From contig NZ_JASBQE010000020.1 in NCBI RefSeq assembly GCF_029960785.1, positions 1-64,000 on the forward strand: 64,000 bases of DNA. Direction: 5' to 3'. The position numbers and the translations under genes are program-made. The first letter of the stretch is position 1, and every line of letters begins with the position of its first letter. This DNA is from Polyangium sp. 15x6. Lineage in GTDB: Bacteria; Myxococcota_A; Polyangia; Polyangiales; Polyangiaceae. A model generated the notes under the pieces. It made no database searches. It was not told the origin of the DNA and saw nothing but the letters and a program-made list of their open reading frames with translations. Of the stretch, positions 1-64,000 are shown piece by piece.

Positions 1-156
1 TGTGTGGATGAGCTCAGCGGCACCATCGAGCCCGGATACTACACGCTCGACGCCTCGGTGAAGGTCGACCAGGAAGGTCGTGTCGTGGAGGTGGAGACGA
101 CGGGCCAGCCCAATCCGGACGTTGGGGTTGCATGCGGATCGCCCTGCGAGGCATGA
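1..156 (+). CDS. C-terminal end of an unknown protein, cut by the window edge
   Basis: Frame 1 is open from the first base to the TGA at 154-156 and encodes 51 residues. The segment VKVDQEGRVVEVET has the look of the last beta-strands of a TonB/AgmX-type C-terminal domain, in which an xVxVDxxGxVxxV strand pair is followed by a conserved Cys; here a Cys lies a few residues later and again near the end. That similarity is only a visual impression. The stop overlaps the ATG of the next gene (ATGA at 153-156), so the two are probably translationally coupled. Confidence 0.55.
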   Translation, partial: CVDELSGTIEPGYYTLDASVKVDQEGRVVEVETTGQPNPDVGVACGSPCEA

Positions 157-578
157 CTCTCCCCGAGGATGTCCTCGAGCGGAGCATGTTACGAACGTCC
201 GCGTCGGCGAACGGGCAGCCGATGCCGGATCGGGGGCAGATCGCGGAGGTCGTGACCGTCGTGGTCGTCACGATCGTCTTCACCGAGGTCATCATCGAAG
301 CCTTCGCGATCGCCGTCGGCGTGACGGTCACCGCGACGGTCGCGGCGGGGGCGGCGGAGGCGTTTGCGAAGAGGAAGAAACCGAAAAAGTTGAGCTGTTC
401 GGATCACCTCGGCAACTGCCTCATGTCCCCTTTGGCGGACCAGCCGGGGACTGGACCTGACCATTCGCTATGCCACGATTGCTGGATGCGGTGCGAGAAC
501 GGTCATTGGCCTACACAGGTCGAACAGGCGAGCAGGGGACAGGTGTCCTGCTGGTATGGCCCGGAAGCGGATTATTGA
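153..578 (+). CDS. Small membrane-segment protein with a Cys/His-rich C-terminal domain
   Basis: 141 residues from the ATG at 153, chosen because it overlaps the upstream stop as ATGA; an in-frame ATG at 132 also exists. Residues about 26-62 form a long Val/Ala/Ile-rich hydrophobic stretch, followed by a KRKKPKK basic patch and a compact C-terminal domain with six cysteines in CSDHLGNC, CHDCWMRC and SCWYG spacing and a GHWP motif. No named family is recognised. A hydrophobic segment followed by a small disulphide- or metal-stabilised domain recalls C-terminal effector domains of myxobacterial secreted toxins, and the gene after it could then be an immunity gene, but this is inference only. 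The next gene starts 3 bp downstream. Confidence 0.6.
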   Translation: MTLPEDVLERSMLRTSASANGQPMPDRGQIAEVVTVVVVTIVFTEVIIEAFAIAVGVTVTATVAAGAAEAFAKRKKPKKLSCSDHLGNCLMSPLADQPGTGPDHSLCHDCWMRCENGHWPTQVEQASRGQVSCWYGPEADY

Positions 579-581
579 ACA

Positions 582-1712
582 ATGAATCAGGGTCACAACC
601 GAGAAATGGTAGGGGACGAGCTTGCGTTCGCTCAAGCGAGCGGGCGTCTCTTGGTCAAGTCGCTAGACAGAACCCGGAGCTTCGCCGAGGCCGTGGAAGA
701 CTTCCGCAAGCTCGAGGCCGAGTTCGTGGAGCGCGCAGGCGACGACGAATTCGATGTGCGCGAGACGAGACGGCGCATCGCTGAAACCATCCTGTCCCTT
801 GCCCGTGACAAGCGTCCCCCCTTCGACGCCTGCCGCGATGCGTGGAACGATCTGGTTCGCCTCGGCTTCTCGGGCATCGAACTCGAGTGCACGATGTCGT
901 ACTTTTATGCGGATTGCTGCGCGTACGACGAGCGGCCAGACGAGGGGCTCGCGGTGCTCGACCCGCTCCTCGCAAAGCTCGAGCGCTTGCTCGAGGACAC
1001 GAGGGGGACGGGAACGGAGTACCCCGCGCGCTTTTACGAAAACGAGCTGGAGCGCCTGGGGAACCTCCGGGACGCGCTCCTTGCCCAGAAACGCGGCGAG
1101 GTCGTCCCGTGGCTGGAGACCCGCCGCGAGGACGAGGCAGCCCCCCCGATCACCGCGGAAGAAGAGCAGGCCGACGCGCTCTACGACGAGTTCTCGAAAG
1201 CGAAGCTTGTCGTCTTCAAGACCTACGGGAAATCGTTCGATCGGAGCTTCGCCGACGTCGCGGCCGACTACCGACGGATCGAGGCGGAATTCGTGGCACG
1301 CGCAGGCGAAGGCGAGGCGTTCGAGGATTGCGTCGGCGCCATCAAGGCAAGGACCGCCGAGGCGATCTTGATGGCAGCTTGTTCCCTCCGCGCTCCCTTC
1401 CAGGCCTGCCGAGACGCCTGGGACGAGTTCGTCCGCGTGGGCCAAGACGAGAGCTGGATGTATCCAGAAATGTTCGTGAAGGCTTGTCTGAGGAACAACG
1501 AGCCCGAGGCGGGGCTCGCCGTGGTCGAGCCGTGGATCGCCGAGATCGAGGCTCAGCTCCAAGCGTGCAAGGAACCCTTGCGGCCCCCGGGGGAAACCAG
1601 CGTGGAGCTCAACCGCCAGCTCAAAGAGCTCCACGAGCTCCGGGACAAGCTCATGGCCATGCGAAGCGGCGGCGAGCCGTCGACTCGAGGACGCAGCGGC
1701 GCGCCTACGTAG
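582..1712 (+). CDS. Internally duplicated alpha-helical protein of unknown function
   Basis: 376 residues, acidic, soluble, with no signal peptide or membrane segment. It is built from two copies of a domain of about 160 residues: residues about 13-175 and 198-362 match in order. Each copy has a SFAxxxxDxRxxEAEFVxRAG segment, then an ETILSLA/EAILMAA helix, PFxACRDAWxxxVR, a GLAVxxPxxxxxE segment and a final ELxxLRDxLxAxxxGE helix. The ATG is 3 bp after the previous stop, so it belongs to the same operon. I do not recognise the family. The cytoplasmic helical repeat architecture beside a small membrane/Cys-rich protein would suit an immunity or adaptor role, which is speculation. Confidence 0.7.
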   Translation: MNQGHNREMVGDELAFAQASGRLLVKSLDRTRSFAEAVEDFRKLEAEFVERAGDDEFDVRETRRRIAETILSLARDKRPPFDACRDAWNDLVRLGFSGIELECTMSYFYADCCAYDERPDEGLAVLDPLLAKLERLLEDTRGTGTEYPARFYENELERLGNLRDALLAQKRGEVVPWLETRREDEAAPPITAEEEQADALYDEFSKAKLVVFKTYGKSFDRSFADVAADYRRIEAEFVARAGEGEAFEDCVGAIKARTAEAILMAACSLRAPFQACRDAWDEFVRVGQDESWMYPEMFVKACLRNNEPEAGLAVVEPWIAEIEAQLQACKEPLRPPGETSVELNRQLKELHELRDKLMAMRSGGEPSTRGRSGAPT

Positions 1713-1722
1713 TCACCCGCGA

Positions 1723-2056
1723 CCACGTCATCGTCGTCTGAGGCCACGTCATCGTCACCTCGAACCACGTCATCGTCGCCTGCGGCCACGTTATCGTCGC
1801 CCGACACCACGTCGACGTCGCCTTCAACGACGTCGAGTTGCCTGCGTCCACGTCGACGTCGGCTCGAACCGCGTCATCGTCGGCTCGAACCACGTCATCG
1901 TCGCCCGAGGCCACGTCATCGTCGCCCGAGGCCACGTCATCGTCGGCACAGACCACGTCGACGTCGCCTTCAACGACGTCGAGTCTCCAGCGACCACGTC
2001 ATCGTCGGCTCGAACCACGTCATCGTCGGCACGGACCACGTCGACGTCGCCTGATG
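1723..2056. repeat. Sixteen-copy 21-bp tandem repeat array
   Basis: The 334 bp consist of 16 units. Fourteen are 21 bp, made of a 13-base core CCACGTCATCGTC or its CCACGTCGACGTC variant plus 8 variable bases. Units 6 and 13 are 20 bp and both start CGACGTCGAG. These two shift any reading frame, so the array is not constrained as protein-coding DNA although all frames stay mostly open. Units 5-6 and 12-13 repeat the same pair of variants 146 bp apart, giving a higher-order period. 21 bp equals two helical turns, so the cores lie on one face of the helix. The core variant contains the palindrome ACGTCGACGT. Confidence 0.9.
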
Positions 2057-2150
2057 ATGCGACATCGCACACCCTGCCGCCCTCACCGTGGTGCTTCCGG
2101 CCACGAGCGCCGAAATTTTGCTGCCCAAACCACTGCGCACCCGTACGTCG

Positions 2151-2180
2151 TTGACAAAATCTCCCCTTCTTGAAACTTTA
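2151..2180 (+). promoter_or_regulatory. Sigma-70-like promoter upstream of the 2215 gene
   Basis: A perfect TTGACA (2151-2156) is followed after 18 bp by ACTTTA (2175-2180) in a locally AT-richer stretch between the repeat array and the ATG at 2215. The predicted leader is about 28 nt and includes the AAGGGGATGACGGA ribosome-binding region. Confidence 0.5.
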
Positions 2181-2214
2181 GAGAAGCAAGACAAATGACG
2201 AAGGGGATGACGGA

Positions 2215-2727
2215 ATGAGCAACGGACCCAAAGCGATCTACAACGGCCCGAGCGTGTGCGACATCACGGACATCAAGGACGACATCATCGACCTGCCGGA
2301 CGGCGAGAAGCAACATCTCAAGTTCGAGAAGGACGGGTTCGAAGAGGTGCTCGACGAGCTCCTCAAGGCCAAGAGCGGCGCGCTCATGAAGGCCGGTATC
2401 GCAATCGATGTCGTCACGCGGATCGAGGGCCGCACGGGCAGGCTCAAGGTCGTCCGCGAGAAGAAGGGCATCGCGAAGAAGATGTACGAGGTCCTCGACG
2501 AGACCGAGGCGCACGAGGAGCACCTGCGCGAGGGCGATATCGCGATCATCGCGAAGACCGTGCAGACGGCCGCCAAACACATCGATCCCAGCGTGGCCGC
2601 GCCCTTCGAGAAGACGCTGAAATATTACTCCCAGATCGGCGAGAAAGCCGCCGCGACGAGGCGCAAGAACGCCAAGGCCGCCGCGGAAGCCGCCGCCACC
2701 GAAAAGGCGAGCGACGGCTCCACATGA
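2215..2727 (+). CDS. Unknown acidic/lysine-rich cytoplasmic protein
   Basis: 170 residues, no signal peptide and no hydrophobic segment. The ATG at 2215 has an AAGGGG-type ribosome-binding site. The N-terminal part is acidic (TDIKDDIIDLPDGEKQ). The middle is predicted helical (FEEVLDELLKAKSGALMKAG and a KVVREKKGIAKKMYEVLDE helix). The C-terminal 30 residues are an Ala/Lys-rich tail. No family is recognised. It has its own promoter, faces a convergent DUF2383 gene 36 bp away and does not appear to be in an operon with the genes before the tandem array. Confidence 0.65.
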   Translation: MSNGPKAIYNGPSVCDITDIKDDIIDLPDGEKQHLKFEKDGFEEVLDELLKAKSGALMKAGIAIDVVTRIEGRTGRLKVVREKKGIAKKMYEVLDETEAHEEHLREGDIAIIAKTVQTAAKHIDPSVAAPFEKTLKYYSQIGEKAAATRRKNAKAAAEAAATEKASDGST

Positions 2728-2763
2728 CGACCGCTTCGTGACGTCCGAGCTCGCCTCTCCGCG

Positions 2764-3507
2764 TCAAGCCGCCTTCACGAACTTCTGCAGCGATTGTGCG
2801 AGGTCGTGCGTGCGTTGTTGCTCGGGCGAGAGCTCCTGAAGGACGAAATCACGCACGGGCGGCTCGAGCTCGTCGAGGTCCCGGGCGTACCGCTTCTTGC
2901 CTTGATCCTCGCCCTCTTCCAATGCGGCGAGCGCGGCGCGGTGGCCGAGCAGGTCCGCGCCGCGCTGCACGATGCGCGCGAACGCGCCCCACACGCCCGA
3001 GCTCGGCGCGGGCTCGCCGCCGAACTCGTGGACCTTGTCGCGGAGCTTGTCGACGCGCCGCTGGTGGCTCTCCAAGAGCTGGCGCAGCGAGCTCGTGAGA
3101 TCGGCGTCGCGCACGCTGCGCAGCGCGAGCTCGTACGTCTCGACGCTGGCGAGCTCGCCGCGCAGGAGGTCGTTCAGCCGGTCGAGCGTGCTCTCCTTCG
3201 AGGGCTCGCCCGTACGCCGGGTCGAGGGCACTTCGTCTTTGAACGCTTCCTTGGCGGACTCGGCCGCGGCGCGCGCGACGGTGGCCACCTCGCTCGCCGC
3301 GGCGGCGAGGTCTCGGCCCGCGTGCTCGAGGTGGGCCTTGGCGCGCTCGATCGAGCCGCTCTCGCGCTGATCGACGCTGCTGCGCTCGATCGGGGCGTTC
3401 TCCTCGCCCTGCACCTCGTGCTCGACGTCCGTTCGTCCGCTCGACTCGGTGTCGCTGCCTTGGGGGACGTTCGTGGAAAAGTCGGGCTGGCGCTTGTCCT
3501 GGTTCAT
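2764..3507 (-). CDS. DUF2383 ferritin-like four-helix protein
   Basis: 247 residues from the ATG at 3507; upstream in-frame codons are not protein-like. The C-terminal two-thirds, from DRLNDLLRGELASVETYELA to the end, is the DUF2383/PA2169 ferritin-like bundle. It has the family's ELASVETYELAL helix, the HQRRVDKLRDKVHEFGG helix-turn and an EEGEDQGKKRY helix. The N-terminal about 100 residues are hydrophilic and probably disordered, with an amphipathic Ala/Glu/Lys helix (EVATVARAAAESAKEAF). Members are often linked to spore coat or stress physiology, but the substrate is unknown. The gene diverges from the deformylase gene with 76 bp between starts. Confidence 0.8.
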   Translation of the reverse strand: MNQDKRQPDFSTNVPQGSDTESSGRTDVEHEVQGEENAPIERSSVDQRESGSIERAKAHLEHAGRDLAAAASEVATVARAAAESAKEAFKDEVPSTRRTGEPSKESTLDRLNDLLRGELASVETYELALRSVRDADLTSSLRQLLESHQRRVDKLRDKVHEFGGEPAPSSGVWGAFARIVQRGADLLGHRAALAALEEGEDQGKKRYARDLDELEPPVRDFVLQELSPEQQRTHDLAQSLQKFVKAA

Positions 3508-3583
3508 GCGCCGATCCCTGGGGCGCCCGTGCACGTTCGTCGAGCGCGCGTCGTCCCCGACGTCTCGTGGTAGGCTCGCCCCC

Positions 3584-4159
3584 GTGACGCTCCTGAAAAT
3601 TGCCCACATTGGACACCCGGTGCTCCGAAACCGAGCGCGCGAGGTCGAGCGGGACGAGCTCGCCACGGCCGAGGTGCAGACGTTCATCGACGACCTCGTC
3701 GAGACCATGCGCGACGCGAACGGCGCCGGGCTCGCCGCGACGCAGGTGCACGTGCCGAAGCGGATCGTGGCGATCGAGGTCAAGGACAACCCCCGTTATC
3801 CGTACAAGCCGAACATCCCGCTCACGATCGTGGTCAACCCCGTGATCGAGCCGCTCACGGAGGAGCGATTCGACAATTACGAGGGCTGCCTCTCGGTGCC
3901 GAATCTGCGCGGCGTGGTGTCGCGGTTCGCCGAGGTGCGCGTGACCGGCCTGGATCGGCACGGCGCGCCGTTCGAGCGCGTCGCGCGGGGTTTGACGGCG
4001 GGGACGTTCCAGCACGAGGTGGACCACCTCGACGGCAAGCTCTTCGTGGATCGGGTGACCGATCCCTCGACGCTCTGCACGTGGGCCGAGTTCGATCGGT
4101 TCCACAAGCAGGCGTTCGTGGAGCGGATCGTGCCGTTCGTGAAGCGAATGGGGGGCTAG
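3584..4159 (+). CDS. def: Peptide deformylase
   Basis: 191 residues from the GTG at 3584, which gives the standard MTLLKIAHIGHPVLR start of the family. Removes the formyl group from nascent N-terminal methionine. All three hallmark motifs are present: GAGLAATQ (motif 1), EGCLSV with the metal-binding Cys (motif 2) and HEVDH (motif 3, the HExxH metal ligands and catalytic Glu). The VPNLRGVVSRFAEVRV segment between motifs 2 and 3 is also typical. It stands alone, converging on the VWA lipoprotein gene 12 bp downstream. Many bacteria carry several def paralogues, so this may not be the only copy. Confidence 0.95.
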   Translation: MTLLKIAHIGHPVLRNRAREVERDELATAEVQTFIDDLVETMRDANGAGLAATQVHVPKRIVAIEVKDNPRYPYKPNIPLTIVVNPVIEPLTEERFDNYEGCLSVPNLRGVVSRFAEVRVTGLDRHGAPFERVARGLTAGTFQHEVDHLDGKLFVDRVTDPSTLCTWAEFDRFHKQAFVERIVPFVKRMGG

Positions 4160-4171
4160 TTTTTCAGCGGA

Positions 4172-5443
4172 TCACTTCGGGATGACGATCCCGCAGGGGA
4201 ACTGGACCGAAATGGAATGGTCGCCCTGCTTGATCGTGTCGCACGCGGTGCCGAGCAGCTCGATCTCGTCGGGTCCGTTGAGCCGCCAGCCGTTCATGTC
4301 GTTGTAGGGCAGCGCCTTGCCGTCGAGGTAGACCTGGCCCTCGGCGGCCGCGGTCTCGTCGACGATGCCGTTCAATTTGAGCACGCAGGAGCGGACGCCG
4401 TTGATGATGGTGTCGAAGGCGTCGATCAACGTCTGCGGATTGAGCGCCTGGTAATACGTGGCCTTCTCGGCGCCGGCGATGGGCAGGCCCGCGCCCGCGT
4501 TCGCCAGGTCTTGCAAATGGCCGAGGCTCACCTCGGCGCCGACGCTGATCACGAACGTGCGGACGCCCTTGCCGAACGAGCCCTGCGCGGCGGCGATCGA
4601 TTCGTCCTGGCCATTTTGCGGATTCGGCTCGGCGCAGGTGTCGGGCTCGCCGTCGGTCGCGAGCACGATGATCTTCGGCCCCGGCTCCTGGAAGGCCAGA
4701 AGGTCCGTGGTGACGGCGGTGATGCTCTCGCCCGTCGGCGTCTCGCCCTCGGGGCTCTGCGGGGCGTACACGGCGTCGATGGCCGCGTGGTTGTTCAGCG
4801 CGATCGGCACCTTCGTCAGGACCGGGCACGTGCCGCCCGCGTTGCCGTTGTTGCTCGTGTAGAGCGCGAGCCCGAACCGCACGTCCTTTTCGAGCTTCTT
4901 CACGATCCCGTCATTGGGATCCATGAGCGTGTCGTAAAGGACGCTCCAGCGGTCCCCATTTCCGAAGCCCGTGGTCATGCTGCCCGATTGATCGATGAGC
5001 AGCATCACGGTGGGGATCTGTTTTTCGAAATTGACGTTGACGTCGGCGCAGGCGTCGGCGCCGGAGCCTGTGCTGCTGTTCGACGTCACGAAATCGATGC
5101 CGCCCATGCCGCCGGACCCGCCCTCGCCGCCCGTGGGGATACACCGACCCTTGACGTTGCACGTCTGCCCCGCGGGGCATCCGGCCGCGCCGGGGGCGCA
5201 GTCCGCCGTGCACTTGGCGCTGATGCCGCAGTACAGGCCGTCCGGGCACGCGAAGTCGTTGGCGCAGTCGCCGCCGCACTTGCCGGCGTAGACCGAGTCG
5301 CACGGAGGCGTGCCGGTGCTCGTCGAGCCGCAGCTCGAAGCGAGCGCGGTGACCATGGACGCGAGCCCGATCGCGAGCGCGGGCGCGAAGAGGCGGCGAA
5401 ACCACGAGGGCTTTCGAGAATGTGGGGAACGGGCGAAGTGCAT
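4172..5443 (-). CDS. Secreted lipoprotein with von Willebrand factor A domain
   Basis: 423 residues. The N-terminus RRLFAPALAIGLASMVTALA followed by SSC is a lipoprotein signal (lipobox Cys about residue 38). Next is a Cys-rich module (residues about 48-103) with 12 cysteines in paired EGF-like spacing, a short Gly-rich linker and a VWA domain. The VWA metal site is intact, with LLIDQSGSM (DxSxS), the PTGES threonine and ATDGEPDTC. A C-terminal Cys-containing region follows. In Myxococcota such lipoproteins are typical outer-surface proteins, possibly adhesive; no partner is encoded nearby. It converges with def. Confidence 0.85.
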   Translation of the reverse strand: MHFARSPHSRKPSWFRRLFAPALAIGLASMVTALASSCGSTSTGTPPCDSVYAGKCGGDCANDFACPDGLYCGISAKCTADCAPGAAGCPAGQTCNVKGRCIPTGGEGGSGGMGGIDFVTSNSSTGSGADACADVNVNFEKQIPTVMLLIDQSGSMTTGFGNGDRWSVLYDTLMDPNDGIVKKLEKDVRFGLALYTSNNGNAGGTCPVLTKVPIALNNHAAIDAVYAPQSPEGETPTGESITAVTTDLLAFQEPGPKIIVLATDGEPDTCAEPNPQNGQDESIAAAQGSFGKGVRTFVISVGAEVSLGHLQDLANAGAGLPIAGAEKATYYQALNPQTLIDAFDTIINGVRSCVLKLNGIVDETAAAEGQVYLDGKALPYNDMNGWRLNGPDEIELLGTACDTIKQGDHSISVQFPCGIVIPK

Positions 5444-5493
5444 GCGTAAGCTCCTGTTTTTCTAGCTTCCCGGAGTGTAGCGCGGCACGCTGT

Positions 5494-5814
5494 TCAAGGC
5501 CGCTTCGGGCGGGTGTTCGTCCTTCGTACGCGCACGCGCCCGCCGGGATCTTGACGCGCGATGAACGTGATCATCTTCGCGAGCTCGGGATGCGCGAGGA
5601 GCTCGGCGACGGTGTGATACCGGGCTTCGAGTTCCTTGTTCGTGAGCACCGCGTGGACGGCGTGGTGGCAATCGCGGCAAATCGCGAGCGTCTCTTTGCC
5701 CCCGCGGCTCCGCGGCACGAGGTGATGATCCGACGGGTTCAGATTCGGCCGCTCACAGAGCGGGCATGGTTCGATCGATGCCGGTTCGGGGCGCATGGGC
5801 GGATGCCCGCCCAT
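5494..5814 (-). CDS. HNH-type nuclease-fold protein
   Basis: 106 residues from the ATG at 5814; an ATG at 5796 is equally possible. The core CPLCERPNLNPSDHHLVPRS is an HNH/McrA fold, with a zinc CxxC pair, the DHHLVPRSRGG segment and a second pair in CRDCHHAVHAV that supplies the last HNH His. This layout matches small stand-alone HNH proteins found widely in proteobacteria and myxobacteria, whose function is unassigned. A helical segment and a basic tail (RVRVRRTNTRPKRP) follow, suiting nucleic-acid binding. No toxin or restriction partner is adjacent. Confidence 0.75.
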   Translation of the reverse strand: MGGHPPMRPEPASIEPCPLCERPNLNPSDHHLVPRSRGGKETLAICRDCHHAVHAVLTNKELEARYHTVAELLAHPELAKMITFIARQDPGGRVRVRRTNTRPKRP

Positions 5815-6001
5815 GCTACATCGAAAAACGCGGGGACTGGTGATGACGGTGACGGCGGACGGCTCTGTTCGAGCGCCTGTGTTTGTCCTTTCCCGCGTGG
5901 AGCAGCCCACCGCGGCGCGGCCGTGACGATCCGGGGCGAAGGCGCGCCATGGGTCTTTTGAGCCCGTTCGTGGCGTGGTACCCTGCTCGCGGATCTCGTC
6001 G

Positions 6002-6523
6002 ATGCAGACTTATAACCTCGCGAAACTGAGGGCGGATCAGCCGAATTTGTGGCCGCCGCTCGTGCTGCCTGCGTGTCTGCTCGCCTGCGAGGCCGCGCCC
6101 GGGACGACGAGCCCCTTCGAGGTCGCCTACTTCAAGCCGGGCGCGGAGGATCCGACGATCGAACGTTTCTCGCTGGTGCACGCGACCGACGTCTCGGCGG
6201 CCGACGTCGAGGCGCTACGCTCGGCCGGGCGCGAGGACGTGCTGCACGTGGCCGCGGCCGGCGTGATCACGGCGATCCTGCGTGCGCGCGACGAGCTGCG
6301 CGTGGTGCGCGTGTCGAAGCGGGGTCCGTGGCTGGATCTGCATCTCCAGAGGACCGACGGCCGCGACGACGGCGTGCTCGTCGCGTTCGGAACCCAGGGC
6401 GCGGATCCGGACTCGGTGCTCGCGGGCGTGGTGAAGCACGTGCACGGCGCGTCGGGTGGGCGGAAGATCGCCGGCGCCGTGGCCTTCGGCGGAGGAAAGG
6501 CCGCGATCCGGGTCCTGTCATGA
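6002..6523 (+). CDS. Unknown protein, translationally coupled to the next gene
   Basis: 173 residues from the ATG at 6002. The start region contains a Cys-Leu stretch (LVLPACLLACEAAPG) that could be a weak lipobox but is not preceded by a typical basic-hydrophobic signal, so I would not call secretion. The rest mixes strands and helices, with a Gly-rich C-terminus (AVAFGGGKAAIRVLS). No family is recognised. Its TGA (6521-6523) overlaps the ATG of the next gene (6520), so the two products are likely made together and may work together. Confidence 0.65.
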   Translation: MQTYNLAKLRADQPNLWPPLVLPACLLACEAAPGTTSPFEVAYFKPGAEDPTIERFSLVHATDVSAADVEALRSAGREDVLHVAAAGVITAILRARDELRVVRVSKRGPWLDLHLQRTDGRDDGVLVAFGTQGADPDSVLAGVVKHVHGASGGRKIAGAVAFGGGKAAIRVLS

Positions 6524-7233
6524 TCACCTTCGCCTTCGGGGCCGAGGCCTGGCCGAAGAGCCTCACGGTGCCGGACGTCGAGCGCCACAAGAGCCTCCTG
6601 ATCCAGCAGGCGATGTACGCGCGGCTCACGCAGCCGGCGATGGTCTTCCGGACGCTGTCGCGCGGCGCGCTCTACTGGGAGCGCTGGCTGCTCGAGAAGG
6701 ACCCGGGCCGCTGCGAGGAAGAGCGCGTGGTGTCGGGCCTCGAGCTCGCGCGCGACGCGGGCGACTGGAAGGAAGCGGAGCTGCTCCTCGCGCACTGCGA
6801 GGCGTCGCCGAACCTCGACGGGCGGCCGTTCGTGGAAGCCTGGAGCGTGATCGTTCGCGATCGGCTGCAGGAGCAGGTCGACAACGAGCAGCGGCTGGAG
6901 ATCGCCTTCCAGAAGTTCCGCGGCGCGAAGAACGTGACGGACGAGGCCGCGCGCGCCGAGCTCGCCCGCGACGTGATGGCGCGCGCATCCGAGATCGGAC
7001 AGGTCGGATCGCCCGTGCCGGTGAACTACCTGCTCGCCCGGATCGCCGCGGCGCAGGGCTGGAACGAGGAGGTCGAGGGGTACTACGCGGCGCTGCTCGT
7101 GTGCCGGCCGCTGTGGATCCCGTACATCGTGCAGCTCTCCGAGCATCAGGCGAAGACGGACCTGAAGCGCGCGTTCGGCACGATCGAGACGGCGAAGAGC
7201 TTGCTCGGCAAGGATTTCTGGCTCGCGACCTGA
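6520..7233 (+). CDS. Unknown cytoplasmic helical protein (possible repeat-type scaffold)
   Basis: 237 residues starting at the ATG that overlaps the upstream stop (ATGA). Almost entirely predicted helix, with no signal peptide. Segments such as ELARDAGDWKEAELLLAHCE and ARIAAAQGWNEEVEGYYAAL alternate small and aromatic residues in a manner reminiscent of TPR-like helical hairpins, but no canonical TPR consensus is complete. No catalytic motif is visible. Together with the 6002 gene it forms a two-gene unit. Confidence 0.65.
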   Translation: MITFAFGAEAWPKSLTVPDVERHKSLLIQQAMYARLTQPAMVFRTLSRGALYWERWLLEKDPGRCEEERVVSGLELARDAGDWKEAELLLAHCEASPNLDGRPFVEAWSVIVRDRLQEQVDNEQRLEIAFQKFRGAKNVTDEAARAELARDVMARASEIGQVGSPVPVNYLLARIAAAQGWNEEVEGYYAALLVCRPLWIPYIVQLSEHQAKTDLKRAFGTIETAKSLLGKDFWLAT

Positions 7234-7282
7234 AGGCTTTAGGGAGGTATGCGGGCCGCCTCTCCCACGAGCGAGCTCATCC

Positions 7283-8315
7283 GTGAAGCGCACCTCTCTC
7301 CTTCTCGCTCGCGCTCGTCCTGTCCATCGCCTCGGCCTCGGGTTGCCGCAGGCACGGGGCTGACGGGTTCAACTTCGAGCACCAGCACGACGTCGACTAC
7401 AAGCCTCTCGCCGAGCTGCCGGACGCCTTCCATTACGACGAGCATGCCCTGCCAGAGAAGCGAATGACGGTCGCGCCGGGGTATCCGAGCGAGGAGCGGC
7501 CCCATCGTGTCCTCGGCAAGATCGTCTTGAAGGAGCGCATTGACGTCTCGACGTCGTACGAAGAGAAGCTCACGGCCGCGTGGAACAACGAAGCCTTGCG
7601 CGCGCGCCGCGAAAAACTGCTCGCCGCGGAGGCGGCGCGCCACGGCGCGAATGCCCTCTACTTGATTTCCAGTTCGACCGATCGCTTCGCCCGAATGCCC
7701 GAGCGGACGCGCGTCTATTACGCCGTCTCCCTCTCTGCCGACCCGCCCAAATACCCCGACGTCGAGACGCTCCTCGGGCGGCTTTCGCTGGCCAAGGACG
7801 GCTACCACGAGGTCAAACGGTTCACCGCGAAGCTCAAAGAGCTCCCCGACCGGGCGCCCGAGACCATCCAGCTCAAGCGCGGCCATTGTTACATGATGGC
7901 GATCGCCTTCCACCCCGGCCCCGTCGAGCGCCAGCACGGGAAGGTCACCTCGATCAATTTCACGTACAAGGTCCCCAATCCGGAGATATTCCCCGGCGTA
8001 CCGCACATCAACGCCGGAGCCGGCAGCTTCCGGGAGCGACGCGACGGGGATACGAGCGTGCTTCGCTCGCAGCACATCCTCGACGGGCTTTGGTCACGCA
8101 CGGGCGCCGGCGAGATCGCCTGCCCCGTCTATCGGGCCCAGCCCGCAGAGCTGTCGTTCACGACCTTCGATGGCCGCGCGCTGAAAAACCCGCCCAAGTT
8201 CGAACCCGGGCGAGGCACCGCGGATTTCGTGGTCTACGAGCGCAAGCTCCCCGCCGAGTACTTCACGAAGACGGCCTGCGCGCGCTGCATCGACGTGGCG
8301 CGACAATGCAGCTAG
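7283..8315 (+). CDS. Probable lipoprotein gene with an apparent N-terminal frameshift
   Basis: The in-frame ATG at 7464 gives only 283 residues, yet coding-like sequence in the same frame continues upstream to about 7287. It encodes a lipoprotein-type signal ending ALVLSIASASGC but has no start codon after the TGA at 7284. A GTG at 7283 in another frame encodes VKRTSLLLA, exactly the missing signal-peptide start, so a one-base shift around 7290-7320 (mutation or sequencing error) is the simplest reading. The mature part is hydrophilic, with PERTRVYYAVSLSA and a CARCIDVARQC end. Just past the stop a second frame (8306-8407) encodes more Cys-rich sequence (SCAELGKCLQTTG), hinting at another shift. 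No family is recognised. Confidence 0.6.
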
Positions 8316-8414
8316 CGAGAGAACCCCTGGCCTCGTGCGCCGAGCTCGGCAAGTGCCTGCAGACGACAGGAATGGCGCTCGGCGTCTGCTCCGATCGATA
8401 CCGCTGAATTCGCG

Positions 8415-9359
8415 TCAATCCGCGCCCGCGTCCCTCGGCTGGGTGCCGCAATCGGCAGGAATGCCGCTGCCCGGGGCGAGGACGTCGACGCCGTCGTAGC
8501 AGAAGTTTTCCGGCCCCTTCGCGTAATACGTGTCGAGGAACGCGCCGAGCGCGGCGGTGTCGAGGCAATCGGCGCGGAGGAGCCCGCCCCACGCGGCCGC
8601 GGCGAAGCGGACGTCGAGCTCGGGATCGGGCACGACGATGATGCGCGCCTTCAAGGGCGCGACGCAAAGCGGATCGGCCGGGCGCGCGTCGAGGAATGCC
8701 GCGAGGGTCGCGAGCTCGGATTCGCAGCCGCCCTCGCAATGGTACGAGATGACGACCGCGCCGTGCTCCATCGAATGGACGAGGAACCCACGCGGGACGG
8801 GCGCGTCGTACCACTTGAATGCGGCCCACGAGGGGTAATGCGGGCCCGAGGTCGGAGGGTTCGTCGCGTACACGACGGGGGAGCACACAGGGACGTGCGG
8901 AGCAGGCGCGATCGGGACGGCCATCGTGGTGACGGGGCAGGCGCCGGCGTCACTCGGCCCGGCGTCGGGCTCGTTGCCACCTGCGCCACCTGCGCCACCG
9001 TTTCCGCCGGCGCCGCCGCTTCCGCCACCGCTTCCGCCGGCGCCTCCGGTGCCGCCGATGCCACCGCTTCCGCCAGCGCCGCCGCTTCCGCCTCCGGCGC
9101 CGCCGACGCCGCCGCTTCCGCCCACGCCACCGGCGCCACCACTTCCGCCGACGCCCCCCTGCCCTCCTGCGCCGCTCGACGAGGCAGAGGACGAGGACGA
9201 CGACGACGACGACGAGACAAACGACCCGTCAGCGCCCGCATCCACCGGCGCAGGCGACACCGTCTCGACCGGCGAGCACGCGAACACAAGGGCGGGGAGC
9301 GCGAGCGCGGAGAGCACCCCCGCGCTCCGCAAAAACGAGCGATCTCGGCGGCGAATCAC
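8415..9359 (-). CDS. DUF3105 lipoprotein with a long Gly/Ser-rich spacer
   Basis: 314 residues. The signal SAGVLSALALPALVFAC ends in a lipobox (Cys28). A poly-Ser run and about 70 residues of GGxGG repeats follow, forming a flexible spacer typical of Polyangiales surface lipoproteins. The globular part (residues about 145-310) is DUF3105, with the NPPTSGPHYPSW motif, VHSMEHGAVVISYHC and several cysteines. The function of DUF3105 is not established. The spacer would hold the domain away from the outer membrane. It converges with the previous gene and is followed on the same strand by unrelated genes. Confidence 0.85.
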   Translation of the reverse strand: MIRRRDRSFLRSAGVLSALALPALVFACSPVETVSPAPVDAGADGSFVSSSSSSSSSSASSSGAGGQGGVGGSGGAGGVGGSGGVGGAGGGSGGAGGSGGIGGTGGAGGSGGGSGGAGGNGGAGGAGGNEPDAGPSDAGACPVTTMAVPIAPAPHVPVCSPVVYATNPPTSGPHYPSWAAFKWYDAPVPRGFLVHSMEHGAVVISYHCEGGCESELATLAAFLDARPADPLCVAPLKARIIVVPDPELDVRFAAAAWGGLLRADCLDTAALGAFLDTYYAKGPENFCYDGVDVLAPGSGIPADCGTQPRDAGAD

Positions 9360-9401
9360 CCCCGAGACTCTATCAGGCAGGCGCCCCCGTCGGGCCGCTT
9401 T

Positions 9402-9881
9402 TCAGACGCCGCCGCGCGTGCGTGCCTCGCGCTCGAGCTGCTCCTGGTACTCCACGCTGAAGCGCGCCCACGGCCGCGAGCGCAGGCGCGGGAAGCCGAT
9501 CGGCTCGCCCGTACCCTCGCAGAGGCCGTACGTGCCGTCGCTGAACTTCGCGAGCGCGCGGTCGATCTCCGAGAGGAGCTGCACGTCCCGTTCGAGCAGG
9601 CGTGAGGCCATCGCCGTCGCGCCCTCGATGTTCGCCTCGTCCATCTCGTCGCCGACCTCGCGCCCGGTGTCGCGCTCTTGCTCCTGGCGTGTCTCGATGC
9701 TCGCCAGGATCTCCGCGCGCCGCGTCTCCAGCAAGGTGCGCAGCTCCTCGCGCTGTTCGAGCGTGAGCTCGGGCTCTTCGTCGATCGCCTCGGGGTTCAA
9801 CGCGCCGGCGCGCGTCGCCGGCCTCGCACCGGGCCCCCGCGGCGCGATGCTCCCGATCCCTACTCCCTTTCGAGCGTCCAT
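9402..9881 (-). CDS. DksA/TraR-family transcription factor lacking its zinc site
   Basis: 159 residues from the ATG at 9881, which has an AAAGGGAACC ribosome-binding site. The coiled-coil region LTLEQREELRTLLETRRAEI and the following GDEMDEANIEGA helix match the DksA family, including the acidic residues at the coiled-coil tip that act in the RNA polymerase secondary channel. The zinc finger is degenerate: YGLCEGTGEPIGFPRL keeps one of the usual four cysteines, and the last CxxC is replaced by SVEYQ. Zinc-independent DksA paralogues are known in Pseudomonas, where they work under zinc limitation. Confidence 0.85.
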   Translation of the reverse strand: MDARKGVGIGSIAPRGPGARPATRAGALNPEAIDEEPELTLEQREELRTLLETRRAEILASIETRQEQERDTGREVGDEMDEANIEGATAMASRLLERDVQLLSEIDRALAKFSDGTYGLCEGTGEPIGFPRLRSRPWARFSVEYQEQLEREARTRGGV

Positions 9882-9989
9882 GGTTCCCTTTGCCGTTCGG
9901 CGAATGTTTTCCGGACGAACGGCAAGGGACATGCCCCTCGCCCTGCGCACGAATCGCACGTCCCGCCGAAGACGAGGAGCCTAGCAGGC

Positions 9990-11987
9990 TCAGCGGCGCG
10001 CGCCGCTCACTCCGAGCGTCTTGATGAGCCAGCCGATGTCCTCGAAGGCCGCCTTCGAAGCCGTGACGGCGACCTCGCCGCGCGGTGCGTCCGCGGTGCC
10101 CGTCGAGCTCGACGTGATGAAGATGGGCGTCTCGCCCTGGTGCGGCATCGTCGAGACGGCGCGCATGAGCTGCTGGATGCGAGCATCCTCGCGCGGGCCG
10201 AACACGTCCTTCATGCGCTCCAGGCTCTTGACCAGCGGGCCCATCGAGAGGAAACCCGCGCCCATGTAGGTGCCGCGGCGGAGCGGCTCGAGATCCGTAC
10301 GCGACGCGATCGTCCCCGTGTCGGGCGCGCCAGTCTTCACCGCGAGCAGGCGCTTGACGAGCCCGTCGGGCTTCCCGCCCCCGACGGCGAGCCACGTGCG
10401 CGACTTGCCGTCGGACATGAGCAGGACGTGCACCTCGAAGGCGACGAGATCCTTCTGCGTGGCGCCCTTGATCTCGAGCAATGCCGCCGGGACGTTCTCG
10501 ATCCGGATGGACAGATCCAGCGAGTCGGCCCCGAGGGCCGCGGGGCCCGGGCTGACCTTCACCTTGGGGAGCGCCTTCGAGAGCTCCGGCCCGAGCTCCT
10601 TGCGCAGCGGATCCTGAAAACCCTTGCGGTTGTAGACGTCCGCGACCTTGCGGAGCTGCTTTGCGAGGTTCGCCGAGCCCTCCTCGTAGCCGCCGAGGCC
10701 CCAGCCGATCCAGTCGTTCACGAGGGCCTCGGCCTCTTGCTGCGGGGTGCGCTTGCCCTTGACCTCCGCGACCTCGACGCGGCCGCTCGCCGAGACCGTC
10801 TCGACGTCTTTGCCCATGGGCCAGTCGAAGAGCTCCCCGACCGCGCGATGATCGGCCTCGGAGCCGACGTTCACCTTCGCGAGGAGACCTTCGACGAGGA
10901 GGCGCGCCGTGCGCAGGATCGGCTGAAAGCGCTTCGGATCGGAGCCGCGGCCGTACAAGACGGTCGCGCTGTCCTTGGGCGCGCGCCAGAAGATCGCGGG
11001 CGGCGGACCCGCGCGCTCGGGGCGCTCGCCCATGAGGCCGCTCACCCAGGAGTTTTTCCCGCGCATCGCGAGCGAGGCGCTCGCGCGCAGGCACGTGGCC
11101 GGATCCATGGAGACGTCGAGCGTGAGTTTGTCCGCGTCCTGCGCGAAGGCGACGACCTCGTCCGCGAGGCCCGTGGCCGCGTCGACGATCGCGCGGTCGA
11201 ACTTGGGCTCACCGATGGCGAGCTCGGCCTGCGCGATCACGGGCAAACCCTGCACCTGCGTGCGCAAAAGCGAGCCATACCGGGCCTCGGCCGGGGCGAA
11301 GCGCACTTCGAGGTGCATGTCCGACGCCGCGCCGGCCTTCGTCGGCAAGGTGCGCGTGAGGTACGGCGCGAGCGTGGTGACGTCCTTCTCCTTCGGCCCG
11401 CACACGAGCCGCGCGGGCGTCGCGCCCGCGGACGCCGCGATCACGCACGTCGAGCCCGACCTGCCGCCGATGCGGAACATACCCGGGCCGAGCTCCGTGA
11501 CGGGCCCCGCGCCCTCGACGGCCATCTTCGCCTTTTCGAGGGACGTGAGGCCGAGCGAGAACGCGACGAACGCGCCGGCTCGCTTCGATTGCGTCTCGAG
11601 CGAGGCCACGGCGAAGACCGGCGCGTCGAGCGAGACGGTGGCCGCGAGGCCACGCACGTCGACGTTGCTCGACACGACGTCGCGCAGGAGCGCGCGGAGC
11701 TGGCCTTCGACGCCGCCCATGAGCGGCTCGGCCGGAATGGCCGCGCAGGTCCCGAAGCTGTTCAGCGTAGCCGCGGGGCTCTTCCAGCCGAAGAATGCGA
11801 CGACGTCCTCGGGCTCCGGCACCGGCGCGAGGTCGTAAGCCGTCTCGGCCGGCGTGGGGGCGGCGACTTGCGCTGCGCCCTTTTCCTTCGAGGCATCGGC
11901 CGGCGTCTTCGTGGGTTCGACGGTCGCGGGCGACGGGCCACACGCGAGGGCGAGGAGGGCAAAGGCCGGGAGAAGCGACGTACGCAT
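9990..11987 (-). CDS. Large lipoprotein of unknown function
   Basis: 665 residues. MRTSLLPAFALLALAC is a compact lipoprotein signal with Cys16. A Pro/Ala/Lys-rich linker and a long mature region follow, with no recognised domain. Recurrent strand patterns such as AVASLETQSKRAGAFVAFSL and FVFEVH-like segments suggest a large beta-rich fold, and residues about 330-500 are more helical. It resembles the long DUF3352-like or unassigned periplasmic lipoproteins common in myxobacteria, but I cannot place it. It is divergent from the 12090 lipoprotein gene, with about 100 bp between starts. Confidence 0.75.
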   Translation of the reverse strand: MRTSLLPAFALLALACGPSPATVEPTKTPADASKEKGAAQVAAPTPAETAYDLAPVPEPEDVVAFFGWKSPAATLNSFGTCAAIPAEPLMGGVEGQLRALLRDVVSSNVDVRGLAATVSLDAPVFAVASLETQSKRAGAFVAFSLGLTSLEKAKMAVEGAGPVTELGPGMFRIGGRSGSTCVIAASAGATPARLVCGPKEKDVTTLAPYLTRTLPTKAGAASDMHLEVRFAPAEARYGSLLRTQVQGLPVIAQAELAIGEPKFDRAIVDAATGLADEVVAFAQDADKLTLDVSMDPATCLRASASLAMRGKNSWVSGLMGERPERAGPPPAIFWRAPKDSATVLYGRGSDPKRFQPILRTARLLVEGLLAKVNVGSEADHRAVGELFDWPMGKDVETVSASGRVEVAEVKGKRTPQQEAEALVNDWIGWGLGGYEEGSANLAKQLRKVADVYNRKGFQDPLRKELGPELSKALPKVKVSPGPAALGADSLDLSIRIENVPAALLEIKGATQKDLVAFEVHVLLMSDGKSRTWLAVGGGKPDGLVKRLLAVKTGAPDTGTIASRTDLEPLRRGTYMGAGFLSMGPLVKSLERMKDVFGPREDARIQQLMRAVSTMPHQGETPIFITSSSTGTADAPRGEVAVTASKAAFEDIGWLIKTLGVSGARR

Positions 11988-12089
11988 GCGCCGCCTTATA
12001 CGGCGTGCCGGAGCGGGCGTCGAGGAGAGCCAGATTCACGCGCAGGCTCGGGCTTGCGTTCCGCGCGGCCTCGTCCTACGCCGAGCTTC

Positions 12090-12818
12090 ATGCGTCTACG
12101 GACCCGCTTCGACAAGCTGCTCCGCACCTCGATCCTCGGATTGCCGGCGCTCGCCCTTGCCTTTGCCGCGGCGTGCGGCGGCGAGCCGACCCCGCCCCCG
12201 GCCAATCCCGAGCCGCCGCCCGCGGCGACGCCCACGCCCGCGCCGACGGAGACCCCGACGGCCGCGCCCGAGACGCCTCCGCAGCCCACGGCGACGGCGT
12301 CCGCCGAAGCGCCGCCCCCGCCGAAGTCCGTGGAGGAGCGGCCGCCGGTGCTGATGAGCTCCGACAAGGAGCTGCAATCGATCTTCACCACGAGCCCGGG
12401 CGCGAAGCTCGAGCTCGGCGACGATTCGGGCCGCGCCGTCTTCCGCCTTCGCGAAGGCTCGCTCGGCTCGCCGCACATCATCACGTTCAAGATCGATCCG
12501 AAGGGCAAGTCGACCGGCGTGCCGATCGGGAAGATCTACCGGCTACTCGTGCAGATCGAGAACTCGCCGGATCTGCCCACGCTCGAGACCCTGGACAAAC
12601 CCTTCGAGTTCAGCTTCCCCGCGGGCAACAAGAAGGACGCGAACCTCGCGATCGGCGAAGTGAAGGTCGACGACAAGGGCCGCGAGAAGATCACGTGGAC
12701 GGTCTACGCGCCCGAGAAGATCGACGACGCGACGGGGACGGCGTTCTTCAAGATCAAGGCGATCGGCAATTACTTCATGCACGTCACGGCGAAGCCCCCG
12801 ACCGAGGCGCCCAAGTGA
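12090..12818 (+). CDS. Secreted lipoprotein with a Pro/Ala/Thr-rich linker
   Basis: 242 residues. The signal RTSILGLPALALAFAAAC ends in a lipobox. A linker of about 55 residues very rich in Pro, Ala and Thr (PPAATPTPAPTETPTAAPE) precedes a beta-rich domain of about 150 residues (GSPHIITFKIDPKGKSTG, KPFEFSFPAGNKKDANLAI). The domain contains no cysteine and no visible active site; it could be an Ig-like or carbohydrate-binding fold, but I do not recognise it. Its 3' end overlaps the convergent flavoprotein gene by 35 bp. Confidence 0.75.
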   Translation: MRLRTRFDKLLRTSILGLPALALAFAAACGGEPTPPPANPEPPPAATPTPAPTETPTAAPETPPQPTATASAEAPPPPKSVEERPPVLMSSDKELQSIFTTSPGAKLELGDDSGRAVFRLREGSLGSPHIITFKIDPKGKSTGVPIGKIYRLLVQIENSPDLPTLETLDKPFEFSFPAGNKKDANLAIGEVKVDDKGREKITWTVYAPEKIDDATGTAFFKIKAIGNYFMHVTAKPPTEAPK

Positions 12819-14022
12819 AACGCGCCTGATCGAGCGCCCAGCCGAACAAAGCCACCCCGAGATCGAGCGCGCTCCTGCCGAGCGCGCGCCGATCGACTCG
12901 TTCACCCGCGAAATAATCCATCCCTGCCCGCGCGAGCGCGTGCGAGCGCGTGACCCATCGCTCGATCACGGGGCGCGCGCCGCCGTACACGAAAGGCGCC
13001 GCGCGCGCGCGCAGGCGTAGATCCAAACCGAGGCGGCTCTCGCGGAGCACCGCGGGGAACGAGGCGAACGAGAGGTCGCCCGCTTCGAGCGCGCGCGCGA
13101 GGTACGGGCCCGCGACGGAGCCATATTGGATCGCCTGCGCGATGCCCTCGCCGAGCGCCGGATCGATGCCCGCCGCCTCGCCGACGAGGAGCACACGCGG
13201 CCGCGCGAAGGGCTCGTGCAAGGAGAGGCCTCGTTCGGCGAAGCGTCGCAGCGAGGACGCGGGCACGGCCGCGCCCTGGTCGCTCGCGCGAGCGAGGAGC
13301 CGCTCGGCCGGCGCAGGCTCGGTCGCGGCGCGCTCGGGCACGCCCTCGGCGCGGAGCTCGTAGATGCCACGACAAACCATGGGCCGTCCGTGGACGAGCG
13401 TCGGAAAATCCCACGCGTACCCGGGCAAACCCCGCGCGGCCATGTCGAAATGGAGGATGTCGCGCGGGCCGTCGCCGCGAGCGTCGGGGGTGTCGACCTC
13501 GACGGCCTGGGCCATGAACGCGCCGCGCGGCAAGCCGAGCGCGCGCCGCACGACGCTACCGACGCCGTCGGCGCCGATGACGGCGCGGGCGCGGATCTCG
13601 CCGATCGAGGTCTCGATCCGCGCGTCGTGCTCGCCGATCACGAGGCCCGTGACCTTCACGCCGTCGCGCACGCGTATGCCGCGCGCCATGGCCTCGCGCG
13701 CGAAGGCGTGATCGAACTCGAAGCGGCGGACGACACGGCCGATCGGCCCTCCGTCGGCGCGCGCGGCGAGCCTTCGGCCCGAAGCGTCCACGGACAAACC
13801 GTGGATCGAGACCGACGGGACGTCGACACGCACGCCGATGGACGCGAGCAGCCGATCCGCGCGCGCGCCGATCGCACCCGCGCAGATCTTCTCGCGCGGA
13901 TACGTCGCTCGTTCGAGCACGACGATCCGCTCGGCGAGCCGGGGCGCGGCGCGCGCGAGAAAAAGCGCCGTCGAGATGCCGGCGGGGCCTCCGCCGACGA
14001 TCACGATCTCCGCGTCGAGCAT
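12784..14022 (-). CDS. Geranylgeranyl-reductase-family FAD-dependent oxidoreductase
   Basis: 412 residues from the ATG at 14022; a TTG at 14040 would overlap the upstream stop as TTGA. The N-terminus has the dinucleotide fold EIVIVGGGPAGISTALFLAR. The GADGVGSVVRRALG motif and the LLVGEAAGIDPALGEGI motif (FAD ribityl/phosphate contact and the family's GDAAG-like block) place it in the geranylgeranyl-reductase/p-hydroxybenzoate-hydroxylase-like family. Substrates range from prenyl chains to aromatic rings; which applies here is unknown. It lies 14 bp after the argJ-argB stop on the same strand, so it is probably the last gene of that operon, although its reaction has no obvious link to arginine. 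Confidence 0.85.
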   Translation of the reverse strand: MLDAEIVIVGGGPAGISTALFLARAAPRLAERIVVLERATYPREKICAGAIGARADRLLASIGVRVDVPSVSIHGLSVDASGRRLAARADGGPIGRVVRRFEFDHAFAREAMARGIRVRDGVKVTGLVIGEHDARIETSIGEIRARAVIGADGVGSVVRRALGLPRGAFMAQAVEVDTPDARGDGPRDILHFDMAARGLPGYAWDFPTLVHGRPMVCRGIYELRAEGVPERAATEPAPAERLLARASDQGAAVPASSLRRFAERGLSLHEPFARPRVLLVGEAAGIDPALGEGIAQAIQYGSVAGPYLARALEAGDLSFASFPAVLRESRLGLDLRLRARAAPFVYGGARPVIERWVTRSHALARAGMDYFAGERVDRRALGRSALDLGVALFGWALDQARFTWAPRSGASP

Positions 14023-14036
14023 GGCGCCGAGCGGGC

Positions 14037-16160
14037 TCAACCCATGGGGAACTCTTCGCCCTCTTTGGGCGCGCCCGCGCGGATCATCGTGCCGACGCCG
14101 CGCGAGGTGAAGAGCTCCGCCACCACGTTGTGCGGGACGCGGCCGTCGATGATGTGCACCGTCTCCACGCCGCCCTCGAGCGCGCGCAGGATCGACGCCG
14201 CCTTCGGGAGCATGCCGCCCGTGACCGTGCCGTCACGCATGCGCGCGTCGAGCTCCTCCGCGCTCATCTCCGACACGAGCAGGCCCTTCGAGAGGATGCC
14301 CGCGACGTCGGTCAGGTAGATGAGCTTGCGCGCGCCGCACGCGACCGCGACCTCCGCGGCGACGGTGTCGGCGTTGATGTTGTACGTGTTCCCGTCCTTG
14401 CCGAGGCCGATCGGCGAGATGACGGGGATGTAGCCCTTGCCGAGCAAGAGCTCGAGCACGTCGGGATCGACCCGCGCGACTTCGCCGACGTAGCCGAGAT
14501 CCTTGCCGGGCGGCATGTTCATCTTGCGCGCCTCGATCAGGCCGCCGTCCTTGCCGGACAAACCCACGGCCTTCGTGCCCGCGCGCGCGAGCGAGGCGAC
14601 GACCTCCTTGTTGATCTGGCCCGTGAGGACCATCTCGACGACACGCAAGCTCGCGGCGTCGGTGACGCGCAAGCCGTCGACGAACTCGGTCACCTGCCCC
14701 ATCTGCTCGAGCGTGCGCGAGATCTCCGGGCCGCCGCCATGCACGATGATCGGCCGCAGACCCACGGCCTGGAGCAGGCGCACGTCCTCGGCGAAGCGAT
14801 CCTTGAGGTCGGCGCGCACCATCGCGGCGCCGCCGTACTTGATGACCGCGCGCGTGCCGGCGAAGCGCTCGATGTAGCGGAGCGCCTGCACGAGCGTGTC
14901 GGCCTTGAGCTCGGGCGTCTTGTGGTCGAGGCTCGGATCGCGGCGCACCGGGCCCTCGGGGTCGACGAGCACGGCCGCGTAGTCGGCGTTGATTCGTACG
15001 TAATCGTAGGAAAGGTCGCAGCCCCAGGCCGTGGCCTCACCGAGCCCCTCGCCGACCACGATGTCGACGAAGACCTCTTCGCCGCGGAGGAGCGCGCGGA
15101 GCGCGTCGGCGTCGAAGGGCTGCGGCTTGCCCTGCGCGTAGACGAGGATGTTCTGCAGGCGCACGCTCGCCACGGTCGGATCGAAGCGAATGTGCTGCTC
15201 GGCCGCGCGCGAGCCGACCGCCGCGAGGACGCGGCCCCAGTTCGGGTCCGTCCCGAAAAACGCGGCCTTCGCGAGGTTCGATTCGGTGACGGCGCGAGCG
15301 AGCGCGCGCGCGGAGGTGAGGTCCTCGGCGCCGCGCACGGTGACCGTGATGAGGTGCTGCGCGCCCTCGCCGTCACCGGCGATGGTGCGCGCGAGCTCGC
15401 GGCAGATGTCGATGAGCGCGGCGGCGAAGCTCTGCGCTTCGGGCGAGTCGCGGCGCGTGATCGGGTCGTTCTCCGCCATGCCGTTCGCGAGCACGAGGAC
15501 CTGATCGTTCGTCGACGTGTCGCGATCGACGCTGACCATGTTGAAGGTCTCGTCGACGGCCGCGTGCAGGATCGAGTCGAGCACGGAGACGTCGATGGCC
15601 ACGTCGGTCACGAGGAACGCGAGCATCGTGGCCATGTTCGGGTGGATCATGCCCGAGCCCTTGGCGATGCCCGCGATGCGCACGCGATCACCGCCGAGGA
15701 AGATCTCGCGCGAGGCGAGCTTCGTGCACGTGTCCGTCGTGAGGATCGCCTCGGCCGCGGGCGTGGGATCCTGGCCGAGCTTGGCGATGAGGCCAGGGAC
15801 CGCGGCGGAGACTTTTCCATGCGGCAGAGGCACGCCGATGACGCCGGTCGAGCACGTGAGGACCGCGTCGACGGGGACGCCGAGCGCGTCGGCGACGGAC
15901 GCCGCCATGCGCTGGTTCGCCTGGACGCCTTCCTCACCCGCGAGGCAGTTCGCGTTGCCGCTGTTCGCCACGATCGCGCGCGCGTCCTTGCGAGGCAGCC
16001 GCGCGACGTTCCAGTCGACGCACGCCGCGCGCGACTTCGAGCGCGTGAAGCATCCAGCCGCGACGGCGGGGACCTCCGACAGCACGAGCGCGAGATCGGG
16101 GCGTTTGACCTTGATGCCGGCAGAGGCCCCGGCGAACGAGAAACCAAGCGGTATTTTCAC
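14037..16160 (-). CDS. argJB: ArgJ-ArgB fusion: ornithine acetyltransferase plus N-acetylglutamate kinase
   Basis: 707 residues from the GTG at 16160 (MKIPLGFSFAG, preceded by GAGGTGG); an ATG at 16196 would add 12 residues. Residues about 1-405 are ArgJ, with the CSTGVIG motif and the autoproteolysis site KGSGMIHPNMATML, where cleavage before Thr (about 178) makes the alpha and beta chains and exposes the nucleophile. Residues about 415-707 are ArgB, with an N-terminal helix typical of arginine-inhibited enzymes, VIKYGGAAM, IIVHGGGPEIS, GLSGKDGG and VTGGMLPKAAS. The two are joined by about 10 residues with no stop or frameshift. ArgJ recycles the acetyl group from acetylornithine and ArgB does the second step of the pathway. 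Confidence 0.93.
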   Translation of the reverse strand: MKIPLGFSFAGASAGIKVKRPDLALVLSEVPAVAAGCFTRSKSRAACVDWNVARLPRKDARAIVANSGNANCLAGEEGVQANQRMAASVADALGVPVDAVLTCSTGVIGVPLPHGKVSAAVPGLIAKLGQDPTPAAEAILTTDTCTKLASREIFLGGDRVRIAGIAKGSGMIHPNMATMLAFLVTDVAIDVSVLDSILHAAVDETFNMVSVDRDTSTNDQVLVLANGMAENDPITRRDSPEAQSFAAALIDICRELARTIAGDGEGAQHLITVTVRGAEDLTSARALARAVTESNLAKAAFFGTDPNWGRVLAAVGSRAAEQHIRFDPTVASVRLQNILVYAQGKPQPFDADALRALLRGEEVFVDIVVGEGLGEATAWGCDLSYDYVRINADYAAVLVDPEGPVRRDPSLDHKTPELKADTLVQALRYIERFAGTRAVIKYGGAAMVRADLKDRFAEDVRLLQAVGLRPIIVHGGGPEISRTLEQMGQVTEFVDGLRVTDAASLRVVEMVLTGQINKEVVASLARAGTKAVGLSGKDGGLIEARKMNMPPGKDLGYVGEVARVDPDVLELLLGKGYIPVISPIGLGKDGNTYNINADTVAAEVAVACGARKLIYLTDVAGILSKGLLVSEMSAEELDARMRDGTVTGGMLPKAASILRALEGGVETVHIIDGRVPHNVVAELFTSRGVGTMIRAGAPKEGEEFPMG

Positions 16161-16226
16161 GGGCCACCTCGGGATAGGGGGAGCCGCGGCGCGCATCGCG
16201 ACGCGGGGGAGCCCTTCTTGGGTCTG

Positions 16227-17273
16227 TCAATGCGTCGAAAGCGGCGGCGCGCCGATCATGGCGCAGAGGTTCTGGAGCGCCTGGGAGGCGGCACCCTTCA
16301 GCAGATTGTCGAGCGCAGACGTGACGACGACCGAGCCTCGCTCGGCGTCGGCACGGACGCCGAGGCGCGCATACGGGGTGTACGCGACCTGGGCGAGCGT
16401 GACGTCCTCCGGCGCGCGGACCTCGACGAGGTCGGCGGGGGCGTACGCGCGGCGGAAGAGCGCCTCGATCTGGTCGTGCGGGATCGCGCCGGAGAGGCGC
16501 GCGAAGGCCGTGACGAGCAGGCCTCGACGCACGGGCAAGAGGTGCGGGACGAACGTCACGGAGGCGCGCACGCGGCCCGCGCGGGAGAGCGCTTGCTCGA
16601 TCTCGGGCGTGTGCTGGTGGTTGCCCACGCGGTACGCCGAGAGGTTCTCGTCGACCTCCATGAACAGGAGGCGCTCCTCGACCTTGCGGCCCGCGCCCGA
16701 GACGCCGCTCTTGCCGTCGACGTACATCGAAGCCGGGTCGATCGCGCCCGCCTCGACGAGCGGCGCGAGCGCGAGGATCGCGGCCGTCGCGTAACAGCCG
16801 GGGTTCGCGATGAGGCGCGCGTCCTTCGCGCCGCCCGTGCGCGTCGAGGCGGAGGCGACCTCGGGCAAACCGTAGTGCGCCTCGGCGAGGAGCTCGGGCG
16901 CGGGATGCTCGAAGCCGTACCAGCGCGGATACGCGGCCGGATCTTCGAGGCGAAACGCGCCCGAGAGATCGACGACGCGCACGCCGTGCGAAAGGAGCTC
17001 CGGCGCGAGCTTGGCCGAGACCTCGGCGGGCGTCGCGAGCAGCGCGACCTCGCTCTGCCGGGCCACGGCGACGGCGTCGCTCATCGGCGCGACAGGGAGC
17101 TTCCCGACGCTCGCGGGCACGCGGACGCGCTCGCCGAGCTTCGATCCCTGCCATCGATCCGCGGCGACGCCCGCGAGCGAGAGGGACGCGTGTTCGGCGA
17201 CGAGCCGCGCGAGCTCGCTGCCGGCGAAGCCGCTGACGCCGAGGATCGAGACGGGGACTTTGGACGCGCTCAC
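16227..17273 (-). CDS. argC: N-acetyl-gamma-glutamyl-phosphate reductase
   Basis: 348 residues from the ATG at 17273. Reduces N-acetylglutamyl phosphate to the semialdehyde using NADPH, the step after ArgB. The N-terminal fold starts VSILGVSGFAGSELARLV (GxxGxxG NADPH motif). The catalytic Cys is Cys160 in ANPGCYATA, preceded by HYGLPE. The GKSGVSGAGRK motif and HQHTPEIEQ, VTFVPHLLPVRRG follow as in the family. It is the first gene of the leftward cluster argC, argJB, flavoprotein, with 66 bp to the GTG of argJB. Other arginine genes (argD, argF, argG) are not in the window. Confidence 0.95.
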   Translation of the reverse strand: MSASKVPVSILGVSGFAGSELARLVAEHASLSLAGVAADRWQGSKLGERVRVPASVGKLPVAPMSDAVAVARQSEVALLATPAEVSAKLAPELLSHGVRVVDLSGAFRLEDPAAYPRWYGFEHPAPELLAEAHYGLPEVASASTRTGGAKDARLIANPGCYATAAILALAPLVEAGAIDPASMYVDGKSGVSGAGRKVEERLLFMEVDENLSAYRVGNHQHTPEIEQALSRAGRVRASVTFVPHLLPVRRGLLVTAFARLSGAIPHDQIEALFRRAYAPADLVEVRAPEDVTLAQVAYTPYARLGVRADAERGSVVVTSALDNLLKGAASQALQNLCAMIGAPPLSTH

Positions 17274-17378
17274 GGGCGCGCTTCCCTACTGAGCGACGAC
17301 GCCCTTGTCAAACGGTTGTGCATGCTCGCCGCGTGATGGCACCTCGGTTGCTCGTCCGAGTCGAAAGCGAGGTGACCT

Positions 17379-17807
17379 GTGCGGATCCGAAGCAACGTTG
17401 GCGCCCGGGACGGACGATATAGGAGAACGAATCGCGGCGCGTGGCTCTTTGCGACCGTCATCGCATTGTCGATGCTGGCCGTGGGCTGTACCGCGACGCT
17501 GTCGGCCGGGCCCCCGAACGTGGGCGGCTACGACGTAGCGTATGCGAACGCGGTTCCCGTCGATGTGGATACGTACCCGGCCGTCCCGTATCGGGACCGG
17601 CTCGCTTACCTCGTCGAGGGACGCTGGTACTGGCCGACGGACAATGGCTGGGTCGTGTTCCTCGAAGAGCCACCTGAGCTCGCGAATTACCGCACGAATG
17701 TCCAGACCGCGCCGCGCGCCGTGCCGCCGCCCGCGGTCGAGTACGGCTACCCGCCGGTTCGTCCCACGAAACCGCGCGAGATCCATCGCGAGTATCGGCC
17801 TCGTTGA
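17379..17807 (+). CDS. Small secreted lipoprotein, unknown function
   Basis: 142 residues from the GTG at 17379, which is preceded by a GAGGTGA ribosome-binding site. A basic N-terminus (RYRRTNRGAW) leads into a hydrophobic segment ending in a lipobox (SMLAVGC). The mature part has a short strand-rich core with YLVEGRWYWPTDNGWVVF, which resembles the small RWYW-type domains of secreted proteins, and a Pro/Tyr-rich tail. No family name is assigned. The next gene starts 27 bp downstream on the same strand. Confidence 0.7.
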   Translation: MRIRSNVGARDGRYRRTNRGAWLFATVIALSMLAVGCTATLSAGPPNVGGYDVAYANAVPVDVDTYPAVPYRDRLAYLVEGRWYWPTDNGWVVFLEEPPELANYRTNVQTAPRAVPPPAVEYGYPPVRPTKPREIHREYRPR

Positions 17808-17833
17808 CCGATGACAAACAGGGGAGGTTTTTC

Positions 17834-18316
17834 ATGCGCAATTCGATCCTGAAATCGGCAGGCTCGGCGGCCTTCATGCTCACGCTCGCGGCGAGCACGG
17901 CGGGATGCCCGGTCGGCGACGACGTGTACGTGGTGTTCGGCAACGAGTCGGGGAGGGTGACGCAACGCTGGTCCATCGGAGGCCGCTTCGACCGGAGCCT
18001 CTGCCGGACCTACGGCGCCGATCGCATGGAGCTCGTCATCCGCGACATGTCCGACCGCACCGTGGCGCGCGCGTATCAGCCCTGCGAGGAGATGCAGATG
18101 AGCGTGAGGCTGCCCGAAGGGATGTACAAGGGCGACGCGACGCTCATCGCGCGCGACGGCTCGGAGGTGAGCACCACGCTCGAGCTGCTGCCGTTCCGCA
18201 TCATCGCGGACACCACCACGCCCGTCGACACCGACTTCCCGACGTCGTCGATGCTGACGGTGCTCTCCGTGGACGCGGTCGCCGCGAGCGAGGACGTCGA
18301 CGAAGAAGCTCCCTGA
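17834..18316 (+). CDS. Secreted/lipoprotein-like protein, unknown function
   Basis: 160 residues from the ATG at 17834, chosen for its strong GGGGAGG ribosome-binding site. The signal LKSAGSAAFMLTLAASTAGC ends with a lipobox. The mature region is a single small beta-rich domain with two further cysteines (SLCRTYG and QPCEEMQ) that could form a disulphide, and an acidic tail (SEDVDEEAP). No family is recognised. Probably cotranscribed with the 17379 lipoprotein. A structured inverted repeat follows its stop codon. Confidence 0.7.
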   Translation: MRNSILKSAGSAAFMLTLAASTAGCPVGDDVYVVFGNESGRVTQRWSIGGRFDRSLCRTYGADRMELVIRDMSDRTVARAYQPCEEMQMSVRLPEGMYKGDATLIARDGSEVSTTLELLPFRIIADTTTPVDTDFPTSSMLTVLSVDAVAASEDVDEEAP

Positions 18317-18321
18317 TCCAA

Positions 18322-18387
18322 GGGACGCACAGCCGGGGGACGCGAGACGCGTACGGAGGCCGAAGCGTCGGCCTTGATCTGCGTCCC
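18322..18387 (+). promoter_or_regulatory. Structured intergenic element (nested inverted repeats) before the kinase gene
   Basis: Outer arms GGGACGCA (18322-18329) and TGCGTCCC (18380-18387) are perfectly complementary. They enclose a second perfect hairpin, GGCCGA-AGCG-TCGGCC (18358-18373). The element ends 11 bp before the kinase ATG at 18399, so the 3' outer arm lies where a ribosome-binding site would be. It could be a terminator for the upstream pair or a leader structure that limits kinase translation. There is no T-run, which favours the latter. Confidence 0.4.
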
Positions 18388-18398
18388 CATCTTCATCC

Positions 18399-20003
<1,605 letters not shown>

Positions 20004-20006
20004 CCT

Positions 20007-21284
20007 ATGCGTATTGCCCTCGCCTGCCTCGGCCTTCTCCTCGCCGCGTGTACGAAGGCCCCGGAGGCCGCCGCCCCGCAGGCCGAGGGCAAGGAGACGT
20101 ATTCGTTCCCGGCCGAGTTCGAGCCGCACGCGTCGATATGGCTCGCCTGGCCGACGTACGAGAACAAGGCGGGCCACCCGACCGAGCCCGTCGTGGAGAA
20201 CATCCTCCGCGCGCTCCACGGCCACGTGTCGGTCGACCTGCTCGCCCAGGACGACGCGGAGGCGCGCGAAATCCGGGAGCGGCTCGCCCGGGATGCCGTG
20301 CCGTCCGATCACGTACGAATCCACGCCATGCCGCATGCGGACATCTGGCTGCGCGACATGGGGCCGATCTTCGTGAAGACGAGCGGCGGCGGGCGCGCGG
20401 TCGTCGATTACGCGTTCAATGCCTGGGGTTATCCCGGCTTCGATCGATCGAGCCGGACGGGCTTGATCGAGGATGCCGTCGATCGAAACGTGGCCGCGTT
20501 GCGGGGCCTCTCGGTCGTGCGATCGAGCCTATCGAGCGAAGGGGGCGATCGGGAGTTCAACGGCGCGGGGACGTTGATGCTCACCGAGCGGGTGGAGCGG
20601 CAACGAAACCCGGGGCTGTCGCGCGAGCAGATCGAGGCGGAGTTCCGGCGGACGCTCGGCGCGACGCATTTCGTGTGGCTGCCGCAAGGAATCGCGGAGG
20701 ACGATGCGACCTGGGAAGGGCCGCTCCCCGGCGGCATCTACACGCCGCTCACGCCCGGAGGGCACGTCGACGAGTATGTGCGGTTCGCCGACGCCCACAC
20801 GATCCTGCTCGGCGAGGTGACCGAGGACGAGGCGCGGGAGGATCCAATCCGCGCCATGACGCGCGAGCGGCTCGAAAAGGCGCGCGCGGCGATCGAAGCG
20901 ACGGGCGATCAGGACGGCCGTCCTTTCCGGATCGTGCGTGTCCCGATGCCCGAGCCGCTCTATGACACGCTCGGCCCCGGAGACGGCGTCTACGAGTCGA
21001 TGAAGAAGATGCGATACACGAGCGGCGTGCCCTTTCCGAAGGGCTCGCCGGTGCGGATCATCGTGTCGACGAGTTACCTGAATTTCCTGGTCACGAACGG
21101 CGTGGTCCTCGCCCAGGTCTATTTCAAGGAAGGGCGGCCAACGCGCGTGAAAGAAAAGGACGAGGCCGCGCTGCGGATCCTCGGGGAGGTTTTTCCCGGG
21201 AGGAAGATCGTCCCGATCGACGCCGAGGCCGTGAACCTAGGCGGCGGCGGCGTTCATTGCATCACGCAGCAAGAGCCGCTCTGA
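20007..21284 (+). CDS. Lipoprotein of the agmatine deiminase / bacterial peptidylarginine deiminase family
   Basis: 425 residues. MRIALACLGLLLAAC is a short lipoprotein signal, unusual for this family, which is mostly cytoplasmic. The catalytic motifs are complete: WLAWPTYENK, ADIWLRDMGP (first Asp), EGGDREFNG, TPGGHVDEYVRF (His and second Asp) and GGGGVHCITQQEP with the nucleophile Cys. The enzyme should remove ammonia from a guanidino group of agmatine or of peptidyl arginine, outside the cytoplasm. The insert ERVERQRNPGLSREQIE is longer than in AguA. It is probably cotranscribed with the kinase (3-bp gap). Confidence 0.88.
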   Translation: MRIALACLGLLLAACTKAPEAAAPQAEGKETYSFPAEFEPHASIWLAWPTYENKAGHPTEPVVENILRALHGHVSVDLLAQDDAEAREIRERLARDAVPSDHVRIHAMPHADIWLRDMGPIFVKTSGGGRAVVDYAFNAWGYPGFDRSSRTGLIEDAVDRNVAALRGLSVVRSSLSSEGGDREFNGAGTLMLTERVERQRNPGLSREQIEAEFRRTLGATHFVWLPQGIAEDDATWEGPLPGGIYTPLTPGGHVDEYVRFADAHTILLGEVTEDEAREDPIRAMTRERLEKARAAIEATGDQDGRPFRIVRVPMPEPLYDTLGPGDGVYESMKKMRYTSGVPFPKGSPVRIIVSTSYLNFLVTNGVVLAQVYFKEGRPTRVKEKDEAALRILGEVFPGRKIVPIDAEAVNLGGGGVHCITQQEPL

Positions 21285-21290
21285 GCGGCT
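21274..21290. terminator. Short hairpin over both stop codons of two convergent genes
   Basis: AGCCGCT-CTG-AGCGGCT forms a perfect 7-bp stem with a 3-base loop. It covers the TGA of the deiminase gene (21282-21284) and reaches the TAG of the convergent CBM9-like gene (21289-21291). No T-run follows on either side. It could act as a bidirectional terminator or transcript end stabiliser. Confidence 0.4.
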
Positions 21291-22110
21291 ATTCGCGCAC
21301 CCATTTCACCCGGCCGAACCGCGCCGCCTTGTGAAAATTCCCCATCCCGAGGATCGGGGACCAGGCGACGCCGCCGTTGTTCTGCATCGCATAAAAATTC
21401 ATCCGCCAGGTATCCCCGGGCGCGGGCGGCGAGGCTTTTGCTTTCGCGAACGATTTCCAGGGGATCTTCGCCTCGACGGTATATCCCTCGTCCTTGTCCC
21501 CGTCCGCGTCGATCGTGCCGCGCAGGACGACGGCGCTTTCGAGTCCGGCGCTCCAGTCCTGATGCCCGAACGGCCCGGCGTTCCCGCCTCGCGGACGATT
21601 GTAATCGTCGAACTGCGAGTCGAAGACGAGGTTCTGCGGGTTCACCTGGATCTCGTAATAATCCTTGTTGTCGCCGTCGCCGTCGGGATCGATCATCACC
21701 TCGACGGTGTCGCGCTCCCAGAGGTGCGGATCCGGCGCGTCCGTGGGAAAACCGCCGCGGATCGTGCTGTCTTTGACGTCGAAGCCGACGTAGAGGAACT
21801 GGTCGTCCCAGAGCAGCCGCGCGCTGCCCTGCACCGGGATCCGCGGGTTTGGCGCGCCAGACGAGACGTCGACGAACGGCCCCGTGTCCGCCGCCTTCGC
21901 CCACGCAGGCTCGTCGAGCTTGCCGTCGATCGTGATCACGACGCCGGGCGCGAGCGCCTTCACGGCGATCTCTTTGATCACGCGCCGCGGATCCTCGGCC
22001 GGCGCGTTTTGCGTGTTCGCCCCGCCAACCTGTTTTTCCGGCGGGGCGATCGAATCCCGCGAGCAGGCCGCGGCCACGAGCGCGCACGCGACGAAGAGAG
22101 TTCGACGCAT
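21289..22110 (-). CDS. CBM9/DOMON-like lipoprotein
   Basis: 273 residues. MRRTLFVACALVAAAC is a lipoprotein signal. The mature part matches the family-9 carbohydrate-binding module found in many secreted bacterial proteins: ITIDGKLDEPAWAKA at its start, LLWDDQFLYVGFDVKD, WERDTVEVMIDPDGDGDNKD and YYEIQVNPQNLVFD, then WSAGLESAV and EAKIPWKSF. The acidic DPDGDGDNKD segment is a likely calcium site. The ligand is probably a sugar or polymer, bound at the cell surface, but no enzyme is fused or adjacent. It lies 14 bp before ffh's 3' end on the same strand. Confidence 0.82.
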   Translation of the reverse strand: MRRTLFVACALVAAACSRDSIAPPEKQVGGANTQNAPAEDPRRVIKEIAVKALAPGVVITIDGKLDEPAWAKAADTGPFVDVSSGAPNPRIPVQGSARLLWDDQFLYVGFDVKDSTIRGGFPTDAPDPHLWERDTVEVMIDPDGDGDNKDYYEIQVNPQNLVFDSQFDDYNRPRGGNAGPFGHQDWSAGLESAVVLRGTIDADGDKDEGYTVEAKIPWKSFAKAKASPPAPGDTWRMNFYAMQNNGGVAWSPILGMGNFHKAARFGRVKWVRE

Positions 22111-22124
22111 GCGCCCCGCGCCTC

Positions 22125-23786
<1,662 letters not shown>

Positions 23787-23866
23787 ACGGGGGCGCTCTT
23801 TAGCACGAGGCGCGCGCATCCCGTACCCCCCAGGGCGCGTTTTCCCTTGCCTGGTTTCCGTCCGAT

Positions 23867-23913
23867 GCTTGGGGCTACGCTCGGACAAGCCGAGCTACGC
23901 CCCCAAACCCCCA
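23867..23913. repeat. Palindromic intergenic repeat, copy 1
   Basis: A 47-bp element running from GCTTGGGG to AAACCCCCA. It differs from the copy at 36422-36469 at only two points (one G deleted, and AAG for AAA in the loop). It forms an imperfect hairpin with outer GGGG/CCCC and inner GCTCGG/CCGAGC stems. It lies immediately 3' of the leftward 23920 gene and upstream of ffh. Confidence 0.75.
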
Positions 23914-23919
23914 GGTCCG

Positions 23920-24333
23920 TCAGCGGCGGCGAAGGCGCAGCTCGGCCGCCGCCTTCTCGCAGGCCGGCATGGCCTCCTCGCTGCTCTTCTTGATTTTCTC
24001 CTCGGCCGCGGCGAGGTCGGCGAGCAGGGTCGTCGGCACCGGACCCGGGCCGCCGAGCGCGCGCTTGACGCCCTCGGTGCCCTCCTTGCCCTCGAGGAGG
24101 AGGCGGTACGCCTCGACGCAACCGTCCCGGGCGCGCAAGGCCTCGGGGCTTCGGGCCGGCTTCTTTTCGAGCACCGATAGGAGGTTCTTCCGTCCCCCGA
24201 GGTCCTCCGCGGGCGCGTCGCGGAGCGCCTCGATCGCCGCGAGGAGCGCGCGCTCCTCCTCGGCCTCGGCCGACGCGCAGCCGAGGGCAGAGACGAGGCC
24301 GAGCGCGAAGAGGAGCGTGGTTCGGAAGGTCAA
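23920..24333 (-). CDS. Small lipoprotein of unknown function
   Basis: 137 residues. The TTG at 24333 overlaps the TGA of the upstream gene (TTGA at 24330-24333) and gives a signal FRTTLLFALGLVSALGC with a lipobox. An ATG is not available in frame. The mature part is mostly charged helix with two cysteines (DGCVEAYRLLLEGKEG and MPACEKAAAELR). No family is recognised. It is translationally coupled to the zinc-ribbon membrane protein gene. Confidence 0.65.
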   Translation of the reverse strand: MTFRTTLLFALGLVSALGCASAEAEEERALLAAIEALRDAPAEDLGGRKNLLSVLEKKPARSPEALRARDGCVEAYRLLLEGKEGTEGVKRALGGPGPVPTTLLADLAAAEEKIKKSSEEAMPACEKAAAELRLRRR

Positions 24334-24872
24334 TCCGCGCCCACGCGCTTCGGCGCCGGGCCCATCTGGATGCGCTCGCCGATGTAGGAGCCGACCATCG
24401 TGAAGAGCACGCCGATCACCGCGAGGATGACGTACATGAAGAGCGGCAGCGTCCGCACGGTCTGCGACTTCATGAGCTGAAAGACCGTGGGGATCGCGAC
24501 GAGCATCGTGGCGACGACGGGCTCGGCCACCGTCTTTCCAGGCGAGATCATGCCGAGCAGGATGCCCCCGACGAACCACACGGGCACCGCGATCATCATC
24601 CCGTAGCGGCCCTCGAAGTCGAAGGCGCTGACGACCATCGGCAAGCCGACGACGATCGCCGCCGTGAGCACGGCCTGCACGAGCAGCGCGATGCCGGCCC
24701 AGGCGACGCTGAAGCCGCCCTCACCGCGCCGCCCTTCGCCGTCGTCGCGGCTCCGGCCGAGCTCCATCGACGCGCCGCACGAGACGCACCGGCCGCTCGG
24801 CGGGACGGGCGAGTTCGTCACGCCGCAGGAGGGGCAGACGACGGAGGAAACCTTCTTCGCGGACGTTGCCAC
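24330..24872 (-). CDS. Membrane protein with an N-terminal zinc ribbon
   Basis: 180 residues from a GTG at 24872. Residues 13-33 form a zinc ribbon (CPSCG and CVSCG). A charged stretch and four hydrophobic segments follow: about 55-78, 87-108, 118-135 and 145-163. No catalytic motif is visible. Zinc-ribbon integral membrane proteins of this layout are common and mostly uncharacterised. The gene overlaps the lipoprotein gene after it, so the two are one transcription unit. Confidence 0.72.
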   Translation of the reverse strand: MATSAKKVSSVVCPSCGVTNSPVPPSGRCVSCGASMELGRSRDDGEGRRGEGGFSVAWAGIALLVQAVLTAAIVVGLPMVVSAFDFEGRYGMMIAVPVWFVGGILLGMISPGKTVAEPVVATMLVAIPTVFQLMKSQTVRTLPLFMYVILAVIGVLFTMVGSYIGERIQMGPAPKRVGAD

Positions 24873-25011
24873 GCGCGTAGGCTAGAAAAGCGAGGGCACG
24901 AGGGCAAGAGATCCCCCGCCCGACCCCGAGGAACCGGACGGGCAGGCGGCGGAAATCCGACGCGAGGTCTGCGGAACCGGGCCCGCCCGGCGATGTCCGT
25001 CGGTTATACTC

Positions 25012-25728
25012 GTGACCGGAAACCGCTACGCCACCCCCACCGCCCTGCTCGTGTCCCGCGATCCGTCGCCCACCCTGACCGCGCCCCGTCCGCCGTCCCT
25101 CGACGCCGCGGGGTCCGATCCCGAGCTCGTCGCGCTGCCCGCGCCGCCGAAACGCGAGCGCACGGCGACGGTGGTGCTGATGGGGATCACGGCGCTCGCA
25201 GCCGCCTGGATGGCGTTCGTGCTCTCCGGAGAAGCGCGCTACGCGCTCACGCCGGGCCAGCTCGTGGAGGTGCCGGACCTCGCGACGCTCACGCCCGGCG
25301 CGGACATGGAGAACCGCTACGTGCGCACGTCGGGGCTGCTCGGCACGACGGGGGCGATCCGGTACGGACGCGCGGCGGAGGGAGATTCGTTCCGGCTCGC
25401 GCCGGTCGCGGGCAACGAGAAGATCTGGGTGGAGATCCGCGTGCCCGAGGGCTTCGAGGGTCCACGCTTCGTGCCGCCGACGAGCTTCGCCGGCCGGCTC
25501 GTCCCGTTCCGCAAAGCAGGCCTGCGCCACACGCGTCTGCCCGAAGCGGTGCACGCGCAGACGAGCAAGGTCGTGCCCGAGGACGCGTGGGTGCTCATCG
25601 ACGGGAGCTCGCCGCGCGCGTCGCGATGGGCCGTCGCGCTGGTGGCGCTCTTCCTCGGCTTCGCTGCGTGGAACCTCGCGGGCATCGTGCGCGTGCTCGC
25701 GCGCGTGCGAGACGGCGAAGCGCGCTAG
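25012..25728 (+). CDS. Unknown protein with two membrane segments and a periplasmic domain between them
   Basis: 238 residues from the GTG at 25012. A hydrophilic N-terminal about 50 residues (Pro/Arg-rich) precedes TM1 (TATVVLMGITALAAAWMAFV). A domain of about 120 residues follows (residues about 75-195, with NRYVRTSGLLGTTGAIRYGR and WVEIRVPEGFEGPRF strands), then TM2 (WAVALVALFLGFAAWNLAG) and a basic tail. The topology is inside-outside-inside, which would put the strand-rich domain in the periplasm. No family is recognised. Its TAG overlaps the stop of the convergent hydrolase gene (CTAG at 25725-25728). Confidence 0.7.
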   Translation: MTGNRYATPTALLVSRDPSPTLTAPRPPSLDAAGSDPELVALPAPPKRERTATVVLMGITALAAAWMAFVLSGEARYALTPGQLVEVPDLATLTPGADMENRYVRTSGLLGTTGAIRYGRAAEGDSFRLAPVAGNEKIWVEIRVPEGFEGPRFVPPTSFAGRLVPFRKAGLRHTRLPEAVHAQTSKVVPEDAWVLIDGSSPRASRWAVALVALFLGFAAWNLAGIVRVLARVRDGEAR

Positions 25729-26600
25729 GGCGCGCCGAGGAAATCGAGCAAGATCGGGTTCACGATCTCGGGCCGCTCGAGGTGCACGAAGTGTCCCGCG
25801 CGCGGGACGATGTGCACGTGGATGCCCGCGAGGAAGTGTCGCTCGATGTCGCGCGTGAGCTCGACGCCGACGCAGCCGTCGTCCTCGCCGTGGATGTGGC
25901 TCGCAGGGACGGTCGTCTTCTCGAGGAGCAGACGCCGCGCCTCACCGAAGAGCGTGCTCGGCGTGAAGAACGCGCGGTAGTAGGCGAGGACCTCGGTCAC
26001 GCGCGGGGCGATGCCTGCCTTGACGCGATCGAGGTCCTCGCGGGACGCGGCGTAGCCAGGAGACCAGTCGCGCCAGAGGCGATCGATGAGCGCGAAGTCG
26101 TTCTTCGCGAGGCCACGCTCGGCGATGCCGCGGAGCTGGAAGTACGCGGTGTACCAGGAGCGGCGGAGCTGCGCGGGGAGCGCGAACTTCGGGAGCGTGG
26201 CGCGCAGGTGCGGCACGGCGATCGTGACGAGGTGGGAGAAACGCGCGGGCGCGAGCGCGGTCGCCGCATAGGCCGCGATGGCGCCCCAGTCGTGACCGAC
26301 GAGGCGCACGGGCGAGCCGGGCGAGAGTCGATCCGCGAGCGCGACGAGGTCGCGGCCGAGGGCTTCGGCGTCGTAACGACGGCTCTTCGGGACGCCGCTC
26401 GGCGCGTAGCCGCGCATCGTCGGGCACGCGACGCGGAAGCCTCGCGCGACGAGGGGATCGATCTGGGCGCGGAACGAGCGCGCGTCGTCGGGGAAGCCGT
26501 GCGCGCAGAGGACGAGCGGGCCGTCGCCGTGCACGGTGCACGAGAGCTCGACATCGCCGAGGTCGAGCGTCTTCGTCTCGAGCGTCTTCGTCTCAGCCAT
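25725..26600 (-). CDS. Alpha/beta hydrolase, epoxide-hydrolase-like
   Basis: 291 residues. The fold and catalytic triad are complete: HGFPDDAR oxyanion segment, VGHDWGAIAAY with Asp nucleophile (GHDWG, typical of epoxide hydrolases and haloalkane dehalogenases rather than esterases), GEDDGCV acid and RAGHFVHLE histidine. The RRSWYTAYFQLRGIAE cap helix carries the Tyr expected for epoxide ring-opening. The epoxide substrate is unknown. The first codons contain an exact 15-bp tandem duplication (26564-26593), giving KTLETKTL. Confidence 0.85.
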   Translation of the reverse strand: MAETKTLETKTLDLGDVELSCTVHGDGPLVLCAHGFPDDARSFRAQIDPLVARGFRVACPTMRGYAPSGVPKSRRYDAEALGRDLVALADRLSPGSPVRLVGHDWGAIAAYAATALAPARFSHLVTIAVPHLRATLPKFALPAQLRRSWYTAYFQLRGIAERGLAKNDFALIDRLWRDWSPGYAASREDLDRVKAGIAPRVTEVLAYYRAFFTPSTLFGEARRLLLEKTTVPASHIHGEDDGCVGVELTRDIERHFLAGIHVHIVPRAGHFVHLERPEIVNPILLDFLGAP

Positions 26601-26674
26601 GCCGAGAGGCTACACGAGGCGCGCGGGAGCCGGCGAACCGCGCGACGCGCATCGGCGTGCTAGCGTCAGCGGTG

Positions 26675-26845
26675 ATGAAGCTCGAGCTCGGGATTCCGGT
26701 CTGGCTCCTCTGCGGCATCCTCGGCGCCTGGATCGCGACGACGAAGGGCCGCGGCGGCTGCTTCTGGTTCCTTACGTGCGCGGTGCTCGGCCCGATTGGC
26801 CTCGTCTTCGCGGCCGTCGTTTCGAAGAAGTCGCAGAAGGACTGA
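26675..26845 (+). CDS. Very small membrane protein
   Basis: 56 residues from the ATG at 26675 (GTG at 26672 also possible). Two hydrophobic segments, IPVWLLCGILGAWIATT and CFWFLTCAVLGPIGLVFAAVV, are joined by a short basic loop KGRGG and end in KKSQKD. The loop GRGGCFWFL followed by GPIGLV is seen in many tiny bacterial membrane proteins without known function. No neighbour explains it. Confidence 0.6.
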   Translation: MKLELGIPVWLLCGILGAWIATTKGRGGCFWFLTCAVLGPIGLVFAAVVSKKSQKD

Positions 26846-27260
26846 CGACGGACGTGTACGTCCCGATCGACGCTCTCGCGCGTGTCCGGCGCGTGGTGCG
26901 CACGCTCGGGTCGTGGGCGAATAGACGGGGGCAAAATCGACGCACGCCCGAACGCGCCGGACGAACGCGCTACGAACCGCCGGAGACGGCGCCGATCGCC
27001 TTGGGGCGGACGCGGCCGAAAAAGCGCGGCGATCCGTGGAGAACGAGCGCCGCGTGGTCCGCGAATTCCCCGCATGCGCCGCCGCGCGTTCACGCAGGCT
27101 GGATGCGCGGAGCCGGAGCCATCGACGGCCGCTGCCTTGCATTGCGAGGTGAGCGCGCGCCTCGACGACGAGCACCTCGCTGCTGGTCGCGAGGCGTCGT
27201 CCCCCGCGCGCGGCGCATGCCACGCGCAGGGCATCACGCGAAACAAGGAGAGGTATCTCG
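26846..27260. other. 415-bp non-coding stretch with a hairpin before the KGD-repeat gene
   Basis: No credible gene is seen on either strand; the open frames here are Arg-rich and composition-driven. At 27164-27201 lies a bulged stem: GACGACG pairs with CGTCGTC, with an inner CCTCGC/GCGAGG stem and loop TGCTGGTC. It lies about 60 bp before the ATG of the secreted protein at 27261, whose ribosome-binding site AAGGAGAGG is at 27245-27253. The hairpin could regulate that leader. I could not identify a clear promoter. Confidence 0.5.
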
Positions 27261-28151
27261 ATGAAGAAGTCGATCAAGCTCCTCATGGCGACGGCGATCG
27301 CCACGAGCGCACCCTTCCTGAGCATCGGCGACGCGTCGGCGGACGGCAACTACTACGACTACAACCCGCGCTTCGGTCAGGTCGACGCGCGCTTCCTCGA
27401 CAACGGCGACCTGCGGTTCGGGTTCGAGCAGATGAACATCCGCCGGCAGTCCGCCCGGTACTCGATCGACGCCGACCTCCAGGCGACGTACCGTTGCCAG
27501 GATCGGCGCGGAAACTTCGCGGGCGGGCCGATCGTCCTCCGCGACTCCTGGAACGACGCGAAGAGCTTCCAGGCCACCCGGCAGGGCCACGTCTACGGTG
27601 AGTTCCTCATGCCGCGAGATCGGTTCCGCGGCGCGGGCGCTTGCCGTGGCAGCTACCAGCAGCCGGTGCTCATGCGGGTCACGATCGTGAACGTGCGCCT
27701 GCTCGACGAGACGAACAACCTGCCGTACTCGCGCGAGCGCATCACGTGCGACGCGCGCGGCGACTACGGCTACGACGACGCGCAGTACGGGTACGGCCCG
27801 GGCAAGGGCGACCTCCAGTACGGGCCCGGCAAGGGCGACGCGTACTACGGCGACGACGGCCAGTACGGCCCCGGCAAGGGCGACGGCCAGTACGGCCCCG
27901 GCGGCGATCAATTCGACGTCGGCCCGGGCGACGCGCAGTACGGCGGCGACGTCCAGTACGGCCCGGGCAAGGGCGACGTTCAGTACGGCCCCGGCAAGGG
28001 CGACGTTCAGTACGGCCCCGGCAAGGGCGACGTCCAGTACGGCCCCAGCAAGGGCGACGTCCAGTACGGCGGCGACGACAGTCAGTACATCCCGAGCAAG
28101 GGCGACGCGCAGTACAGCGGCGGCAAGGGCGACATCAGCAAGTTCGACTGA
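27261..28151 (+). CDS. Secreted protein with a C-terminal KGD repeat tail
   Basis: 296 residues, ATG with a strong AAGGAGAGG ribosome-binding site. A Sec signal peptide (KKSIKLLMATAIATSAPFLS, cleavage about ASA-DG) is followed by a domain of about 130 residues with three cysteines (YRCQDRRGN, GACRGSYQQP, ITCDARG). The last about 125 residues repeat GPGKGDxQY with variants; KGD occurs nine times and QYGP or QYGG recurs. Gly/Tyr/Asp/Lys repeats suggest an extended, possibly adhesive or matrix-binding tail. No LPxTG or other anchor is seen. A strong terminator follows. Unknown family. Confidence 0.8.
   Translation: MKKSIKLLMATAIATSAPFLSIGDASADGNYYDYNPRFGQVDARFLDNGDLRFGFEQMNIRRQSARYSIDADLQATYRCQDRRGNFAGGPIVLRDSWNDAKSFQATRQGHVYGEFLMPRDRFRGAGACRGSYQQPVLMRVTIVNVRLLDETNNLPYSRERITCDARGDYGYDDAQYGYGPGKGDLQYGPGKGDAYYGDDGQYGPGKGDGQYGPGGDQFDVGPGDAQYGGDVQYGPGKGDVQYGPGKGDVQYGPGKGDVQYGPSKGDVQYGGDDSQYIPSKGDAQYSGGKGDISKFD
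27954..28061 (+). repeat. Four near-identical 27-bp tandem units inside the KGD-repeat gene
   Basis: Units start at 27954, 27981, 28008 and 28035 and begin CAGTACGGCC; each encodes QYGPGKGDV or QYGPSKGDV. They differ from each other at one to three positions only. More divergent copies lie before and after. The near identity suggests recent expansion by slippage or unequal crossing-over. Confidence 0.85.
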
Positions 28152-28175
28152 GCGTCACCGTCGTCGGCTCCTCCT

Positions 28176-28214
28176 CCCGATCCCGGGTTTCGGTTCACCC
28201 GGGATCGGGTTTTT
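28176..28214 (+). terminator. Intrinsic terminator after the KGD-repeat gene
   Basis: CCCGATCCCGGGT (28176-28188) pairs perfectly with ACCCGGGATCGGG (28197-28209) across an 8-base loop and is followed by TTTTT (28210-28214) and CTTTTC. It starts 24 bp after the stop codon at 28151 and lies 16 bp before the 3' end of the convergent operon, so it may also be used from the other side. Confidence 0.88.
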
Positions 28215-28230
28215 CTTTTCGAACCCGTGA

Positions 28231-29406
28231 TCACCACGAGCCGTCGCGGAGCGGCTCGGCGCCGAAGAGCTCGGCGAGCACCTTGCGGTACTGATCGGCG
28301 AGCCGCACGAGGTCGTGGAAGACCGCGGCGATGTCGTGCTCGCTCGCGAACGCGGAGACGGGCTCGGAGAAGGAGAGCACGACGACGTCCCCCGCGAGCG
28401 AGAGGCGACACACGCCCGAGGTCTGATCGTTCGCCGTGAGCAAGAGCCGGTAGAACGGCTCGTGGTTCGCGGAAGGCACACGCACGAGTGGCACGCGCAA
28501 GATCACCTGCAAGCCCGCGCTGTCGAGGCGGATCGTCACCTCGGAAGGCGTCGCGTCTCCGCCGAGCGCGCGATGATGAATGCGCCACGACCGCGGCCCG
28601 GTGCGCGCCTTGTTCGCGACGATCCCGAGCGCGGTGAGCGCATCGCGCACCACGCGCTCGGCCCCGGCCGATTCGCTCTCGAACGCATGCGGCAGGAGGA
28701 TCCCGCACGACTCGCAGCGATCGTTGTCTGCAGAGAACGCCTCCGTGCAGGCGGGGCAGCGATGGATGAGGGTGCGCTCGCCGAGCTCCGACGCAGGCAC
28801 GTCGAGCGCGCGGAGGTCCCGCGAGAGGAGACCGACGGGGAGGATGCATCGACCACGATCGAGCGGATCCCTGCCGATGCGCCGCGCCGTCGTGATCACG
28901 CCGATCACGCGCCCGGCCGTGTCGATCACGGGAGAGCCGCCGCGCCCGGCGCGCGCGCCGAGATCCGGATCGAGCGCCGCGAACTCGCCGCCGCGCCCCT
29001 CGGCGCACACCACGGCCATCGCCGTCACGAGCGTGTCGCCGGGAGCCGCGATCAGCGTGGTGACGGGCTCGCCGAGCCGCGGCAACGGATCGGCGCGCAG
29101 CGGCAGCGGCGCCGCGCCGATCGCTTCGAGCGGGAGCACGAACGCGAGGTCCCGCTCCGCGTCCACGGCGACGACGCGCCCCGCCATGCGCCTGCCTTCC
29201 TCGGTCGAGAGCGTCACCTCGGCCTGGAAGCCCACGGTGCGCCAGCTCGTCACGACCACGCCGTTGCCGAGCGCGACCCAGCCCGTGCCGCTCGACGTCC
29301 CCGACGTCACCGTCACGACCGATCGCCGCGCGACGCCGAGCACGCTCTCCCCCGGGCCGCCGTGCTGCATGGAATCCAGGAGCGACGAGGCGATACGCGA
29401 GCTCAT
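28231..29406 (-). CDS. Trypsin-like pseudo-protease with zinc ribbon and YbjN-like domain
   Basis: 391 residues; the ATG at 29406 overlaps the upstream stop (ATGA). Residues about 20-200 have the trypsin/HtrA fold: SVVTVTSGTSSGTGWV, ERDLAFVLPL (Asp region) and AGRVIGVIT. The catalytic positions are lost. The TxxHV histidine motif reads TSWRTV, and GNSGGP reads GRGGSP, so the Ser position is Gly. A zinc ribbon CPACTEAFSADNDRCESC follows. The C-terminal about 140 residues have the layout of YbjN/type-III-chaperone-like domains (strand pairs then YRLLLTANDQ and a final helix). It probably acts as a scaffold or sensor in the cytoplasm rather than as a protease. Last gene of the four-gene operon. 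Confidence 0.75.
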   Translation of the reverse strand: MSSRIASSLLDSMQHGGPGESVLGVARRSVVTVTSGTSSGTGWVALGNGVVVTSWRTVGFQAEVTLSTEEGRRMAGRVVAVDAERDLAFVLPLEAIGAAPLPLRADPLPRLGEPVTTLIAAPGDTLVTAMAVVCAEGRGGEFAALDPDLGARAGRGGSPVIDTAGRVIGVITTARRIGRDPLDRGRCILPVGLLSRDLRALDVPASELGERTLIHRCPACTEAFSADNDRCESCGILLPHAFESESAGAERVVRDALTALGIVANKARTGPRSWRIHHRALGGDATPSEVTIRLDSAGLQVILRVPLVRVPSANHEPFYRLLLTANDQTSGVCRLSLAGDVVVLSFSEPVSAFASEHDIAAVFHDLVRLADQYRKVLAELFGAEPLRDGSW

Positions 29407-31172
29407 CCGGACGCGATCCTCTTCAGCGCCGTCATCATCAGATCGAGCGCCGCCTGCTTGGGCACGTCGCGAAGCGCGTGCGCCACGATTTCCTTCAAGC
29501 GTTGCGACGTCTGCGCCGGCAAGCGCGTCCGTGTGAGCAGCTCCGTCAGCGCGCCGAGCGCGAGGAAGTGGCGGAGCGTCGCGTCCTGCGGCGCGAGCTC
29601 GATCTCCTCGACGTACTTCGCCAGGTGCTCGCGCGCCTGCGCCGCCGTCGCGAGCGGCTCGACGATGAACGCCCGCTCCTTCGGGAGAAGCGCGCGCGCC
29701 GCGACGATCCGCTCCATCGCGAGCAGCGCCGGCTCGGCCATCGGGATCGGCGACGACGGGCGCTTGCCACCCGGCGACGCGCTCGGCCATATCGCCCGCG
29801 TCACGCCCGACGCGTTCCGGTAGAGGTACGAGACCGCGTCGGGCACGTGCTCGCCGAACTCGTAGATCGCGCGATACACCGCGGCGCGCACGAGCAGGAG
29901 CATCGTCGCGGGCCGCTCCTCGTAGCTCAGCGCCGTCGCGAGCGCCTGCGCCTGATGCAAGAGCTCGCAGAGTTTGTCCGCGGGCGTCAGCGCGCGACGC
30001 GCCGCAGCGTCGTCGAGATCCGGCGAGCCGGGGCGCGCCGGACCTTCGACCGCGGGCATCCCGGGCACCGTGCGCCGACGCGCGGCGGGCGCCGCGAACG
30101 GCATCGGCGTCGTGAGCGACGGGATCGCACCGAGGCGCGCGGTCTCCGGCGGCGGCTCGCGGTCGGGCGGAGACGGCGCGGCGAACGCGGACGTCTGCGG
30201 AACGCCGAGCCGCGCCGTCTGCGGCACGTTCTCGGGAGGCGCGAGCACCGGCGGCACGCCGTCCTCGCCGCGCCACGTATCGGAGAGGCGGAACGGCGCG
30301 AGCACCGGCGGCAGCTCCTCCTCCGCGGCGGGCCCCCGCGCCCCATCGTTCGCAAAGGCGGGCGCGAGGATCGGCGGCAGATCGTCGTCCGGCGGCGTCG
30401 CGTTGTCCGCGGGCCGGAGCGTCGAGGGCGGCGGCGGCACGACCGATCGTCGCTGCGGCGCCGGCTGCAGCGTCGAGAGCGTCCGCTTCCTCCCGAGCGA
30501 CTCCCACCCGCCGCCTCCGCGCGCATCTCCATGCGCCGCGGTGCGCGCGTCGAACGACGCCACGAAGATCTCCGCGTACCGCTCCGACGTCGCCATCATC
30601 TCGCGGATCACGTGCCGCACGAGCGGCGGTGACGCGGCGCCGAGCTGCGTGACGAAGCGCAGAAGGAGCAGATCGTCCCTGAGGCACACGCGTGACGTGA
30701 TCGCCTCCTCGTCGCAGAGCTCGAGCGAGAGCCGCATCGCGGGGACACGCTGGCTGCGCGGCAGACGCGCCACGGGCGACTCCACGATGAGATGCATCGA
30801 CTGCATGTCGAGCGACAGGAACACGCTCGACTCCTTGCCGATGAGCGCCCAGCCTGGCCCCTCGGGCAGGTTCACCGCGCGCGCCGTCAGGTTCGACTCG
30901 GCGGAGGCGACGATGCCGAGCGCGCGCGCGTACTCACCACGCCGGAACGCCTCCGTCGCCCGCTCCAGCCCGAAAGGATCGAGCGACGCGTGCCCGCGCG
31001 GCACGAACCTTCGCATCGAGTCTTCGAGCGCCAGCGGCGCGCGGTACTCCCCGCAGGCGTCGCAGCGTGGCCCGTGGACGGGCCATCCGCACACCGTGCA
31101 GAACTCCCGGGCCGTTCGGCTCGCGGCTCCCACCGCGCAGAGGATAAAGCGAACGCGGCCCGCCGCGGGCAC
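29403..31172 (-). CDS. Zinc-ribbon/YbjN-like protein with a proline-rich central region
   Basis: 589 residues from the GTG at 31172; a GTG at 31133 is an alternative. A zinc ribbon lies at the N-terminus (CTVCGWPVHGPRCDACG). Residues about 70-210 form a YbjN-like domain resembling the one in the next gene. A long disordered region carries three spaced motifs, LPPILAP, LPPVLAP and VPPVLAP, which look like docking peptides. The C-terminal about 200 residues are helical. No catalytic site is visible. Cytoplasmic. It lies between the PDZ-NuoH gene and the pseudo-protease gene and overlaps the latter by 4 bp, so the two are likely to act together. Confidence 0.7.
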   Translation of the reverse strand: MPAAGRVRFILCAVGAASRTAREFCTVCGWPVHGPRCDACGEYRAPLALEDSMRRFVPRGHASLDPFGLERATEAFRRGEYARALGIVASAESNLTARAVNLPEGPGWALIGKESSVFLSLDMQSMHLIVESPVARLPRSQRVPAMRLSLELCDEEAITSRVCLRDDLLLLRFVTQLGAASPPLVRHVIREMMATSERYAEIFVASFDARTAAHGDARGGGGWESLGRKRTLSTLQPAPQRRSVVPPPPSTLRPADNATPPDDDLPPILAPAFANDGARGPAAEEELPPVLAPFRLSDTWRGEDGVPPVLAPPENVPQTARLGVPQTSAFAAPSPPDREPPPETARLGAIPSLTTPMPFAAPAARRRTVPGMPAVEGPARPGSPDLDDAAARRALTPADKLCELLHQAQALATALSYEERPATMLLLVRAAVYRAIYEFGEHVPDAVSYLYRNASGVTRAIWPSASPGGKRPSSPIPMAEPALLAMERIVAARALLPKERAFIVEPLATAAQAREHLAKYVEEIELAPQDATLRHFLALGALTELLTRTRLPAQTSQRLKEIVAHALRDVPKQAALDLMMTALKRIASG

Positions 31173-31223
31173 AATGTGCGTGCGCCGTGATCCGCGCCGC
31201 TTTTTCCGGCGCGTTCGCCCCGA

Positions 31224-33182
31224 TCAGATCAGGGGGTTCAGGTGCAGCGGGGTCCGCGTTTCTCGCAGGTCCACCTGAATCCGGCGCACGAAATGCGCAG
31301 CGAAGGCGGCCCAGGTCACGAACGTGACCACCCCGCTCACGAGCCCCGCGTTCCGGCCGAAGCTGATCACCGTCGTCGCGAGGGCGCCGAGCAGAACGAA
31401 CGCCGAGGCCACGATCGCGAGCGGCAAGAACCAACGAAGCGCGATCCGCGACCGCTCCTCCGCGCAGAGCCGCGGCAGCGCCCAGCGCAGCCACACCACC
31501 GTCAGCACGAGTCCCCAGCTCTTCATCAAGAAAAGCAGCGCGCCCACGATCTTCAGCGCGCCCGCGCTCTCCTGCGTCGCGCCTGCCACGCCCGGCAGCT
31601 GCCAGCCGCCGAGGAAGATCGCGCTCGCGATCCCGCAGGCCACGAACACGTGCGCCCACTCCCCGAAGTAGAACAGAAGCTGCCGCGCGCCGACCTTCGC
31701 GGGTGGCGCGAGCTCCTCCCCGCTCGCCTCCGCCTCCCGCAGCGCGCCCGACGCGCGCCCGTCGGCCGTGATCATCGACGTCACGTACGCGAGGAACAGC
31801 ACGAACGTCGCCGGGTTCCGGAACACGAACCAGTGCCAGGGCCACCCGCCCGCGTCGAGCGGCGATCCACCCTGCCCGCCCTGCGCCGCCACGATGTCCT
31901 CGAGCCGGAGCGACCCCGTGCTCGACACGACGCACACGATCGCCACCACGGCGGGCAGCTCCTGCAGCAGCACCCGTCCTGCGCCGCGCAGACCTCGCAG
32001 CACGGACCAGCGCTCCGCCGCGAGCGACCCACCCGTCACGAACCCGAGCCCGAGCAGCGCCACGAGCGCGAGCAGAAACAGCATCCCGACATCGAGGTCC
32101 GCGCCCACGAGCCTCTGCGAGAACGGCATCACCACGAACGTCGCAGAGATCGCGGCGAACGCGAGCACCGGCGCGAGCTTCGACAGGATCGGATCCGCGT
32201 CCGGCGGCGCGATCGCCGAGGCCACCTCGCGATGCACCTCCGCCGCGAGCCGCGCGACCGGCGAGCGCGCGAGCGCCTTCTTCCCGCTCCGCTGCCCTGC
32301 GAGCCGCGACGCCACGCGCCGCACGAGCCACGCCACGAGCGCCCCGAGCGGCGTCGCGAACACGAGCAGCGTCGCCGCGGACAAACCCAGCACGATCGCC
32401 GCGCCGAGCAGATCCGAAGGCGCGCTCGCGTGGAACCCCTCGATCGAGATTGGAACGATCCGCGGCTCCGCCGCGCCGCGCCGCACCGCGACGAGCGGCG
32501 CGCGCTCCTCGCCGCTCGGGATCACGTCGGCCACGCTCGTCACCTTCACGCCCTCGAAGCTCGTGATCACGTCGCCGCCCTCGATCCGCGCCGCGGCCGC
32601 GGGGCTGTCCGGACGAACCGCCGCCACCACGAGCCCGTTCGACGTGGGTGCGTCCGGAGAAACCGTGATCCCCAGGAAATCGAGCGCCCGCTGCCCGTCG
32701 CGCTCCCGCGCCAGCGCGATCGCGCGCCGCGGCGCCTTCGGCCGCACGTCGATCGTCACCTCCTTGACCGAGCCCGTCACCGGCAACGCGCCCTCGGCCT
32801 TCGTCTCCAGCGTGACCGTCACGTCACCGTGGAACGTCGTGTGCGCCGACTCATCGCCCTGCCCGCAGAACCGCGCCACGAGCGCCTCGCTCACTGCGGC
32901 GCTCACCTTGTCGGTCGAGATCCTCGCCTTGTCGACGACGATCGTCTGCCCTTCGATCGGCGCTTCTCCGGGCCGCTTCAGCGTCCCGCGGAACGTGATC
33001 GTCGCCTCGCGCGCCTCTCCTGTCGGCAGGTTCGTCCCGAGCACCTCCAGCCGATCGCCCGACTCGAGCTCGCGCGGCGCTACGTCGACCACCCGCAGGA
33101 GATCGGGCGCGCTGTCGTTCACGTTACAGCCGCTCGCCAGGAGGCAGGCGAGGGCGAGCGTGATCCTTCGATGTCCGGGCAT
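31224..33182 (-). CDS. Lipoprotein-PDZ-NuoH chimera
   Basis: 652 residues. A signal ends in a lipobox (CLLASGC). Residues about 28-150 form an IPT-like beta domain, and about 165-250 a PDZ domain (FLGITVSPDAP, GLVVAAVRPDSPAAAARI, GGDVITSFEG). From about 265 to the end it aligns with complex I subunit NuoH: LSKLAPVLAF, VGADLDVGMLFLLALVALLG, GSLRLEDIVAAQ, an EAEASGEEL region, FGEWAHVFVA, FLGGWQLPG and WLRWALPRL. The acidic residues of the NuoH quinone/loop region are mostly kept, but the GERRxxGxxQxRxGPN motif is not. The start lies 9 bp after the ABC ATPase stop. No other nuo genes are nearby. Confidence 0.85.
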   Translation of the reverse strand: MPGHRRITLALACLLASGCNVNDSAPDLLRVVDVAPRELESGDRLEVLGTNLPTGEAREATITFRGTLKRPGEAPIEGQTIVVDKARISTDKVSAAVSEALVARFCGQGDESAHTTFHGDVTVTLETKAEGALPVTGSVKEVTIDVRPKAPRRAIALARERDGQRALDFLGITVSPDAPTSNGLVVAAVRPDSPAAAARIEGGDVITSFEGVKVTSVADVIPSGEERAPLVAVRRGAAEPRIVPISIEGFHASAPSDLLGAAIVLGLSAATLLVFATPLGALVAWLVRRVASRLAGQRSGKKALARSPVARLAAEVHREVASAIAPPDADPILSKLAPVLAFAAISATFVVMPFSQRLVGADLDVGMLFLLALVALLGLGFVTGGSLAAERWSVLRGLRGAGRVLLQELPAVVAIVCVVSSTGSLRLEDIVAAQGGQGGSPLDAGGWPWHWFVFRNPATFVLFLAYVTSMITADGRASGALREAEASGEELAPPAKVGARQLLFYFGEWAHVFVACGIASAIFLGGWQLPGVAGATQESAGALKIVGALLFLMKSWGLVLTVVWLRWALPRLCAEERSRIALRWFLPLAIVASAFVLLGALATTVISFGRNAGLVSGVVTFVTWAAFAAHFVRRIQVDLRETRTPLHLNPLI

Positions 33183-33191
33183 GACCCGGGC

Positions 33192-34004
33192 TTATCCATC
33201 GCGCCGCGGCAAAGGGCCAAGTTGAGGGCGAACCGGCAGGAAATACCGGGCGTTGTCGAGCTCGTTCACCCCCACGAAGAGCTCCACCTCGAACACCTCC
33301 TTGAGCCGCCGGTACGTCATCACCTCCTCGATCGTCCCGTGCGCCACGAGCCTCCCCGCCTTCAAGAGCGCGATCCGATCCGCGTACTGCGCCGCCGCGT
33401 TCAGATCGTGCAGCACCATCAGGCATGCGAGCCCTCGATCGCGCACCTCGCGCCACACGAGCTCCGACAGCGCGAGGAAGTGCCGCACGTCGAGGTGCGC
33501 CGTCGCCTCGTCGAGCAAGAGCACCGGCGCCTCCTGCGCGAGCGCCCGCGCGATCGCGACCCTCTGCTGCTCGCCGCCCGACAGCTCCGAAACGCGCCGA
33601 TCCGCGAGCGCTTCGAGCTCGCACACGGCGATCGCCCTCTCCACCGCCTCTTCATCGTGCTTCGACGCGCGCATCCACGCGCCCTGGTACGGCGCGCGCC
33701 CCATCATCACGATCTCACGCACTGAAAAGCCCACCGCAGGCTCCGACGACTGCGGCACGAGCGCGATCCTCTTCGCGATCTCCCGACGCTCCATCCGCGC
33801 GAGCGGCTCGCCGAGGACCTGTACCTCGCCACGCTGGGGCTGGAGCGCGCCCGAGATCACTTTCACGAGCGTCGACTTTCCGGCCCCGTTCGGCCCGAGG
33901 ACCGCGCAAATCTCGCCTTTCCGCACGGAAAGGTCGACGTTCTCGAGCGCCACGCCTCCTGCCGCGTAGCGAACCGAGACCCCGGATAGTTCGATGGCAT
34001 TCAT
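33192..34004 (-). CDS. ABC transporter ATP-binding protein, iron-siderophore/haem/cobalamin type
   Basis: 270 residues. Walker A GPNGAGKST, Q-loop ALVPQSSEPAVGF, signature LSGGEQQRVAIARAL, Walker B VLLLDEATAHLD and switch His (MVLHDLNAAAQYAD) are complete. The LALVPQS start and the R-rich region after the Q-loop match the FecE/HmuV/BtuD subfamily. No permease or binding protein gene is adjacent, so it may serve distant partners or the membrane protein encoded next. It is the first gene of a four-gene leftward operon, divergent from the PhaR-like gene with about 100 bp between starts. Confidence 0.9.
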   Translation of the reverse strand: MNAIELSGVSVRYAAGGVALENVDLSVRKGEICAVLGPNGAGKSTLVKVISGALQPQRGEVQVLGEPLARMERREIAKRIALVPQSSEPAVGFSVREIVMMGRAPYQGAWMRASKHDEEAVERAIAVCELEALADRRVSELSGGEQQRVAIARALAQEAPVLLLDEATAHLDVRHFLALSELVWREVRDRGLACLMVLHDLNAAAQYADRIALLKAGRLVAHGTIEEVMTYRRLKEVFEVELFVGVNELDNARYFLPVRPQLGPLPRRDG

Positions 34005-34106
34005 GGCAACCGCGACATTTCAGGCCCTCGGACGATTCACGCTGTCATCACCTTGCACATATGCGTTACAGGTGGTCCAATTCGATCGCAGCGCGAAGGG
34101 GAGATC

Positions 34107-34814
34107 ATGGATACGGTGAAGGAGACCTCGGGGGCCAGTGCGACGCCGCGACGCGTCATCAAGCGGTACTCCAACCGTAAGTTGTACGATACGAAGGACA
34201 GCCGCTACGTGACCCTCCAGCAGATCGGGGAGATGGTCCGTGCCGGCGAAGAGGTCCAGATCATCGACAACGCGACCAAGGAGGACAAAACCGAGGTCAC
34301 GCTGGCGCTCATCATCTCGGAGGACCTCAAGTCCCAGCCGCGCAGCGTGCCTCTCGGGACGCTGCGTGATCTGATCCAGGAGCGCGGCGAGCGCCTGCTC
34401 AACACGCTCCGCGAAGGCCCGATCGGTCGACTCATCCCGGGCGGCGGACAAGAAGACGCCCCCGCGGAAGCGGCGCCGGCCCCCGCGGAAAAACCGCCCA
34501 CGCAGCCGCCGCCCGCGCCGGCCGCGGCTCCGACCGAGGCGGACAAACCCGCCGCCTCCGCCCAGGGCGCGAAGGCGCGTTTGTCCGAGATCGTCGAGAG
34601 CTCGAAGCAGACCCTCGACCAGTGGCAACACGCCGTGGACGATCGGATCCGTCACATCCTGCCCGGCGTCGGCCTCTTCCGCGACCTCCAGGCCGACGTC
34701 CAGCGCCTCTCGCAGCGCGTCGAGGAGCTCGAAGCCCTCGTTCGCAAGCTCGGCGGTGATCCAGGCAACACGCCCGAGACACCCGCGCAGCCTGAAACAT
34801 CGGCCGAGGAATAG
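34107..34814 (+). CDS. PHB-accumulation-regulator (PhaR N-domain) protein
   Basis: 235 residues from the ATG at 34107 (GAAGGGGA ribosome-binding site). Residues about 14-73 are the PHB_acc_N DNA-binding domain, with RVIKRYSNRKLYDTKDSRYV, TLQQIGEMV and QIIDNATKEDKT. A Pro/Ala-rich linker (about 115-155) follows, then a coiled coil (LQADVQRLSQRVEELEALV). PhaR binds polyhydroxyalkanoate granules and represses phasin genes, but no pha gene is nearby. In Myxococcota this domain often stands beside sigma factors. It lies 30 bp upstream of the ECF sigma gene on the same strand. Confidence 0.85.
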   Translation: MDTVKETSGASATPRRVIKRYSNRKLYDTKDSRYVTLQQIGEMVRAGEEVQIIDNATKEDKTEVTLALIISEDLKSQPRSVPLGTLRDLIQERGERLLNTLREGPIGRLIPGGGQEDAPAEAAPAPAEKPPTQPPPAPAAAPTEADKPAASAQGAKARLSEIVESSKQTLDQWQHAVDDRIRHILPGVGLFRDLQADVQRLSQRVEELEALVRKLGGDPGNTPETPAQPETSAEE

Positions 34815-34844
34815 TCGGAGGGGGGCTCCTGTTGGGAGACCGCG

Positions 34845-35549
34845 ATGGCGTTTTTCTTCAGTAAAAAGCCAGCTTCGGTCGCCCAGGACCTGAGCATCTC
34901 CGGCGCTGGGGACGGCGCGCCGGGGCTCGACACGTTCGAGGTGGAGCTGCTCGGCCACCTCGACACGCTTTATGCGGTGAGCTGCCGCATGACACGGAGC
35001 ACGACCGAGGCCGAGGATCTCGTCCAGGACACGGTCGTGAAGGCCATGCGTGCCCGCGACCAGTTCGAGCCGGGCACGAACCTCAAGGCCTGGCTCCTTC
35101 GCATCCTCACGAACACCTTCATCAACCGCTACCGCCGCGGCGGACTCGAGCGCGACATCCTCGAAGGTCCGGACGTCGAGTCGCTGACCGACGGATGGAT
35201 CGGCGCGACGACGATGCGCGGCATGCGGGATCCCGAGACGGCGGCCCTCGCGCCGCTCGTCGAGGCCGAGGTCCAGCGCGCGCTCGACGATCTGCCGCCG
35301 GAGTTCCGCGTCGCCGTCGTGCTCTCCGACATCGAGGAGCTCTCCTACAAGGAGATCGCCGAAGCGATGGGCACGCCGATCGGGACGGTGATGTCGCGGC
35401 TGCATCGCGGCCGGAAGCTCTTGCAGAAGACGTTGCGCGACCATGCGGTCGCCATGGGCATCGTGAGCGAGGGGTCCTCGAACAAGGCCGACCAGGCTCC
35501 GACGGACCTCGCGGCGTACCGGAAGCGGAAGCGGAGTGCTGCGGTATGA
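34845..35549 (+). CDS. ECF-family RNA polymerase sigma factor
   Basis: 234 residues. Region 2 (LDTLYAVSCRMTRSTTEAED, then LVQDTVVKAMRARDQF and LKAWLLRILTNTFINRYRR) and region 4 (ALDDLPPEFRVAVVLSDIEE, then LSYKEIAEAMGTPIGTVMSR) are complete. The N-terminal 25 residues and the short GLERDILEGPDVESL linker between regions are lineage-specific. It overlaps the anti-sigma gene (ATGA at 35546-35549), and the PhaR-like gene precedes it by 30 bp, giving a three-gene operon. ECF factors of this kind usually control an envelope or redox stress regulon and their own promoter. Confidence 0.93.
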   Translation: MAFFFSKKPASVAQDLSISGAGDGAPGLDTFEVELLGHLDTLYAVSCRMTRSTTEAEDLVQDTVVKAMRARDQFEPGTNLKAWLLRILTNTFINRYRRGGLERDILEGPDVESLTDGWIGATTMRGMRDPETAALAPLVEAEVQRALDDLPPEFRVAVVLSDIEELSYKEIAEAMGTPIGTVMSRLHRGRKLLQKTLRDHAVAMGIVSEGSSNKADQAPTDLAAYRKRKRSAAV

Positions 35550-36412
35550 ATGGGCTCAAGGTGATGACCGACGAGTGCTCGTTGTTCTCGCGCTGCATGT
35601 CGGCGTACGTGGACGGGGAGCTCGATCCAGGACACGCGGTCGACATGGAGGCGCACGTCCTTCATTGCGGCACGTGCTCCGAGCGCGTCACGTTCCTCCG
35701 CGCGATGCGCGCGAGCATGAAGCGCACGGCCGAGAAGCGTGTCCCCAACGCGATGCGCACGCGCATCCACGCCGCGATGCTCGCCGAGAAGCGCCGCGTG
35801 AAGGACGCCGATCGCGAGGTCCATTCCGCGAAGCTCGTGAGCTGGAAATACGCGGCGACGCTCGCGGCTGCGGCCGGCGTCGCGCTCACGGTGGCGGCTG
35901 CGAAGAACCAGAAGGACGTGGTGGTCACGCCGGAGCTCGCGCGGAGCGGCGCGACGACGGAGATGGCTGCGGCTGGCATGGACTCGCTGCTCGACGATCT
36001 CGTCGCGCTCCACGCGCACCCCTTGCCGCCCGAGACGACGAACCCCGAGGAGCTCGTCCGTTTTGATCCGCTCGTCGGCGTGCCCGTTCGTCGGCCTGCG
36101 TTCCAGCCGTTCGTGGCGAGCTTCAACGGCGCGCGCGTGCACGCGATGCGAGATCAACGCGCGGCGCTCCTGCAATACACCGTCGAGGGCAAACACCGCG
36201 TCACGGTGTACGTCTTCGATCCGCGCGCCGTGCCGATGATGCGCGTGACGCGGCTCGAGCCGCGCGTCGTGCGCGAGCGTCCCGTCTACGTGGGCAAACT
36301 CCGCGGTTATTCGGTCGCTGCGGTCGAGAAGAGCGGCGTCGGGTACGCGCTCGCGACGGACTTCGACGACGAACGCAGCGCGCAGCTCGTCCTCGCCGCC
36401 ACGCAGCAGTAA
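35546..36412 (+). CDS. Membrane-anchored zinc-finger anti-sigma factor
   Basis: 288 residues; the ATG overlaps the sigma gene stop. The N-terminal domain is a zf-HC2 finger (MSAYVDGELDPGHAVDMEAH, then VLHCGTC), the usual sigma-binding element. A helical region and one membrane segment (KYAATLAAAAGVALTVAAA, about 107-125) follow. The periplasmic part of about 150 residues ends AQLVLAATQQ and is a probable stress sensor. The sigma factor would be held inactive until this protein releases it; the trigger (proteolysis or zinc loss) cannot be read from sequence. Confidence 0.88.
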   Translation: MNGLKVMTDECSLFSRCMSAYVDGELDPGHAVDMEAHVLHCGTCSERVTFLRAMRASMKRTAEKRVPNAMRTRIHAAMLAEKRRVKDADREVHSAKLVSWKYAATLAAAAGVALTVAAAKNQKDVVVTPELARSGATTEMAAAGMDSLLDDLVALHAHPLPPETTNPEELVRFDPLVGVPVRRPAFQPFVASFNGARVHAMRDQRAALLQYTVEGKHRVTVYVFDPRAVPMMRVTRLEPRVVRERPVYVGKLRGYSVAAVEKSGVGYALATDFDDERSAQLVLAATQQ

Positions 36413-36421
36413 TTGTTCAAC

Positions 36422-36469
36422 GCTTGGGGGCTACGCTCGGACAAACCGAGCTACGCCCCCAAACCCCCA
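36422..36469. repeat. Palindromic intergenic repeat, copy 2
   Basis: A 48-bp element nearly identical to 23867-23913. GGGGGC and CTCGG arms flank the loop ACAAA and pair with CCGAG and GCCCCC arms. It contains one of the over-represented GGACAAAC octamers. It lies directly after the anti-sigma stop at 36412 and before the 3' end of the convergent gamma-glutamyltransferase gene. Confidence 0.75.
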
Positions 36470-36481
36470 CCGACACTTGGG

Positions 36482-36501
36482 GGGTTCGCGGGGACGAACC
36501 C
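36482..36501. terminator. Second hairpin between convergent genes
   Basis: GGGTTCG (36482-36488) pairs with CGAACCC (36495-36501) over a 6-base loop. With copy 2 of the palindromic repeat it makes two hairpins in a row between the anti-sigma stop and the gamma-glutamyltransferase stop, so this short gap probably terminates both transcripts. There is no T-run. Confidence 0.4.
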
Positions 36502-36529
36502 GGCGACCCCCCTCCCCGACAAACCTTCC

Positions 36530-38314
36530 CTACTGCACGAGCCCGGCGCCGCCCTTGCGCGGATCCGCGCCGACCAGGAGCACCCGCGCTCCGTCCGGGC
36601 CCTCCGTGATCGACACGGCCTGCACCGCGGAGAAGTTCGGCTTGCTCGTGTCCACGACCTCGCCGCGCTTCTCCAGGTCCTGCAGCACCTCGGTCCCGAT
36701 CGCCGCGTCGATGAACAGCCCGCCCGTCGGCGGCGTCTCGAAGCGCGGCGCGGCCACGGCCTTGTCCACCGGCATCCCGAACACGAGGTGCGACAGGAGC
36801 ACCTGCGTCGTCCCCGTCGCGATGCGCGTCCCGCCCGACCCGCCGAGCGCGAGCACGGGCTTTCCATCCTTGAGCACGATCGTCGGCGTCATGCTCGACG
36901 TCGGCCGCGCCCCGGCCTTGGGATAGTTCGGCCCGTTCGACATGCCGAACAGCTTCTCCACGCGCTCGGCCGTGAAGTCGGCGAGCTCGTCATTCAGCAA
37001 GAACCCGGCTTCCGTCGCGAGCTGCGCGCCGAACATGTTGTTCACCGTCGTCGTGAGCGACGCGACGTTCCCCTCTGCGTCCACCGTCACGATGTGCGTC
37101 GTGCCCGCGTCGTTCACGGGGAAGTTCTCGGCCTTCGTCGTCGACGTCATCGAGATCTTCGCGCGCCGCGCCTTCATCCGCTCAGGGCTCACGAGCTTCG
37201 CCAGGTCCATCTTCACGAACCTGGGATCGCCGAGCAGCCGCACGCGATCCGCGACCGCGCCGCGCATCGTCTCGGCGAGCAGGTGCGTGTACGCGCCCGT
37301 GTTGTGCCCGAGCGCCGCGAGATCCGCCTTCGAGTGCATGTGGAGCGTCTCGAGCATCATCACCCCGCCCGCCGAGGGCGGCGGCATCGTGACGACCTCG
37401 TAGCCTTCCCACTGCGTGCGCATCGGCTCTCGCTCGAGCACCTTGTAGTCCTCGAGATCCTTCTTCGTCATGCGGCACTTGCCGGCGCGCGCCGTCGCCA
37501 GGATGTCGGCCGCGATCGACCCTTCGTAAAACGCCTTCTTCCCCTCGGCGGCGATCTTGCGCAGCGTCGCGGCGAGCGCCGGGTTCTTCACCGTCTCGCC
37601 CACCGGCACGATCGCGCCGGCCTTCGCGAAGAGCCCGTACCGCGGCGTCGAGAGAAGCCACTTCTCGTTCCACTTGAGCGCCCGCACCATGTGCGCGCTC
37701 ACGGGAAAACCCTTCTCGGCCGCGTCCGCCGCGCCGCGCACGAGATCCGTCATCGCGAGCTTGCCCCAGCGCGCGTGCAGCTCCGCGATGCCCGCGACTT
37801 CACCCGGCACGCCCGTCATCACGCCGCGTTTGTCCTCGGGCACCGGCCGCTTCGCGAGCTCCGTCGGCACGAGGTCCTGCGGCGCGGTCTCCCGGAAATC
37901 GAGGATCCGGATCTCCTTCGTCTTCGCGTCGTACACCGTCGCGAACCCGCCGCCCCCGATCCCGCTCGACACCGGGTGCACCACGCCGATCGCGAAGGCC
38001 CCCGCGATCGCCGCGTCGACCGCGCTCCCGCCGCGGGCGAGCACGTCCATCGCGATCGCCGACGCCGTCGCGTTCTCCGTCGCCACGGCGTACTTGTGCT
38101 TCGTCGGCGCGGCCGGCGTGGGCGCTTGCGCGGTGCCTTGCGGGATCAGGTTCGCGGGAGGCGCGACGGGCGTGGGCGCGGGCGGCGGGGCCTTCGCCGT
38201 GGCCTCGTCCGGCGAGCGTGCGGCCGGCGCGCTGCAGCCCGAACCGGGCAGAGCGATGAGCAGCGCGAGGGCGGCGGCAAACGATGCCGTCGAGAGGGCA
38301 CGGAGAGTTCGCAT
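36530..38314 (-). CDS. Gamma-glutamyltransferase, lipoprotein form
   Basis: 594 residues. A signal with an Ala/Leu-rich core ends in a lipobox (LPGSGC), and a Pro-rich linker (about 28-68) follows. The enzyme region starts KYAVATENATASAIAMDVLA. It has GGSAVDAAIA, SSGIGGGGFATVYDA, the autoprocessing/catalytic threonine in NDAGTTHIVTVDAEGNV and the C-terminal GGSGGTRIATGTTQVLLSHL motif. It breaks down glutathione or transfers gamma-glutamyl groups in the periplasm. The catalytic Thr follows the usual (A/G)TTH pattern, so self-cleavage into two chains is expected. The glutathione synthetase gene lies 113 bp away and divergent, a sensible pairing. Confidence 0.92.
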   Translation of the reverse strand: MRTLRALSTASFAAALALLIALPGSGCSAPAARSPDEATAKAPPPAPTPVAPPANLIPQGTAQAPTPAAPTKHKYAVATENATASAIAMDVLARGGSAVDAAIAGAFAIGVVHPVSSGIGGGGFATVYDAKTKEIRILDFRETAPQDLVPTELAKRPVPEDKRGVMTGVPGEVAGIAELHARWGKLAMTDLVRGAADAAEKGFPVSAHMVRALKWNEKWLLSTPRYGLFAKAGAIVPVGETVKNPALAATLRKIAAEGKKAFYEGSIAADILATARAGKCRMTKKDLEDYKVLEREPMRTQWEGYEVVTMPPPSAGGVMMLETLHMHSKADLAALGHNTGAYTHLLAETMRGAVADRVRLLGDPRFVKMDLAKLVSPERMKARRAKISMTSTTKAENFPVNDAGTTHIVTVDAEGNVASLTTTVNNMFGAQLATEAGFLLNDELADFTAERVEKLFGMSNGPNYPKAGARPTSSMTPTIVLKDGKPVLALGGSGGTRIATGTTQVLLSHLVFGMPVDKAVAAPRFETPPTGGLFIDAAIGTEVLQDLEKRGEVVDTSKPNFSAVQAVSITEGPDGARVLLVGADPRKGGAGLVQ

Positions 38315-38427
38315 GAAGTAGCTCCTCTGCGCGGGCGCCCCGCGCGTGCGCTAGGATGCCCCGGCCGTGCCGCGGGGATCAACCGTGGCCGGAGAGAGCA
38401 TTCGATCCCCGACGGGAGAGCCAAACC

Positions 38428-39378
38428 ATGCGCTTCGTGTTCGTGATGGACCCCCTGACCCGCGTGACGCACGACAAGGACACCACCTTCGCGTTCATCC
38501 GCGCGGCGCAGGCGCGGGGTCATCAGAGCTTTCACTGCTTGCCGCAGGACCTCTACGTCTCGCAGGGTTTCCCCTTCGCCACGGCGCACCGTGTCGAGAT
38601 CCTCCCCGATCCGCCTTACATCACGCTCCGTCGGGACGAAGGCGCGCAGCGGCTGCCGCTGCACGACGTCGAGGCCGTCTTCATCCGCAAGGACCCGCCC
38701 TTCGACCAGGCCTATCTCTACGCGACGCTCATGCTCGAGCCCGCGCGCGGCAAGACGCTCATCGTCAACGACCCGCGCGGCCTGCGCGACGCGAACGAAA
38801 AGCTCTACGCGCTCGGCTTCTCCGACTGGACGCCGAAGACCCTCGTCACGGCCGATCGCGACATGATCCACGACTTCGTCCGCGACGTCGGCGGCAGCGC
38901 CGTCATCAAGCCGCTCGACGGCGCCGGCGGCTGGGGCGTCATGATGCTCCGCTCGGACGACAAGAACGCCCGCGCCATCGCCGACATGCTCACGGGCGAG
39001 GGACAACGGCTCGCGATGGTGCAGGAGTTCCTCCCGGCTGTGTCCAAGGGCGACAAACGCATCCTCCTGCTCGACGGCGAACCCCTCGGCGCGATCCTGC
39101 GCGTGCCGCGCGGCGACGAGATCCGCTCGAACATCCACGTCGGCGGCAGCGTCGTCCCGACCGATCTCACGCCGCGCGAGCGCGAGCTCGTCCGCTCCGT
39201 CGGCGCGCGCCTCAAGGCCGACGGCCTCTACTTCGTCGGCCTCGACGTCATCGGCGAGCACCTCACCGAGGTGAACGTCACGAGCCCGACCGGCATCCAG
39301 GAGCTCAGCCGCTTCACTGGCAAGGACCAGGCGGCCAGCGTCATCGAGTGGGTCGAGAAGACCGCCCGCGCGCGTTGA
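38428..39378 (+). CDS. gshB: Glutathione synthetase
   Basis: 316 residues from the ATG at 38428, the normal length. ATP-dependent ligation of gamma-glutamylcysteine with glycine. The family's opening MRFVFVMDPLTRVTHDKDTT, the FIRKDPPFDQAYLYAT motif, KPLDGAGGWGVMML (ATP-grasp loop), VQEFLPAVSKGDKRILLLDG and VGLDVIGEHLTEVNVTSPTG (metal-binding Glu and Asn) are all present. The gshA gene is not in the window. The next two genes follow on the same strand, with 54 and 22 bp between them. Confidence 0.95.
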   Translation: MRFVFVMDPLTRVTHDKDTTFAFIRAAQARGHQSFHCLPQDLYVSQGFPFATAHRVEILPDPPYITLRRDEGAQRLPLHDVEAVFIRKDPPFDQAYLYATLMLEPARGKTLIVNDPRGLRDANEKLYALGFSDWTPKTLVTADRDMIHDFVRDVGGSAVIKPLDGAGGWGVMMLRSDDKNARAIADMLTGEGQRLAMVQEFLPAVSKGDKRILLLDGEPLGAILRVPRGDEIRSNIHVGGSVVPTDLTPRERELVRSVGARLKADGLYFVGLDVIGEHLTEVNVTSPTGIQELSRFTGKDQAASVIEWVEKTARAR

Positions 39379-39432
39379 TTTTCGACCCGTGAAAACTTGG
39401 CCCGCGCGGCCCCTCTCGACGAGGGTTCGCGC

Positions 39433-39747
39433 ATGGCCCCGCACGCCCACGCCTGCGCCGTCTGCGCCGCCGAGGCCTCGGCAACGACCTCGCTCGTCCG
39501 CGTTTACGTCGAGGGACGCACACTCCACCTCTGCCGCAACCACGCGGCCACCGTCGTCGCCGCGCGCCCGGAGACCTTCGAAGAGCTCCGCGCGCTCTTC
39601 GTCGGCGTCACCGTACGCACGGGCAACGGCATCGAACGCAGGTCGCCCATCCCGCGCCGCTGGGGCGAGGATCGGCGCGCGTTCCCGCCGCGCCCCGAGG
39701 GCCGCCGCGCTTCGAACGGCCGCCGCGCCACCGATCCTCACGACTGA
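39433..39747 (+). CDS. Small zinc-binding-type protein of unknown function
   Basis: 104 residues from the ATG at 39433; a TTG at 39397 is also in frame. CAVCAAE and LCRNHAA give a C-x2-C ... C-x2-H arrangement over about 30 residues, a probable single zinc finger with a beta-hairpin between the pairs. The C-terminal half is Arg/Pro-rich (PRRWGEDRRAFPPRPEGRRA) and probably disordered. No family is known to me. Probably cotranscribed with gshB and folK. Confidence 0.62.
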   Translation: MAPHAHACAVCAAEASATTSLVRVYVEGRTLHLCRNHAATVVAARPETFEELRALFVGVTVRTGNGIERRSPIPRRWGEDRRAFPPRPEGRRASNGRRATDPHD

Positions 39748-39769
39748 GCCCGCGCCCTACACGACACGC

Positions 39770-40258
39770 ATGCAGCAAGCCCGGCGCATTGCCTTCGCCC
39801 TCGGTTCGAACCTCGGCGACCGTACCGCCACGATCGAACGCGCCATCGCCGAGCTCGGCGCCACGCCGGGGTTTGTCGTGGTCGACTGCTCTCCGCTCTA
39901 CGTCACGCCGCCGGCGGGCGGGCCGCCCCAGGGCGATTATTTGAATGGCGCCGTCCTCGTCTCCACGGCTTTGCCCGCGCGTGACGTCCTCGCCCGAACG
40001 CAGGCCATCGAGCGCGCGCTCGGCCGTGTCCGGCCGGATCCCGTCCGCTGGGGGCCTCGCACGATCGACATCGACATCCTGTGGATCGAGGGTGAATGCA
40101 TCGACGAGCCCGGCCTCGAAGTCCCGCATCCGCGCCTCGAAGGTCGCGTCTTTGCGCTCCGCCCGCTGCTCGACGTCGCCCCGGACGCGGCGCATCCGCG
40201 CACGGGCAAACGTTACGATGAGTTACCTGCGGCGCACCTCCCGATCACGCGCGCATAA
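39770..40258 (+). CDS. folK: 2-amino-4-hydroxy-6-hydroxymethyldihydropteridine pyrophosphokinase
   Basis: 162 residues. Transfers pyrophosphate from ATP to the pterin in folate synthesis. Motifs are complete: ALGSNLGDRTATIERAI at the start, RVRPDPVRWGPRTIDIDIL (Arg, Asp residues for Mg-ATP) and VPHPRLEGRVFALRPLLDVA. It follows gshB and the 39433 gene in the same direction, so folate and glutathione genes may share a transcript here. No other fol gene is close. Confidence 0.95.
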   Translation: MQQARRIAFALGSNLGDRTATIERAIAELGATPGFVVVDCSPLYVTPPAGGPPQGDYLNGAVLVSTALPARDVLARTQAIERALGRVRPDPVRWGPRTIDIDILWIEGECIDEPGLEVPHPRLEGRVFALRPLLDVAPDAAHPRTGKRYDELPAAHLPITRA

Positions 40259-40314
40259 AGCACGCGCACGGAAGCGTCCTCGACATAGCCTCGCGGACCG
40301 GGTATCGTCGCGGC

Positions 40315-40950
40315 ATGCGAATGCTTCGACTTTCCTTGGTTGGGCTTTTTCTTTTGGGTGCCGCGCAAACCCTCGCGGCGTGTGGCGGCGACGTCACGAA
40401 TAACGGACCGGGCGGCGCGGGCGGCACGGGCGGCAGCGGCGGCGCGGGCGGCAGCGGCGGCGCATCGCCGGGCGACGCCAAGCAGGCGTGCATGGATTTC
40501 TGCCACATCGGCGAGGTCAACAACTGCGGCATGCAGATCGACGATTGCAACGAGTTCTGCGATAAGGCCTTCGCCGACGCCGGCCCCGAGTGCGAGGACG
40601 AAGTGGGCACGCTCTTCGCGTGTTACATCCCCGCCGCGAAGGACTGTCCGGACGACCCGCCGCCCGAGTGCAACGACGAGAAGGAGGCCGTGCAAGCCTG
40701 CCAGGAGGCGAACGGCTGCGTCGACAGCGGATGCTTCGACAGCGGCGGGCCGGATGGCGCGTCGAGCTGCGGCTGCGACACCACCTGCAAGGGCGTTGCT
40801 TATTCGACGGTCTGCGATACCCCCGCCGGCGGCGGAATGACGACGTGTACGTGCACGCAGGGCGACATGGTCGTCGGCACCTGCACGAACACCGACGCCG
40901 AGGGCTGCGGCGTCGACACGAGCTGCTGCGCGCAATACTTCAATCTGTGA
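40315..40950 (+). CDS. Cysteine-rich secreted lipoprotein
   Basis: 211 residues. The signal LSLVGLFLLGAAQTLAAC ends in a lipobox Cys and leads into a Gly-rich spacer (GGAGGTGGSGGAGGSGG). The mature domain has 22 further cysteines in about 150 residues, in evenly spaced groups such as CMDFCHIGEVNNC, CNEFCDKA, CGCDTTC and TCTCTQG. That density implies a disulphide-knotted extracellular domain. No family is recognised. Its stop lies 3 bp before that of the convergent CBS gene. Confidence 0.75.
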   Translation: MRMLRLSLVGLFLLGAAQTLAACGGDVTNNGPGGAGGTGGSGGAGGSGGASPGDAKQACMDFCHIGEVNNCGMQIDDCNEFCDKAFADAGPECEDEVGTLFACYIPAAKDCPDDPPPECNDEKEAVQACQEANGCVDSGCFDSGGPDGASSCGCDTTCKGVAYSTVCDTPAGGGMTTCTCTQGDMVVGTCTNTDAEGCGVDTSCCAQYFNL

Positions 40951-40953
40951 ACG

Positions 40954-41358
40954 TCAGCCCACTTCGGGCTCGGGCGGCATCACTTTTTCCACGAAATACC
41001 TGAGCACGTCGAGCGGGGTGATGATCCCGACGAGCCGCCCGCTCCGCACCACCGGCAAATGGTGAATCTGGCCGGTGCGGAGAATGGCCATCACCTCGTC
41101 CGTCGTGGCGAACTCGTCCACGACGATCGGCGGGTGGCTCATCACGTCGCGCGCCGCGGCGCCGGGCGTCTGCCCTTGCAAGAGCGTCGCCATCAGATCC
41201 GTCTCGCTCACGAACCCGACCACGCGCTCGTGCTCGTCGACGACCGGGACGCCGCCGATCCGCGCGTCCACGAGCAGCCGTGCGATCTCCTCGAGCGGCG
41301 TCCCGAGCGAGACGGCGTCGGCGTGATGCGTCATGATGTGGCGCGCGTGTCCCTTCAT
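40954..41358 (-). CDS. CBS-domain-pair protein
   Basis: 134 residues from the ATG at 41358, consisting of two CBS domains and nothing else. CBS1: IMTHHADAVSLGTPLEEIAR through ARIGGVPVVDEHERVVGFVS. CBS2: DVMSHPPIVVDEFATTDEVM through HHLPVVRSGRLVGIITPLDV. Stand-alone CBS pairs bind adenosine nucleotides and regulate other proteins. Both domains keep the GVPVVD/HLPVV and VGxxT/S patterns. No target gene is adjacent. Confidence 0.9.
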   Translation of the reverse strand: MKGHARHIMTHHADAVSLGTPLEEIARLLVDARIGGVPVVDEHERVVGFVSETDLMATLLQGQTPGAAARDVMSHPPIVVDEFATTDEVMAILRTGQIHHLPVVRSGRLVGIITPLDVLRYFVEKVMPPEPEVG

Positions 41359-41444
41359 GGCCGGGGGAAGAATGGAGCCTCGCGACCGGCCTGTCCACCC
41401 CTCGCGAGCGTCCGTCCCTGCATGAGCGGCCCCTGATTCCCGTA

Positions 41445-42542
41445 TCAAACGAGGCGGGTTCGTCCGCGCGCCTTGAGCGCCGCGACGACCTCTTTCACGT
41501 CCTGCGCCCGCGCCCGCGGCACCACGAGCAAGGCGTCGTCGGTCTCCACCACCACGAGGTCGTCCACGCCGACGAGCGCAATCACGCGTTTGCCCTCCTC
41601 CGCCCCCGTGCGCAGATCGAGCACGAGGTTCCGCCGCGCGTCGACGAACAGCGCGCTCGGCGGCGCCGCATTCTGCTGCGCGTCCTTCTCGGCGAGATCG
41701 AATGCCGTCTGAAAACTCCCCACGTCGCTCCAGCCGAAATCGCCGGGGACGACGGCGAAATGGTCGACGTGGTCCATCACGCCGTGATCGATGCTGATCG
41801 ACGGCAATGTCGGGAAGATTCGTTCGAGCGCGGCCTGCTCCTCGCCCTCCTCGGCGGCGCGGTCGATCGCGTCGAGCCCCTCGGCGAGGGCGGGCATGTG
41901 CGCGCGGATCGCCTCCACCATGTCGCAAACCCGGAAAAAGAACATCCCCGCATTCCAGAGGTGCTTGCCGCCGGCCACGAAGCTTTCCGCGCGCGCCGCG
42001 TCCGGCTTCTCCACGAATCGTTTCGCCGGCAGCGCGTCCGCGCCCCGCGCCTCGCCTTCGAGCTCGATGTACCCGTAGCCCGTCTCCGCGTGCGTGGGCT
42101 TGATTCCGATCGTCGTGATCGTCCCGCTCGCGGCCGAGGCCACCGCGCGCTCGAGCGCGCGCCGGAAGCCCGGGACGTCGCGCACGTGGTGATCACTCGG
42201 CAGGACCATCAGCACCGCGTCGGGGTTCGTCCGGGCAATATGGAAGGCCGCCCAACCAATGCAAGGCGCCGTGTTCCGCGCGGCGGGCTCGACGAGCGTG
42301 TTCTCGGCGTAGAGCTCCGGCAATGCCTCGGCCGTCTGCTCCACGAGGTGCTTGCCCGTCGCCACGAAGAGCCGCTCCCAGTCGACGAGCGGCGTGATCC
42401 GCTCCGCCGTCTGCCGGATGAGCGGGGTTTTCCCGACGAGCGGCAAGAGCTGCTTCGGCCGCGCGGCGCGCGAGGCCGGCCAGAAACGCGTGCCGGCGCC
42501 GCCGGCGAGGATCAGGGCGTAGACGGAAGGAGCGGATTGCAT
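41445..42542 (-). CDS. manC: Mannose-1-phosphate guanylyltransferase
   Basis: 365 residues. Makes GDP-mannose for glycan synthesis. ALILAGGAGTRFWPASR (nucleotide loop) with PKQLLPL, VLPSDHHVRD, TGYGYIELEG, KRFVEKPDAA and WNAGMFFFRV are all present. The C-terminal phosphomannose isomerase cupin of bifunctional enzymes is absent, so this is the single-function type. It overlaps the UppP-like gene upstream by 31 bp, so the two are cotranscribed, consistent with polymer or cell-surface glycan assembly. Confidence 0.92.
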   Translation of the reverse strand: MQSAPSVYALILAGGAGTRFWPASRAARPKQLLPLVGKTPLIRQTAERITPLVDWERLFVATGKHLVEQTAEALPELYAENTLVEPAARNTAPCIGWAAFHIARTNPDAVLMVLPSDHHVRDVPGFRRALERAVASAASGTITTIGIKPTHAETGYGYIELEGEARGADALPAKRFVEKPDAARAESFVAGGKHLWNAGMFFFRVCDMVEAIRAHMPALAEGLDAIDRAAEEGEEQAALERIFPTLPSISIDHGVMDHVDHFAVVPGDFGWSDVGSFQTAFDLAEKDAQQNAAPPSALFVDARRNLVLDLRTGAEEGKRVIALVGVDDLVVVETDDALLVVPRARAQDVKEVVAALKARGRTRLV

Positions 42543-43414
42543 GGTTTGTCATCCATGTACATAGCGGCCATCACGGGCGACGCCGGCGCCTCCCGGGCCG
42601 AAGCCTCGCCGAACGAACGGCCGTACGAGACCGTGGCGAAGCCCAAGGGGAGGATCCAGAACGCGAGCCGCGCGAGGGCGTGTTTTTCGAGCAAGCTGCG
42701 CGCGAGGCCGATCGCGACCGTCGCGCCGAGGAAAGCCGTCAAAAGGCCGAAGACGATGGCCGGCGCGCCGATCGGAAGGGCCTCCGGCGTCCCGAAGAGG
42801 CCCGAAACGAACGACGCGAGCAGCGTGATGCCCGTGAGCGCGAACGAAAGATCGAGCGCGCGATCGGGCTTCGTGCCCATCCACATCGCGATCACGAGCG
42901 CCGCGCCCACGTCCGAGCCGCCGGGCAGCGCGCCCGTCCCGTGCACGAGGCCGAGCAGCGCGGCGAGCGAGAGCGGCGGCGCCTCCTCGCGCCCGGCCGG
43001 GGCGAGGCTCATCGTGGCCACGACGAGCCCCGTCCAGACGAGGCCGAAGCCCACCGCGATCGGCGCGCCGCTCCAGAGCTCGACGTACGGCGCGGCGACA
43101 GCACGCGCGAGCAGGCTCGTGCCCGCGGCGACCACGAGCACGGCCGCGTCGTGCGCGCCCGGCGACGAGCGCACGAGCGAAGGACGCGCGACGGCCCTGA
43201 GGCCCTCGGAGACCGCGGCGACGAGGCGCCGCCGGGCGCCGACGAGGAGCGCCGAGGCCGTCGCGACGTGCAAGATCGACTCGAGCGCCGCGGCGCTCCG
43301 CCCCGGATCGAGCCAGAGGCGGGCGACCACGTCGTGCCCCGAACGCGAGATCGGCAGCGCCTCGGCGAGGCCCTGAATCCCGGCGAGCAGCACGACCTCC
43401 GCGAGCGGCAGCAC
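42512..43414 (-). CDS. Divergent UppP/BacA (undecaprenyl-diphosphatase) homologue
   Basis: 300 residues and about eight hydrophobic segments, the size of UppP. The first motif is kept in altered form: GIQGLAEALPISRSGHDVV for the usual Q-G-x-T-E-x-LPISSSGH. The second motif, normally PGxSRSGATI, reads PGGSDVGAAL, so the catalytic Arg is Asp and the Thr is Ala. The protein may have another lipid substrate or only bind. It overlaps manC by 31 bp. Whether another UppP exists in the genome cannot be told from this window. Confidence 0.75.
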   Translation of the reverse strand: MLPLAEVVLLAGIQGLAEALPISRSGHDVVARLWLDPGRSAAALESILHVATASALLVGARRRLVAAVSEGLRAVARPSLVRSSPGAHDAAVLVVAAGTSLLARAVAAPYVELWSGAPIAVGFGLVWTGLVVATMSLAPAGREEAPPLSLAALLGLVHGTGALPGGSDVGAALVIAMWMGTKPDRALDLSFALTGITLLASFVSGLFGTPEALPIGAPAIVFGLLTAFLGATVAIGLARSLLEKHALARLAFWILPLGFATVSYGRSFGEASAREAPASPVMAAMYMDDKPCNPLLPSTP

Positions 43415-43459
43415 GCGGGCAGTGATAGCAGCGCGGCGGCGCCCTTGTAAATCGGGCTG

Positions 43460-44236
43460 CTAGGCAGCTTTTTCTCGTGAGCCCCCCTGCGTCATGCCCT
43501 GTTCACTGCTTCCCGCGCCCGTCGTGGCCTGCGAGGCCCCGTGCGTCGCGCCCGATGTCCCGCCTGTCGCGCTCGTCGCGCCTGTCGCGGGCGATGGCCC
43601 CGCGGTCGTGCTCGCGCCCGTGCCCGACGCGCCGCTCGCCGAGGTTTGCGGACGCACGCCCGATTGCGCGGCTTGCTCCTCGGCGCGGCCTTCACCCCGC
43701 TTCACGCTGATGCGCTTCGGCTCCTCTGCCTTCGATTTCGGGATGTGCACCTCCAGCACGCCGCTGTTCAGGTTTGCTTCGATCCGCTCCGGCTCGATCC
43801 CCTCGGGCAGCGTGAACGACCGGGTAAAACTCCCGTACGAGCGCTCGTAGGCCCAGTATCGGTCGCCCTCGTCGCGCTGCTCCTCCTCGCGCCTGCCGCT
43901 GATCGTGAGCCGCCGGCCGGAGACGTCGATCGAGACGTCGTCCTCCTTCAGGCCCGGCAGATCCGCGCGGATCACGTATCCATCCTTCGTCTCGCGCACC
44001 TCCATGTCGGGCATGAAGGCTCGGCCTTGCGGCAGGAAGGATTCCATTTCGGCGAACGGATCCCAGGCGAGCATCTCGCGCATGCGCCGGAATGGGTCCC
44101 CGTAGCCGAGCGCGCGGAACGGATCCACGGTCGCGAGCCGCTGCTCTCGACCCGGCTCCCGGGCGCCTGCCTGCGCCATCTCGCGCGATTGCCCCTGCCC
44201 TTCCCGGCCTTCTCGTCTGCGCATGAATCCGGCCAT
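43460..44236 (-). CDS. Hsp20-family small heat-shock protein with a low-complexity tail
   Basis: 258 residues; the ATG at 44236 is preceded by a GGAGGGGG ribosome-binding site. The alpha-crystallin domain (about 80-180) has MEVRETKDGYVIRADLPGLK, SIDVSGRRLTISGRREEE, the FTRSFTLPEGIEPERI region and the LEVHIPKS strand. The C-terminal anchor I-x-V/I is KRISVK. A 75-residue tail of Ser, Thr, Gly, Ala and Gln follows (GATSATGGTSGATHGASQAT), much longer than in usual Hsp20s. The N-terminal arm is rich in Arg, Gln and Glu. It probably prevents aggregation as an oligomer. Confidence 0.92.
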   Translation of the reverse strand: MAGFMRRREGREGQGQSREMAQAGAREPGREQRLATVDPFRALGYGDPFRRMREMLAWDPFAEMESFLPQGRAFMPDMEVRETKDGYVIRADLPGLKEDDVSIDVSGRRLTISGRREEEQRDEGDRYWAYERSYGSFTRSFTLPEGIEPERIEANLNSGVLEVHIPKSKAEEPKRISVKRGEGRAEEQAAQSGVRPQTSASGASGTGASTTAGPSPATGATSATGGTSGATHGASQATTGAGSSEQGMTQGGSREKAA

Positions 44237-44272
44237 GATGACCCCCTCCAATGGTTGGATGCGCGCGTCTTT

Positions 44273-44304
44273 GCACGATTCGTGCGCGGGGCGTTGTCAC
44301 GATT
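44273..44304. promoter_or_regulatory. Palindromic operator-like element between hsp20 and a divergent lipoprotein gene
   Basis: GCACGATTCGTGC (44273-44285) is a perfect 6-1-6 palindrome. A second CACGATT half-site lies at 44298-44304 (24 bp between the two CACGATT starts). It lies about 37 bp upstream of the hsp20 ATG and about 100 bp upstream of the 44403 gene. It is not a CIRCE element (TTAGCACTC). A repressor site for hsp20 is a reasonable guess. Confidence 0.4.
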
Positions 44305-44402
44305 GCACACTTCACGGAGGAGCTCGCCGCGAGGGGTCGCGAACGGGCAGCCTCGAAGGGCCTCGTTCCCGTTTTGCATGAAGGTTGCACGGATCGAAGG
44401 AC

Positions 44403-45080
44403 ATGCGCCGTTTGCTCCTCGCCCTCGCGCTCGCCGTGACCGGATGCGGCAGCTCGTATTATTACCAGCCCGCCGAGCAAGCCAACGCATCGGTATCGGG
44501 GTATCCCGCGGCGCGGTACGACATCCCGCCGGGCTCTGGCAAAGGGGACGTGCGGGTGAGCTCGTTCGGCGTGACGGACGTGCGTCTCTCCGAGGACGAG
44601 AAGCCGGTCCGCGCGCTGCACCTCCGCTTCGTCGTGGCGAACGAGGACGGCACCGAGCCGTGGACCGTCGATACACGAGAGCTCCGCGTACAGTTCGCCG
44701 ACATGGCGGGCGAGACCACGCCTGCGTTCGTGAATGCGACCCACGAGGGCATGCCCGTCGTCGTGATCCCGCGCGGCGAATCGACGACGATCGACGCCTA
44801 CTTTCCGCTCCCGGAGTCGCTCCGAGGCGCCCGTGACCTGCCGCAATTCGACATCGTCTGGCGGGTGCACACCGACGATCGTGTCGTCACGCAGCGGACC
44901 CCGTTCGAGCGGCGCACCATCGAGCCTCCCCCGTCCACGGTGACGTACGGGTTTGGCTATGGCTGGGGCGGCGGGGCGTATCCGTACTGGTGGTACGACC
45001 CGTTCTTTTATCCGCGCTCGGTGGTCATCCAGCAAGGCCCCGCCCAGCCGCGCGTCTATTATTACGGATATCCCCGCTGA
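44403..45080 (+). CDS. Secreted lipoprotein, unknown function
   Basis: 225 residues from the ATG at 44403. The signal [15 protein letters not shown] ends in a lipobox. The mature part has a beta-rich domain (VRALHLRFVVANEDG, VRVSSFGVTDVRL, TPAFVNATHEGMPVVVIP) that could be an Ig-like fold. A C-terminal region dense in Tyr, Gly and Trp (YGFGYGWGGGAYPYWWYDPF) follows. No family is recognised. It ends 36 bp before sdhC's start and is probably transcribed with the sdh genes or ahead of them. Confidence 0.72.
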   Translation: MRRLLLALALAVTGCGSSYYYQPAEQANASVSGYPAARYDIPPGSGKGDVRVSSFGVTDVRLSEDEKPVRALHLRFVVANEDGTEPWTVDTRELRVQFADMAGETTPAFVNATHEGMPVVVIPRGESTTIDAYFPLPESLRGARDLPQFDIVWRVHTDDRVVTQRTPFERRTIEPPPSTVTYGFGYGWGGGAYPYWWYDPFFYPRSVVIQQGPAQPRVYYYGYPR

Positions 45081-45116
45081 GGACTCCGGATCGTCATGCA
45101 GGGAGGAGGGCCCGGA

Positions 45117-45785
45117 ATGGCGACGAGCGTGGAAATCGGGGCGACGAGCGTCACCAAAAAGGCGCTCATGGCGGTGAGCGGGATCGTGCTCACGGTATAC
45201 GTCGTCCTGCACTTCGCGGGCAACCTGCTATATTTCGCCGGCCCCGAGGCGCTCGACGCGTATGCCGCGCTCCTCCACCGGAACGCCGCCCTGCTCTGGT
45301 CGGCCCGCGCCGTCCTCTTCGCGTCGTTCTGCGTTCACGTGGTCGTCGCGCTCGACCTCTACATGCGCAAGCAGGTCGCGCGTCCGATCTCGTATGGCCG
45401 CTACGAGCGCGCCGCGAGCAGCCTCGGCGCGCGCACGATGATCTGGACCGGCCTCGTCCTCCTCGGGTTCGTCGTCTATCACGTCCTCCATTTGACCCTG
45501 GGCTTCGCGCACCCCGCGTACGTCCCGGGGCGCGTGTATTCGAATGTCTCGGTCGCGTTCGCCTCGGTCGTGCCCACGGTGATTTACGTGGTCAGCATGA
45601 TCGCGCTCGGCTTGCACGTCTCGCACGGCGTGCTCGCGATGACGCAATCGCTCGGGCTCACCCTGCGGCGTGACCGGCTGCGCGGGCTCCAGCGACTGTC
45701 CGTCATCCTCGCGCTGATCGTCGCCCTGGGCCTCGCCGCCATTCCGATCACCGCGCTCGCGCTCTCTCTCACGAGGGGGCGGTAG
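45117..45785 (+). CDS. sdhC: Succinate dehydrogenase cytochrome b subunit
   Basis: 222 residues from the ATG at 45117, chosen because GGAGGAGG lies just before it; an in-frame ATG at 45096 starts inside that ribosome-binding site. Five hydrophobic segments, the layout of the Bacillus/Wolinella-type (class B) single-chain cytochrome b. Histidines in membrane segments for two haem b groups lie in VLHFAGNLLYF, CVHVVVALDLY, VVYHVLHLTLG and LHVSHGVL. It is the first gene of the sdhCAB operon. Confidence 0.93.
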   Translation: MATSVEIGATSVTKKALMAVSGIVLTVYVVLHFAGNLLYFAGPEALDAYAALLHRNAALLWSARAVLFASFCVHVVVALDLYMRKQVARPISYGRYERAASSLGARTMIWTGLVLLGFVVYHVLHLTLGFAHPAYVPGRVYSNVSVAFASVVPTVIYVVSMIALGLHVSHGVLAMTQSLGLTLRRDRLRGLQRLSVILALIVALGLAAIPITALALSLTRGR

Positions 45786-45797
45786 GGGAAGGCTTTC

Positions 45798-47707
<1,910 letters not shown>

Positions 47708-47708
<1 letters not shown>

Positions 47709-48505
47709 TGCGGATCGCGCTCGAGGTCTGGCGTCAACGGAGCCCCGAGGAGCCGGGCCGGTTCGTCCGGTACGAGACCGCGGAGGCCTCGCCCGACATG
47801 TCGCTGCTCGAGCTGCTCGACGTCGTCAACGAGGACCTCGTACGAAAAGGCGAGGAGCCGATCGCATTCGATAGCGATTGCCGCGAGGGTATCTGCGGCA
47901 CGTGCGGATTCATGGTCAACGGCCTCGCGCACGGCCCGCTAAAGGGCGCGGCCGCGTGCCAGGTCTATCTCCGGAACTTCCGCGACGGTGAGACGCTCTT
48001 CCTCGAGCCCTTCCGGGCGAAGGCATTTCCTCTCATCAAGGATCTCGTCATCAACCGCAGCGCGCTCGATCGGATCATCGCCGCGGGCGGCTACGTCTCC
48101 GTCAACACGGGCAATGCGCCGGAGGCGAACACATCGACGATCCCCAAGGACTTTGCCGAAGAAGCCATGGACGCCGCGGCGTGCATCGCGTGCGGCGCCT
48201 GCATCGCGGCTTGCCCGAATGCCTCGGCCGCGCTCTTCACGGGCGCGAAGATCACGCACCTCGGAAAACTCCCGCAGGGCCAGCCCGAGCGCGGGCGGCG
48301 CGCGCTGCGCATGGTCCGGGCCGCGGCGGCCGAGGGATTCGGCCATTGCACGTTCGCGGGGGAATGCGAGACCGCGTGCCCGAAGAGCATTCCCCTCCAG
48401 GTCATCACGCAAATGAACCGCGACTACCTCGCGGCCCGGCTCCGCGGCGAGGGCCGCGCGCCGACGCGGCACATCGAGCCCGGCACGCCGAAACGACGCC
48501 GCTGA
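47708..48505 (+). CDS. sdhB: Succinate dehydrogenase iron-sulphur subunit
   Basis: 265 residues; the ATG overlaps the sdhA stop (TGATG) and is preceded by AAAGGAG. The N-terminal ferredoxin domain has CREGICGTCGFMVNG for the [2Fe-2S] cluster. The C-terminal part has CIACGACIAACPNASA and CETACPKSIPLQ for the [4Fe-4S] and [3Fe-4S] clusters. Passes electrons from SdhA to SdhC. With sdhC and sdhA it forms the sdhCAB operon. Ends in a basic tail (PGTPKRRR). Confidence 0.95.
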
Positions 48506-48558
48506 CGCGCTCGTTCTACGCGCCTCGGCCGGCGCCGTGGTATCCTTGGCGCCGCGCC

Positions 48559-49578
48559 ATGCTCCCGACCTTCCTCGCGCGCCTCGCCGACCCCGCCATC
48601 GAGACCGTCCTGCTCTGCGGCTGCGGCGGAGGCTTCGATTTCTTGCAAGGCGCGACGCTCCTGCCCGAGCTCGAACGCCTCGGCAAGCGCGTGATCCTCG
48701 GCAGTTATTCGTTCGGGGAGCCCGAGCGGATCGACGACGCGCCCGTCGTGTATACGGCCGAGACCGGCGCCGTCGTCAAGCGGGTCCTCGGACATTCGAG
48801 CCCCCCGCCCGATTACGGCCCCGAGGTGCACCTCGCGAGCTTCCTCGACCAGGAGCGCCCCGAAGGCGCGCCGCATTTCGTCTACGCCTATTATGCGCGG
48901 GCCTTCACCGTGCCCGCTCTCCGCGATTTTTATGCCGAGCTCGTCCGCCGGCACGCCGTCGACGCCGTGATCCTCGTCGACGGCGGCTCGGATTCGCTGA
49001 TGCGCGGCGACGAGGAGGGGCTCGGCGATCCGATCGAGGACGCGGTCTCCGTCGGCGCGGTGGCTTCGCTCTCCGGCTTGAAGCTCAAGCTGCTCTGCTC
49101 GATCGGCCTCGGCGCCGACCGCTTCAATGGCGTCTCGGACGCCGCCAGCCTGCGCGCCATCGCCGAGCTCACCGAGGCGGGCGGCTTCCTCGGCGCCGTG
49201 AGCCTCGAACCGACGAGCCCCGGGTATGGCTTCTACAAGCGCTGCATCGAGCACGTCTATGCGAACCAGACGTTCCGCTCGGCGCTCACCGGATTCATTC
49301 TTTCCGCGGCCGAGGGCCATTTCGGCGGCGAACGAGTCCCGCCGGCCCTCTGCAGCCGGGTGAGCCCCGGCCGCTTCTTCGTCTGGCCGCTCATGGCCAT
49401 GATCTGGGCGTTCGACGTCGAGGTCGTGGCGCGCCGCTCGAAGATCGTCGGCTGGATCCGCGATTGCACCACGGTGCGGGATTGCCACCTCGCGCTCCGC
49501 CGCGGCCGCGCCTTGCTCGCCGAGGGCCCGCGCGAGGTGGAGAACCTGCCGCGGCAGGAGGATATGGTCGGTTATTGA
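48559..49578 (+). CDS. DUF1152 protein
   Basis: 339 residues from the ATG at 48559. The whole length matches DUF1152, a family of unknown function with an N-terminal VLLCGCGGGFDFLQGATLLP motif, VVYTAETG, ILVDGGSDSLMRGDEEGLG and a CSIGLGADRFNGVSD block. The GGGFD and DGGSD loops look like nucleotide- or metal-binding sites. It is 53 bp after sdhB on the same strand. Its last 7 bp overlap the 3' end of the convergent PAS-STAS gene. Confidence 0.85.
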   Translation: MLPTFLARLADPAIETVLLCGCGGGFDFLQGATLLPELERLGKRVILGSYSFGEPERIDDAPVVYTAETGAVVKRVLGHSSPPPDYGPEVHLASFLDQERPEGAPHFVYAYYARAFTVPALRDFYAELVRRHAVDAVILVDGGSDSLMRGDEEGLGDPIEDAVSVGAVASLSGLKLKLLCSIGLGADRFNGVSDAASLRAIAELTEAGGFLGAVSLEPTSPGYGFYKRCIEHVYANQTFRSALTGFILSAAEGHFGGERVPPALCSRVSPGRFFVWPLMAMIWAFDVEVVARRSKIVGWIRDCTTVRDCHLALRRGRALLAEGPREVENLPRQEDMVGY

Positions 49579-50771
49579 GGCTGTTCGTCCCGACGAACAC
49601 GCGTCTCGTCTACCATCCGGCGAATGCAGAGCCGGAGCCCCTCGCGCAAGTTCGCGCACGTCGTCAGGCTCGACAGATCCAGCCCGAGCGTCACCATCGT
49701 CTGCGCCACCGTCGGCCGGATCCCCGTGACGATGCCCTCCGCGCCGAGCAGCCGGATCGCGCGAATGAGGCTGAAGAGATGGCTCGCCGTCATCGTGTCG
49801 ACCATATCGACGCCGGTCAGATCGAGGATCGCGAACCGCGCCGACGTGCGCACCACGGCCGAGAGCAGGTCATCCATCACGCGCGCCACGCGCCGGCTGT
49901 CGACGACGCCCATCATCGGGAGCGTCAGCACCTTCTCCCAGACCTGGATCACGGGCGTCTCCAGGTTCCGGATGACCTCCTCTTGCCGCTCGATGAGCTC
50001 CATCTTCGTCCGGAGCTCGAGCATTGCTTTTCGCATGTCGCGCTTGGCGAGCGTCAGGCCCAGCATGTGCGTGGTCTCGCCCTCCTTGTTGCGTATCGGA
50101 ACGAACCAGCTCTCCCACAGGATGTCGAGTGCATCATTCGTCGAATTGATGAACTCTCCCTCGAGCGCGCGACGGATGGCGGCCACTCCATCGGTCACGT
50201 CCTTGTAAAGCTCGAAGAGGTTCTGTCCGATGAGCGTCCCGGGCTCGTTGCCGCCGGTCCTGCACCCCTTGCCGTCGTGCAGCAGGTACGTGCCCTCCTG
50301 ATCGATCACGTACGCCGATAGATCCAGGCTATCGAGGATCGCGCGAAGGACACGCTCGGGCGCGATTGGGGGCAGCAATGCGAGGTCTTCCGCAGGCGGC
50401 ACCGCGAGCCGACCCGAAGAGACGCCCGGCGTCGGGACAATGGTGACGTAGATCTCGGAGCGCCCCGCCGCGCGCCGCGCATGCAATGAAAACGAACGAT
50501 AGAGGCCGTCGGCGTCACGCATTTGGCAGAGGGCATTCCAGTCTTCGCCCTCGCTCATCTTCGCCCACGCCGACGCGACCGCGTCCCTGTGATCGGGGTG
50601 AAGGGACTCGAACAAGGAGCCGCCTCGCACACGCTCGGCTCCGAGGACACGCTCGGCCTCGGGATTGAAGCCGGAAATCGCGCCCTCCTGACTCGTGGCC
50701 ACGAGGATACCAGGGCAATGCTGGAACCAAGCCGAATCCATTACAGTCTCCACGAACCCATGCAGTACCAC
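49572..50771 (-). CDS. PAS-STAS regulator (RsbR-like)
   Basis: 399 residues from the ATG at 50771; an ATG 10 codons later is possible. Two PAS domains lie at about 10-120 and 140-255, the first starting WFQHCPGILVATSQEGAISG and the second IDQEGTYLLHDGKG. A coiled coil (KMELIERQEEVIRNLETPVI) follows, then a STAS domain (about 275-385, with VLTLPMMGVVDSRRVARVMD and FAILDLTGVDMVDTMTASHL). The Thr in LTGVDMVDTMTA is the position phosphorylated in RsbR-type stressosome proteins. This arrangement is common in Polyangiales. No RsbT kinase is adjacent. Confidence 0.88.
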   Translation of the reverse strand: MVLHGFVETVMDSAWFQHCPGILVATSQEGAISGFNPEAERVLGAERVRGGSLFESLHPDHRDAVASAWAKMSEGEDWNALCQMRDADGLYRSFSLHARRAAGRSEIYVTIVPTPGVSSGRLAVPPAEDLALLPPIAPERVLRAILDSLDLSAYVIDQEGTYLLHDGKGCRTGGNEPGTLIGQNLFELYKDVTDGVAAIRRALEGEFINSTNDALDILWESWFVPIRNKEGETTHMLGLTLAKRDMRKAMLELRTKMELIERQEEVIRNLETPVIQVWEKVLTLPMMGVVDSRRVARVMDDLLSAVVRTSARFAILDLTGVDMVDTMTASHLFSLIRAIRLLGAEGIVTGIRPTVAQTMVTLGLDLSSLTTCANLREGLRLCIRRMVDETRVRRDEQPQ

Positions 50772-50888
50772 GAAGGGACTATCATGTCGCTCGTCGCAGC
50801 GTCGAGCGGGAAATACGCAAAAACGATTACACCTCGGAAGGAATTTCCCGCGGACACGTCAACGATGTGACGTGGAAAGGCGAGCGGC

Positions 50889-51383
50889 TCAGTCGTCCAC
50901 GCGCGCGGCGAGGGCTTTCGGGGCGATCATTTTGTAGCTGCCCGCGACGAGGGCCCGCACCTCGTTCCAGTCGATCGGGCCGTCGTTCTGCTCGTCGATC
51001 CGCACGTCGACCCATCCGTGCTTGCCCACGTATTTCGCGATCGTGAATCGCGGATCGGTGGCCACGAGCCCGGCCTGCATCTCGAACGTGGTCTTCACGC
51101 CGAACGACCACACGCCATTCTCTCCGCCGATCCCAGCAAAGATTTTATCGCGCACCCGGAACGTCGGATGCCCCCAGGCCTCGACCTCGGTCGCCTCGGG
51201 AAAACTCATGCAAATGACGCGGAACCGCTCCAGCGTTCCGCCCGGCCCCTCCATCTTGCTCGCCCCACGAACCGCCTTTTTCGCCGGGGGAGCGGCCTTC
51301 TTTGCCGTCGTCTTGGCCGTCTTCGCGGCCGCCTTCTTGGTGGTCTTCGTCGATTTCGTCGTACTGGCTTTCGTGCTCGCCAT
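50889..51383 (-). CDS. YjbR/MmcQ-family protein with a histone-H1-like N-terminal tail
   Basis: 164 residues. The first 45 are almost only Lys, Ala, Thr and Pro (KTTKKAAAKTAKTTAKKAAP, AAPPAKKAV), like histone H1 tails. Residues about 50-160 are the YjbR (DUF419/MmcQ) domain, with FRVICMSFPEATEVEAWGHP, FRVRDKIFAG, KVKTTFEMQ-like and VGKHGWVDVRI. YjbR domains are of unknown biological role but have been suggested to bind DNA. The tail would strengthen that. It stands alone. Confidence 0.85.
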   Translation of the reverse strand: MASTKASTTKSTKTTKKAAAKTAKTTAKKAAPPAKKAVRGASKMEGPGGTLERFRVICMSFPEATEVEAWGHPTFRVRDKIFAGIGGENGVWSFGVKTTFEMQAGLVATDPRFTIAKYVGKHGWVDVRIDEQNDGPIDWNEVRALVAGSYKMIAPKALAARVDD

Positions 51384-51389
51384 GGTCTC

Positions 51390-51780
51390 TCAATACCTGA
51401 GGTCACGCGTCTTTTTCGTCGTCACGGAAGGCAATGGTTTGGCGGTCTTCGCGTCGGTCGCGGGCAGAGGCCCGGGCGCGACCGAGGCCGGGACGGCGGG
51501 CGTCCTCCTTCCCGCCGCGCACGGAGCGCGTGGCCACGCCGGTCCCGAGCGCGAGCGGTTTGCCGTCGACCGTCGCCTTCACGTCCTCGGTCGCCGCGCC
51601 CGTCACGACGACGAGCAGCGATGGCACGAGCGCGAGCAGGGCCCGCTCCCGCTTGCTGCCTTCCTCGCGCGCCTTGCGAAACGCGGGCGGCGACGTCGGG
51701 CCGAGCGGCTCGGCGGCGAGGCGCTCGTAGGTCGCGAGGGCCTCGGCGAGCGCGATCTCGCGCGCCTTCGACACGTTCTC
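51390..51780 (-). pseudogene. Decayed remnant of a myxobacterial helical/PEGA-like protein gene
   Basis: Frame from 51780 down to about 51530 encodes a stretch typical of a large myxobacterial family: EIALAEALATYERLAAEPLG, then KAREEGSKRERALLALVPSL, LLVVVTGAATEDVKATVDG. Intact family members (a helical region, then a PEGA-like strand) continue from there. Here the frame turns basic and stops at 51403. In another frame the sequence continues as a plausible Pro/Ala-rich end (TPAVPASVAPGPLPATDAK) to a TGA at 51390-51392. The N-terminal part is missing. I read it as a fragment with a frameshift. Confidence 0.4.
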
Positions 51781-52003
51781 CAGCCCGCCCGCGCGCGAGC
51801 GCGCCCGAAGAGCGTCCGAGGACGAGCGCGGCGCAAGCGACCCATCGAGACATGGCCCCCCATTCTGCCGCCCCCTCGCGCCGGATGTCGAGGGGGTAGA
51901 ATCGTGCTCTCGATCCGGCCCCGGACGCCGGCGCCCCGCCCCGCCGCACCTCGGCGCCCCCGTCGCCCTTGACTTCGCCGGGCGAAGGAGCGAGTTGTGC
52001 TGG

Positions 52004-52477
52004 ATGCGCGCCCCCATTTCCCAGGACAAACCCTCCTTCCCGCGCCGACTTTCCGGCGTCCTCCTCGCGCTCGCCGCGCTCGTCGGCTCCGCCTCCGCGG
52101 CCGCGGACGAGGTCGGGCCGCTCGAAGAGAGCTGTTACGACAAGAAGTCCGGCGATGCATGCGCCGATCCCCAGGGCGCGGCCGGCACGTGCACCGGCGT
52201 GAAGGACCTCCGGGGCCGGGAGCTGCTCCGCTGCGTGGCAGGCGCCAAAGCCCCGGCCACACAGCCGGCCGACACGAAGACCCAGACCCCGCAGCCGGCC
52301 GACGCAAAGACCCCGAGCCCGACGCCGTCCGCCGCGACCGTGTCCGTGGCCGAGAAAAAGGGCTGCTCCGTGTCGGCAGTCGGAAGCTCGAACGAAGGGG
52401 CGCCGCTCGCGATCACCGTCGCCCTGGCCGCGCTCGCCCTCTACCGAGTGAAACGCCGCGTAGAGCCCGCGGGGTGA
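52004..52477 (+). CDS. Secreted protein with MYXO-CTERM-like C-terminus
   Basis: 157 residues from the ATG at 52004; a TTG at 51995 is nearer the GAAGGAG ribosome-binding site. A signal peptide (SGVLLALAALVGSASAAADE) is followed by a small Cys-rich domain (CYDKKSGDACADPQGAAGTC), a Thr/Pro/Ala linker, and a C-terminus with one Cys (KKGCSVSAVG), a hydrophobic stretch (APLAITVALAALALY) and KRR. That order (Cys, membrane segment, basic end) is the myxococcal MYXO-CTERM sorting pattern, in which the Cys is lipidated or processed. Confidence 0.72.
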   Translation: MRAPISQDKPSFPRRLSGVLLALAALVGSASAAADEVGPLEESCYDKKSGDACADPQGAAGTCTGVKDLRGRELLRCVAGAKAPATQPADTKTQTPQPADAKTPSPTPSAATVSVAEKKGCSVSAVGSSNEGAPLAITVALAALALYRVKRRVEPAG

Positions 52478-52480
52478 GGG

Positions 52481-52849
52481 GTGGACTGGTTCTGGGCATT
52501 CGTCTTCACGCAGGTCGTCGAGATCCCGATCTACGTCTACGGGCTCCGCGTCCGCGTGTACGAGGCATTCGGCGCGAGCGCGCTGACGCACCCGATCGTC
52601 TGGTTCGTCATTCCAAACCTCTGGGAGCGCTTCTATCTCGCCGTGTTCGCGCCCCATCCCTCGTTGTGGATCTCGGCTGTCCCGCGATACTGGATCATGG
52701 TGGTCATCGCCGAGACGTTCGCGGTGACCGCCGAGGCGGGGTATTTCCGGTTCATCGGTAAGAAAAAGACACTCGGGTGGGCGTTCGCCGCGAACATGGC
52801 GAGCGTCACCCTGGGCTTTGCGAGCCGCGCGCTCTTCGATTGGCCGTGA
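52481..52849 (+). CDS. Small polytopic membrane protein
   Basis: 122 residues from the GTG at 52481, 3 bp after the previous stop. Three to four membrane segments are visible: [54 protein letters not shown] and [14 protein letters not shown]. No family is recognised. Its TGA overlaps the GTG of the kinase gene (GTGA at 52846-52849), so the three genes 52004-56325 form one operon. Confidence 0.7.
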
Positions 52850-55800
52850 CCGCCGGACGCACGCTCCCCTCCCCGCTCGAAGCCGCGACGCTCGATCCCG
52901 CGGAGGGGAGAGGCGTTCGGCCCGGCGCGCTCGGCGAGGCGACGCTGCCCGCGCCCCCGATGGATTCGCTCATCGCCCGCACCGGCAGGGACGACGGCGA
53001 GGACGAGAATGCCCCGGAGAGCGCGGCCGCGCGGCGGATACGCGTGGTCGATCGGGAGACGTACGCGGTGGAATCGGAGGTCGCGAAGGGCGGCATCGGC
53101 CGGATCCTGCGGGCGCACGACACGCACCTCGATCGCCCGGTCGCGCTGAAGGAGCTCATCACGCGCGACCCGCAGGCCGAGGAGCGGTTCATCCGCGAGG
53201 CGCGGATCACGGCGCGCTTGCAGCACCCCTCGATCGTGCCGCTCTACGAGGCGGGCGTCTGGCCCTCGGGCGAGCCGTTTTTCGCGATGAAGCTCGTCTC
53301 CGGCCGCTCGCTCGACCATTTCATCGAGGAGGCGACGACGCTCGATCAACGCCTCGCCCTGCTCCCCCACGTGCTCGCGGTCGCCGAGGCGATGGCGTAT
53401 GCGCACAACGAGCGCATCATTCATCGCGACCTGAAGCCGCAAAACATCTTGCTCGGTCCGTTCGGCGAGACCGTGGTCATCGATTGGGGGCTCGCGAAGG
53501 ACCTCGACGAGGAATCCCCCGCGCCGCCTTCGTCGAAGCTGCCGCCGAAGAGATTGTCTTCGCCATCCTCGTCGGGCTCGATGGCGCTCACCGTGCTCGG
53601 CGTGGTCATGGGCACGCCCGGGTACATGCCGCCCGAGCAGGCCGCGGGGCGCAGCGTGGACGAGCGCGCGGACGTGTATGCGATCGGCGCGATTCTGTAT
53701 CACCTGCTCGCGGGCAAACCGTCCTACGAGGGCAAATACCCGATGGATATCGTCCGGCGCGTGCTGCGCGAGCCGCCGGCGCCCATCGAAGAGCTCCAGC
53801 CGGGCGTGCCGCGCGACCTCGTGACGATCGTGCAAAAGGCCATGGCACGGTCCAAGGCCGACCGATACCGGACGGCCGGCGAGCTCGCCGCGGACTTGCG
53901 CTGCTTCCAGACGGGGCAGATTGTCCAGGCACACCATTATTCGGCTCGCGAGCGGATCCGGCGCTTCGGTCGGCGCCATCGCGCGACGTTGCTCATGACA
54001 TTCGCCGCGGCCCTCGCGCTCGCGGTCACGGGCGCGCTCGCGGTCGGACGCGTCCTCGACGCGCGTGACGAGGCGCGGCGCGAGCGCGACAGGGCCGCGG
54101 AGGCCGAGCGGCGGGAATCGGAGCGCGCCGATACGCTCACCCTCGTCGAGGCGCGCGCGGCGGCCTCGCGGGATCCGCTCGCGGCGCTCGCCTGGCTCAA
54201 GACCCTCTCGGCGTCGTTCCGGGGGCATCGGCGCGAGCGGCTCGTGGCGGCGGACGCGATTTCGAGGGGCGTCCCGCTGCTCCTCCGGGGCCACATGGCG
54301 GGCATCAATCGCGCGGCCTTTTCGCCGGATGGCCGGTTCGTGGCCACGGCGAGCGACGACCGGACGCTCCGGCTCTGGGACGTGGCGACGGCAAAGGCAC
54401 GCGTACTCGAAGGACACACCGACGAGGTCTGGGACGCGGCATTCTCTCCCGATGGCTCCTGGCTCGCCAGCCGCAGCAAGGACACCACGATCCGGCTCTG
54501 GAGCATGCAGACGAGCGAAACCACGGTCCTCGCGGGACACGCGGCGCCGCTCGGCGCGATTCAATTCTTCCCGGACGGGCAGCGCCTCGCCTCCCGGGCT
54601 CGCGATGGATCCGTATGCGTGTGGGACCTCGCTGCGAGGGAGTGCAAGCGTGCCTGGTCTGCAGGCGGCACGGAGCGACATCTCGCCATTTCGCCGGACG
54701 GGCACACCCTCGCCTTCGTGGGGGCAGGTTCGCTCGTTCTTTACGACGCCGACACCGGGTCCGAGCGCCGCTTCGAGGGCGAGGCGCAGGAGACGGAGGC
54801 CATCGCATTCTCGCCCGATGGAGCGCTCGTGGCCACGGGCGACCGGAAAGGAGACGTTCGATTGTGGGACGTCTCGACGGGCCAGTCGAAGCGGCTCGAA
54901 GGCCACACCGCAATGGTGCGCGGGCTCGTGTTTCTCCCGGACGGCTCGCGCTTCGTCTCCGCGGGCAAGGACCGCGCCGTCCGCATCTGGGACGTCCGCA
55001 CGGGGGAAGCCCGCGTGCTGAAGGGGCACGAGGGGACGATTTACACGCTCGCCCTGTCCCCGGACGGCAAGCATTTGTTGACCGGCTCCGCGGACCAGAC
55101 CGCGCGCCTGTGGGACGTGGCCTCCGGGACGTCGCGGGTGTTCCGCGGCCCGAACGATTCCTTGTCGGATGTCGACTTTTCCCGCGACGGCGAGGGCGCG
55201 CTCGTCGCGAGTTACGACAACAGCCTGCGCGTCTATTCGCTCGAAGCGCTGCGCGACCGCGTCGTGGCCGTGCACGAGCACGAGGCGGGCGTGATCGCCG
55301 TCTCGCCCGATGGAACGTGTGTCGCCTCGGGCAGCGCCGACGGGGCGGTCGTCTGGACGAACCTCGCGGACGGGACGACGCGCACGCTCGGCAATCACGC
55401 GGGCGAGGTGCGGGGCGTCGCGTTTTCCCGCGACGGCGCGGCGATCGCCTCGGCGGGCGCGGATGGCCGCGTTCGTGTGTTCAGCACGCAGGGCGCGGCG
55501 CTCTCGTTCGAGGCCCACACGGGCGCGGCGAATGTCGTCCTGTTTTCGCCGGATGGCGCGCGTATCGTCTCCGCGGGCGAGGACGGGGCCATTCGGAGTT
55601 TTCCCACGAAGGGCGGCGAGGGGCAGGTCCTCGCGCGTCATTCGGCGGCGACGACCGCGCTCGCGTTTTCCCCGGACGGCGCGCGCCTCGCGTATTCGTT
55701 CGGCGATGGGCGGGTCGTCCTGCGTGAGTTCGTCACGGGCCGGGAAACGATTCTCGCCGGCCACCGCGACGCGGCGCACGTGCTCGTGTTTTCCCCGGAC

Positions 55801-56325
55801 GGCGGCCTGCTCGCGTCGGGCGGCATGGACCATTCCGTGCGGCTCTGGGACGTGACCACGGGCGCCGCGCGCCACGTCATCGACGCGGCCGGAACAGGGC
55901 TCACGCGGCTCGTGTTTTTCCCGGACGGCAAACGATTCGCGACGCTTGGTGGCGAGGCCAACGTAAAACTGTGGAGCGCGGTCGACGGCCGATTGCTCGA
56001 CGTCCTGCGAGGATATCGAGGCGTCGTCGCGGGGCTCGACGTCTCGCCCGAGGGCAGCCGGCTCGCGACGGCGGGCGCGGACGGCATCGTGCGGTTATGG
56101 GACCTCGAAGCGGGCGAGAGCCGGCTGCTCGAAGGGCACGAGGGCAACGTCTTCGCCGTCACGTTCGCCGAGGGAGGCCGATCTCTCGTCACGGCAGGAA
56201 AAGACCGGACCGTGCGGCGCTGGATGGATGATCTGCCCATGGAAGCGGCGAGCATTCGCGCGTTCGTCGAGGCCGCGACGCCGGAGACGGTCGCGTCGCT
56301 CGGCCTTCACCCGGACGAACGCTGA
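52846..56325 (+). CDS. Ser/Thr protein kinase with 16 C-terminal WD40 repeats
   Basis: 1159 residues from the GTG that overlaps the previous stop. Residues about 70-350 form a Hanks kinase: glycine loop [20 protein letters not shown] Lys, [11 protein letters not shown] in place of DFG (DWGLAKDL) and YMPPEQ. A membrane segment follows ([19 protein letters not shown], about 385-405), then a charged helix and an outer region of 16 WD40 repeats I can count (typical SPDGxxxATxSxDxTxRLWD blades), enough for two beta-propellers. It is a likely transmembrane sensor kinase whose propellers sit outside the cytoplasm. The small membrane protein gene before it may be its partner. Confidence 0.9.
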
Positions 56326-56329
56326 TCGT

Positions 56330-57043
56330 TCAGGCCTCGTTTTGCCCGCTGCGCGGCCGTTTTCGCGGCAGCCCGCCGCCGCCGAACGACGCCTCGGCGC
56401 CCGGCTCGGGCGGCGCCTCGTGGCCCGTGCCGTAGGCGCGCAGAAATGCGTCGACGTGCTCGTCGGCAAACTTGTCCCATTCGAGCGGGCGTGTCTTCGC
56501 CCCGCCGAGCGAGCCTTGATGCAGGAGGACGAGCAGGGGCGGCGCGACCAGCGCGAGGGCCATCTGCCGCACGTCCCCCGCGCGGAGCTCGCCCCGCGCC
56601 ATGTGCCGCGCGAGGCGCGCCTCCACGGATTCGAGCGTCGGATCGAGCACCTCGCAGAGGTATTTCGGGCCGAGCGTGGGCTCGCGCAGGCCGCAGGCGA
56701 TGCCTATCGCGTGCACCTCCTCGACGCCGCCCCGGAAGCCGAGCTCCAGGTAAAACAAGAACCCCCGCAGCGACGCGCGCACGGGCAGGAGCGGCCCCGT
56801 CGCGACCTCCAGCATGTACCGCTGCCCGCGCTCGTGCCAATGCGACAGCACCGCCGAGACCACGCCCTCGCGCGAGCCGAAATAATGCCGCAGCGTCGCC
56901 ACGCTCACCCCCGCGGATGCCGCCATTTCGCGGAAGCTCGCCCGCGGGCCGTCGGGCTCCGAGAGCCGCTTCTGCACGGCCGCGACGAGCGACGCGCGCG
57001 TCGCCTCGAAGTCCGGATTGCGTGAACCTGCGGGCCTGCCCAT
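56330..57043 (-). CDS. TetR-family regulator
   Basis: 237 residues from the ATG at 57043. The helix-turn-helix is ASFREMAASAGVSVATLRHY followed by FGSREGVVSAVL. The C-terminal ligand domain is helical and unassigned. It is divergent from the Rieske gene pair, with 136 bp between starts, and very probably represses them and itself. The predicted promoter starts its transcript about 7 nt before the ATG. Confidence 0.9.
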   Translation of the reverse strand: MGRPAGSRNPDFEATRASLVAAVQKRLSEPDGPRASFREMAASAGVSVATLRHYFGSREGVVSAVLSHWHERGQRYMLEVATGPLLPVRASLRGFLFYLELGFRGGVEEVHAIGIACGLREPTLGPKYLCEVLDPTLESVEARLARHMARGELRAGDVRQMALALVAPPLLVLLHQGSLGGAKTRPLEWDKFADEHVDAFLRAYGTGHEAPPEPGAEASFGGGGLPRKRPRSGQNEA

Positions 57044-57056
57044 ACCTTCGTTCGGT

Positions 57057-57084
57057 ACTCTAGAACATCCATCCTCCAGTTCAA
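57057..57084 (-). promoter_or_regulatory. Promoter of the TetR gene
   Basis: On the minus strand TTGAAC (57084-57079) and TAGAGT (57062-57057) are 16 bp apart. The overlapping plus-strand TAGAACAT (57061-57068) is one of three TAGAACRY sites shared with the other two promoters in this locus. Confidence 0.5.
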
Positions 57085-57125
57085 GCGTCGGGCGCGGCCT
57101 CTCTCGTGGACCAGGCTCGGCCGCC

Positions 57126-57163
57126 TTGACGAGCCTCGATTTTTTCGTAACTCTAACGTTCTA
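57126..57163 (+). promoter_or_regulatory. Promoter and operator-like site of the Rieske-like gene at 57180
   Basis: TTGACG (57126-57131) is 16 bp from TAACTC (57148-57153). A TAGAACGT site in reverse (ACGTTCTA, 57156-57163) lies at the start of the predicted transcript, in a place where a repressor would block initiation. Confidence 0.45.
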
Positions 57164-57179
57164 CAAAACGGAGGCTTGC

Positions 57180-57851
57180 ATGTTCGAAGGCTTCGCGAAC
57201 GTCTGGACGCCGGTCTTGTCCGCGCGGGATCTGCGGGACGAGGCTCGGCGGGTGCGAGTCGCCGGGGAGCCGATCTTGCTCTTTCGCGACGGGCGCGGGG
57301 AGCCCGGCGCGTGTCTCGATCGCTCGTCTCCTTCGCCGTCCGAGGTGATCACGCTGGAGGCTCGCCTGCCCGCGCGCGAGGCCCTCGGGCTCGTCTGGAT
57401 CTTCACGGGCCGAGAGGCCCCGGCCGAGGGCCCGCCGCTTCCCGCGATCGATCCGGTGCGGCCTCTCGTGGTCCACGGAGAGACCTGGTCCGCGCCGTTC
57501 GCGCGCGTGATCGAGGCGCTGCTCGATCCGGCGAATCTGCCCTTCACGTGGGCCCAGGGCGCACCCGACGAGCCCGTGCTCACGTTTCGCGCGCCCGGCT
57601 GCGTCGAGCTCCATTTGCCGACGAACGCGCCCGAAATGCGCACGCGCATCTACTGCTTCCCCGAGACCGGAGCGACGACGCGTGTCCTCTACTGCGCCAC
57701 GCGCGCGCCGGGCGAGGACGACATGACCTCCTGGATCACCGAGTATTTCGCGACCACGGATCTCGCCCGCGAGCGCGCCTCCGCGACCGCCGCGATCGCC
57801 GCGGACGAGGGCTTGACAACGACCCGTGATTTATTAGAACACTTGGTGTAA
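57180..57851 (+). CDS. Rieske oxygenase paralogue that has lost both metal sites
   Basis: 223 residues; GGAGG lies before the ATG. The start MFEGFANVWTPVLSARDL matches the next gene (MFESFANVWTPVILAKEL), and later parts also align, for example LVWIFTGREAP with LIWVFTGPDPA. But the segment with CPHRG and CPFHGW is missing: LDRSSPSPSEVITLEARLPA stands in its place. The mononuclear iron motif ENMLDTPHLPFIH is EALLDPANLPFTW here, so both His ligands are gone. The protein cannot be a working oxygenase. It may be a regulatory partner, an assembly factor or a decaying duplicate, though the reading frame is intact. Confidence 0.85.
   Translation: MFEGFANVWTPVLSARDLRDEARRVRVAGEPILLFRDGRGEPGACLDRSSPSPSEVITLEARLPAREALGLVWIFTGREAPAEGPPLPAIDPVRPLVVHGETWSAPFARVIEALLDPANLPFTWAQGAPDEPVLTFRAPGCVELHLPTNAPEMRTRIYCFPETGATTRVLYCATRAPGEDDMTSWITEYFATTDLARERASATAAIAADEGLTTTRDLLEHLV
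57813..57842 (+). promoter_or_regulatory. Promoter and operator-like site of the intact Rieske gene
   Basis: Inside the end of the previous gene, TTGACA (57813-57818) is 16 bp from TAGAAC (57835-57840). TAGAACAC (57835-57842) is the third copy of the site seen at 57061 and 57156. AGGAGG at 57858-57863 is the ribosome-binding site for the GTG at 57869. Confidence 0.45.
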
Positions 57852-57868
57852 CAAAGCAGGAGGCAACC

Positions 57869-58921
57869 GTGTTCGAGAGCTTCGCCAACGTATGGACGCC
57901 GGTCATCCTGGCCAAAGAGCTCAAGAAGAAGCCGCTTTCGGTGAAGGTCGCCGGCGAGACGATCGCCCTCTTCCGGGATGGCAAAGGCGGCATCGGCGCG
58001 CTCCTCGATCGATGTCCGCACCGCGGCGTCGCGCTCTCGCTCGGCCAGCTCGACGAGGACGGCTGCCTCGCGTGTCCTTTTCACGGCTGGGCGTTCCAGA
58101 AGGACGGCGCCTGCGCGAAGATCCCGCTGAACCACGTCTCGTCGGACAAGCGCGCTCGTTATGGCGCGACGGCCGTGCCGGTGCGCGAGGTCGGCAGGCT
58201 GATCTGGGTCTTCACGGGCCCCGATCCCGCCGGCACGGAGCCCGAGCCGCCGCCCGCGCTGGTCGAGAAGGGGTGGCACGTCGGCTTCACCCAGGAGATC
58301 TGGAAGACGCACTGGACGCGGGCCATGGAGAACATGCTCGACACGCCCCACCTGCCTTTCATCCATCGCAAGAGCATCGGCCGCGACATCCGGAAAAAGC
58401 TCCGCCCGGACACGACGCTCGAGATGCGCGTCGAGCCCGCTCCCTTCGGCGGCCTCATTTACTCGAAATGGGACTTCGAGGATGCCGAGAAGCAATTCTT
58501 GAAATGGCGCAAGCCAAACGCGATGGAGCTCGTGATCATGGACGATCCGAAGCGCCGGATGCACCTGGCCGTCTATTGCATTCCGGTCGACGAGGGCCAT
58601 ACGAAGATGATGCTCGCCTCGTCGCGGACGTTCTTCGGCTCGGAGGTGCTCACGTGGATCGCCACGAAGTTCAACAACATCCTCGCCGAGGATCGGGAGG
58701 TGCTCGAGACCTCGAATCCGCCCGAGGTGCCGCCGCCGGGTGAGGAGCCGTCCGTCCCGACCGACGCGCCGACGCTGTTTTTCCGAAAGTATTACTTCCG
58801 CGAGCTGCGCGGCTCCACGTCGACGCTCGTGCCCACGGGCCGGCTCGTCCGGAGGCCGGGCGCCCCGCAGCCGGAAGCCGAAGAAGCGGGCATGCCCGAC
58901 GGCGCCGCCGTCGTTCACTAA
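57869..58921 (+). CDS. Rieske non-haem iron oxygenase, large subunit
   Basis: 350 residues from the GTG at 57869 (AGGAGG before it). The Rieske centre is complete: Cys49-Pro-His51-Arg-Gly and Cys69-Pro-Phe-His72-Gly-Trp. The mononuclear iron site ENMLDTPHLPFIH is complete too (Asp, His, His). The C-terminal fold (IYSKWDFEDAEKQFLKWRK, HLAVYCIPVDEGHTKMML) is of the small single-subunit oxygenases that act on steroids, terpenoids, choline-like or aromatic compounds. It needs a reductase, which is not adjacent. A regulator of the TetR family and a dead paralogue precede it. Confidence 0.92.
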   Translation: MFESFANVWTPVILAKELKKKPLSVKVAGETIALFRDGKGGIGALLDRCPHRGVALSLGQLDEDGCLACPFHGWAFQKDGACAKIPLNHVSSDKRARYGATAVPVREVGRLIWVFTGPDPAGTEPEPPPALVEKGWHVGFTQEIWKTHWTRAMENMLDTPHLPFIHRKSIGRDIRKKLRPDTTLEMRVEPAPFGGLIYSKWDFEDAEKQFLKWRKPNAMELVIMDDPKRRMHLAVYCIPVDEGHTKMMLASSRTFFGSEVLTWIATKFNNILAEDREVLETSNPPEVPPPGEEPSVPTDAPTLFFRKYYFRELRGSTSTLVPTGRLVRRPGAPQPEAEEAGMPDGAAVVH

Positions 58922-58981
58922 CATCGGCCGCACATTCTTCATGTCCCGGGCGCCCGGAATGCGCTATCTCCCGGGCTGCCC

Positions 58982-60862
58982 GTGAGCCCGCCTGCCCTCG
59001 AACACACCCCCGCCAATCCCCTCCGCCGCGCCACCATCCCGCATTTGCCCGCGCTCGACGGCCTGCGGGGCCTCGCCGTGCTCGGCGTGCTCTTGTTCCA
59101 CGATGGACGGCTCGACGGCGGGTATCTCGGCGTCGACCTGTTCTTCGTGCTGTCCGGATACCTCATCCACTCGCTCTTGCTCGCCGAGTGGAACAAGGCC
59201 GGGACGATCGATCTCAAGGCTTTCTGGATTCGCCGCGCGCGCCGCCTCTTCCCGGCACTCCTCGCGCTCCTGCCGGCGGTCGCGGCGTATGCGCATCACC
59301 TCGCGAAGCCCGAAGAGCTCGATCGGATCCGCAAGGACGGGCTCGCCACGCTGGCCTACGTGGCAAACTGGCGCGCGATTTTCTCGGGGCGCAGCTACTG
59401 GGACATGTTCCAGGTGCCCTCGCCGCTCGAACACACCTGGAGCCTCGCGATCGAGGAGCAGTTTTACGTGGTCTGGCCGCTGCTCGCGTTCGGCGTGCTC
59501 TACCTGTCGCGGGGCTCGCGGCGGGTGATGCTCGGTGTATCGCTCGCACTCGCCCTTTTGTCGGGGGCGGTGATGGTTTGGCTGGGCAACCGGGTGGATA
59601 CGTCGCGGGCCTACATGGGCACGGATACTCGCGGCGTGGCGATCCTCCTCGGCGCCTCGCTCGCGTGCTTGATGGCCGAGCGGGGGACGTCGAAGAACAA
59701 GACGGTGGTGCGGGCGCTCGATGGGCTCGGGCTCCTCGCGGCGATCGGGCTCGGGGTTGCGTGGGTGAAGCTCGACGGGCAGAACCCGCTGCTCTATCGC
59801 GGAGGTTTTTTCGGGACGGAGCTCTGCGTGCTCGTGCTCATCCTGTGCGCGGCGCACGGCGAGCAGAGCCTCGTGGCGCGGGCGCTCGCGTTCCGACCCG
59901 TGGCGTGGGTGGGGCTCGTGAGCTACGGGCTCTATCTCTGGCACTGGCCGATCTACGTGGTCTTGCGGCCGGAGCGAATTGGTTTGTCCGGACTCGGGCT
60001 CTCGGCGCTCCGGTACGCGGCGACGTTCGGGGTTGCGCTGATCTCCTATCATTTCCTGGAGCAGCCGATCCGCAAGCGTGGCGCGCCGTTCGGGCGGCCG
60101 GCGCTCGTGCTCTCGTCGTCGGTGGCGCTCTGCCTCGGCGCGCTGCTCGTCGGCACGCAGCACCGCGCGGTGATGCGGGTGGGGCTGCAGCTCTTGCCGT
60201 GGCCGGCGGCCCCGAATGCGGTGAAGATTCTGATGATCGGCGACTCGGTGGCGGAGTCGCTCGGCGAGCGCATGCAATCGGTGCAGGCGGGCACGGGGAC
60301 GATCGTGAGCCAGCGAGGCACGCCGAATTGCAGCATCATGGAGGGGAAGCTGCCGACGCGCTCGCTGACGAACGAGCCGCACGCCGGCGGCGATTGCGGC
60401 AAGCGCTGGGCGAGCGACGTGGAGGAGCTGCGCCCCGACGTGACGCTCGTGGTGCTCGGCGGCGGGTATTTCGCGCCGGTGGAGATCGATGGGCGCTGGC
60501 AGCACGTGTGCGAGCCGGAATGGGACGATGCATACGCGGACGAGCTCGAGCGAAAGCTGAAGGTCCTCGCGGACAAGAGCGGGCGCGTGTATCTGGCGCG
60601 CGTGCCGTATCCGGTGGGCGGGTGGCAGAGGCCGGGGCTGAACGCGCAGGTCGATTGCTACAACACGCTGCTGGAGCGGACGGCGAAGCGTGATGCGCGC
60701 GTGCGCATGTTCGATCTCGCGGCGCGCCTCTGTCCCGGTGGAGAATGCACGATGGAGAACGAAGGGGCGGCGATCCGGCCGGATGGAATGCATTTCGCGG
60801 GGCCCGGGGCGAAGGAGATCGCGCGATGGGTGATCGAGCAGGTCAAAGAGCCAGTGCAGTAG
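58982..60862 (+). CDS. Acyltransferase-3 membrane protein with SGNH hydrolase-like domain
   Basis: 626 residues from the GTG at 58982. Residues about 20-390 form the acyltransferase-3 (OafA/YrhL) region with ten or so membrane segments: LPALDGLRGLAVLGVLLFHD, GGYLGVDLFFVLSGYLI, FWIRRARRLFPALLAL and EHTWSLAIEEQFYVVWPLL. The C-terminal part (about 415-620) is an SGNH domain, with the GDSVAESLGERM nucleophile motif and RPDGMHFAG. It would acylate a surface polysaccharide. Its last 37 bp overlap the next gene. Confidence 0.92.
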   Translation: MSPPALEHTPANPLRRATIPHLPALDGLRGLAVLGVLLFHDGRLDGGYLGVDLFFVLSGYLIHSLLLAEWNKAGTIDLKAFWIRRARRLFPALLALLPAVAAYAHHLAKPEELDRIRKDGLATLAYVANWRAIFSGRSYWDMFQVPSPLEHTWSLAIEEQFYVVWPLLAFGVLYLSRGSRRVMLGVSLALALLSGAVMVWLGNRVDTSRAYMGTDTRGVAILLGASLACLMAERGTSKNKTVVRALDGLGLLAAIGLGVAWVKLDGQNPLLYRGGFFGTELCVLVLILCAAHGEQSLVARALAFRPVAWVGLVSYGLYLWHWPIYVVLRPERIGLSGLGLSALRYAATFGVALISYHFLEQPIRKRGAPFGRPALVLSSSVALCLGALLVGTQHRAVMRVGLQLLPWPAAPNAVKILMIGDSVAESLGERMQSVQAGTGTIVSQRGTPNCSIMEGKLPTRSLTNEPHAGGDCGKRWASDVEELRPDVTLVVLGGGYFAPVEIDGRWQHVCEPEWDDAYADELERKLKVLADKSGRVYLARVPYPVGGWQRPGLNAQVDCYNTLLERTAKRDARVRMFDLAARLCPGGECTMENEGAAIRPDGMHFAGPGAKEIARWVIEQVKEPVQ

Positions 60863-62685
60863 GGCTTCTCCTCGCTCTCGCCGGGTGTGCCGGGTCCCCG
60901 CCGCCTGCCGCGGAAAACCCCGCCGCGTCCGCGCCCCCGGCGCCGCTCACGCAGGAGCGCATCCAGGCGCTCGTCGCCGAGGTCGCGCATCTGCGCGGAT
61001 TGCCGCAGCGCGCGCCCGTGCCGGTGTATTTGCTCGACGAGCCGGCGTTCCTCGCGGCGCTGCGCGAGCGGGCCGAGCGGAAGGCGGCGGCGGCCGAGAA
61101 CGAGGCACGGAAGGCATTTCATCTGGCGTTCGATCTCTTGCCCGACGGAAAGCCGGGCGCCGCGCCGCCGAGCAGCACGCGTGAGGTGCTCGAGGAGCAG
61201 GTGCGCGGGTTTTACGATCACGAACAAAGGATCATCGTGGTGCGCGCGTCTCGGCCGCGGAACGAGGCCGAGGCCGAGAAGGAGCGGGCGATCCTCGCGC
61301 ACGAGATCGAGCACGCATTGCAGGATCAGAGCTTCGGTCGGCCGGACGCGCAGAAGCAGGCGACGATGGGCGCGGACGAGGTTCTCGCGTACGGATCGCT
61401 GCTCGAAGGCGATGCGATGCTCACGATGTTCGCGTATCTCGCGACGGAGCGCGGCGTTCCGTTCCAGCGCATGGTGCGGCGAGCGGCGGACGTGATGCAT
61501 GACGTGCCGGCCGAGCGGTTCGTCGCCGGCGACGGGGACGCGGCGCTGTTCCGCGCGCTGCCGATCGTGCGCGAGCGGCTCCTCTTCCGGTATCACGCCG
61601 GTACGGCCATGGTCGCGGAGCTTTATCGCGCGGGCGGGCTCGATCTCGTCAATCGAATGTTCGCGTCGCCGCCAGTGTCGACCGAGCAGGTGATCCATCC
61701 GGAAAAATACCTCGCCGGGGAGCGGCCCATCGCGCTCGCGGCGCCGCGCGCGCCCGAGGGGTATCGGACGCTCGACGAAGGGACGCTCGGCGAGCTGGAG
61801 ACGCGTGTCGTGCTCGATCGATGTTCGCCATTCTCCGCCGCGGCAGCCGCGGGCTGGGGCGGCGATCGGTACACGCTGGTCGCGGCGCCGAACGGCGGGG
61901 TGGGATTGCTGTGGAGCACGGCGTGGGATTCGGAGAGCGACGCGGCCGAGTTCGTCACGGCGATCCAATCGCGGCCCGGATGCCTGCGCGCGCTGTCGCT
62001 CGGGGCCACGTCGATCGACGGCGGGATCGTGGTGCGCGCCGAGAAAAACCGCGTGGCCGTGGTCCGTGGTTTGTCAGGGCCGATCGCCGAGGCGGCTGCG
62101 AAGCAGATCCTCGACGCGCCGATCGCCGCGCCCGCGAGCCCTCCCGTGGCGCTACCGTACCGGCTCCTGCCGCGCGCGCCCTTGCCGCAGCGCGAGCGTG
62201 GTTTCCTCGTCGATCACGATTACGTCAGCCGGTGGCTCGGCATCGGCGGGCGGATCCCGTTCGGACTCCACGCCGTCGTGGGATACGAGGGGCTCGAGCT
62301 CCGGATCAGCCGCCCCGACGTGCTCGTCAGCGGGGCCCTGTTCGTCTCGGACCTCGTGACGACGCCACGATTCCAGGAAAAACTCTTCGCCGACGTCGCG
62401 GGCGGGATCGCGAAGGGCGCGGAAGGAAAACAGGTGGTGGCCGCGAGGACCGGGCCCGTGGCGACGCCGCTCGGGGCCGGGATCGAGCGGTGGTGGACGA
62501 TTGGAGACACGGCGATCTCGATGCGAGCCGTGATGGTCCCGATCTGCGGCGGGACAGGGTCGCTCGTGTTCCTGCAATCTTTCAACGACCCGATGGCTCA
62601 GCGCACGCTCGACGGGTGGCTTCACTCGTTCCGCTGGAACACGAACGTAAAACCGCCCGTCTGCGAGGCGCTCGATCCGCGCTGA
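60826..62685 (+). CDS. Lipoprotein with a HExxH zinc-protease motif
   Basis: 619 residues from the ATG at 60826 (GAAGGAG before it), which overlaps the previous gene by 37 bp. The signal ASAVGLLLALAGC ends in a lipobox, and a Pro/Ala linker follows. Residues about 100-260 hold the metal motif ILAHEIEHALQDQSF, preceded by RGFYDHEQRIIVV and followed by a helix with LLEGDAMLTMFAYLA that could supply the third ligand (Glu). The C-terminal half is beta-rich and unassigned. A secreted or surface zinc metalloprotease is likely. Its overlap with the acyltransferase suggests joint expression. Confidence 0.8.
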   Translation: MGDRAGQRASAVGLLLALAGCAGSPPPAAENPAASAPPAPLTQERIQALVAEVAHLRGLPQRAPVPVYLLDEPAFLAALRERAERKAAAAENEARKAFHLAFDLLPDGKPGAAPPSSTREVLEEQVRGFYDHEQRIIVVRASRPRNEAEAEKERAILAHEIEHALQDQSFGRPDAQKQATMGADEVLAYGSLLEGDAMLTMFAYLATERGVPFQRMVRRAADVMHDVPAERFVAGDGDAALFRALPIVRERLLFRYHAGTAMVAELYRAGGLDLVNRMFASPPVSTEQVIHPEKYLAGERPIALAAPRAPEGYRTLDEGTLGELETRVVLDRCSPFSAAAAAGWGGDRYTLVAAPNGGVGLLWSTAWDSESDAAEFVTAIQSRPGCLRALSLGATSIDGGIVVRAEKNRVAVVRGLSGPIAEAAAKQILDAPIAAPASPPVALPYRLLPRAPLPQRERGFLVDHDYVSRWLGIGGRIPFGLHAVVGYEGLELRISRPDVLVSGALFVSDLVTTPRFQEKLFADVAGGIAKGAEGKQVVAARTGPVATPLGAGIERWWTIGDTAISMRAVMVPICGGTGSLVFLQSFNDPMAQRTLDGWLHSFRWNTNVKPPVCEALDPR

Positions 62686-62690
62686 GGCGG

Positions 62691-63878
62691 CTATTTCTTC
62701 TTCGATTCCTCGTGGAACGCGCGGAGCAGCTCGGCCTCGCGCTCGGGCGAGAGGCCCGCGCGGCGCTTGGCCTGGCGCTCCGGGGGCAATGCATTGAACC
62801 AGGCGAGCAGGTCCGTGACCGTCGTGTCGATCGGGCGGAACGTGAGGCCCGCCTTGCGCGCGCGGTCGACGTTGACGAGGTGGAAGCCCGCGCTCTCGCC
62901 CTCGGGCGGCGCCCAGATCGGCAGGTCGATCGGCTCACCGCCGCCCGATTCTTTCGACTTCAGCCACGAGGCCGGGACCCAGGTGAGCTTGACTTCGCTC
63001 TTCGGCGAGGCCTTTTTGCTGGCCTCGATCACGCCGCCCATCGTGAGCGGCGCGCCCGGGCCCGTCGCATTGAAGACGCCGGTCGTGCCGTCCGCGACGA
63101 GCTTGACGAGCCACTCGGCGAGGTCGCGGACGTCGATCACCTGAATGGGGTCGTTCGGCGTGCCGGGGACGAGCATTTCGCCGCCTTTCGCGACGCGGAG
63201 CGGCCAGTACGTGAATCGATCGGTGCCGTCGCCCGGGCCGACGATGTACCCGGGCCGCACATTGGCGACGCGGCCCGGCATGGCTTTTTCGGCGGCCTGC
63301 TCGCAGAGCGCCTTCAAAGGTCCGTAATTCTCGAATTCCTTGCCCATGGTCTCGACCGTGGGATCGGGGATCGTCCCGACCGCCGCGGTCTCGTCCATGT
63401 TGGGCTTGGAGGTGTCCTTGTAGACCGAGATGCTCGAGATGAAGATGTATTGCTTGACGTTCTTCGCGAGCAGCTCCGCCGAGGCGCGGACGATGCGCGG
63501 GACGTAGCCCGAGGTGTCGATGACGGCGTCGAAGCTACGGCCTTCGAGGGCTTTGAGGCCCTCGTCCTTGTCGGGGTCGCGGTTGCCGCGGAGCTTTTCG
63601 ACGTCGGGGAAGAGCTCGGGGCGGGTCTTGCCGCGATTGAAGAGGGTGATGGCGAATCCGCGCGCCCGCGCCGCCTCGACGACGGCGGGCCCGACGAACC
63701 CCGTGCCGCCGAGGATGAGCAGGCTCTTCTTCTGGTTCGTCGGGGGCGGAGGCGCCGCGCCCGCGCCCGCCGCGCCCGCAGGATCCGCGGGCGGCGTGGG
63801 GGGCTGAGACGCGCAGCCGAGGGTCGTGGACGCGGCCGCGGCGAGCGAGCCGACGAGGAACGAGCGACGTTTGATCAT
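62691..63878 (-). CDS. Tat-type lipoprotein of the NAD-dependent epimerase/dehydratase family
   Basis: 395 residues. KRRSFLVGSLAAAASTTLGC is a twin-arginine signal with a lipobox, so the folded NAD-binding enzyme would be exported. A Pro/Ala linker follows. The extended-SDR fold has LLILGGTGFVGPAVVEAARA, FISSISVYKDTS (with Ser and Tyr), KALCEQAAEKA (Lys-like position) and VRPGYIVGPGDGTDRFTYWP. The family includes isoflavone-reductase-like and sugar epimerases; the substrate is unknown. An exported SDR enzyme is unusual, since NAD is cytoplasmic. Confidence 0.88.
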   Translation of the reverse strand: MIKRRSFLVGSLAAAASTTLGCASQPPTPPADPAGAAGAGAAPPPPTNQKKSLLILGGTGFVGPAVVEAARARGFAITLFNRGKTRPELFPDVEKLRGNRDPDKDEGLKALEGRSFDAVIDTSGYVPRIVRASAELLAKNVKQYIFISSISVYKDTSKPNMDETAAVGTIPDPTVETMGKEFENYGPLKALCEQAAEKAMPGRVANVRPGYIVGPGDGTDRFTYWPLRVAKGGEMLVPGTPNDPIQVIDVRDLAEWLVKLVADGTTGVFNATGPGAPLTMGGVIEASKKASPKSEVKLTWVPASWLKSKESGGGEPIDLPIWAPPEGESAGFHLVNVDRARKAGLTFRPIDTTVTDLLAWFNALPPERQAKRRAGLSPEREAELLRAFHEESKKK

Positions 63879-63935
63879 GGCGAGGGATGGACGACGGCGC
63901 AGGAGGGTTGTGAACGACGATCGCGCAGACAGCGA

Positions 63936-64000
63936 TCAGCCATCTTCGTTGATGCGGGCGATGAGGGTCTTCAGGACCTCGTCGGCCTTGTCGTTGTCGA
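63936..64000 (-). CDS. C-terminal end of an unknown gene, cut by the window edge
   Basis: The frame ends at a TGA (63938-63936 on the minus strand) and encodes DNDKADEVLKTLIARINEDG before the window ends. The segment is a charged helix; no family can be assigned from 20 residues. It lies 57 bp upstream of the Tat lipoprotein gene and on the same strand, so the two could be in one operon. Confidence 0.5.
   Translation of the reverse strand, partial: DNDKADEVLKTLIARINEDG

Follow-up and report, generated by a model that had tools for sequence, protein, structure and literature searches.

NuoH, ND1 and NdhA, which share the NADHdh domain (PF00146), are the closest described relatives of the protein analysed here, and the homology extends over the whole domain; among solved structures, the chains closest in sequence are those of chloroplast NAD(P)H-quinone oxidoreductase subunit 1 (NdhA). 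The protein, referred to below as H′, differs from this family in carrying an N-terminal lipoprotein part, a β-sandwich and a PDZ domain as well as an extra C-terminal helix and tail, and in having lost the quinone and peripheral-arm motifs. Together with a second protein of the same genome, L′M′, it resembles the Mrp antiporters and the DAB inorganic-carbon systems, in that all comprise complex I-related membrane proteins without NuoB or NuoD; to our knowledge, however, Mrp and DAB systems have no NuoH-like protein, and L′M′ differs from them in the absence of channel residues. The PDZ domain is of the HtrA type found in DegP and DegS, with a GLVV stretch that resembles the ligand loop, whereas the protease domain of those proteins is missing from H′. 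Among the open-access PMC titles listed, none pointed to a complex I whose H, L and M subunits bear exported globular domains or to a selected loss-of-function descendant of the complex I membrane arm (weak evidence of absence), and narrow searches gave no paper on NuoH with a PDZ domain, in myxobacteria or in general, or on NuoH and complex I of Sorangium cellulosum; the main text of a paper on complex I isozymes (PMC4859585) contains neither ‘myxo’ nor ‘Sorangium’. As described in PMC11238625, a complex I-like type with 11 subunits exists, for example in Desulfitobacterium.

The reading favoured here, which we put at a probability of about 0.68, is that H′ is what is left of the membrane arm of a complex I, redox-dead and probably also unable to pump, and that it has been retained to serve its periplasmic domains as a scaffold.

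Architecture of H′ and its surroundings

In the window, the whole 64-kb stretch of DNA of the soil bacterium Polyangium that was analysed, H′ is encoded on the minus strand (31224..33182) by a single ORF of 652 aa that starts with ATG and has no internal stop; it reads as lipoprotein, β-sandwich, PDZ and decayed NuoH in succession, the last two being matched by Pfam. The signal peptide and lipobox extend to C19 (33126..33182, minus strand), with G18 and C19 invariant in an alignment of eight rows. A PROSITE-like lipobox pattern occurs near the N terminus in 44 of 50 H′ rows, the window’s included, with start codons picked by the analyst. By its signal peptide and lipobox cysteine H′ is a bacterial lipoprotein, with lipidation being predicted. 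The following segment (residues 20–150; 32733..33125, minus strand) has AlphaFold strands at residues 30–146 (pLDDT about 66–87) that form an Ig/IPT-like β-sandwich of about 120 residues. The 50 Foldseek rows listed for the H′ model were antibody structures (Ig-fold, Fab-type) and DegP/DegQ, all with low TM-scores; for DegP/DegQ the probability was 0.99–1.0, the TM-score being low over the whole model. The strands make the earlier label ‘IPT-like’ plausible, although Pfam gave it no confirmation. The DegP/DegQ-type PDZ domain occupies residues about 165–245 (32448..32690, minus strand; Pfam PDZ_2, 34.7 bits against a cut-off of 27, residues 170–222), and the N-terminal half is indeed the exported PDZ lipoprotein that the sequence-only reading had proposed.

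Residues 270–595 (31398..32375, minus strand) constitute the decayed NuoH domain. Pfam NADHdh scores 140.5 bits against a cut-off of 27 and covers profile positions 4–296 of 298, which bears out the NuoH identity assigned earlier to this half; the NCBIfam NuoH equivalog cut-off is missed, with a best score of 108.8 bits against 305 and more. AlphaFold, with an eight-row alignment, predicted the membrane half poorly (pLDDT about 27–53 from residue 251), and for Sorangium H′ the same half was likewise of low confidence with eight rows. Because this half was left unresolved by AlphaFold, its fold rests on homology; that homology is certain, and nothing points to a non-NuoH fold. An extra hydrophobic C-terminal helix and a tail ending in HLNPLI follow (31227..31346, minus strand), and a terminal [NSD]P[FWLYH][LIV] pattern is present in 41 of 50 H′ rows. 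By the positive-inside rule, the RR-flanked tail should be cytoplasmic.

Full-length H′ also occurs in five other Polyangium genomes at 90–96% identity, one of which (G098) is a two-contig assembly, and fusions of this type were found in several families of Polyangiales, the order across which a search had been proposed. A gene-joining or assembly artefact was rejected on these grounds, since several families and all six Polyangium genomes share the architecture; a join of two genes near residue 260, which would have refuted the earlier reading, is contradicted by independent assemblies. In Polyangiales, 138 of 144 genomes match the H′ query at E ≤ 0.001, a count that includes ordinary NuoH. 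Across 377 genomes of the phylum, a model of the N-terminal half (242 positions) finds matches in 122 at 1e-6; among the matches listed, those covering at least 190 positions lie in Polyangiales, apart from a single one in G446 (2.4e-12), which belongs to the same class, and the others outside Polyangiales cover mainly the PDZ part. The distant proteins L076, L077 and L080 have PDZ matches and no match to the NuoH profile at E 0.1.

As noted before, no other complex I gene lies nearby: of 13 E. coli Nuo proteins compared with the 64-kb window, only NuoH gave a convincing match (9e-13), followed by NuoI (0.039), NuoG (0.58) and weaker ones. Upstream of H′, at a distance of 9 bp, lies a gene for a FecE/HmuV-like ABC ATPase (33192..34004, minus strand; Pfam ABC_tran, 128 bits). 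Downstream, after 51 bp, a protein of 589 aa that weakly matches a zinc ribbon (29403..31172, minus strand; DZR, E 0.024, below the cut-off) is followed by a 391-aa trypsin-like protein with a zinc-ribbon-like part (28231..29406, minus strand; Trypsin_2, 53 bits).

Intact orthologues and a second complex I

Among the 144 scanned genomes, 12 encode a fusion that scores 369–385 bits on NADHdh, like ordinary NuoH and compared with 142.7 bits for the window protein (G140, G136, G143, G086, G133, G114, G072, G109, G092, G108, G074 and G066). With Sorangium cellulosum So0157-2 and Minicystis rosea added, these give 14 intact rows, which retain 58–61 of 67 reference residues, defined as the positions that do not vary among eight NuoH proteins lacking the fusion (one from E. 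coli and, from Polyangiales, three canonical ones plus four of another type); their motifs include WVERR...QSRIGPNR and FDLPEAESELVAGY. Since the same fusion is a canonical-looking NuoH in Sorangium-type genera, the Polyangium protein is best read as its decayed descendant, and descent from the NuoH of a second complex I is, on this comparison, almost certain. The earlier suggestion of a protein that had borrowed the NuoH fold is ruled out by these orthologous fusions in Sorangium, Minicystis and other genera, which look like complete NuoH subunits.

The intact fusion goes together with a second NuoD. When D′ of G133 was used to query 47 genomes, a NuoD 71–100% identical to it was found in 10 of the 12 genomes whose H′ is intact (the query’s own genome counted; none was found in G092 and G114), compared with none of 35 genomes with decayed H′, where the best match was 46% identical. 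This association has a Fisher p of 1.3e-8 with kinship ignored; on the tree, H′ state and D′ provide two independent pairs when only starred branches are used and four when all are, which is not enough to reach significance. A′, B′, C′ and D′ are clustered in nine genomes (G133, G074, G066, G072, G136, G140, G108, G143 and G109), and L′, M′ and N′ occur together in eight (G133, G108, G074, G092, G072, G136, G066 and G140), preceded by I′J′K′ in G136 and G140. The latter two genomes have all genes from A′ to D′ and from H′ to N′. No E, F or G gene was found at the A′–D′ and I′–N′ loci of intact relatives; the gene content of these loci points to an 11-subunit type (A–D, H–N) scattered over three loci. 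In these respects G136 and G140 resemble the 11-subunit complex as presented in PMC11238625; the intact relatives differ from it in their three loci and in the extra domains on three subunits.

Besides H′, these subunits are L′ and M′. Compared with its E. coli counterpart, L′ contains a soluble insert of 139–195 aa after residue 193 (four intact genomes and Polyangium), and M′ has an N-terminal domain of 124–192 aa, with a hydrophobic, signal-like stretch in four of five rows. We read the former as PEGA-like and the latter as Ig-like; Pfam returned no PEGA match for the insert, and all Ig-like matches of M′ were sub-threshold. L′ and M′ are not alone in having extra segments: shorter ones occur in the canonical pair of the window’s genome, where NuoL carries an insert of 53 aa at the corresponding site and NuoM is extended by 67 aa at its N terminus. 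In the accepted topology, the N termini of NuoH, NuoL and NuoM lie on the periplasmic side, and therefore all three extras, the PDZ lipoprotein part included, should face the periplasm.

The window’s genome has a canonical complex I in two places (A–D, G, H and I on contig C11; E, F and J–N on C39), with an intact NuoH of 310 bits and a NuoD that is the only one in the genome and is 46% identical to D′. Only H′ and L′M′ of the second complex were detected. N′ was not found, and all 11 NuoL/M/N-type matches in the genome could be placed: three on C39, four on C209, two on C17 and two on C218. Those on C209, which we take to be a DAB-like cluster, accompany a DAB-like protein of 1311 aa, and C17 presumably carries an Mrp-like cluster. 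The C218 matches belong to L′ fused to M′ in one frame of 1279 aa (G000:C218:79066-82905), unlinked to H′. Further NuoB-type matches were considered as leftovers of B′. A truncated NuoB-like frame on C240 is 58% identical over 149 residues to canonical NuoB and 36–42% to B′ of four genomes, and was rejected for that reason; a NuoB-type match on C173 adjoins a gene that, in our reading, resembles a NiFe-hydrogenase large subunit.

Coupling residues, selection and repeated decay

In an alignment of 50 fusion rows, the window protein retains 26 of the 67 reference residues, whereas the remaining 35 that do not belong to the intact 14 retain 12–43. Replaced positions (E. coli numbering) are Q44, R46, G48, P49, D63, K66, E71, D72, D213, E220 and E228; in addition, E36 has become V, with R37 retained. 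The GERR...NRYGPN quinone motif had correctly been reported as lost. Presumably, Q44, R46, G48, P49, K66, E71, D72, D213 and E228 line the quinone cavity or face NuoB and NuoD. The invariant mid-membrane E157 and the acidic residues E216, E218 and E241 are still present, and this retention of some proton-path residues counts against a full loss of pumping.

In L′M′, none of the ten channel-related NuoL/M residues tested is retained. At NuoM E144, K234, K265 and E407, M′ of the window’s genome has L, R, S and P; at NuoL E144, D178 and K229, L′ has A, G and T; R replaces K342, and H254 and K399 fall in gaps. The R residues at M′ K234 and L′ K342 are still basic. L′M′ lacks the antiporter-like set of TM5 Glu, TM7 Lys, TM8 Lys and TM12 Glu/Lys (L′ has A in TM5, T in TM7 and a gap in TM12), and NuoM E144, K234, K265 and E407 are all present in each of nine intact lineages examined versus none of 18 other rows, the window’s counted. 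In E. coli, mutation of M E144 inactivates complex I, according to PMC8357420. The energy-coupling role proposed earlier is unlikely because L′M′ has lost its channel residues and H′ its quinone-site residues, and judging by these replacements redox activity and pumping have very probably both been lost.

Selection has nevertheless been maintained on both halves of H′, which the following ratios place under purifying selection. Between the window’s genome and five other Polyangium genomes, dN/dS is 0.13–0.29 for the whole gene, 0.13–0.34 for residues 1–260 and 0.12–0.26 for residues 261–652; L′M′, at 0.27–0.35 within Polyangium, is less constrained than H′. Between intact genera (G133 versus Minicystis, G108 and G136), the NuoH domain is 79–86% identical and the N-terminal half 47–60%; between Polyangium and G133, Minicystis and G108, the corresponding values are 43–46% and 50–55%. 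Within Polyangium (G000–G088) both parts are 90% identical, and decayed G130 compared with G133 gives 59% for the NuoH domain and 57% for the N-terminal half. L′ behaves similarly, with 71–84% in the membrane part and 27–46% in the insert for intact pairs (G133 versus G108, G074 and G136), and 35–36% and 41–53% for Polyangium versus G133, G108 and G074; for M′, membrane part and N-domain are 71–82% and 40–54% identical between intact pairs, and 43–45% and 45–50% between Polyangium and intact relatives. As judged by these identities, the extra domains diverged no faster in Polyangium than in intact lineages. The coupling part underwent a burst of change followed, in H′, by constraint, and the extra domains at no point accelerated.

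A tree of the N-terminal half was built from 48 of the 50 rows, G134 and G110 being left out. Polyangium falls inside a group of 13 rows with six intact ones (100/97, starred), and decayed G130 groups with Sorangium (87/85, not starred). The distribution of intact and decayed states on this tree needs five changes, at least three of which are forced by starred branches. Constraining the 14 intact rows to be together was rejected (AU p 0.00027), as was the same constraint with Polyangium added (p 0.0033). On the tree, decay of H′ occurred more than once, where the direction from intact to decayed presumes that lost residues are never regained. In a tree of the membrane domain, decayed rows come together on long branches; losses were counted on the N-terminal tree because decay itself creates long-branch attraction. 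Repeated decay agrees with shared gene order: ABC ATPase, H′, zinc-ribbon protein and trypsin-like protein follow one another in Polyangium, Sorangium, Minicystis, G074, G108 and G130. Of 46 loci searched, 11 have the zinc-ribbon protein downstream of H′ and 11 the trypsin-like protein; among the 11 loci that share this order, L037 and L042 are one place.

Possible role of the remnant and alternative explanations

The evidence is best accommodated if H′ represents the NuoH of a second, ancient complex I in Polyangiales. As the sequences of relatives show, this complex was of the 11-subunit type and had as extras the lipoprotein part, β-sandwich and PDZ domain on H′, the PEGA-like insert on L′ and the Ig-like domain on M′. 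In Polyangium, the redox and quinone parts have disappeared, with neither a second NuoD nor N′ found, and H′ and the fused L′M′ have persisted under purifying selection although both lack residues required to bind quinone and to translocate protons. H′ and L′M′ may form an inner-membrane scaffold, a ‘pseudo-complex I’, in which the NuoH helices would fix the PDZ lipoprotein domain in the periplasm and set its orientation, the PDZ domain would bind C-terminal peptides of periplasmic client proteins, and the conserved cytoplasmic tail of H′ might dock an inner partner; the membrane helices would then transmit position or tension rather than protons. For this scaffold function the odds appear evenly balanced. 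A wider proposal, that complex I repeatedly and independently became redox-dead and pump-dead, its membrane arm persisting as a scaffold for PDZ, PEGA-like and Ig-like domains once the quinone site of H′ and the tested channel residues of L′M′ had been lost, and that the intact Sorangium/Minicystis ancestor had a periplasmic crown, we would accept or doubt with equal readiness. Should this hold, several separation-of-function experiments on complex I have taken place in nature. The Sorangium-type enzyme, still intact, and the decayed module of Polyangium would then be a matched pair, in which coupling residues have been removed and exported domains retained; with this pair one could examine what complex I can do on its periplasmic side in the absence of redox reactions, and what it is that a PDZ lipoprotein senses at a membrane where energy is coupled.

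Several other explanations were weighed. As an alternative NuoH, it could swap into the canonical complex I (C11/C39) and add a periplasmic PDZ sensor; any NuoH paralogue would need the genome’s one NuoD, and the four retained acidic residues suit such a subunit. However, the residues of the quinone cavity and of the surface facing NuoB and NuoD are gone, the canonical NuoH is itself intact, and intact H′ accompanies its own D′ in most genomes, all of which makes a swap quite improbable. The same acidic residues, the homology of the parts to NuoH, L and M, and the two lysines of L′M′ that became arginine and could still carry charge would also fit a stand-alone channel or antiporter driven by an ion gradient, like parts of Mrp. 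This is unlikely given that L′M′ lacks NuoM E144, K265 and E407 as well as NuoL E144, D178, K229 and K399, and that the genome has a separate cluster on C17 that we take to be Mrp-like. Least probable is that H′ is a dying pseudogene or two genes joined in assembly. Most canonical NuoH residues have been lost, as in a dying gene, but the same ORF recurs in six Polyangium assemblies, the fusion is present in several Polyangiales families, and the low dN/dS includes a NuoH half that is not relaxed.

The ABC ATPase raises the further question of whether H′ is a NuoH-derived permease or mechanotransmitter serving as membrane partner of this adjacent orphan. The two genes are only 9 bp apart and adjoin in 20 of 46 loci searched, and no permease was found among the neighbour genes run against Pfam. 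Yet the ATPase also adjoins intact H′ (L037-L039, L042-L045, L047-L049 and L051-L053) and was not found next to H′ in 26 of 46 loci, some near contig ends; a partnership of this kind is unlikely, and an obligatory one found no support, as the neighbour changes outside the core genera. It counts against the favoured reading that several loci have H′ without adjoining L′ or M′ and that many decayed-H′ genomes among the rows listed show no M′ with an extra domain; partnership with L′M′ is therefore not obligatory. In seven loci of other lineages, H′ is followed by L′, M′ or both.

D' in relatives with an intact H'

In two of the relatives compared (G092 and G114; loci L048, L051 and L146), H', the fusion of a lipoprotein and PDZ domain to NuoH, is intact (376–378 bits), and L'M'N', the NuoL, NuoM and NuoN counterparts of the second complex I, are present in G092. 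Despite this intact H', a search for D', the NuoD counterpart, found none in either genome, possibly reflecting an early stage of decay or a gap in the assemblies. A third genome, G133, carries a partial second copy of D' (contig C2, 1003334–1003624; the last 97 residues, 98% identity) ~2.2 kb downstream of the intact gene.

Genes near H'

An orphan FecE/HmuV-type ABC ATPase (33192–34004, minus strand) lies beside H' in the window, as an ATPase of this type does in 20 of 46 loci; no permease was present among the neighbouring genes tested. The 296-residue protein encoded at 27261–28151 (plus strand), which matches nothing in Pfam, contains seven GKGD motifs within a glycine/tyrosine-rich repeat, and its N-terminus reads as signal-like. 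In seven loci elsewhere (L055, L058, L060, L061, L063, L064 and L069), H' is no more than five genes away from a gene that we take to encode a 1-acylglycerol-phosphate acyltransferase-like protein (cluster c9, found in 8 loci).

Complex I-type genes elsewhere in the Polyangium genome

The canonical NuoH (C11, 68744–70252; L041, 12517–14286, minus strand; 589 residues) bears a helix-containing insert near its N-terminus and a 36-residue loop of EF-hand-like appearance, DGNKNGTLDFSD, whose EF-hand match in Pfam (E 0.094) falls below the cut-off. A truncated NuoB-like frame on C240 (L215, 5920–6639) is 58% identical to the canonical NuoB across 149 residues. C209 carries a DAB-like cluster (173521–184131), comprising a 1311-residue, presumably DabA-like protein and four NuoL/M-type hits.
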